Part shown: positions 1 through 24,526 of the stretch, one piece after another
Numbering within the stretch: the first letter of the stretch is position 1
How the letters are laid out: each line of letters opens with the position of its first letter
IMG/VR virus record: IMGVR_UViG_3300032087_005280
Coordinates: 1 to 24,526 of that record
Length of the DNA: 24,526 nucleotides
Origin: a virus
Direction: 5' to 3' (one strand)
Made by a program: the position numbers and the translations under genes
Notes under the pieces: model-generated
Told to the model about the DNA's origin: nothing
What the model saw: the letters and a program-made list of their open reading frames with translations, nothing else
Databases searched by the model: none

Positions 1-26
1 CTCACATCGTCCCCAATGCGCTGGGG

Positions 27-281
27 ATGGCACAAAGCGTCGTTGACGTCACCACCGCCGACGGCGAAGTGTTGGCCGCTGGCACGAGGAAATACCTCCT
101 CGTCCAGAACATCGGCTCAAACACCATCTACCTCACCTTCGACGGCGACACCGCCAGCGCCACGACGGGCTTTAAGCTCACCGCTGGCAACGCGCTCGAG
201 TTTGACACCTCCGTGCCTACTGGCCAGGTGCGCGGCATTGCCGAGACGGCCACGACAAAGCTGGCCATTCTCCAAGGGTGA
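27..281 (+). CDS. Small putative virion protein
   Basis: An 84-residue protein with alternating hydrophobic and polar residues, no transmembrane segment and no signal peptide. The pattern (YLLVQNIGSNTIYLTF near residues 23-38, then LEFDTSVPTGQVRGIAE near 57-73) resembles the small beta-rich proteins that phages encode among their head or tail-fibre genes. The family is recalled from pattern, not searched. The ATG follows a TGGGG stretch. The same frame is open to the left edge of the window, so the true start could lie further upstream. It is followed after 9 bases by the next putative structural gene, with which it is probably co-transcribed. The exact role (decoration, fibre base or tail tip) is not visible. 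Confidence 0.75.
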   Translation: MAQSVVDVTTADGEVLAAGTRKYLLVQNIGSNTIYLTFDGDTASATTGFKLTAGNALEFDTSVPTGQVRGIAETATTKLAILQG

Positions 282-290
282 GGTGAGATC

Positions 291-1115
291 ATGGGACTTT
301 TAGACTTCGGCACAGTTGCCGAGGAGGGCGTCAAAGGCCCGTATGCCAATTTTGGCGCGGCCATGACAGCGCTCCGCGCCGACGCCTCACCGAGCGACGG
401 CGACATTTACCAATTGACGGCGGGGGACTTGTTTGTGGCTCGCCTCACAAGTCACGCCAGTGGCGGGATCCTGATCCCCGCCGAGCTGGACGCCAACTTC
501 ACCATCGGGAGTGTGGCCAGCAACGCCAGCGGAGACGCCTACTGGACAAGCTCCGACGACTGGACAACCGCCGACGGGCGCGGCTTTGACGACAGCGCGA
601 CGAGCGGGGGCGGCGTTGTCGGCGACGCCAGCGGGGGCGGCGTGCGGTTGACGAGCGGTGCCGTCTCTGGCGGCGCACGCATTCGCTTTACGCCGACGTC
701 CACCACAAACTCAATGCTTCTCATGTACCGCGTCGCGGCCGTGACTGGGGACGTCCCGAGGGCTACAGGGTGGTCCATCTTCCAGGGGACTTACGTCCTA
801 CGCGTCGTCGCCAGCGCCGGAAGTGCGGGAGCGCCTCGGATTGTGGACTCTGGCGGGACGACGGAGCTGGGCGGCGTGGCGGGATCGCTCACGTCCAGCG
901 TCGTCGGTGATTACGTCTGGCAAGTGTTGGACTCAAGCGCGGCGCGTGCGCTGTCTCGTGTCCTGACGAGCGATCAAGCGGGAGGCCAAGTGGTAGAGCG
1001 GGACGACCTGGCGCAGGATGCCACAAAGGACTATATCCAGATCGTCGCCACCTATCAGGACGCCACCCAGCACGAAGTCGACATTTCCGATCTCTGGTAC
1101 ATCCACATCAGCTAA
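291..1115 (+). CDS. Putative virion (tail or fibre) protein
   Basis: A 274-residue protein rich in Gly, Ser, Thr and Ala, with short beta-strand-like segments and no membrane segment. A glycine-rich stretch lies near residues 105-125 (SGGGVVGDASGGGV), and the C-terminus ends in DISDLWYIHIS. This composition is typical of phage tail-fibre, tail-tip or receptor-binding parts, which would fit its place just before the lysis cassette. I do not recognise a specific family. The ATG is preceded by GGTGAGGTGAGATC, a good ribosome binding site. The most likely role is a distal tail or fibre component; this is inferred from composition and context only. Confidence 0.75.
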   Translation: MGLLDFGTVAEEGVKGPYANFGAAMTALRADASPSDGDIYQLTAGDLFVARLTSHASGGILIPAELDANFTIGSVASNASGDAYWTSSDDWTTADGRGFDDSATSGGGVVGDASGGGVRLTSGAVSGGARIRFTPTSTTNSMLLMYRVAAVTGDVPRATGWSIFQGTYVLRVVASAGSAGAPRIVDSGGTTELGGVAGSLTSSVVGDYVWQVLDSSAARALSRVLTSDQAGGQVVERDDLAQDATKDYIQIVATYQDATQHEVDISDLWYIHIS

Positions 1116-1124
1116 GGTGACACC

Positions 1125-1406
1125 ATGCTTCCAGCTCAAGGCGACGACGCACGCCGCCACTACAAAACAGGACGAGGTTATAGAGTCACCTTGCAGATCG
1201 GAGACGTCACAGTCACGCTCCACGCTCCGAGTGAGGACACGCTCCGAGCCCTCGGCCTTGACGCGCTTGAGCGTTTGGCCGTGGATCACTGGTCAAGCAA
1301 GAGTGAGGTTGTGCCAGTGGCTCAAGCCCTCGGCGTCCCCGTGACGAGCTCCAACACCGTCGCCGAGATCAAAGCCGAGATCTCAAGTGAGGCGTCCCTT
1401 GTCTGA
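1125..1406 (+). CDS. Small hypothetical protein
   Basis: A 93-residue protein of unknown function. The N-terminal half is beta-like (YRVTLQIGDVTVTLHAP), and the C-terminal half is helical and includes VVPVAQALGVPVTSSNTVAE, a short helix-turn-helix-like arrangement that could be a small winged or SAP-like fold. This is weak. The ATG is preceded by AAGGTGACACC. Its 3' end overlaps the start of the endolysin-like gene, so the two are translationally coupled. Nothing identifies a biochemical activity. Its position suggests a virion or assembly accessory role. Confidence 0.65.
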   Translation: MLPAQGDDARRHYKTGRGYRVTLQIGDVTVTLHAPSEDTLRALGLDALERLAVDHWSSKSEVVPVAQALGVPVTSSNTVAEIKAEISSEASLV

Positions 1407-2445
1407 CACCATCCAAGTCGGAGCATGGATTGACGGCCCACAACCCGGTCCCGGCGCGACTGCGCTGGACTCCTGGGCCAGCCTCATCGTCCGTGACTGT
1501 GGGATCACGTCTCCCGTGATCGTCACCAACGTCGGGATCAAGCCGCTCTACCTGTCACGGTGGAAGGTGGATCACCTCCGAGACGCGATCTCGGCCTTGA
1601 GGGGCGCTGGCGCGGAGGAGGTTGGGATCATGGTGTGGCCAGCGGCCACCGCCGACGCCATTGACGCGCTCGTCAAGGACGTAAGCAAGATCTACGGCAC
1701 CGAGAACCCGGACGGCGTCCCGAGGATGCGCGTCCCCGACTACGTCTGCATTGACGCGGAGGGGCGCTACAACTCGACGGGCTGGGGTCCGGCCGGGGCC
1801 GTCCTGGCCGACAGGTTGTGCAACGGCCTCGAGGAGGCGCAGAAGGGGCACTCGCTCACCTACTTGAGCGTCACGGCGATCCCGCCGAGGCAAGGGCTCC
1901 GCCTCCAAGACGCCAGCCTCATCAGACACCCGGCCGTCCAAGTGGCGACGCCTCAAGCCTACAGCCAATACCAGGGGCCGAATCACTGGAGCGCCAACCC
2001 GTACTTCCGCGTTGGGCCGATCCAGCGCGGGACATGGGCGACGTGGAGCCCCCTCCTCGAGGACGGCCACGTCTCGGCGATCAAGATGGGCTGTGCCATC
2101 TACGCTCAAGATCATCCGACGGGGCCGACGGGCATTGAGGCATTGAGGCAAGCGGCGGACATCTGTATACAACTCGGGGCGCGCCGCCTCTGCTACTGGT
2201 CTTTTAAACACTTTAGAAGCGCCTCCAAGTTACACGCGGAGCGGCGCGCCTTCCTCCGTGAGCTGAGCCAAACCTTGTGCCCAGATCCGAGCGAGGGGCT
2301 GAGCTTCGCCGACGCGCTTGATCAACTCGTCTTCGGCGATGGGCAATACTCGGCGATGGCGCGGCTCGGTTGCTTGATCAAACACTGTGACACCACCGCC
2401 GACGACTGGGAGCTCATCAAGCCAGACGAGGAGTGTGAGTCATGA
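1387..2445 (+). CDS. TIM-barrel-like protein, putative endolysin (glycosidase-like)
   Basis: A 352-residue protein whose hydrophobic segments recur in an order that fits a (beta/alpha)8 barrel: IQVGAWIDG (9-17), PVIVTNVG (43-50), EVGIMVWP (78-85), DYVCIDAEGRYN (118-129), then LTYLSVTAIP, VQVATPQAY, IKMGCAIYAQ and RRLCYWSFKH. Asp123-x-Glu125 after strand 4 is where glycoside hydrolases of the GH18/GH25 type place catalytic acids. It sits directly upstream of membrane and lipoprotein genes, so a cell-wall hydrolase is the natural guess, but a structural or carbohydrate-binding barrel cannot be excluded. The call starts at GTG 1387. A TTG at 1399, with TGAGG six bases upstream, is a credible alternative. 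The stop overlaps the next ATG (ATGA). Confidence 0.7.
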   Translation: MRRPLSDTIQVGAWIDGPQPGPGATALDSWASLIVRDCGITSPVIVTNVGIKPLYLSRWKVDHLRDAISALRGAGAEEVGIMVWPAATADAIDALVKDVSKIYGTENPDGVPRMRVPDYVCIDAEGRYNSTGWGPAGAVLADRLCNGLEEAQKGHSLTYLSVTAIPPRQGLRLQDASLIRHPAVQVATPQAYSQYQGPNHWSANPYFRVGPIQRGTWATWSPLLEDGHVSAIKMGCAIYAQDHPTGPTGIEALRQAADICIQLGARRLCYWSFKHFRSASKLHAERRAFLRELSQTLCPDPSEGLSFADALDQLVFGDGQYSAMARLGCLIKHCDTTADDWELIKPDEECES

Positions 2446-2564
2446 CTTGCGGGAGCGGACTTGTGGCGCTCGTCTTCTTGGCCGTCCTCGGCGTGCTCGT
2501 TGAGCGCAAGGCGATCCGTGGGTGTTGCTCCCACTTGAGAGAGGACATATGGACACCAAAGTAA
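2442..2564 (+). CDS. 40-residue single-span membrane protein
   Basis: The ATG overlaps the stop of the endolysin-like gene (ATGA) and the frame runs to TAA at 2562-2564, inside the start of the lipoprotein gene. The product begins MTCGSGLVALVFLAVLGVLV, a single hydrophobic helix, followed by a short basic and Cys-containing tail that ends WTPK. It has no recognisable family. Size, membrane anchor and place in the cassette suggest a lysis accessory (holin, antiholin or spanin-like peptide). It could also be only a translational-coupling ORF that brings ribosomes to the lipoprotein start. Confidence 0.5.
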   Translation: MTCGSGLVALVFLAVLGVLVERKAIRGCCSHLREDIWTPK

Positions 2565-2842
2565 AACGAGACTTTATGATCGTGGCGCTCCTCGTCCTGG
2601 CGCTCGTCTTGACGGCGTGCGCCGGAAAGAGGCCACCGGGAGACGGGATCGACTGGGCCGACTTGGCGCGCTCCGCTGCGACGCCGGAGTTTGGCTCGGA
2701 CGCTTGCGGCCAAACGCTCACTTGGAGCTACGAGCTGGGCCGTTGGGAGATCAAGGACGGCCGAGAAGTGGTGGCCGAGAACCGCACGATTGTGCGGATC
2801 GCGTGTGACGAGAACGGCAATGCCACTGTTGCCGATCAATGA
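2549..2842 (+). CDS. Small lipoprotein (o-spanin-like candidate)
   Basis: A 97-residue protein. A basic N-terminus is followed by a hydrophobic stretch, residues 10-22, and a clear lipobox LTAC with the lipidated Cys near residue 24, so it should be exported and lipid-anchored, presumably in the outer membrane of a Gram-negative host. The mature part is small and polar and has two more Cys (in SDACGQTL and VRIACDE) that could form a disulfide. The ATG at 2549 is chosen because AGAGAGGA lies just upstream. It overlaps the preceding 40-residue gene by 16 bases. Its position between an endolysin-like gene and membrane proteins fits an outer-membrane spanin subunit, but the mature domain is not the usual proline-rich Rz1 type. 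Confidence 0.7.
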   Translation: MDTKVKRDFMIVALLVLALVLTACAGKRPPGDGIDWADLARSAATPEFGSDACGQTLTWSYELGRWEIKDGREVVAENRTIVRIACDENGNATVADQ

Positions 2843-2861
2843 GATGGAGGAGGGGAGAGCA

Positions 2862-3137
2862 ATGGCTGAGCAGGACGACAACAAGGCCGAAGTCAAAGCC
2901 GAGGACAAAGCCGAGCCCACCAAAGGAGGGCCGCTCGACTTGGACGGAGACGGCAAACAAAGCCCACAAGAGACGGCGATCGGCGTGGCTCTTGTGGTGG
3001 TTGGTGGCGCATTGGCGGCCTACCTCCTCTACTTGAGCAGCACGGGACAAGTCACCGAGGAGACGTTGCAACCCCTCCTGGCCGTCCTGGCTTGGATCAC
3101 CGGACGAGAGGGCGTCAAGCGCCTCACAGGAGTCTAG
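2862..3137 (+). CDS. Membrane protein, holin candidate with EF-hand-like loop
   Basis: A 91-residue protein. The first 37 residues are charged, and then one strong transmembrane segment (AIGVALVVVGGALAAYLLYL, 39-58) is followed by a weaker hydrophobic helix (LLAVLAWI, about 73-80). A 12-residue loop at 26-37 has Asp at 1, 3 and 5, Gly at 6 and Glu at 12, as in calcium-binding EF-hand loops, directly before the membrane helix. The ATG at 2862 has a strong GGAGGAGGGGAGAG upstream. Holins are usually small membrane proteins next to the endolysin, which supports this assignment by context. The topology fits a one- or two-span holin, but no family is recognised. Confidence 0.7.
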   Translation: MAEQDDNKAEVKAEDKAEPTKGGPLDLDGDGKQSPQETAIGVALVVVGGALAAYLLYLSSTGQVTEETLQPLLAVLAWITGREGVKRLTGV

Positions 3138-3139
3138 TC

Positions 3140-3412
3140 ATGGAAGAGAACCCCGCGCCAATACCGCCCTCCCAGCCTCCGATCCCCGCCAAATATGTCG
3201 TCGCGTTATTGTTTGCGGCGTTGACGGGAGGCGGTGTTGGATCAACCGTCTCCCTCGTGAGCTCACCCGACTTGGAGCTCGCCAAGAGAGACGCAGTAGA
3301 CACCGCCCTCGAGCGTATGCGCGCCGAGGTAGACAGGGAGATTGCGCCGATGAGAGGACGACTTGAGAGGATTGAGGAGAAGCTGGATCGGCTCATTGAG
3401 CGGGGCGACTGA
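3140..3412 (+). CDS. Membrane-anchored coiled-coil protein (i-spanin-like candidate)
   Basis: A 90-residue protein with a short proline-rich N-terminus, one transmembrane segment (YVVALLFAALTGGGVGSTVS, about 18-37) and a charged amphipathic helix to the end (ERMRAEVDREIAPMRGRLER and beyond). One N-terminal membrane anchor plus a periplasmic coiled coil is the layout of inner-membrane spanins, and a lipoprotein is encoded two genes upstream. The ATG at 3140 is chosen over an in-frame upstream start because it fits the end of the preceding gene (TAG at 3135-3137). The stop overlaps the next start (TGATG). It could also be a holin partner. Confidence 0.7.
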   Translation: MEENPAPIPPSQPPIPAKYVVALLFAALTGGGVGSTVSLVSSPDLELAKRDAVDTALERMRAEVDREIAPMRGRLERIEEKLDRLIERGD

Positions 3413-4863
3413 TGGCGTGGGTTGGCGCTCAGGAGGCCGCCGAGTTTTGGGGACTGGCCAGCTTTAAGAGCGCGTACAAGCGGACAAAGCGCGATCCCGA
3501 GCGCTACCCCTCCCGGCCTCACCCGACGCGGCAAGGCTGGCGTCAGTATTGGATCGGCGACGGCCCACCGCCTCCGCCTGGTGCTCCCGAGGAGCTCCCC
3601 GCGCCGCCGCCGACTCGGCCGCGGGCGCTGGCACACTCACCCACTGAGGGCTGGGTGGAGCGTGACGGCTACGTCTACGATGGACGCCGTGACGTCTACG
3701 TCCTCACACTCCCGTCTCACCGCCGTCCCTTTGTCTTGGACGGCTCCCGCCTCCGCCAGATCTGGCGACGCTACGCCGGAGACAAGGCCAACATTGACGA
3801 GGTGTGCCGAGACTTCGGCCTCGATCGTCAAACCTTTGTGGACGTCAAGCGCCTCCTCAAGCTCACCAAGACACGCGCCCCCTTTACGGACGAGGAGCTG
3901 GACGCGATGGACGAAGAGGGGCTCGTCGCCGACGTCCTCCGCGCCAAAGAGCAGCGGGTGATGGCGCGTGCTCAAGCGGCCTCCTGGCGCAAGATCGAGC
4001 GCCTCGCCAACTCCCGCCAGTGGCTCCGAGAGGTGATCCGCGACGCGCTCAGTGGCTCGGCGACGGTGGCGCAGCTCCCGCCGCCAGCGGGTGAGCCCGA
4101 GGACTGCGCCGTCGTCGTGGGTTGGAGTGATCTCCACGTCGGCAAGCGGGAGGCGGGAGCAAGCGTTGGCTTGGACATTCAGCTTGCAAGGCTCCGAGCG
4201 CTGGCCTCGGACGTCGTGGCGCGTGTGGCGGCGCTGAGCCCGTCACACGTCATCCTCGCCTGTACGGGCGATCTCGTGCACTCTGACACCCAAAACCAGA
4301 CGACGACAAAGGGGACGCCTCAAGGCTCACAGTCCGAAGGCTCGACAGCTATGGCGCTCCGAGGCGCGTGTGAGCTCACGGCCGCGCTCGTGTCTCGCTT
4401 GTCCGAGGTGGCGCCCTCGGTGGAAGTGGTGGTGACTCCCGGCAACCATGACGAGCTGCTAAGCCGCGCCGTCGGCCTCTACCTCGAGGCCAGCTTCTCC
4501 GGCAATGCGCGTGTGAGCGTGGACGCGGACGAGCGGAGGCGGCGCAAGTGGACGAGGTGGCGTGAGGTGCCGCTCTGCTTCTTCCACGGCGACAAGCTCA
4601 AAGGGGATCGACTGGCCGCGCTCCCAGGGCGTGAGTGTCCGCCTGGTGCCGATCCTCGGCGCGCCATCCTGCTCCACGGCCACCTCCACAAGCGGGGCTT
4701 GAGGCAGGACGTGATTGGAGGCTTTGACGTGGTGTGCTTGGCGAGCCCAGCGGGAGCCGACGACTGGCATCACGAGATGGGCTTTGAGGGAGGGGCGAAG
4801 GCGGTGACGCTGGCGGTTGTTGCGCCGTCGGGGTTGGCGGCGCTTGAGTGGGTGAGGGCTTAG
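3412..4863 (+). CDS. Calcineurin-like metallophosphoesterase with N-terminal DNA-binding-like region
   Basis: A 483-residue protein. Residues 233-483 form a calcineurin-like phosphoesterase with all signature motifs: Asp240-x-His242 (SDLHVGK), Gly286-Asp287 (CTGDLVH), Gly-Asn-His-Asp 344-347, His392 (FFHGDK) and Gly-His-x-His 423-426. These residues bind two metal ions in nucleases and phosphodiesterases. Residues 5-50 (AQEAAEFWGLASFKSAYKRT) resemble the short HTH used by excisionase/AlpA-type DNA-binding proteins, followed by a Pro-rich linker (51-70). Residues 80-215 form a helical region that may contain another HTH (IDEVCRDFGLDRQTFVDVKR, 128-147). A DNA nuclease or end-processing role is likely; the substrate is unknown. 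Its TAG stop overlaps the opposing TAA stop of the early operon by two bases, leaving no room for a terminator between them. Confidence 0.9.
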   Translation: MAWVGAQEAAEFWGLASFKSAYKRTKRDPERYPSRPHPTRQGWRQYWIGDGPPPPPGAPEELPAPPPTRPRALAHSPTEGWVERDGYVYDGRRDVYVLTLPSHRRPFVLDGSRLRQIWRRYAGDKANIDEVCRDFGLDRQTFVDVKRLLKLTKTRAPFTDEELDAMDEEGLVADVLRAKEQRVMARAQAASWRKIERLANSRQWLREVIRDALSGSATVAQLPPPAGEPEDCAVVVGWSDLHVGKREAGASVGLDIQLARLRALASDVVARVAALSPSHVILACTGDLVHSDTQNQTTTKGTPQGSQSEGSTAMALRGACELTAALVSRLSEVAPSVEVVVTPGNHDELLSRAVGLYLEASFSGNARVSVDADERRRRKWTRWREVPLCFFHGDKLKGDRLAALPGRECPPGADPRRAILLHGHLHKRGLRQDVIGGFDVVCLASPAGADDWHHEMGFEGGAKAVTLAVVAPSGLAALEWVRA

Positions 4864-5126
4864 GCGCTCGGCGTCCACGGGATAAGCTCCTCGTCCCATT
4901 GGGCGGTGACGTCGGCCACCCACCAAATCCCCTCGATCTCTTGGAGGAGCTCCTCGGAGGCTTCGCCCTCAAAGATGAGCGTCCCGCCGCCTCGAGGCTG
5001 GGTGTCGTCGGGATCAAGCGCGTCGTGTAGCGTCTCGTCTACGAGCTTGGCGTCAAACGCCTCCGGCAGCTCGGCGAGCAAGTCGTCAGGGCTGTAAGAG
5101 TAGTATGCAATCATGATCACTTTCAT
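4860..5126 (-). CDS. Small acidic protein A, related to protein B
   Basis: An 88-residue, strongly acidic protein (about 21 Asp/Glu against 3 Lys/Arg). It begins MKVIMIAYYSYSPDD and carries FEGEASEELLQEIEGIWWVA at about 52-71. This segment aligns with FLDGDASEEAIEAIKALPWV in the next upstream gene, so the two are probably old tandem duplicates with an alternating beta/alpha fold. The start is placed at 5126 because of the conserved leader GAGGAAACCTCA immediately upstream, itself preceded by an 18-base palindrome. No family is recognised. Small size, acidity and early expression are compatible with a DNA-mimic or host-inhibitor role, which is inference only. Confidence 0.75.
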   Translation of the reverse strand: MKVIMIAYYSYSPDDLLAELPEAFDAKLVDETLHDALDPDDTQPRGGGTLIFEGEASEELLQEIEGIWWVADVTAQWDEELIPWTPSA

Positions 5127-5162
5127 TGAGGTTTCCTCGAGTTTGGCGCGGAGCTCCGCGCC
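5127..5162 (-). promoter_or_regulatory. Leader of acidic gene A: stem-loop plus extended SD
   Basis: Read on the minus strand, a perfect 18-base palindrome GGCGCGGAGCTCCGCGCC (5145-5162) is followed by CAAACTC and then GAGGAAACCTCA (5127-5138), which abuts the ATG. The same layout recurs at four other early genes. The palindrome can fold into a strong hairpin just before the ribosome binding site. Confidence 0.6.
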
Positions 5163-5172
5163 GTGGTGTGTG

Positions 5173-5418
5173 TCAGTCGGCGGCGACGCCGTCAACCCAA
5201 GGCAAGGCTTTGATCGCCTCAATCGCCTCCTCGCTCGCGTCGCCGTCGAGGAAGACGGCACCCTGTGGGATCCCGTTGCGCCCGGGCTCGATCACCTCGT
5301 CGATCTCGGCGTCGAGGCCGTCAACCATCAAATCATACTCAAAGGGTGCGCAGTCGTCGGCAGCGGGGCGGAAGTGGGAAAGATCAGCGTCGTGCTTGAT
5401 TGCGATCAAAATGGTCAT
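5173..5418 (-). CDS. Small acidic protein B, related to protein A
   Basis: An 81-residue protein with about 19 acidic and 4 basic (Lys/Arg) residues. It begins MTILIAIKHDADLSHF and ends with FLDGDASEEAIEAIKALPWV plus a few residues, which matches the C-terminal part of the downstream protein A (FEGEASEELLQEIEGIWWVA). The start at 5418 is supported by AGGAGACACCACG upstream on the minus strand. It lies between acidic genes C and A in what looks like one transcript from the promoter near 5.82 kb. Function unknown. Paralogous pairs of small acidic early proteins are common among host-takeover or anti-defence genes, but nothing here proves that. Confidence 0.75.
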   Translation of the reverse strand: MTILIAIKHDADLSHFRPAADDCAPFEYDLMVDGLDAEIDEVIEPGRNGIPQGAVFLDGDASEEAIEAIKALPWVDGVAAD

Positions 5419-5459
5419 CGTGGTGTCTCCTGTGGTATGCGCGGCGAGCTGCGCCGCGC
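5419..5459 (-). promoter_or_regulatory. Leader of acidic gene B: stem-loop plus SD
   Basis: On the minus strand, GCGCGGCG, loop CAGCT, CGCCGCGC (5439-5459) forms an 8-bp stem. It is followed by ATACCAC and the ribosome binding site AGGAGACACCACG before the ATG. The stem sequence differs from the leaders of genes A and C but sits in the same place, which argues for a conserved structure rather than copied DNA. Confidence 0.55.
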
Positions 5460-5470
5460 AGTGTGGTGTG

Positions 5471-5761
5471 TCAGAAGGGGATCGCGTCTTGGTCGTAGTC
5501 GTCAAAGTTGTCGGGGACGTTGTGAGCGTCCTGGGCGCGCCACTGGAGAAGCTCTTTGTACCAGAAGGGGATCGGGTGGTGTCCGCCCTCGTGCTTGGCG
5601 TTGAGCCAGTCGAGGAGCTCCTCCGCGTGGTTCTCCTCGTGCTCCTCAAAGCCCTCGATCACGTCGCCCTTGGAGTTGACGACGGCGACGGACTCAAAGC
5701 CGTTGTGGTTGTCCCACTGAGCGACGAAGGGGCCGAGGGCAAAGTCAATGTTAATGTTCAT
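5471..5761 (-). CDS. Small acidic protein C
   Basis: A 96-residue protein with about 20 acidic and 4 Lys/Arg residues. It begins MNINIDFALGPFVAQWDNHN, has a central His/Glu-rich helix (VIEGFEEHEENHAEELLDWL, about 34-53) and an acidic tail (DNFDDYDQDAIPF). It is the first gene after the strong promoter at 5805-5833 and so should be the most highly expressed of the three acidic genes. The start at 5761 is supported by GGGAACCTCAC directly upstream, a variant of the shared leader. It is not obviously homologous to A and B. No family recognised. Confidence 0.75.
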   Translation of the reverse strand: MNINIDFALGPFVAQWDNHNGFESVAVVNSKGDVIEGFEEHEENHAEELLDWLNAKHEGGHHPIPFWYKELLQWRAQDAHNVPDNFDDYDQDAIPF

Positions 5762-5779
5762 GTGAGGTTCCCGTGTTGT

Positions 5780-5794
5780 GCGGCCCAGCGCCGC
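5780..5794 (-). promoter_or_regulatory. 5' stem-loop of the acidic-gene transcript
   Basis: On the minus strand GCGGC, loop GCTGG, GCCGC forms a hairpin that would begin only a few bases after the predicted transcription start (about 5798). The leader of the SWIM-protein transcript at 8879-8894 has the same stem, GCGGC/GCCGC. A stem-loop at the extreme 5' end is a known mRNA-stabilising device; that role is inferred here. Confidence 0.55.
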
Positions 5795-5804
5795 GTCCAC
5801 AACC

Positions 5805-5833
5805 AATATAGGTGCACCTACCTCTACAGTCAA
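5805..5833 (-). promoter_or_regulatory. Sigma70-type early promoter with UP-like element
   Basis: On the minus strand TTGACT (5828-5833), a 17-base spacer and TATATT (5805-5810) make a near-consensus promoter reading into the three acidic genes. Directly upstream is an A/T-rich tract, AAATTATTTTAACAAAAC, unusual in this high-GC window and placed like an UP element. It should be a strong early promoter. Confidence 0.75.
5809..5820. promoter_or_regulatory. Candidate operator palindrome
   Basis: TAGGTGCACCTA is a perfect 12-base palindrome lying in the spacer and overlapping the -10 edge of the 5805-5833 promoter. A repressor bound here would block RNA polymerase. The binding protein is unknown; the XRE protein at 9023 or the triple-HTH protein at 7062 are candidates. 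Confidence 0.5.
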
Positions 5834-5881
5834 CATGTTTTGTTAAAATAATTTAAGAGCAAGAGGAGAAGGGAAGGGGGG

Positions 5882-6364
5882 CTAAACCTCCACCTCCCAC
5901 ACCTCAATGACGACACACGGCTCCTCGTCTTGAGCGGCGTACCACTTGCGCGCCGCCAGCTCCACGACCGCTTTGTCGTCGTGGATGACACACGGCCTCC
6001 TCTTCGCCGTGTCGCCTTGCAAGGCGTCCAGCGCCGCCTTGACGTAGTTGTCCAGATCGGGCGTCGTCGGCCGATGCACTCGGCCTGGTGCCTCCCGCCA
6101 CTTCGCCGCCGTCCACCCGAGGGACTTGAGCGACGCGGGTAAGCTCTTCGGCCGAGCCGTCACCACGTCCACCTCAACGCGCAGTGGGCCGCTCAGAGGC
6201 GCGGACATGCTCCACAGAGGCCAGATCGCCAGCGCCGCCGCGTCGTACCACTGCTCAAGCTTGGGAGGGCTGTAGACGCGCTTGGAGCGTCCAGCAAAGC
6301 GGGGACGTTGCCACGCTTGAGGAGGGCCGGGGATCGTCACTCGGAACGTTGACTCGTCGCTCAT
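5882..6364 (-). CDS. rusA: RusA-type Holliday junction resolvase
   Basis: A 160-residue protein with the RusA family layout. An N-terminal VTIPGPPQAWQRPRF segment is followed by the conserved acidic core TPDLDNYVKAALDAL (101-115, Asp103 and Asp105) and VIHDDKAVVEL (126-136, Asp129/Asp130 and Lys131). RusA enzymes are small dimeric, metal-dependent nucleases that cut four-way DNA junctions, and phages use them to resolve recombination or replication intermediates before packaging. The length is close to the usual 120-150 residues. The ATG overlaps the stop of the upstream HTH gene (ATGA), so the two are co-expressed in the leftward operon. Catalytic residues appear intact. Confidence 0.9.
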   Translation of the reverse strand: MSDESTFRVTIPGPPQAWQRPRFAGRSKRVYSPPKLEQWYDAAALAIWPLWSMSAPLSGPLRVEVDVVTARPKSLPASLKSLGWTAAKWREAPGRVHRPTTPDLDNYVKAALDALQGDTAKRRPCVIHDDKAVVELAARKWYAAQDEEPCVVIEVWEVEV

Positions 6365-7062
6365 GGCTTGCGCGCCTCCACGGCCTCGAGGGCCTCGTCT
6401 CGTGTGGCGAAGTGTCCCGCCAGCTCAGGCTCCAAGACTATAAAGCGTTTGTCCCGAGCCTCAAGGCCGCGATCTGTGAGCGTGACCGTCTCCCCCGTCT
6501 CAAAGTGCCTCCATTGCTCGTCGTCGTCGGCGTTCCACACGAGCCTCCACCGCATCGTCGCACGCCCCACAAAGCGCCGATCTCCGCCTCCGCCGCCTCG
6601 GATCTGGACGCCAGCGGCGCGGAGGATGCGCCGGATCGTCTTTGAGCGGAGCGTCTCTTCTACGCCGAGATCCTCAAGGCTTGCACCCTCGGCGTACCTC
6701 CGAACAACCCGCGCAACCAGCTCCGGCGCAAAGTCCCCGGCCGAGGCGCTTTGAGCTTTGATCTTGGCCAACCCCCTCGAGTGGAGGACGGCGTTGACGG
6801 TGGCGTGTGAGCATCCCACCTGCTCGGCGATGGCGCGGGTGCTCAGCCCTTGTTGACGGAGCCCAGCGATCTTGTCGTGATCGTAGTGTGTTGAGCGCTT
6901 GCGGCCGAGGCCGTTGCCACCAAAGCCAGCGCGCCGACACATGGTGTAAACCGTGGAGATCGGGATGTTGAGCGTGAGGCCGATGTATTGCGCGTTGTGC
7001 CCAGCACGGCGCAGCTCCAAGACGGCCGCGATCTGTGCCTCTGTGTAGCGTGAGCGTCCCAT
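6361..7062 (-). CDS. Protein with three helix-turn-helix units
   Basis: A 233-residue protein in which three HTH-like units follow one another: YTEAQIAAVLELRRAG to VYTMCRRAG (about 6-45), KIAGLRQQGLSTRAIAEQVG to NAVLHSRGL (about 64-97) and ELVARVVRRYAEGASLEDLG to RRILRAAGV (about 113-148). A basic glycine-rich linker (GGGGGDRRFVGR) leads to a C-terminal beta-rich region (residues about 165-233) of unknown role. The N-terminal units resemble the HTH repeats of transposases, resolvases and Hin-type DNA-binding domains, but no catalytic domain is visible. A site-specific DNA-binding regulator is the likely role. The start at 7062 is chosen for its ACGAGGAGGCT ribosome binding site. It is co-translated with the RusA gene. 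Confidence 0.8.
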   Translation of the reverse strand: MGRSRYTEAQIAAVLELRRAGHNAQYIGLTLNIPISTVYTMCRRAGFGGNGLGRKRSTHYDHDKIAGLRQQGLSTRAIAEQVGCSHATVNAVLHSRGLAKIKAQSASAGDFAPELVARVVRRYAEGASLEDLGVEETLRSKTIRRILRAAGVQIRGGGGGDRRFVGRATMRWRLVWNADDDEQWRHFETGETVTLTDRGLEARDKRFIVLEPELAGHFATRDEALEAVEARKP

Positions 7063-7386
7063 AGCCTCCTCGTTAATGCTGGCGTCGGTTTGCGTGGCGT
7101 CGGCTTGTCTTGAGCGTGACATCAAGGACAATGGCCGCACACACACCACCCTCACCCGCCAAATGGCGACGACGACGCCGTTGGCAGTACGGCGCTACCC
7201 AACGCCGCCGGAAACCTCTTCCCGCCAATGGCGTCGTCGTCAAAGCCGAGTGGAGGGCTCGAACCTCCTGGCCGCCTTCGGCCTCGGCAAAGTCTGCGCC
7301 TCTCGTTACCTCGAACCATATTGGACGTATGGTAGTAAAACAATGCAAGCGGGACGCAGACTCACCGCTTGCGTGACTGGTGACTG
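7063..7386. other. 324-base gap without a credible gene
   Basis: The gap lies between two leftward genes. Open frames here are short and low in coding character, and none has a good ribosome binding site. It holds a compact three-stem foldable element (7245-7288) and an interrupted inverted repeat ACCATA-7-TATGGT (7315-7333) in a locally A/T-rich patch that could be a promoter or operator for the HTH/RusA pair. No convincing -35/-10 pair was found. Confidence 0.5.
7245..7288 (-). other. Foldable element with tRNA T-arm-like hairpin
   Basis: On the minus strand the outer stem GCCGAG/CTCGGC encloses two hairpins. One is GCCG-AAGG-CGGC. The other is GGAGG-TTCGAGC-CCTCC, an exact 5-7-5 match to a tRNA T-arm, with the loop fitting TTCRANY. 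There is no D-arm, anticodon arm or CCA, so it is not a tRNA gene. It might be an attachment core derived from a tRNA 3' end, a small structured RNA, or chance. Confidence 0.35.
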
Positions 7387-7758
7387 TCAGGAGCGGACCC
7401 ACGCTCGGAGCTCACCCCGCGTCAAGCGCGTCCCGTCCTCCCACATGTACTGAGTGAGCTCGTCCTCGTCCCCGCGCCGCGTCGGGTGCTCCCCGAGGGT
7501 GGCCAACTCAACGGCGACGTTGCGCGATCCGACGGCTCCGTTGTAGAACCACAGATCATCCGAGAACCACAGATCGAGGCCGAAGACGCGGATCCTGTCG
7601 AGGCGGTAGTCCGCCTTGAAGCCGAGGACGCGGAGCCAGGTGGCCAGCTCCGCCAGCGCTCGGCGCTGGGTGGGCACGTCGTCAGTCATCCCGATGGTGC
7701 GGGAGGCGGCTTGGAGGGAGGCGCAGAGGCGGCGGACGGTTTGTGTGTAAGTGCTCAT
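7387..7758 (-). CDS. Hypothetical early protein
   Basis: A 123-residue protein of unknown function. The N-terminal half is helical (MSTYTQTVRRLCASLQAASR), the middle is mixed (RIRVFGLDLWFSDDLWFYNG, about 56-75), and the C-terminus is charged. No membrane segment or metal motif. The start at 7758 is supported by AAGGAAACCTC directly before the ATG on the minus strand, a shared leader element of this operon, with a 6-bp hairpin immediately upstream. The ATG overlaps the stop of the zinc-ribbon gene (ATGA). The leftward operon context points to an early, host-interaction or DNA-metabolism role; this is inference. Confidence 0.7.
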   Translation of the reverse strand: MSTYTQTVRRLCASLQAASRTIGMTDDVPTQRRALAELATWLRVLGFKADYRLDRIRVFGLDLWFSDDLWFYNGAVGSRNVAVELATLGEHPTRRGDEDELTQYMWEDGTRLTRGELRAWVRS

Positions 7759-7994
7759 GAGGTTTCCTTGCAAGCGTGGAGCTTGCGTCCTATTTGCGCC
7801 ATCCTCGGCGCGTGTGTGAGTGGAATGACGCGGCCTGTCAAAACCTTGCCGCGTCGCGTCAAAACTTGCTCGTCCCCTTCGCCGACGACGCACGCAACGA
7901 GCGCGGAGCCGACGAGAGGGCCGTCTGGAGTCAACCGCTCAAGCGCCGCCCCACAGTCGGGACAGCGCTGAGCCCTTGTCCTCGAGGGGCTCAA
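7755..7994 (-). CDS. Small zinc-ribbon-like protein
   Basis: A 79-residue protein with an N-terminal Cys-Pro-Asp-Cys knuckle (RAQRCPDCGAALERLTPDG, about 8-26). The second metal-binding pair is not a clear CxxC: only Cys35 and Cys75 are available, so the zinc site may be incomplete. The start is TTG at 7994, overlapping the TGA of the upstream SWIM gene. Another gene of this window (21932) also starts with TTG inside its predecessor's stop, so this kind of coupled TTG start seems to be a habit of this genome. The stop overlaps the next gene's ATG. Function unknown; such knuckles often bind nucleic acid or protein. Confidence 0.6.
   Translation of the reverse strand: MSPSRTRAQRCPDCGAALERLTPDGPLVGSALVACVVGEGDEQVLTRRGKVLTGRVIPLTHAPRMAQIGRKLHACKETS
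7758..7786 (-). promoter_or_regulatory. Leader of the 7387-7758 gene: stem-loop plus extended SD
   Basis: On the minus strand GCAAGC, loop TCCAC, GCTTGC (7770-7786) is followed at once by AAGGAAACCTCA (7758-7769, the last A being that of the ATG). This is an exact copy of the 12-base element found before the SWIM-protein and dnaB genes. It lies inside the C-terminal codons of the zinc-ribbon gene, so translation of that gene would unfold the hairpin. Confidence 0.6.
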
Positions 7995-8860
7995 AGGACA
8001 AACTCACGTTGAGCGGCGTGCTTGTTGTAGTGGATCTTGGAGACGGCCATTGAGGCGAAGCCGATGAAGCGGCTCATGGCTTGAGGCACGTCCAGCTTGT
8101 CTCCGCGCACCGTCCGGGGCGTCTCCTCAAGGATCTGCTCCCACGTCCTGATAATGGCCTGAGCCTTCACCTCGGGAGAGGCCGTCCCGCGTCGGCTGAG
8201 CACGTCGTAGAGGTCCCGCGCCGCCTTCTCCCAAGCGTCGGCGGTGTTGGCGGCGGTGAGGTGCCAGCACTTGCGGCCGTGGCGCGCCGCTGGGCATGTG
8301 CAGCTCCTCGAGCGTCCGGAGCCCATCACCTGATAGCTTGAGAGGTGTTGGCCGGGTTGGCGCTTGTGCTCAGGAGTGCGGGAGCGGACGTGGAGGCCGG
8401 GGAGCCCGTCGAGCTCAAACACGGGGGCGGCGTCGGCCAACATGGCCTCAGCGGTGGCTGGCATCTCAACGTAATCCTCAGAGGGCCAGTCGGCGTCCTG
8501 CTCCTGGCCGTCCTCCTCTTCCTCGTGGAGGCCGAGGCTTTTGAGGTAGTCCAGCGCCAAGTCCACGGCGTCGGGGACGACGTCGTAGGTGATGAGGTGT
8601 TGCACGCCGCTCGTGTCCTCGGCCCACGTCTCGCCAGTGGTGACGTAGACAATGTGGTTGAGGTGAGCGGCGTTGACGATGAGCTCGCCCACGCCTTGAG
8701 TCTCGACGGCCACGACGAAGGGGCGCTCGGAGCTGGGGACGAGGCGGTTGATCTGCGCGACGACAGCGGGGATCGGCAAGCGGCCGTAGCGGGTCACGGC
8801 GGTGATGCAACGATCGAGAAGGTTGACGGCGGTGAGCATGTCTTGTGTGAGGTTCTGCAT
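7991..8860 (-). CDS. SWIM zinc-finger protein
   Basis: A 289-residue protein. The C-terminal half contains a SWIM-type zinc finger, SCTCPAARHGRKCWHLTAAN (186-205), with ligands Cys187, Cys189, Cys198 and His200. SWIM domains bind nucleic acid or proteins and occur in recombination and chromatin factors. Residues 40-110 look like a compact alpha/beta domain (PFVVAVETQGVGELIVNAAH). A very acidic linker (EEEEDGQEQDADWPSEDY, about 113-130) separates the two parts. It is the first gene after the leftward promoter at 8906-8934 and thus probably the earliest expressed. The start at 8860 has AAGGAAACCTCATC upstream. The particular biochemical role is unknown. Confidence 0.75.
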   Translation of the reverse strand: MQNLTQDMLTAVNLLDRCITAVTRYGRLPIPAVVAQINRLVPSSERPFVVAVETQGVGELIVNAAHLNHIVYVTTGETWAEDTSGVQHLITYDVVPDAVDLALDYLKSLGLHEEEEDGQEQDADWPSEDYVEMPATAEAMLADAAPVFELDGLPGLHVRSRTPEHKRQPGQHLSSYQVMGSGRSRSCTCPAARHGRKCWHLTAANTADAWEKAARDLYDVLSRRGTASPEVKAQAIIRTWEQILEETPRTVRGDKLDVPQAMSRFIGFASMAVSKIHYNKHAAQREFVL

Positions 8861-8894
8861 GATGAGGTTTCCTTGTCGGCGGCTCCATTGCCGC
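8861..8894 (-). promoter_or_regulatory. Leader of the SWIM gene: 5' stem-loop plus extended SD
   Basis: On the minus strand GCGGC, loop AATGGA, GCCGC (8879-8894) is followed by CGAC and AAGGAAACCTCA (8863-8874), then TC and the ATG. The predicted transcript start is about 8899, so the hairpin lies at the 5' end of the mRNA, as it does in the acidic-gene transcript. Confidence 0.6.
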
Positions 8895-8905
8895 GTCGTG
8901 TAAAT

Positions 8906-8934
8906 ACAATAACCCCTCCCTCCCTACCCGTCAA
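8906..8934 (-). promoter_or_regulatory. Leftward early promoter with UP-like element
   Basis: On the minus strand TTGACG (8929-8934), a 17-base spacer and TATTGT (8906-8911). The A/T-rich tract upstream (TTAATTATTTGCAAAATG) is nearly the same as that upstream of the 5805-5833 promoter, which supports both as genuine early promoters. Confidence 0.7.
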
Positions 8935-8939
8935 TAACA

Positions 8940-8972
8940 TTTTGCAAATAATTAAAAGTAAGTGCTTGCAAG
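8940..8972. promoter_or_regulatory. Paired TTGCAA palindromes in the divergent control region
   Basis: TTTGCAAA (8941-8948 or one base around) and CTTGCAAG (8965-8972) are palindromes with the same TTGCAA core, with centres 24 bases apart, lying between the leftward promoter and the XRE gene. This is the expected place for operators of that regulator. The second TTGCAA also lies 17 bases before TAGCTT (8989), a weak rightward promoter candidate. Confidence 0.4.
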
Positions 8973-9000
8973 GGGGGCAAATAGAGTCTAGCTTTGGGGA

Positions 9001-9017
9001 GCGCCAGAGGAGGGCGC
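9001..9017 (+). promoter_or_regulatory. Hairpin holding the ribosome binding site of the XRE gene
   Basis: GCGCC (9001-9005), AGAGGAG, GGCGC (9013-9017): a 5-bp stem presents the Shine-Dalgarno AGAGGAGG mostly in its loop, five to eight bases before the ATG at 9023. It could modulate initiation, but short GC stems are common at this base composition. Confidence 0.35.
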
Positions 9018-9022
9018 AAGTG

Positions 9023-9319
9023 ATGAGAGAAGATCTTACCGACAAGAACGCACGCCAGATCAAAGCGTGGTTGATGCTCCGTGGCCTCAAGGTTGCGGAC
9101 TTGGCGAAGGCGCTGGGAGCGACGGAGACGACGATCTACAACTACTTGGCAGGACGCCAAGCCTGGCCAGCGGTGAGGGCGCGCTTTGTGTCGCTCGTGA
9201 TGGGCGTCCCGTTGCGCGCTTTGCTCGATCCGAAGGGTGAGGGTGCCGCCGCCGCCGCTGAGTGGATCCGAGAGATCGAGGCGCGGGAGCTGGCCGCCGA
9301 GGAGGTGGTGAATGACTGA
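9023..9319 (+). CDS. XRE/Cro-type HTH regulator
   Basis: A 98-residue protein with a Cro/CI-like helix-turn-helix in its first two thirds. QIKAWLMLRGLKVADLAKAL followed by GATETTIYNYLAGRQAWPAV (about 11-50) has the spacing of the XRE family, with recognition helix ETTIYNYLAG. The C-terminus is a Glu/Ala-rich helix. It is the first gene transcribed rightward from the divergent control region and precedes the replication genes, which is where phages place Cro-like regulators. It likely represses one or both divergent promoters, binding perhaps the paired TTGCAA sites. The ATG at 9023 is taken because the long upstream extension of the frame is antisense to the SWIM gene. The end overlaps the ATG of the next gene. 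Confidence 0.85.
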   Translation: MREDLTDKNARQIKAWLMLRGLKVADLAKALGATETTIYNYLAGRQAWPAVRARFVSLVMGVPLRALLDPKGEGAAAAAEWIREIEARELAAEEVVND

Positions 9320-10727
9320 GCTTCTCCAAGTGGCCGCCGCCTACTTTGAGCCGCTGGCCGCTGGCTACACCGTGAGCGTCCACCCGGCCGCCGACGCTTT
9401 ACCCATGCTCGAGGACGACGCCGCCGCGTCCCTCCTGGCGGACGTCAAGGCTCATGGGTTGAGGGAGCGGATCAAGATCTGGATCGATCAAGATCGTGAG
9501 ACGATGTGGCTCGTGGACGGGCGCAACCGCACACGCGCCGCCGCCGCCGCTGGCCTCGAGTGTGACTCCGTCGTGGAGTGGGTGAGCTTCGCCGACGACG
9601 CCGAGGTTGCGCGCTACGTCTTCTCACTCAACCTCGAGCGCCGACACCTCAACACGTCTCAGCGCTCAATGGCCGGAGCTCGCCTCTTGCCCATGTTTGA
9701 GGAGGCGGCTCGGGAGCGGCAAGGCGCACGGAGCGACTTAACATCTGCGCAAATTTGCACAGAAGTAAGAGTCCATAGAGCGGACGAGGAGGCCGCCGCC
9801 GCGCTCAACACCTCGGCGCGGAGCGTGGCCAGCGCCAAGAAAGTCCTCAACGATGCGCCAGAGCTTGCGCCGCTCGTGGACGCTGGCCAGCTCCCCGTCT
9901 CCGCCGCCGCCAAGCTGGCGGGTGAGGACGAGGCGACACGCGCCGAGGTGGCCTCCGCCGTCTCCGATGGCGTCAAGTGGAAGAAGGCGCTGGCCACTGC
10001 AAAGCGCAAGGCCGCACGCGCCGAGGTGGCCTCCGCCGCCGCGCCTCCGCCGACTGGCGTGAGCGTTGAGCAACGAGACGCCGTGGAGTGGATCCGCGCC
10101 CTCGAGGACAAGTCCGTCAACCTGCTCCTCACCGATCCGCCGTACAACGTCACGGACAACGACTGGGACTCCTGGGAGGAGGCGGAGGACTACTGGCGCT
10201 GGATGGGGACGTGGTTGGAGGCGATGAGGCCGAAGCTGGCCGACGACGCCGTGAGCTTTGTGTTTTGTGATGCGCGAGTCAGTCACCGCCTCCGCGCCCT
10301 CTTGGAGGAGCATGGGTACGCTCCGAGGTGTCAAGCGATCTGGCACCGTCCAAACCTCGGCAAGCGGCGCAGTGGCGTTAACACCTTCCTGTCAAGCTAT
10401 GAGCCCTTCTGGCATTGCGGCGGGTCGTTGCGCTTTCCCGAGGAGTGGGGAGAGGAGCGCTTTGACGTCCAGCGCGTGACGGCTCCTCAGTCCAACCACC
10501 TCGAGGACAAGGCCGTCCACCCGACGCAGAAGCCGATGGCGCTGTTTAGGCGTCTCGTGCGCCTCGGGAGTGACGAGGGCGCGCTCGTGGTGGATCCCTT
10601 CCTCGGCTCGGGGACGAGCGCCGTGGCCGCTCACCTCGAGGGGCGCAGTTTTGCGGGATGTGATCAGAGCGCTGAATACGTGGACATTGCGCTGGGACGA
10701 CTGGCCAGCGTCAAGGGGGAGCGATGA
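9312..10727 (+). CDS. ParB-domain / DNA methyltransferase fusion
   Basis: A 471-residue, two-part protein. Residues about 20-110 are a ParB/Srx-type domain (VDGRNRTRAAAAAG, 68-81, is the conserved basic loop), followed by a helical KorB-like region with an HTH-like stretch (EEAAAALNTSARSVASAKKV, 159-178). The C-terminal part is an adenine-N6 or cytosine-N4 methyltransferase: catalytic Asp-Pro-Pro-Tyr 275-278 comes before the S-adenosylmethionine-binding motif DPFLGSGTS at 428-436, the beta-class order. Such fusions are known in phages and modify DNA sequence-specifically, either against host restriction or to regulate replication. No matching restriction gene is nearby, so it is an orphan. 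It starts inside the XRE stop region and ends ATGA into the next gene. Confidence 0.9.
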   Translation: MTELLQVAAAYFEPLAAGYTVSVHPAADALPMLEDDAAASLLADVKAHGLRERIKIWIDQDRETMWLVDGRNRTRAAAAAGLECDSVVEWVSFADDAEVARYVFSLNLERRHLNTSQRSMAGARLLPMFEEAARERQGARSDLTSAQICTEVRVHRADEEAAAALNTSARSVASAKKVLNDAPELAPLVDAGQLPVSAAAKLAGEDEATRAEVASAVSDGVKWKKALATAKRKAARAEVASAAAPPPTGVSVEQRDAVEWIRALEDKSVNLLLTDPPYNVTDNDWDSWEEAEDYWRWMGTWLEAMRPKLADDAVSFVFCDARVSHRLRALLEEHGYAPRCQAIWHRPNLGKRRSGVNTFLSSYEPFWHCGGSLRFPEEWGEERFDVQRVTAPQSNHLEDKAVHPTQKPMALFRRLVRLGSDEGALVVDPFLGSGTSAVAAHLEGRSFAGCDQSAEYVDIALGRLASVKGER

Positions 10728-11422
10728 GCTACCGACGACGAGCGGCGCAGAGCGCCGAGGCATTTGATCGACTTGTGAGCCCCGAGCTCCTCCGCCTGGT
10801 GCCTGGGCTCCAAGAGGTGCTCCAAGTGGAGGGCGACCCCGGCGCGTTGGCCGACGCGCTTGATGGTGTCGCTGGGATCGACTACGTCCTCCGCACGAGT
10901 CGCGTGGAGGGAGGCTCAAGGCTCACCCAGCTCCGAGGCATGTCGGCGCGTGTCCAGCCGACGGACAAGCCCTGGCAAACCTTCACCGTCCGAATGACGA
11001 GCGTGGATCGTCGCCACCCTTGTGAGTACCACAAGCGCCTCGAGGCGCTGAGAGACGCCGAGGCGTGTGTGATTGCGCCGTCGTGGATGCTCCAAGCCTA
11101 CGTCTCCAAGGATCGGAGCAAACTGCTCACGATGGGGCTGGCCTCCACGGCGAAGGTGATCTACGCCGTCCGAGACGCCGCCGCACGCATCAACCCAGCG
11201 CGCCGCCGAGCGTGGGACAAGGCGCGGAGCGGCGCCACCCTCCGAGATCCCGGCTCGTCCGTCTACTTCCGACACAACCGCCAGGACGGCAAAGTGTTTG
11301 CCGTGGTCCCCTGGGACGCCGTTGAGGCAGACGTGGTGGACAACCGTCCAAAGCCGACGCCGAAGCCGAAGCGCGCCTCTGGCGTCCAGTTGTCCCTCCT
11401 GGCTGGCATGTTTAACGGGTGA
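10724..11422 (+). CDS. Unknown replication-region protein with clamp-binding motif
   Basis: A 232-residue protein without a recognised family. It contains basic, Cys/His-bearing segments (MTSVDRRHPCEYHKRLEALR, about 92-111) and a C-terminal region enriched in Pro and Lys (NRPKPTPKPKRAS), which ends in QLSLL at 222-226. This pentapeptide matches the consensus by which polymerases, mismatch repair proteins and nucleases bind the bacterial sliding clamp (QL[SD]L[FL]). A flexible linker plus terminal clamp motif is the usual arrangement. It sits between the methyltransferase and the initiator, overlapping the former by ATGA. A DNA-metabolism role recruited to the replication fork is likely; the enzymatic activity is unknown. 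Confidence 0.75.
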   Translation: MSYRRRAAQSAEAFDRLVSPELLRLVPGLQEVLQVEGDPGALADALDGVAGIDYVLRTSRVEGGSRLTQLRGMSARVQPTDKPWQTFTVRMTSVDRRHPCEYHKRLEALRDAEACVIAPSWMLQAYVSKDRSKLLTMGLASTAKVIYAVRDAAARINPARRRAWDKARSGATLRDPGSSVYFRHNRQDGKVFAVVPWDAVEADVVDNRPKPTPKPKRASGVQLSLLAGMFNG

Positions 11423-11429
11423 GGTGATC

Positions 11430-12239
11430 GTGAATACCTTTGAGCTCCAACGCGCCATCCGCGACGACGCCACCCTCAACGGGGGAGAGGTGGCCGTCCT
11501 CCTCGTCCTCACCACCTACCTCCCGCACGCCGCGCCGAGTGTGGACGCGATCGCTCTGGGTTGTCGGATGAATGCCAAGAGCGTCCGGCGCATCCTCAAG
11601 CGCCTTGACGGGCGATGGCTCAAGCGCCAGCTCCGTCCTGGGAGGCCGTCCGTTTACACCTTCAACCCTACCACCGAGAGACCCTACCACCGAGAGACCC
11701 TACCATCGAGGAACCAGGGGTCTCTTGATGGGAGGGGGTCTACCACCGAGAGACCCCCCAAAGAGACAAATAAGAGACAACCTACTCCGACGACGATCTC
11801 CGAAGCACGAGAGCGCCTCGGAGAGTGGGCGGAGGTGTGGGATAAGGTTGTGGGGCATGGGCCGCTCCCGTCGCTCGAGGAGCTGCGCCGCTGGCGTCCG
11901 AAGGTGACAGAGGCTCACATCTCCGCTTGTCTCGGAGAGGTGGCCAACGCCAGGACGGCCGGGACAGTCAACGCGCCTCGGAGCCTCTTCTTCCACCGCC
12001 TCAAAGGCACCATCGGCAAGCCGACGCCGACGGCCTGGTCAAAGGCGCAAGTGTTGGCCGCGCTGCGCCCTGCTACCGCCACCTCCGCGCCAGACTTGCG
12101 CCGTCCCGACTTGCAGACACCCGACGTCCCGCCGCCCTTTACCGAAACACCCGAGGAGCGCAAGGCGCGCCTCAAAGTATCCCGCGCCGCCTATGAGGCG
12201 ATGAGCGCAATTCTCAAGGAAACCTCAAAGAATGACTGA
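11430..12239 (+). CDS. Replication initiator (O-like, winged HTH)
   Basis: A 269-residue protein. The N-terminus (1-75) is a winged helix (GGEVAVLLVLTTYLPHAAPS, then VDAIALGCRMNAKSVRRILK), typical of phage replication initiators. The middle (78-115) is a low-complexity Arg/Thr/Glu-rich linker encoded by DNA repeats. The C-terminal part (about 125-190, EWAEVWDKVVGHGPLPSLEE) resembles the DnaD/replisome-organiser region that contacts the helicase system. The next gene is a DnaB-type helicase, so this pair should load replication at an origin inside this very gene, as in lambda O. The start is GTG 11430, chosen for GGGTGAGGTGATC just upstream and for its position eight bases after the previous stop. 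The end overlaps the helicase ATG. Confidence 0.8.
   Translation: MNTFELQRAIRDDATLNGGEVAVLLVLTTYLPHAAPSVDAIALGCRMNAKSVRRILKRLDGRWLKRQLRPGRPSVYTFNPTTERPYHRETLPSRNQGSLDGRGSTTERPPKETNKRQPTPTTISEARERLGEWAEVWDKVVGHGPLPSLEELRRWRPKVTEAHISACLGEVANARTAGTVNAPRSLFFHRLKGTIGKPTPTAWSKAQVLAALRPATATSAPDLRRPDLQTPDVPPPFTETPEERKARLKVSRAAYEAMSAILKETSKND
11666..11753 (+). repeat. Iteron array inside the initiator gene, putative origin
   Basis: The 16-base unit CCCTACCACCGAGAGA occurs twice exactly in tandem (11666-11681, 11682-11697), then degenerate (11698-11713), then as an inverted partial copy (GGGGTCTCTTGATGG, 11717-11731) and again direct (TACCACCGAGAGA, 11741-11753). It is followed by A-rich AAAGAGACAAATAAGAGACA, a possible unwinding element. 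Since 16 is not a multiple of 3, the units are read in different frames (TTERP, then YHRET), so the DNA rather than the peptide is conserved. Confidence 0.7.
12216..12227 (+). promoter_or_regulatory. Extended SD element of the helicase gene
   Basis: AAGGAAACCTCA, identical to the element before the SWIM and 7387-7758 genes on the other strand, lies four bases before the ATG at 12232. Here it is inside the C-terminal codons of the initiator gene and has no clear stem-loop upstream. Confidence 0.6.
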
Positions 12240-13548
12240 CTTACACCGCATTGCCGCCCCCGAGGCCGAGGGCGCGCTCCTCGGCGCATTGCTCGCCGAT
12301 CCCGATCAAGTGGACTTGTTGGTAGCCGACGGCCTCAAGGACACTGACTTTAATGTCCACCTCCACCGCCGAGCGTGGCGCTCAATGGTGGCGCTCCGCG
12401 CCGAGGACATCCCTATTGACGAGGTGACGCTCTGGCAACGCATGGAGGCCGACGGCGCAACGCGCCCCGAGTGGCTCCGTGAGCTCATGGGATGGAGCGG
12501 GTTGGCGGGAGCAATGCCGACGCACGCCGCTCACCACGCCGGAGTGATCAAGACAAAGGCGCGCCTCCGTGAGCTCCACATGAGCGCGCTGGCGCTCGCC
12601 GAGGGGTGCGTCCAGCCGGGAGCAGATCCCGCGACGCTCGGAGAGCGCTTGACGACTGCGCTGGACAAGGCGACGCCGCCGCGCCGAAGTGAGCGCGCCA
12701 TTATGTCCGTCCTCGGTGACGTGGTTGAGCAGATCAACAAGCGCGCCACAAACGCCGCTCCCGAGGGGTTGCCCACTGGCCTCGAGGACTTGGACGCCAT
12801 GATCGGCGCGTTGGCGGCCTCCCGCCTCTACGTCCTGGCGGCGCGTCCCGGGATGGGCAAGACTGCGCTCATGCTGCAGCTCTGCCTCCACGCCGCAACC
12901 CGTGGCCCCGTCTACGTCGCCTCCCTCGAGATGAGCGCCGAGGACTTGACGGAGCGTGCGCTGGCTTTGACGGCGCGCATTGACGCGGGGTTGATCCGTG
13001 AGTCGTGGAACATGCTCCCGCGCCACTGGGAGCAGATGGCCGCCGCCGTCGGCAAGATCGCCAAGCTCCCGCTCCACATTGACGACGCCGCCGACGTGAC
13101 GCCAGCGGAGCTCAAGGCTCGCGTTCGCGCCTTCTCCAAGAAGCACGGCGCGCCGTCGCTCGTCGCCGTGGACTACCTCCAACGGCTCAGCTCACCCGAC
13201 ACCGGGACGGCCAACCGAGCGGAGCGGGTTGGCGCTGGGAGCTGGGCGTGCAAGGCCATAGCAAAACAACACCACTGCCCAGTCCTCCTCCTGTCTCAGC
13301 TCAACCGCTCGTGTGAGGCGCGGACGGACAAGCGGCCGATCCTCAGCGATCTCAAAGAGAGCGGCGACATTGAGCAGGACGCCGACGCCGTGTTTGGCCT
13401 CTACCGAGAGGCGTACTACGACGCCGAGGCGGATCCGAGTGAGGCGGAGGTGATTGTGTTGAAGAACAGACAAGGCCGGAGTGGACGCGCACGCGCCACA
13501 TGGATCGGCTCACAAACCCGGTTTGCCGGAGTTGGAGGGATGACATGA
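12232..13548 (+). CDS. dnaB: Replicative DNA helicase, DnaB type
   Basis: A 438-residue DnaB-family helicase. The N-terminal all-helical domain (about 8-110, APEAEGALLGALLADPDQVD) is followed by the RecA-like motor. The motor shows Walker A ARPGMGKT (204-211), the catalytic Glu region SLEM (231-234), Walker B LVAVDYLQ (310-317), SQLNR (355-359) and the family signature RPILSDLKESGDIEQDADAV (368-387). It unwinds the duplex ahead of the replication fork as a hexamer. It is slightly shorter than cellular DnaB (about 470). The product is presumably loaded by the upstream initiator, since no separate loader is visible. The ATG overlaps the initiator's last codons, and the stop overlaps the next ATG. 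Confidence 0.95.
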   Translation: MTDLHRIAAPEAEGALLGALLADPDQVDLLVADGLKDTDFNVHLHRRAWRSMVALRAEDIPIDEVTLWQRMEADGATRPEWLRELMGWSGLAGAMPTHAAHHAGVIKTKARLRELHMSALALAEGCVQPGADPATLGERLTTALDKATPPRRSERAIMSVLGDVVEQINKRATNAAPEGLPTGLEDLDAMIGALAASRLYVLAARPGMGKTALMLQLCLHAATRGPVYVASLEMSAEDLTERALALTARIDAGLIRESWNMLPRHWEQMAAAVGKIAKLPLHIDDAADVTPAELKARVRAFSKKHGAPSLVAVDYLQRLSSPDTGTANRAERVGAGSWACKAIAKQHHCPVLLLSQLNRSCEARTDKRPILSDLKESGDIEQDADAVFGLYREAYYDAEADPSEAEVIVLKNRQGRSGRARATWIGSQTRFAGVGGMT

Positions 13549-13802
13549 GCAAGTGGACAGACGAGCACGGCGCTTTCAGCGTCGGGACTGACAAGGGCTG
13601 GGACTATGGGACTTGGAGGCAAGCGGGGATCGCGGGAGGTGGCTACGCCTCCGCGCAGGTGTGGCGCTACCACGACGGATCTGGCCTCGTCGGCGTCCAC
13701 GCCTGCGCCAACATGACGCCTGCGCAGGCTCGACAGCTTGCGAGGGTGCTCAGCGACGCCGCCGACAAAGCCGAGGCCGAGAGCGCGGAGGCCGCGCCAT
13801 GA
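13545..13802 (+). CDS. Small hypothetical protein
   Basis: An 85-residue protein that begins MSKWTDEHGAFSVGTDKGWD. The first two thirds are beta-like and rich in Trp, Tyr and Gly. The C-terminus is an Ala/Glu-rich helix (TPAQARQLARVLSDAADKAE, about 57-76) that could mediate oligomerisation. No known family. It overlaps dnaB at ATGA and the next gene at ATGA, so it belongs to the replication transcript. The function cannot be read from the sequence. Confidence 0.7.
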   Translation: MSKWTDEHGAFSVGTDKGWDYGTWRQAGIAGGGYASAQVWRYHDGSGLVGVHACANMTPAQARQLARVLSDAADKAEAESAEAAP

Positions 13803-14011
13803 GCACACCAACACGAGACGAGATCCTCCTCCACTTCGGCGCGGAGGTGGCCGCAACCCGCCGCCGCCTCAACACCATTGACAAGCAATGGGCCAGGACG
13901 GCGCAGACGCCAGAGCAGCTCGAGGAGGCGCGTTGTGCTGTGATGCTCAGCATGGCCATGCTCCGACGGCTCAAAGAGATCAAGGACATTTTGGAGGTGA
14001 GTCATGGTTGA
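13799..14011 (+). CDS. Small helical hypothetical protein
   Basis: A 70-residue, almost entirely helical protein (EILLHFGAEVAATRRRLNTI, then PEQLEEARCAVMLSMAMLRR), probably a two-helix coiled hairpin. No metal motif or membrane segment. It overlaps both neighbours (ATGA at the start, and the next ATG at 14004 before its stop). It is likely an accessory factor of the replication or packaging transcript; no activity can be inferred. Confidence 0.65.
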   Translation: MSTPTRDEILLHFGAEVAATRRRLNTIDKQWARTAQTPEQLEEARCAVMLSMAMLRRLKEIKDILEVSHG

Positions 14012-14207
14012 GCGTCCGAAGTCGTGGAGGGCTCAAGCGGTGGACTTTGCGGGGAGCGTGCTGGTGCTTTCCGCCTTCACCGGGTTTGGCGTCTATTGCA
14101 TCGTCGCGGGACACCTCGCCATCCTCCGCCGCCGATGGCGCTGGAGGCGCAAGGTTGCGCGAGACAAACAAACGGAGGCTCAACGTGAGCATCAAAGAGC
14201 TGAGTGA
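14004..14207 (+). CDS. Single-span membrane protein with basic tail, 3' end rearranged
   Basis: A 67-residue protein with one transmembrane helix (AGSVLVLSAFTGFGVYCIVA, 16-35) and a very basic cytoplasmic tail (RRRWRWRRKVARDKQ, about 42-56). Its last 80 bases contain the first copy of a 40-base direct repeat; the second copy lies 498 bases downstream, after the lower-GC gene. The second copy keeps the same reading pattern (RRWRWRRKVAQDK), so the original 3' end of this gene was probably displaced by insertion of the intervening gene. The present tail (QTEAQREHQRAE) would then be new sequence that overlaps the inserted gene's GTG start. The role may be a holin-like or superinfection-exclusion protein; this is unproven. 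Confidence 0.65.
   Translation: MVERPKSWRAQAVDFAGSVLVLSAFTGFGVYCIVAGHLAILRRRWRWRRKVARDKQTEAQREHQRAE
14128..14167 (+). repeat. Direct repeat, copy 1
   Basis: A 40-base segment starting GCCGCCGATGGCGCT and ending AGACAA; 38 of 40 bases match copy 2 at 14626-14665. It lies in the 3' part of the membrane-protein gene, just before the start of the lower-GC gene. Confidence 0.85.
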
Positions 14208-14625
14208 GAGAGAGCGTTACAACCTGGGCAATGACTGCGCGAGCATTATCCACGACGCTCATATGAGGTATTGGCAAGATCTGAAGTCTTACAACGAGGG
14301 GAAGCCCATCAGACGCCCTGAGTATTGGTGGAGAGCGTGTATGCCCTCCATCCTCACCTTCTTGAGGCTGAGGGGTGTGGAGCCTGATGGGCTCCCATAT
14401 CTCAAGTCGCATCTTTGGGAGCGTGGGTTGTGGGGTCCATTCTATACTCACCAGGAAGAGCAAGAACCCGAGGAGCCACACAAGCTCCATTGTTGGGGCG
14501 TTTGCGACAACAATGGGGATTGGGTTGATGGCAATTTTACGAGAGCCGACGCTCACCGCCTTGCGTGGGCTTTGATGTGGTTGTGGGCTGTTTCCTTTGG
14601 AGCTGATGGCTGTGGCCAAAAATGA
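14185..14625 (+). CDS. Lower-GC inserted gene of unknown function (moron candidate)
   Basis: A 146-residue protein starting at GTG 14185 (ACGGAGGCTCAAC upstream). It is rich in Trp, with an N-terminal charged region (IKELSERERYNLGNDCASII), an aromatic middle (RPEYWWRACMPSILTFLRLR, about 43-62) and a C-terminal Cys/His-containing part (LHCWGVCDNNGDWVDGNFTR). No HNH, transposase or methylase motif is visible. Four consecutive lines of its sequence (14221-14460) are about 54% GC by count, compared with about 70% in a sample line of the neighbouring gene, and codon choice is freer. It is bracketed exactly by the 40-base direct repeat. These are signs of recent transfer. Genes gained this way between phage modules often encode lysogenic-conversion or anti-defence functions. 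Confidence 0.75.
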   Translation: MSIKELSERERYNLGNDCASIIHDAHMRYWQDLKSYNEGKPIRRPEYWWRACMPSILTFLRLRGVEPDGLPYLKSHLWERGLWGPFYTHQEEQEPEEPHKLHCWGVCDNNGDWVDGNFTRADAHRLAWALMWLWAVSFGADGCGQK

Positions 14626-14665
14626 GCCGCCGATGGCGCTGGAGGCGCAAGGTTGCACAAGACAA
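14626..14665 (+). repeat. Direct repeat, copy 2 (displaced 3' end of membrane-protein gene)
   Basis: It begins on the base after the TGA of the lower-GC gene. It still encodes the RRWRWRRKVAQDK tail in the frame of the membrane-protein gene but has no start, so it is a gene remnant. It is followed by the ribosome binding site AGGAGGAGGTAAGC of the small terminase gene, which is probably the ancestral junction. Confidence 0.8.
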
Positions 14666-14697
14666 GGCCAGTGGGCATTTTACAGGAGGAGGTAAGC

Positions 14698-15072
14698 ATG
14701 GCCGGACGCCCGACAAAATGCACGCCAGCGGCTCAAAAGATCATCTTTGAGGCCGTGAGGGACTGTCTACCGTACCACGAGGCGGCGCGCCTGGCCGGGG
14801 TTGATCCGGCGACGCTCCGCCGATGGATGCGCCGAGGCGAAGAGGGGCGGAAGCCTTATGACGCATTGTGCGCGGGTATTAAAAAAGCCGAGGCCGAGGC
14901 ACAAAGGACGCTCGTCAAGCGGATCGGCAATCCCAACTCAGACGAGGCGAAAGGCTGGCAACGCTGGGCATGGCTCCTCGAGCGCCGCTGGCCGGAGACG
15001 TGGGCTCAGCGCCAACCCGAGGGCAACAAGAAGGAGGAGATCGTCGTGGATCTCGTCAAGGGTGAGGACTGA
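14698..15072 (+). CDS. terS: Terminase small subunit
   Basis: A 124-residue protein that begins MAGRPTKCTPAAQKIIFEAV. An HTH follows (YHEAARLAGVDPATLRRWMR, about 25-44), and then a charged helical region and a conserved segment (GWQRWAWLLERRWPETWAQR). This is the layout of phage small terminases, which recognise the packaging site and assemble as a ring beside the large subunit. The start at 14698 is supported by AGGAGGAGGTAAGC. An in-frame upstream ATG at 14653 lies in the repeat remnant and lacks a good site. The stop overlaps the large-subunit start. The related HTH is common to terminases that package by headful or by cos cutting, so the mechanism is not decided. Confidence 0.85.
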   Translation: MAGRPTKCTPAAQKIIFEAVRDCLPYHEAARLAGVDPATLRRWMRRGEEGRKPYDALCAGIKKAEAEAQRTLVKRIGNPNSDEAKGWQRWAWLLERRWPETWAQRQPEGNKKEEIVVDLVKGED

Positions 15073-16280
15073 TGGCGCGCCTCATTGCCAACCCTCACGC
15101 CGTCCAGCGCGCCTTCTTGTGCGACGACTCCCGCGTCCGCCTCTTCGTCGGCGGCATTGGCTCAGGCAAGACGTGGGCCGGGGCCATTGAGGTGATCCGC
15201 CAACCCGCTGGCACTCGCGTCATGGTTGTCGCTCCCACCTATCGCGTCCTCAAGGATGCCACCCTTCCAGCCTTTATGGAGGCGGCGCGCCCCCTCGTCC
15301 AAAGCCACAAGCGCGCCGAGCTGGTGACGGAGCTTGTCAACGGGACGGAGATCCTCTGGCGGACGGCGACTGAGCCGGATCGTTTGCGTGGGCCAAACCT
15401 CGGCGCGATCTGGATTGACGAGGCCGCCATGATCAAGAGCGCCGAGGCGTTTGAGATCCTCGTGGGCCGCCTCCGTCTAGCTCCTGGCCGACTGTGGTGC
15501 ACCACCACACCCAAGGGCTTTAACTGGCTCCACGATCTCGCTCAGGACGCCCAGGTGGGCGTCCACCACGCCAGCACGAGGGACAACGCCGCCCTCCCGT
15601 CCGACTTCTACGACTTCGTCGGCGGCCGCTACACGACGGAGCTGGCCGAGCAAGAGTTGGAGGGGCGCTTTGTGGACTTGTCCGGTGGCCTCTTCAAGCG
15701 CAACTGGCTCCCGATCCGCACCGACGCCCTCCCGCCGCCGTCCTCTGGCAAGCGTTACCGCTTCTGGGACTTGGCAGTGTCCACCAAGACGAGCGCCGAC
15801 TACACCGCAACGGCGCGGGTGACAGTCACCTCGGACGCCACCGTCGTCATTGATGGTGTCTGGCAAGGCAAAGCCTCATGGCCGGAAGTCAAGCGACGAA
15901 TCGTTGACACGGCGGGATCCGAGCCCGACACTATTGTCGGAGTTGAGACGATCGCGGGGTTTGAGGTGGCGTTTGCTGAGCTCGTCCAGGAGCCCTCAAT
16001 GGTGGCCTCGGGACTGCGATCCATCAAGCCCTCGAGGGACAAGGCGACACGCGCCGCCCCGCTGGCGGCTCGAGGTGAGCAAGGCAAGGTGTGGCTCAAG
16101 GCTGGACCACACGCCGAGGCTCTGGTAGGCCAAGCCGTGACATTTCCACACGGAGCTCACGACGACTTAGTGGACGCCGCCGCTGGCGCGCTGGGGATGA
16201 CGATCGGGAGCATAGGCCAGCGGGTGAGAGTACAAACGGCGTCAGATCGTCGTCGGAGTAGGAGGACGGTTGAATGGTGA
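15072..16280 (+). CDS. terL: Terminase large subunit (packaging ATPase/nuclease)
   Basis: A 402-residue packaging motor. The ATPase has Walker A GGIGSGKT (27-34), Walker B AIWIDEAA (112-119) and coupling motif TTTPKG (144-149). The nuclease domain has the RNase H-like acidic set: Asp233 (FWDLAVSTKTSADYTA), Glu292 (GVETIAG) and Asp364/Asp365/Asp368 (HGAHDDLVDA). The protein pumps DNA into proheads and cuts the concatemer. The length is at the short end of the family. It is coupled to the small subunit at its start and to the portal gene, whose ATG lies inside its last codons. Confidence 0.95.
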   Translation: MARLIANPHAVQRAFLCDDSRVRLFVGGIGSGKTWAGAIEVIRQPAGTRVMVVAPTYRVLKDATLPAFMEAARPLVQSHKRAELVTELVNGTEILWRTATEPDRLRGPNLGAIWIDEAAMIKSAEAFEILVGRLRLAPGRLWCTTTPKGFNWLHDLAQDAQVGVHHASTRDNAALPSDFYDFVGGRYTTELAEQELEGRFVDLSGGLFKRNWLPIRTDALPPPSSGKRYRFWDLAVSTKTSADYTATARVTVTSDATVVIDGVWQGKASWPEVKRRIVDTAGSEPDTIVGVETIAGFEVAFAELVQEPSMVASGLRSIKPSRDKATRAAPLAARGEQGKVWLKAGPHAEALVGQAVTFPHGAHDDLVDAAAGALGMTIGSIGQRVRVQTASDRRRSRRTVEW

Positions 16281-17683
16281 GCACAAAGACAATCCCTGTC
16301 ACACTGGCCGAGGACGGCTCCGAGGTGGCGCAGTATCGGGGGACGTCGCTCGTCGTCAAGCCCTCGGACTGGCTCCACAGGGCGACGCGCAACGGCATTC
16401 CGTTTCACACTGGCCGCGAGGAGTTGGAGCCGACGGCGACGTTTAAGCCAACCCGCGCTCGAGGCCGGAGCGGGGACGTGGGCGAGTATTGGCGGCTCAG
16501 CACAACCGAGCCCCTCGTCCGCTCCGCCGTCCAGCAAGCCGTCTCAGCCATCGCCGCCGCGCCGTGGCGCATTGAGCGGCCATCACTGCCAACCTACCTC
16601 AAAGGCAACGCCGCCGCCGAGGCCGCGTTGGATCGTCAGTACAACTTCGCCTCGAGGATCTGGGCAAGGTGGACGGCGTGCGGCGCGGATCGCGTGTGGA
16701 GCGACTGGATCGCCGACGTGCTCCAGTTCAGCCTCATCAGTGGCTTCTACCTCGGTGAGCTTACCGCCGTCGTTGAGCGCTTTGAGACAAACGGCGTGGA
16801 GCGCAACTACCTCGTCCCCGAGCTGCCTTACGCGCTCATGCCGTGGACGGTGGACGAGTGGGTGTTCCGAGGCAACCCCGACTCTGGCATGGTTGCGATC
16901 GTGCAGGAGACTTACGATCAGATCGACACCTACGGCGACGCGGGCGCGGGTTACAAGGTGATCCCCTGGGAGAAGCTGATCCACGTCGCTCACCTCCCGG
17001 CCTCCAAGGGCGATCTCGAGGGGCGCTCCATCTTGCGCGCTTGTGCTCAGCTCATCAGGATGAAACAGAAAGCGTTGCAGCTCCAAGCTCTCGCAACCGA
17101 GGTTAACGCGCTGGGTGTGGCCGTCGTCACCCAGGACGCTCAACGCCCGCTCACCGAGGACGCCATTGACAGAATTGAGACGCAGCTCAACGAGCGGACG
17201 GCGGAGCACGTCGCACACATCGTCTTCCCTCCTGGTGCTCACAAGCTGGAGATCGTGCGCCCCTCCGACGCGATCCCCGATCTCGGCCCACAGATCGATC
17301 ACCTGGATCGGCAGATCGGACACGCGCTGGGCAACGTCCACCAACTCATGAGCCTCCAAGGGACGGGGAGCTACGCCGCACGCTCGGACGCCAGCGGTGA
17401 GGCGCGGGACAGTTACGATGCGCTTGCAGACATGCCAGCACGCGCCGCTGAGCGCCTCCTCCGCCGCTTCTTGATCCTCAACTTCCCGATGGACGCCAAA
17501 ATGGGCTTGTTGTTCTGTCCCAACGTGGCACACGCCGTCGTCGAGGAGAAGGACAACAACAAGCGCGCCGCGACGCTGGCCACGCTCAAGAACGCCGGGC
17601 TCATCACGCCGACGCCGCAAATTGAGGCCCAGCTCCTCAAGGAGAATGACTTGGCGCAAGGCGTGGTGGACGAGGAGGCGTAG
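16274..17683 (+). CDS. Portal protein (Mu gp29/DUF935-like)
   Basis: A 469-residue portal. After a variable N-terminus, STTEPLVRSAVQQAVSAIAA and WRIERP (about 76-102) correspond to the start of the portal core. GRSILRACAQLIRMKQKALQ (about 250-269) is the conserved helix region, and the C-terminal part (about 355-469) is helical. The pattern fits the Mu-like DUF935 portal family. Twelve copies form the DNA channel at the head vertex, where terminase docks. Position directly after terL supports this. The gene ends before a 69-base gap that contains a promoter. Confidence 0.85.
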   Translation: MVSTKTIPVTLAEDGSEVAQYRGTSLVVKPSDWLHRATRNGIPFHTGREELEPTATFKPTRARGRSGDVGEYWRLSTTEPLVRSAVQQAVSAIAAAPWRIERPSLPTYLKGNAAAEAALDRQYNFASRIWARWTACGADRVWSDWIADVLQFSLISGFYLGELTAVVERFETNGVERNYLVPELPYALMPWTVDEWVFRGNPDSGMVAIVQETYDQIDTYGDAGAGYKVIPWEKLIHVAHLPASKGDLEGRSILRACAQLIRMKQKALQLQALATEVNALGVAVVTQDAQRPLTEDAIDRIETQLNERTAEHVAHIVFPPGAHKLEIVRPSDAIPDLGPQIDHLDRQIGHALGNVHQLMSLQGTGSYAARSDASGEARDSYDALADMPARAAERLLRRFLILNFPMDAKMGLLFCPNVAHAVVEEKDNNKRAATLATLKNAGLITPTPQIEAQLLKENDLAQGVVDEEA

Positions 17684-17692
17684 CACGCTCAC

Positions 17693-17721
17693 TTGACGAT
17701 CGCCCCGCGCCGTCCTAATTA
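17693..17721 (+). promoter_or_regulatory. Promoter candidate for the head-gene operon
   Basis: TTGACG (17693-17698), a 17-base spacer, then TAATTA (17716-17721) in the A/T-rich string TAATTATAAA, the only such patch between terL and the capsid gene. It reads into the KTSC protein and protease/scaffold genes. The -10 is imperfect, and a shifted TATAAA would give a 21-base spacer. Confidence 0.5.
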
Positions 17722-17752
17722 TAAACCGACTCTGTGGTCACTTTGAGGTGTT

Positions 17753-18691
17753 ATGGCTCCGCTCACTCCAGTCTCAAGCTCCAACGTCGATCGCGTCGGC
17801 GCAGTCGATGGAGATCTGCGCGTGATCTTCAACAACGGCGGAGTCTACGACTACAAGGGTGCAGCGCGTGAGCTTCGCTACATGCTGGCGGCGCGCTCCA
17901 AGGGCACCTATCTGCACTGGCTCATCAAGGGCGTTTACCCTTACAAGCGGGTGGCACAGTTGGCTCAGCTCAGCGACAAGCGGACAAAGGCACAGACGCC
18001 AGCGCCAAAGCGCGACAGGATCAAGGGCTCGAGGCGCAACCCCCGAGGCTCGGCCTCCACGACGAGAGGCGGGATCAAGATCGACGCGGCCACCGAGAAG
18101 GCGCTCCGCAACAAGGTGGAGGCGCTCAAAGGCAACAAGCGCCGCGTTGACATTGGGACGCTCAAGGCCGTCTACCGTCGCGGAGCTGGCGCATTCTCCA
18201 CGAGCCACCGTCCGGGGATGACGCGCAACCAGTGGAGCATGGGCCGCGTCAACGCCTTCCTCAAGCTCCTCAAGACTGGCCAGCGCAAGAAAGCATATAC
18301 GACGGACTTGGATCTCTTGCCGAAGTCTCACCCGCAGTCCACGCGCCAAGCCGAGGACACGGTGAGGCCGACGCCAGCAATGCGCCGCGCCGCCAAGTGG
18401 GCGCTCGAGCAACGCGCCGCCGCCCCTCCGAGCAAGCGCGCCGGGACCCCGGTGGGCCTTGCCAGAGCGCGGGACCTGGCCGCCAACCGTCCGCTCAGCA
18501 TTGACACGCTCAAGAGGATCCGCGACTTCGTCAACCGCTCGGCCTCCACCGCCGACGCTCAACCCGCTCGAGACGAGCAAGGCCACGTCCCAAAGGCCAA
18601 GCAAGCCCTCGGACTGTGGGGAGCTCGTCGAGGCACCGAGGTTGCCAAGTGGGCCGCGCAACAGATCCGCCGATTGGAGGCCAGCAAATGA
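17753..18691 (+). CDS. KTSC-domain head-region protein
   Basis: A 312-residue, basic protein with three parts. Residues 7-65 match the KTSC domain (VSSSNVDRVGAVDGDLRVIF, ending in the ARSKGTYLHWLIKGVYPYKR signature). Residues about 135-190 carry a phage-associated segment, AVYRRGAGAFSTSHRPGMTR then QWSMGRVNAFLK and DLDLLP. Residues about 205-308 carry another common phage repeat-like domain (PTPAMRRAAKWALEQRAAAP, VGLARARDLAANRPLS, KQALGLWGARRG). It occupies the slot between portal and protease where Mu-like phages usually encode the minor head protein gp30/MuF. The role may be head assembly or an injected protein; this is inferred from position. Confidence 0.75.
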   Translation: MAPLTPVSSSNVDRVGAVDGDLRVIFNNGGVYDYKGAARELRYMLAARSKGTYLHWLIKGVYPYKRVAQLAQLSDKRTKAQTPAPKRDRIKGSRRNPRGSASTTRGGIKIDAATEKALRNKVEALKGNKRRVDIGTLKAVYRRGAGAFSTSHRPGMTRNQWSMGRVNAFLKLLKTGQRKKAYTTDLDLLPKSHPQSTRQAEDTVRPTPAMRRAAKWALEQRAAAPPSKRAGTPVGLARARDLAANRPLSIDTLKRIRDFVNRSASTADAQPARDEQGHVPKAKQALGLWGARRGTEVAKWAAQQIRRLEASK

Positions 18692-19803
18692 GATCAGGAC
18701 TTGTCCTCACACTCCCCGGCCTCCCGCCAAAGCCCAAGGATCCCGGTGGGCGTCTCGTCCGCTGGGTGCTCCTGGCGCAAGCTCCCGGCTTTGTCTACGG
18801 CGGCAAAGAGTTTGAGGTGGACGGCGACTGGCTCGACGAGCGCGTCTCCGAGTATCGCCAGCTCCTCAAGGGCGACTACACCGCGCCGCTCCTCCGCGAG
18901 CATGATCGAGACGGTGAGCGCCACGGCGACATCCTCAAACTACAGCGCCACACCATTGACGGCAAAGAGAGCTTGATCGCCGCCGTCGCCTTCGCCGATC
19001 CCGAGGCCGAGGACAAGATCAAGCAAGGGCGCATTAAGTACCTGTCTCCCGCCTTCGGTCCCATTGAGGATGATCGAGGGCGTAAATTTAGTTTCGCGTT
19101 GCGGGAGGCGTCGCTTGTGGCCGCGCCTCATCAAAAGAACCTGTCCCCCGGTGACTCACACGTCCTGGGGGCGGAAACAAAGGAGGGCGACATGCCCGAG
19201 CATTACGACAAGGCAGAGATGCCCGAGCACGTCGCCAAGGACGAGGAGCCCAAGGATCGTTTGGACATCCTCGAGGCCAAAGTCGACAAGATGGCGATGG
19301 CGCTCACCGAGTTGGCGGAGCTCAAGGAGCTCATGGAGAAAGCGTTGGCTGAGATCCCCGAGGAGGACGCCGACGAGCCTGAGATGGCCGAGGCCGAAGA
19401 GGACGCCGCCGTCGTCGCCATGCGCGAGGAGCTCGAGGAGCTGCGCTCCCAGCGAGACAAGGCCGTCTTTGAGCAGGTGCAGCCCTCGGCGCTCACTTGG
19501 ACGCCCGGCCTGGCCGCGCTCATCTTCAACGTGTGGCGTGACGACAAGGACCGCGTTGGCGCGATCCTGGCCGACGCCACCCCCGCTGAGGTTGCTCCCG
19601 TCGTCAAGGCGTCCGAGCCTGCGCCCTCTAACCCGTGGGCCGTCCGCCTCGGCGAAGTGGCCGCTCCGGTTGAGGCCGAGGCCGTTGCCATGACTGACGA
19701 CGAGATCGAGGCCAAAGCCATTGAGATGGCCGAGGGCGATCAGATCAAGGCATACGACATCTACAAACAGCTCAAGCGCGCCGCTATGGCTCGCAACGTC
19801 TGA
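18688..19803 (+). CDS. Prohead protease / scaffold (Mu gpI-like)
   Basis: A 371-residue protein resembling the Mu I protein. The N-terminal protease part (about 1-150) contains APLLREHDRDGERHGDILKL, KYLSPAFGPIED and SFALREASLVAAPHQKNLSP, where the His/Ser residues of the maturation protease fall. The C-terminal part (about 169-371) is acidic and coiled-coil-like (LTELAELKELMEKALAEIPE) and should serve as the internal scaffold. An in-frame ATG with a strong ribosome binding site at 19192 probably makes the scaffold alone. The ATG at 18688 overlaps the previous stop. Confidence 0.85.
   Translation: MRSGLVLTLPGLPPKPKDPGGRLVRWVLLAQAPGFVYGGKEFEVDGDWLDERVSEYRQLLKGDYTAPLLREHDRDGERHGDILKLQRHTIDGKESLIAAVAFADPEAEDKIKQGRIKYLSPAFGPIEDDRGRKFSFALREASLVAAPHQKNLSPGDSHVLGAETKEGDMPEHYDKAEMPEHVAKDEEPKDRLDILEAKVDKMAMALTELAELKELMEKALAEIPEEDADEPEMAEAEEDAAVVAMREELEELRSQRDKAVFEQVQPSALTWTPGLAALIFNVWRDDKDRVGAILADATPAEVAPVVKASEPAPSNPWAVRLGEVAAPVEAEAVAMTDDEIEAKAIEMAEGDQIKAYDIYKQLKRAAMARNV
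19192..19803 (+). CDS. Nested scaffold protein start
   Basis: In frame with the protease gene, codon 169 is ATG preceded by AGGAGGG (19181-19187) and CGAC, a near-ideal ribosome binding site in the middle of a gene. Translation from here gives a 203-residue, acidic, coiled-coil scaffold (MPEHYDKAEMPEHVAKDEEP onward). Mu (I/Z) and lambda (C/Nu3) make their scaffolds in the same nested way. Confidence 0.65.
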   Translation: MPEHYDKAEMPEHVAKDEEPKDRLDILEAKVDKMAMALTELAELKELMEKALAEIPEEDADEPEMAEAEEDAAVVAMREELEELRSQRDKAVFEQVQPSALTWTPGLAALIFNVWRDDKDRVGAILADATPAEVAPVVKASEPAPSNPWAVRLGEVAAPVEAEAVAMTDDEIEAKAIEMAEGDQIKAYDIYKQLKRAAMARNV

Positions 19804-19816
19804 GGAGGACAACACC

Positions 19817-20209
19817 ATGAGCAAGACTGACACGATCCTCGCCAGCGCTGGCGAAGCTATCACCGCGTACCGCTTTGTCACCGTCGAGAGCGGCGACAGC
19901 TACAAAGTCGACATGGCCGATGCCGCTGGCGAGAAGTGCCTCGGCGTTGCCACCGCCGCCGCCGCCGACGACGGTGAGGTTCTCGTGGCCGTCGCGGGTT
20001 ACACCCTCGTGGACTTCGCCGAAGCCGCCAACCTCGGCGACGAGATCACCACCGACGCCAGCGGCAAGGCGATCTTGGCCGACACCACTGGCCACAACAT
20101 CCTGGGCTTCTACGCCCCCGAGCCCGTGGACGGTGTGTCCCCGGCTATCGCCAGTGGCCAGCGTGGCCGCGTCTACCTCTACGCCAACAAGATGACTCTG
20201 GCGCTCTGA
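19817..20209 (+). CDS. Capsid decoration (cement) protein
   Basis: A 130-residue, beta-rich protein. The segments ITAYRFVTVESGDSYKVDMA, CLGVATAAAADDGEVLVAVA and LGDEITTDASGKAILADTTG are typical of the DUF2190-type capsid cement family, which forms trimers on the outside of the mature head. It lies between the scaffold and capsid genes, the usual place. The start at 19817 is chosen for TGAGGAGGACAACACC upstream. Confidence 0.8.
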   Translation: MSKTDTILASAGEAITAYRFVTVESGDSYKVDMADAAGEKCLGVATAAAADDGEVLVAVAGYTLVDFAEAANLGDEITTDASGKAILADTTGHNILGFYAPEPVDGVSPAIASGQRGRVYLYANKMTLAL

Positions 20210-20236
20210 TAACGTCACACGACAAGGAGAAGTGAC

Positions 20237-21319
20237 ATGACTATCCCATACGCCGTGACTGACGTGGACATCAACCGCGTCAGCAAATCCTTTGTCCAGT
20301 CCAGCCTGGGCTCCTTTGCGATCTCCACGATGCCCAAGGCGCTGTGCCTGGATCGCTTCACTGGCCGCTCCAACAAGACGGACTATGATCTGGCGAGCCT
20401 GAGCAACGCTCTCCAGTCGTCCACCAACCTCCGCGACTGGAGCCCCGGCATTGATCCGCCTGCGCCCACGACGCTGGATGAGTCCTCGGTGAGCTTCACC
20501 GTCCGCATCCGCTCCACCTACAGCATTGTCCGCCCCCTCAAGAACGGGCAGACGATGGAGCATCGCTTTGCGGATCTGGAGAACAACATCGTGCCGATCC
20601 AGCTCAGCAAGGTGTATCAGGCGCATGACGCCGACATTGCGGCCGCGATGGTGAACACCAACCTGTTCACCCAGCAGAGCTTCACCGTCGGCAGCTCCGG
20701 CAAGTCGTTGAGCGACACGGACGATTACGCCAACCAAAACCCCGTCAAGGACATCGAGAACAACCTCGTGCTCTTGCGCCCCTACAGCAACTTCGCGGGC
20801 CTCGAGCTGCGTTGCTACATGAGCGGCAAGGTTGCCTCCGTCCTGGCCACCCACCCCTCCTACACGGGTGGCGGTACTGGCTCGGCGGTTGCGTCCGGCC
20901 TCCCCCGCGCCGACTTCATCAACCGCTTCTCGTCGCTCCACGGTTGCAAGACGTACGTCTTTGACAACCTCACCAACTCCGCCGCGCTGGGTGCCTCGGC
21001 CTCCATCGTCGAGACGTTCAACCAGGCCAACTCGAGCGCCGTGCTCTTCTTCGGCCTCTTTGACACCCGTGGCGCGTCCTTTGACTTGCGCTCCCAGGAC
21101 ACCAACGACGCTCCTGACGGGTGCCTCGTCTACGCCTGCTCCCAGGATCCCAACGTCGCGCAGTTCCTCGACGAGCGGAAGAAGGTGCAGGAGTTCTGGG
21201 GCCGTTGCGGCTACACCATCTACAGCCCGCGTGGATCTGCCGCTGGCATCGCCTCCGATCTGGGCTTCTTCATGCGTCCAGTGACGAGCGGCACGAGCGG
21301 CGGCGTCTTCGCCTCCTGA
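20237..21319 (+). CDS. Major capsid protein
   Basis: A 360-residue protein with no membrane segment. Its place after protease/scaffold and decoration genes, its size and its strong ribosome binding site (AAGGAGAAGTGAC) identify it as the major head subunit. Internal features agree with an HK97-like fold: an extended N-arm, a beta-rich middle (SVSFTVRIRSTYSIVRPLKN, about 84-103) and an alpha/beta C-terminal part. I could not match it to a specific capsid family by eye. It is followed by a long perfect hairpin that may set mRNA stability or termination. Confidence 0.8.
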   Translation: MTIPYAVTDVDINRVSKSFVQSSLGSFAISTMPKALCLDRFTGRSNKTDYDLASLSNALQSSTNLRDWSPGIDPPAPTTLDESSVSFTVRIRSTYSIVRPLKNGQTMEHRFADLENNIVPIQLSKVYQAHDADIAAAMVNTNLFTQQSFTVGSSGKSLSDTDDYANQNPVKDIENNLVLLRPYSNFAGLELRCYMSGKVASVLATHPSYTGGGTGSAVASGLPRADFINRFSSLHGCKTYVFDNLTNSAALGASASIVETFNQANSSAVLFFGLFDTRGASFDLRSQDTNDAPDGCLVYACSQDPNVAQFLDERKKVQEFWGRCGYTIYSPRGSAAGIASDLGFFMRPVTSGTSGGVFAS

Positions 21320-21352
21320 TCCGCTTTGACGTGACAACACTCACGTCTCCCA

Positions 21353-21390
21353 GCTCCTCGGCGCTCCCCCCCACGACAGCGCCGAGGAGC
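21353..21390 (+). terminator. Long perfect stem-loop after the capsid gene
   Basis: GCTCCTCGGCGCT (21353-21365) and AGCGCCGAGGAGC (21378-21390) form a 13-bp perfect stem with a 12-base loop. No T-run follows, so it is not a classical intrinsic terminator. It may be a weak terminator, an RNase-resistant 3' end for the abundant capsid mRNA, or another pre-SD leader hairpin, as the next SD (GAGGAGGAGG) lies 10 bases further on. Confidence 0.6.
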
Positions 21391-21413
21391 CCCCTACACC
21401 GAGGAGGAGGCCA

Positions 21414-21935
21414 ATGGCCACAGTCCAGACATTCGGCGTTGACGCCGACAGGATCCTTGCAAGCCTCCCGCAGATCATCATTGACAGCGGGACGGGCATC
21501 CTCCTCACCACTGTGCGCGCCACCACGCTCATCAACGCGGAGGCGGCGCGTGTCAATGGCCTCATTGATGGGGCTTTCGGCTCAGGGACGAGCGCAGACA
21601 TCGCCAGCGACGCGACGAGCATTGAGTACATCAACGCTCAACGCCTTGTCGTGGCCGCTTGCATCCCGCCGATCCTCCGAGCGAGTCACCACCCGACGAC
21701 GATTGACGCCGACACACGAGCGCTCCTGGAGGACTTGTCGGCTCAGCTCGAGCTACTGATGACAGATCCGGCGCGTGCGCTCGGCCGAGTCACCGACACC
21801 TCGAGCGTCTCCGCGCCTCGGACGCGCTTTGCGGATCTCGGACTCTCCACGACGCTCACCGCCAAGAGGGCACGCCGCCAGTTTGATGGGCGCTCCAACC
21901 TCCTCGGCGTGGACGAGGGAGGGTTTGAGTTTTGA
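21414..21935 (+). CDS. Head-tail connector (Mu gp36-like)
   Basis: A 173-residue, mainly helical protein: residues about 10-110 contain repeated helices (ILASLPQIIIDSGTGILLTT, ADTRALLEDLSAQLELLM) typical of the gp36/gp6-like connectors that plug the portal after packaging. The C-terminus is polar and ends FDGRSNLLGVDEGGFEF. It follows the capsid gene, the usual connector location. The ATG has GAGGAGGAGGCCA upstream. The family assignment is from pattern and order only. Confidence 0.65.
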   Translation: MATVQTFGVDADRILASLPQIIIDSGTGILLTTVRATTLINAEAARVNGLIDGAFGSGTSADIASDATSIEYINAQRLVVAACIPPILRASHHPTTIDADTRALLEDLSAQLELLMTDPARALGRVTDTSSVSAPRTRFADLGLSTTLTAKRARRQFDGRSNLLGVDEGGFEF

Positions 21936-22303
21936 GCATCAAGGGACAAGAGGTGTTTGCACGCGCCCTCTCCAAGCTCCCCTTTGACGTGGACGAGGAG
22001 GTTGTTCGCGTCATTGATGAGGCGGTGACGGCGGAGTTCCAGCGCCAGCGCGCCGAGATCCCCTTCTATGAGGGCAAGCCGTACACCGATCGCTACGGCC
22101 GCCACGGTGGGCCGTTGCGCAACTCGCTCACCTCCACGTCGGACGCCTTCCACCAGGCCGCCGTCGTCGGCAACACGGTGGAGGTGCGGAGCCTTGTGGA
22201 CTATGCCAAATACAACACGCTCCCTGAGCCGGACGAGCGCGCCGTTGAGCGTGCGCTCCTCGGCCTCCTCATGGATCGCTTGAGGGAGGGCGGCGCACGA
22301 TGA
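21932..22303 (+). CDS. Head-tail joining protein (gp10-like)
   Basis: A 123-residue protein that starts with TTG overlapping the previous stop (TTTTGAGC). The sequence has long charged helices first (EEVVRVIDEAVTAEFQRQRA), then YGRHGGPLRNSLTSTSDAFH and VEVRSLVDYAKYN. This 'arginine-leader, then short strands, then YAKY' order is that of HK97 gp10-like tail-completion proteins. It is coupled to both neighbours by overlapping codons. The assignment is moderate. Confidence 0.65.
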   Translation: MSIKGQEVFARALSKLPFDVDEEVVRVIDEAVTAEFQRQRAEIPFYEGKPYTDRYGRHGGPLRNSLTSTSDAFHQAAVVGNTVEVRSLVDYAKYNTLPEPDERAVERALLGLLMDRLREGGAR

Positions 22304-22866
22304 GCATCGTTGTCAACCAAGGCCACTACACGCTCCTCAAGACGGCCAAGACGGTGATCCGCGACAACTTCAACACCGTCCGCACGATCGTGAGCGGTGA
22401 GGGTGTGACGGACTACCTACCCGACGCACGCCAGGACGGCGCGACGCTCAACGGGCGCAACGTCTACGTCTCCCAGGGCGACAGGATCCCACCACAAGCC
22501 ACGCAGTATGTTCTTCTGGCCGCACGCAAAGTCGGCGAGCCAAGACGGACGGCTGCGCTGGCGGTGGAGGATCAAGACTTTGAGCTGACGATCGTGTGCG
22601 GCGTCAAAGGCTACGTCCTGGCCGCCAGCGGCTCCGATCCCGCGCCGACGCCCGAGGATGCTGGGTGGCAGACGGCGGGGCTCTTGGAGCAGATCTCGAG
22701 CTACTGTCTGCGCCGCTACCTGTGCGCGTCCACCAGCTCAAGCGCCTACAACATCACGCCGCTCGGCTCCGATCCCGTCGCCTACGACAGGAGGGACCCG
22801 GCGCGCTACGCCTACACATCACGCTTCACCGTAACAATGCGCGTCCTTGACGCCAGGGGGCTTTAA
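22300..22866 (+). CDS. Tail terminator-like protein
   Basis: A 188-residue alpha/beta protein with strands such as FELTIVCGVKGYVLA and a helical segment TAGLLEQISSYCLRRYL, placed between the joining protein and the tail tube. Tail terminators that cap the tube occupy this position. No specific motif confirms it, so it rests on order. It starts at ATGA with the previous gene and ends TAATG with the next. Confidence 0.6.
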   Translation: MSIVVNQGHYTLLKTAKTVIRDNFNTVRTIVSGEGVTDYLPDARQDGATLNGRNVYVSQGDRIPPQATQYVLLAARKVGEPRRTAALAVEDQDFELTIVCGVKGYVLAASGSDPAPTPEDAGWQTAGLLEQISSYCLRRYLCASTSSSAYNITPLGSDPVAYDRRDPARYAYTSRFTVTMRVLDARGL

Positions 22867-24185
22867 TGTCTGAAAGCAAGCTCATCATCCCGGCGATCGG
22901 GAAAGTTCTCGCAAAGGCCGAATCCACAAGCGGCACCAAGATCGCGCTCATTGACGCCGACGCTGTGTTCTTTGAGGAGTTGGAGTGGCAGTATGCCAGC
23001 GACAACCTCCAGCGCCTTCCGCTTGCGCCGGAGCGTCACGGTGTGCGCTCGGTGGAGGGGCCAACGCGCATCACCTGGAGCGGCTCGACTGAGATGGCGA
23101 TGCCCGATCAGTTCACAACAGCAAGCGACACCCCGCACCCCGATGTGTGGTTGAGGGCTTGCGGCTACAAGCGGCAAGACTTCTCCAGCGCCGCTCACGA
23201 AGTGTCGCTCTACGTCCTCCAAAGCACGGCGCACGAAAGCATTTCGTTTGAGGCGATGGAGTTCACCGCAGACGGGACGAGTGTCAACTACCTCGAGGCG
23301 CGGGGAGCGCGTTGCGGGTGGGAGCTGAGCATCGCAGACGGTGAGCGCGTCCGGCTCAACCTCGTCAACGGGCTGGCCACCGAGGCGTCCACGGCGTCCA
23401 ACACATACAAGGCAAGCACCAACGCCGCCGCCAACCAGCCCGCCAGCAAGGCCGTCACCTACTACGTCGACAAGCCCTTCGTGGCCAACCGTGGCGCGAC
23501 GACGGTTGAGTTTGTGGACTTGAGCAACGACGACGTGTTTGGCGGCGGATCGGTTGGCTCGCCCTCCGGCAACTTCCAGATCATCTCCGCCAGCTTCAAC
23601 GGCAACATGGAGCCCGAGGAGCAACGCGGCCTCGGCGCGCAACGCAACCGCCTGGCGGGCGCTGGCCCTGTCACGGGGACGATCATCATTGAGGAGGGGC
23701 TCATCAGCGACGCCAGCGCGTGGGATCCCTACGCGCTGCGCCGCAACGGGACGCCGTTGGAGTTCCGCCTCAAGATCGATCAGACGGACGCGACGGGCGA
23801 CGACACCTTCTTCGCCGTCAACTGTTACTGTCAGATCGTCGGCGTCAACCATACCGACGCCGGAAAGCGCCGGGTTTACGAACTTGAAGTCGAGGTTAAA
23901 TACCCTGAAGACGCGAGCGACGGCGACCCGGCGAGGCCAGCAGCGCCAGAGGTCGAGCCGCTCCTGACCGTCAATCAGCGGGACCAGGACGCCCATCAGC
24001 AAGACCATGCGCCCGGGGTCGGGAGAGGTTCGGCCATGGACCCAGCCGCCGACCGCTGCCGGCGTGATTCCGACGCGCCGCGCGATCTCGGACTGGCTGA
24101 GCGCCTCGCGCTCCATGAGAGCACCCAACAGGGCGCCAAACTTGTTGTCGTTGTGCATCGTCGCACCTCCTGTCAGCGAGCCTAA
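22866..24185 (+). CDS. Tail tube protein with chimeric C-terminus
   Basis: A 439-residue frame. The first about 340 residues are a coherent tail-tube-like protein with beta-rich stretches and the typical final strand VGVNHTDAGKRRVYELEVEV (about 323-342). After about residue 345, the frame encodes low-quality sequence (DQDAHQQDHAPGVGRGSAMD and so on) that is exactly the antisense of the XRE gene on the minus strand, and it stops beyond that gene's start. The true protein therefore ends or is interrupted at about 23.9 kb. The reading frame past the joint is an artefact of the fusion. Confidence 0.6.
   Translation: MSESKLIIPAIGKVLAKAESTSGTKIALIDADAVFFEELEWQYASDNLQRLPLAPERHGVRSVEGPTRITWSGSTEMAMPDQFTTASDTPHPDVWLRACGYKRQDFSSAAHEVSLYVLQSTAHESISFEAMEFTADGTSVNYLEARGARCGWELSIADGERVRLNLVNGLATEASTASNTYKASTNAAANQPASKAVTYYVDKPFVANRGATTVEFVDLSNDDVFGGGSVGSPSGNFQIISASFNGNMEPEEQRGLGAQRNRLAGAGPVTGTIIIEEGLISDASAWDPYALRRNGTPLEFRLKIDQTDATGDDTFFAVNCYCQIVGVNHTDAGKRRVYELEVEVKYPEDASDGDPARPAAPEVEPLLTVNQRDQDAHQQDHAPGVGRGSAMDPAADRCRRDSDAPRDLGLAERLALHESTQQGAKLVVVVHRRTSCQRA
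23919..24158 (-). CDS. XRE-type regulator, 3' end lost at the joint
   Basis: Starting at 24158 with AGGAGGTGCGACG upstream, the minus strand encodes MHNDNKFGALLGALMEREAL followed by SQSEIARRVGITPAAVGGWV and HGRTSPDPGRMVLLMGVLVP, a clear XRE-family HTH. Past residue 70-80 the frame merges into the antisense of the tail tube gene, so the natural C-terminus is missing or ends near the joint. The left limit given is approximate. It faces a divergent gene at 24289 across a control region, as a repressor would. Confidence 0.7.
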
Positions 24186-24220
24186 CAGGTCAGGCGATGC
24201 CCTGCAAGCGTTAGTTTTAG

Positions 24221-24249
24221 TTGCAGCCGGTAGAGCGCTGCGCTACCCT
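24221..24249 (+). promoter_or_regulatory. Control region between XRE gene and divergent gene
   Basis: TTGCAG (24221-24226), a 17-base spacer and TACCCT (24244-24249) form a weak rightward promoter. Its spacer holds the imperfect palindrome GGTAGAGCGCTGCGCTACC (24229-24247), a likely operator for the XRE protein. On the minus strand TTGCAG-17-TAGGCT is an equally weak promoter for the XRE gene. Confidence 0.4.
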
Positions 24250-24288
24250 GTCGGTGCCGGGCGATGACGCCCACACAGGGAGCACGAC

Positions 24289-24526
24289 ATGACCGACGAG
24301 CCGCAGACCTTCGACTCCGCTGGGTTTCGCATCCAGCACCACAACGGGCGGATCCTCCGCATCTGGCCGATCGACGCCGCGTTCGCGGTGGACGTCTCGG
24401 ATCTGACCTGGGAGGAGTCCGCCATCGGCGAGCGCTACGATGCCGCGTGGGGGATCCCCATGGCGATCATCACCTACACCTACAGGGGCCAGCGCTACAC
24501 CGACCACGCCCCGCTCGAGCGCGTCC
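24289..24526 (+). CDS. Unknown gene, runs off the window
   Basis: The frame opens at ATG 24289 (ACAGGGAGCACGAC upstream) and stays open to the end of the window, giving at least 79 residues (MTDEPQTFDSAGFRIQHHNG, then RILRIWPIDAAFAVDVSDLT and further). It is soluble-looking, beta-rich and contains no known motif. It is divergent from the XRE gene and likely controlled with it. Its place beyond the joint means that it may belong to a different element from the phage genes. Confidence 0.7.
   Translation, partial: MTDEPQTFDSAGFRIQHHNGRILRIWPIDAAFAVDVSDLTWEESAIGERYDAAWGIPMAIITYTYRGQRYTDHAPLERV

Follow-up and report, generated by a model that had tools for sequence, protein, structure and literature searches.

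Separable start-associated motifs and covarying hairpins in the early gene leaders of a phage group

In a group of uncultured phages, early genes have leaders built from up to two parts, a start-associated motif that combines the SD with a spacer, and a short GC hairpin located close upstream of the SD. At the two leftward early promoters the hairpin occupies a conserved place, covaries in the manner of RNA, and is separable from the motif. Since matched base changes preserve it in related phages, the hairpin probably functions as an RNA element that enhances early messages or protects them.

Gene content and relatives of the window

The window (i.e. the whole analyzed stretch of DNA), a virus record 24,526 bases long, falls into two halves, one with structural genes and one with early genes. 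The early half encodes DnaB, RusA, a ParB-methyltransferase fusion, HTH proteins, small acidic proteins, and a SWIM-motif protein, the latter assigned by a Pfam match below the curated cut-off. ARAGORN detected no tRNA in the stretch between the gene g7387 and the HTH gene.

A comparison with 50,697 named phage records gave neither a DNA match to the window nor a match to its SWIM protein, and its DnaB and terminase have matches in named phages only at less than 60% identity. The relatives used below were found by protein: L004 (SWIM protein 93% identical to that of the window), L005 (SWIM 64%), L006 and L020 (g7387 69%, SWIM 36%), and L021 and L022 (SWIM 32%). We counted four lineages, namely window/L004, L005, L006/L020, and L021/L022. 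Genome contigs were also scanned for a host; one scan was empty, and the second returned only DnaB matches of 31-33% in Verrucomicrobia MAGs, which are too distant to point to a host.

A start-associated motif of early genes

The 12-mer AAGGAAACCTCA occurs exactly three times in the window, each time before an early gene, against 0.01 expected occurrences; 0/100 shuffles reach three. The exact copies and the weaker forms before genes A and C lie where a sequence-only reading of this DNA had placed them:

8863..8874, minus strand: motif of the SWIM gene, exact 12-mer AAGGAAACCTCA
7758..7769, minus strand: motif of g7387, exact 12-mer AAGGAAACCTCA, doubling as KETS codons of the upstream ORF
12216..12227, plus strand: motif of dnaB, exact 12-mer AAGGAAACCTCA, no hairpin at the SD
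5127..5138, minus strand: motif of gene A, GAGGAAACCTCA, 1 mismatch
5763..5774, minus strand: motif of gene C, ACGGGAACCTCA, 2 mismatches

Many early genes have this combination of SD and spacer in front of them, and each phage lineage uses a spelling of its own. The window and L004 use AAGGAAACCTCA or near copies. In L005, SWIM, g7387, C, D, dnaB, and a gene at 6456 (minus strand) carry AAGGAGACCTCA or a copy with one mismatch, and L006/L020 have AAAGGACAAAC, exact or with 1 mismatch, at SWIM, the gene in the C position, D, g7387, dnaB, and three more starts. No motif copies were found at structural gene starts in the window or L012, all copies being confined to the early/replication half. 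Since the structural genes of the same phages lack it, the motif is not simply the ordinary ribosome-binding site of the host. The 12-mer of the window dnaB likewise encodes the KETS end of its upstream ORF; in L020, however, as read from the sequence, the upstream frame has already stopped before the dnaB copy, and the motif is therefore not accounted for by coding. In some folds only, the SD and spacer pair with each other (AGG-AAA-CCT), and 5'-CAUGG pairs with the start codon.

The sequence-only reading had also joined the 12-mer to a hairpin in a common design. This does not hold: the window dnaB carries the 12-mer without a hairpin by its SD, which makes the motif and the hairpin separable, more L005 and L020 genes have the motif without a matching hairpin, and the spelling changes from phage to phage.

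Hairpins in the window

All five leftward SDs have a hairpin directly upstream, at a gap of about 0-6 nt, in agreement with the earlier description. A sixth hairpin, which that description did not include, precedes the divergent rightward XRE gene.

8879..8894, minus strand: SWIM leader hairpin, GCGGC-AATGGA-GCCGC; covaries in relatives; model match 34.3 bits
5780..5794, minus strand: gene C leader hairpin, GCGGC-GCTGG-GCCGC; covaries in relatives; model match 24.2 bits
7770..7786, minus strand: g7387 leader hairpin, GCAAGC-TCCAC-GCTTGC; within the end of the upstream ORF 7755-7994
5145..5162, minus strand: gene A intercistronic hairpin, GGCGCGG-AGCT-CCGCGCC, 7-bp stem
5438..5460, minus strand: gene B intercistronic hairpin, TGCGCGGCG-CAGCT-CGCCGCGCA, 9-bp stem
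9001..9017, plus strand: hairpin of the divergent XRE gene (ATG 9023), GCGCC-AGAGGAG-GGCGC; SD in the loop

The leaders of the window have no Rfam family match at the gathering score. The stems had been said to differ in sequence from gene to gene; SWIM and C contradict this, with the same arms (GCGGC/GCCGC) and leaders that appear homologous, and the genes A and B are themselves paralogous.

Shuffling of the same leaders, proposed along with the original claim, gave uneven results. None of 500 shuffles was as good as the hairpins of A and B; the result is weakly positive for g7387 (P 0.024) and SWIM (P 0.04), and negative for C (P 0.12). About 10% of random 36-nt stretches of the window hold a stem as good as that of SWIM or C. 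In the window alone, therefore, the hairpin set exceeds chance mainly because of A and B. The values for SWIM and C, together with the paralogy of A and B, are what could be expected if ordinary ribosome sites had been copied by recombination within each phage and the hairpins had arisen by chance in a genome of 63% GC. The compensatory changes in orthologous leaders described below, and a lineage-wide motif confined to early genes, speak against such an origin, which we consider very unlikely.

Covariation in the promoter leaders of the SWIM gene and gene C

The leaders of the SWIM gene and gene C share a layout that consists of an AT-rich stretch, a promoter resembling TTGAC-17-TATATT, 7-12 nt, the hairpin, 3-9 nt, and the SD. 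The window carries the following upstream elements:

8906..8934, minus strand: predicted sigma-70-type promoter of the SWIM gene, TTGACG-17-TATTGT, 9/12 consensus matches
5805..5833, minus strand: predicted sigma-70-type promoter of gene C, TTGACT-17-TATATT, 10/12 consensus matches
5843..5856, minus strand: UP-element-like TTAAATTATTTTAA, upstream of the gene C promoter, read directly; also in L005 and L006

At both leftward promoters, and in all leaders of the family, the predicted transcript enters the hairpin at about position +1 to +6. A GC hairpin of 4-9 bp is kept in 10/10 distinct leaders from four lineages, while its sequence varies. The stem is GCGGC/GCCGC in both window leaders and in L020, GCAGC/GCTGC in L005 SWIM, GGAGC/GCTCC in L005 C (where it extends outward with one bulge), GGGGC/GCCCC in L006, and GGGC/GCCC in the SWIM leaders of L021 and L022. 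The second promoter of L022 has GATGTGGGC/GCCCACATC, and its L021 counterpart has one A-C mismatch.

Across the ten leaders, which represent only about four independent lineages, double compensatory changes were found at 3/5 pairs. Paired cells amount to 94%, compared with 34-44% when slid, and the covariation score is 0.444 versus at most 0.124; the mean for shuffles is 0.154. These values come from hairpins registered on the stem by hand, the 5-nt loops being padded with N, which leans towards the structure; this was done for the pair count because MAFFT put the 5-nt loops out of place when it aligned whole leaders. A covariance model of these leaders, which by construction favors its ten training rows, ranked the 11 leaders of the family first in 191 kb of relatives (21.7-34.3 bits; everything else at most 15.2). 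In 759 kb of other loci its only convincing match was L038, a copy of the L006 leader. A search of the viral collection for the UP element followed by TTGAC returned 83 stretches, among which the leader was present only in L005 and L038 (the latter being the L006 contig).

Compensatory changes in homologous leaders, named beforehand as a check, were thus found for SWIM/C and, as detailed below, for g7387, and more weakly for XRE. They support the part of the sequence-only reading that proposed post-transcriptional control, in so far as a leader has been selected at the RNA level. The other part, a single element shared by five genes, has to be given up: the SWIM/C model recovers the SWIM and C leaders and not those of A, B, or g7387.

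Paired changes would be expected from a DNA operator too. An inverted repeat right after the start site of both leftward promoters, with identical arms at the two window sites, could be a target for a phage repressor or activator acting just downstream of the promoter, the RNA fold being a by-product, and the inverted repeats in Cluster K mycobacteriophages are thought to be DNA sites (PMC3203893). However, a single phage has arms separated by 5 bp at one site and 6 bp at the other (window C and SWIM), so that the half-sites would be rotated relative to each other, the two sites of L005 have different arms, and similar hairpins occur away from predicted promoters (g7387, A, B). For these reasons, to which the G-U variants at XRE can be added, we regard an operator as improbable.

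The same position, with a single copy after each leftward early promoter, could suit a boxB/nut-like signal through which an N-like protein would bring about antitermination in each early operon; a stem of 4-9 bp that varies and a loop of 5-6 nt that is partly kept are compatible with it. Against this, no boxA was seen between the promoter/-10 and the hairpin when the leaders were read by eye, the loop is not consistently of the GNRA type, the hairpin abuts the SD, and no N-like protein was recognized (without a dedicated search). We judge an antitermination role very unlikely.

The loop and a possible binding protein

The loop is AATGGA or GATGGA in 7/11 leaders. This partial conservation makes a bound protein the main rival to the stabilizing role considered below: the hairpin could be the binding site of an RNA-binding protein, encoded by the phage or a CsrA-like protein of the host, which would contact the loop and the SD and control early translation. 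The GC-closed loop recurs in distant lineages on different stems, and the GGA of the loop and that of the SD are separated by about 14-20 nt, as double sites of the CsrA type could be. Yet the stem is kept where GGA is absent, in window C (GCTGG), L020 (GCTAG), L006 (ATTGAA), and L005 SWIM (GATGA), and no candidate RNA-binding protein was identified; all in all, we find a bound protein unlikely. CsrA as a general reader was rejected on account of the four loops without GGA. A bolder and improbable proposal is that the phage has a dedicated RNA-binding regulator that recognizes (N)AUGGA hairpins closed by GC at the leftward early 5' ends and sets early translation, in which case the motif and hairpin would form a portable control cassette with small accessory proteins swapped under it.

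Other hairpins and a predicted hammerhead in L005

The upstream CxxC ORF contains the g7387 hairpin in its 3' end; this hairpin also covaries, with double changes at three pairs among four sequences; one of these, in L005, alters the upstream protein (Ala-to-Val), and two pairs are lost in L006. At XRE, all cells pair in five sequences, including G-U variants of the RNA type, and the statistics are weak (97/500 shuffles as high). The hairpins of A and B could just as well belong to the 3' end of the preceding cistron; intercistronic hairpins that resemble them are also present in L006.

The C-D leader of L005 contains a predicted type II hammerhead (Hammerhead_II, 37.3 bits versus the Rfam gathering score of 37) with CUGANGA, GAAA, and three stems. 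It abuts the SD of the early gene D, in a place equivalent to the intercistronic leader of the window, and hints that processing or protection of the 5' end is important for this operon. In the window, neither an Rfam match to a hammerhead nor a pattern for another core order was found.

Proposed role of the leader

Our preferred explanation, to which we give roughly an even chance, is a modular leader for early or strong expression that has two separable parts and includes a cis-acting 5' stabilizing hairpin. The first part is the start-associated SD and spacer motif ahead of many early genes, and the second is the short GC hairpin with which both leftward early transcripts are predicted to begin. 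The predicted sigma-70-type promoters with UP-like AT stretches would drive both transcripts, each capped at its 5' end by the hairpin. Few unpaired 5' nucleotides would be left, which may slow 5'-end-dependent decay, and the hairpin may in addition shield the adjoining SD from upstream sequence, so that the SD stays accessible. Any small protein encoded behind the cassette would then be made in large amounts early on. In turn, the A/B hairpins, and the hammerhead in L005, could give the downstream cistrons a structured or processed 5' end.

The E. coli ompA mRNA is described as stabilized by a 5'-terminal stem-loop (Emory et al. 1992, cited in PMC2777011 and PMC7509114). As a counterpoint, a hairpin too close to the SD can lower stability, as exemplified by ermC (PMC7509114). 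The partly conserved loop also counts against stabilization, since simple stabilization does not need loop conservation.

The gene behind the second promoter varies: it is C in the window and L005, a pentapeptide-repeat protein in L006, and an A/B-like protein in L021. The cassette therefore appears to be kept apart from the gene, and a constant cassette before a changing gene offers a handle for finding rapidly exchanged small early proteins, possibly host-takeover or anti-defence genes.

Comparison with known leader systems

Hammerheads are known in phage leaders: in HF1/HF2 one lies 13 nt upstream of the start codon of an early helicase, and in prophages they occur around single genes (PMC3088659). 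The predicted L005 hammerhead resembles these in standing directly before the SD of an early gene, whereas the window itself has none. The present leaders resemble that of E. coli ompA in having an SD-containing leader with a hairpin within a few nt of the (here predicted) 5' end; the ompA leader, however, is longer and more structured.

The claim of the sequence-only reading that no description of such an element existed was not quite right, because Start-Associated Sequences (SAS) and Extended SAS (ESAS) described in Cluster K mycobacteriophages (PMC3203893, PMC11373665, PMC12699233) are a close precedent in arrangement. In both systems several start codons directly follow a short, asymmetric repeat that has an SD core and a spacer conserved beyond the rRNA-pairing part; this repeat is limited to non-structural genes, and in a subset is accompanied upstream by a sigma-70/SigA-type promoter and an inverted repeat. 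What SAS do in phages has been an open question from 2011 on, and RNA pairing has little support for the Cluster K inverted repeats (PMC3203893).

The two systems differ in several respects. The 13-bp SAS consensus GGGATAGGAGCCC is common to the Cluster K subclusters, whereas here the motif is AAGGAAACCTCA, AAGGAGACCTCA, or AAAGGACAAAC and its spelling changes between lineages. The ESAS inverted repeats are 17 bp long and conserved in sequence, while the present stems are 4-9 bp, varied in sequence, located downstream of the -10, and covarying. No sequence relationship was found between the Cluster K phages and the phages studied here. Because the consensus differs, and because these hairpins have the support for RNA pairing that the ESAS repeats lack, we do not assign the present leaders to SAS or ESAS. 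They represent an independent phage group with an SAS/ESAS-like arrangement in which the repeat behaves as an RNA hairpin, and a post-transcriptional role is thus directly testable with small reporters.

Leftmost early operon

4860-5761 (-): leftmost early operon of small acidic proteins, with counterparts in L005, L006 and L021
L005:10251-10315 (+): type II hammerhead ribozyme, Rfam RF02276

In the window and in the related phage loci L005, L006 and L021, these small acidic proteins belong to no known family. The operon content is swapped among relatives, involving C, the A/B family, D and a pentapeptide protein, and the exchanged acidic proteins are candidate accessory or anti-defence genes. 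The L005 ribozyme, which scored 37.3 bits against a gathering threshold of 37, lies between C and D, immediately 5' of the SD of D.

Surroundings of the gene at 7387-7758

7755-7994 (-): small CxxC ORF, zinc-ribbon-like
7180-7386 (-): conserved, apparently noncoding stretch between the 7387-7758 gene and the HTH gene

The CxxC ORF, retained in L004, L005 and L006, overlaps the start of the 7387-7758 gene at ATGA, and its C-terminal codons contain that gene's leader hairpin and SD-plus-spacer motif. Partial conservation of the 7180-7386 stretch was observed in the same three loci. It includes, in order, a hairpin around GCAAGCGG...CCCGCTTGC and a T-arm-like GGAGGTTCGAGCCCTCC; a tRNA search of this stretch found none.

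Divergent SWIM/XRE promoter region, and a methyltransferase gene

8929-8913 (-): four-tract G-quadruplex-like run GGGTAGGGAGGGAGGGG
8960-8979 (+): palindrome CTTGCAAG
9312-10727 (+): DNA methyltransferase with a fused ParB-like domain

The run GGGTAGGGAGGGAGGGG makes up most of the -35/-10 spacer of the predicted SWIM promoter; its four G tracts are retained in L004, the spacer being merely G-rich in other relatives. The palindrome is possibly an operator for the XRE protein. L020 has CCCTTGC...GCAAGGG in this promoter region.
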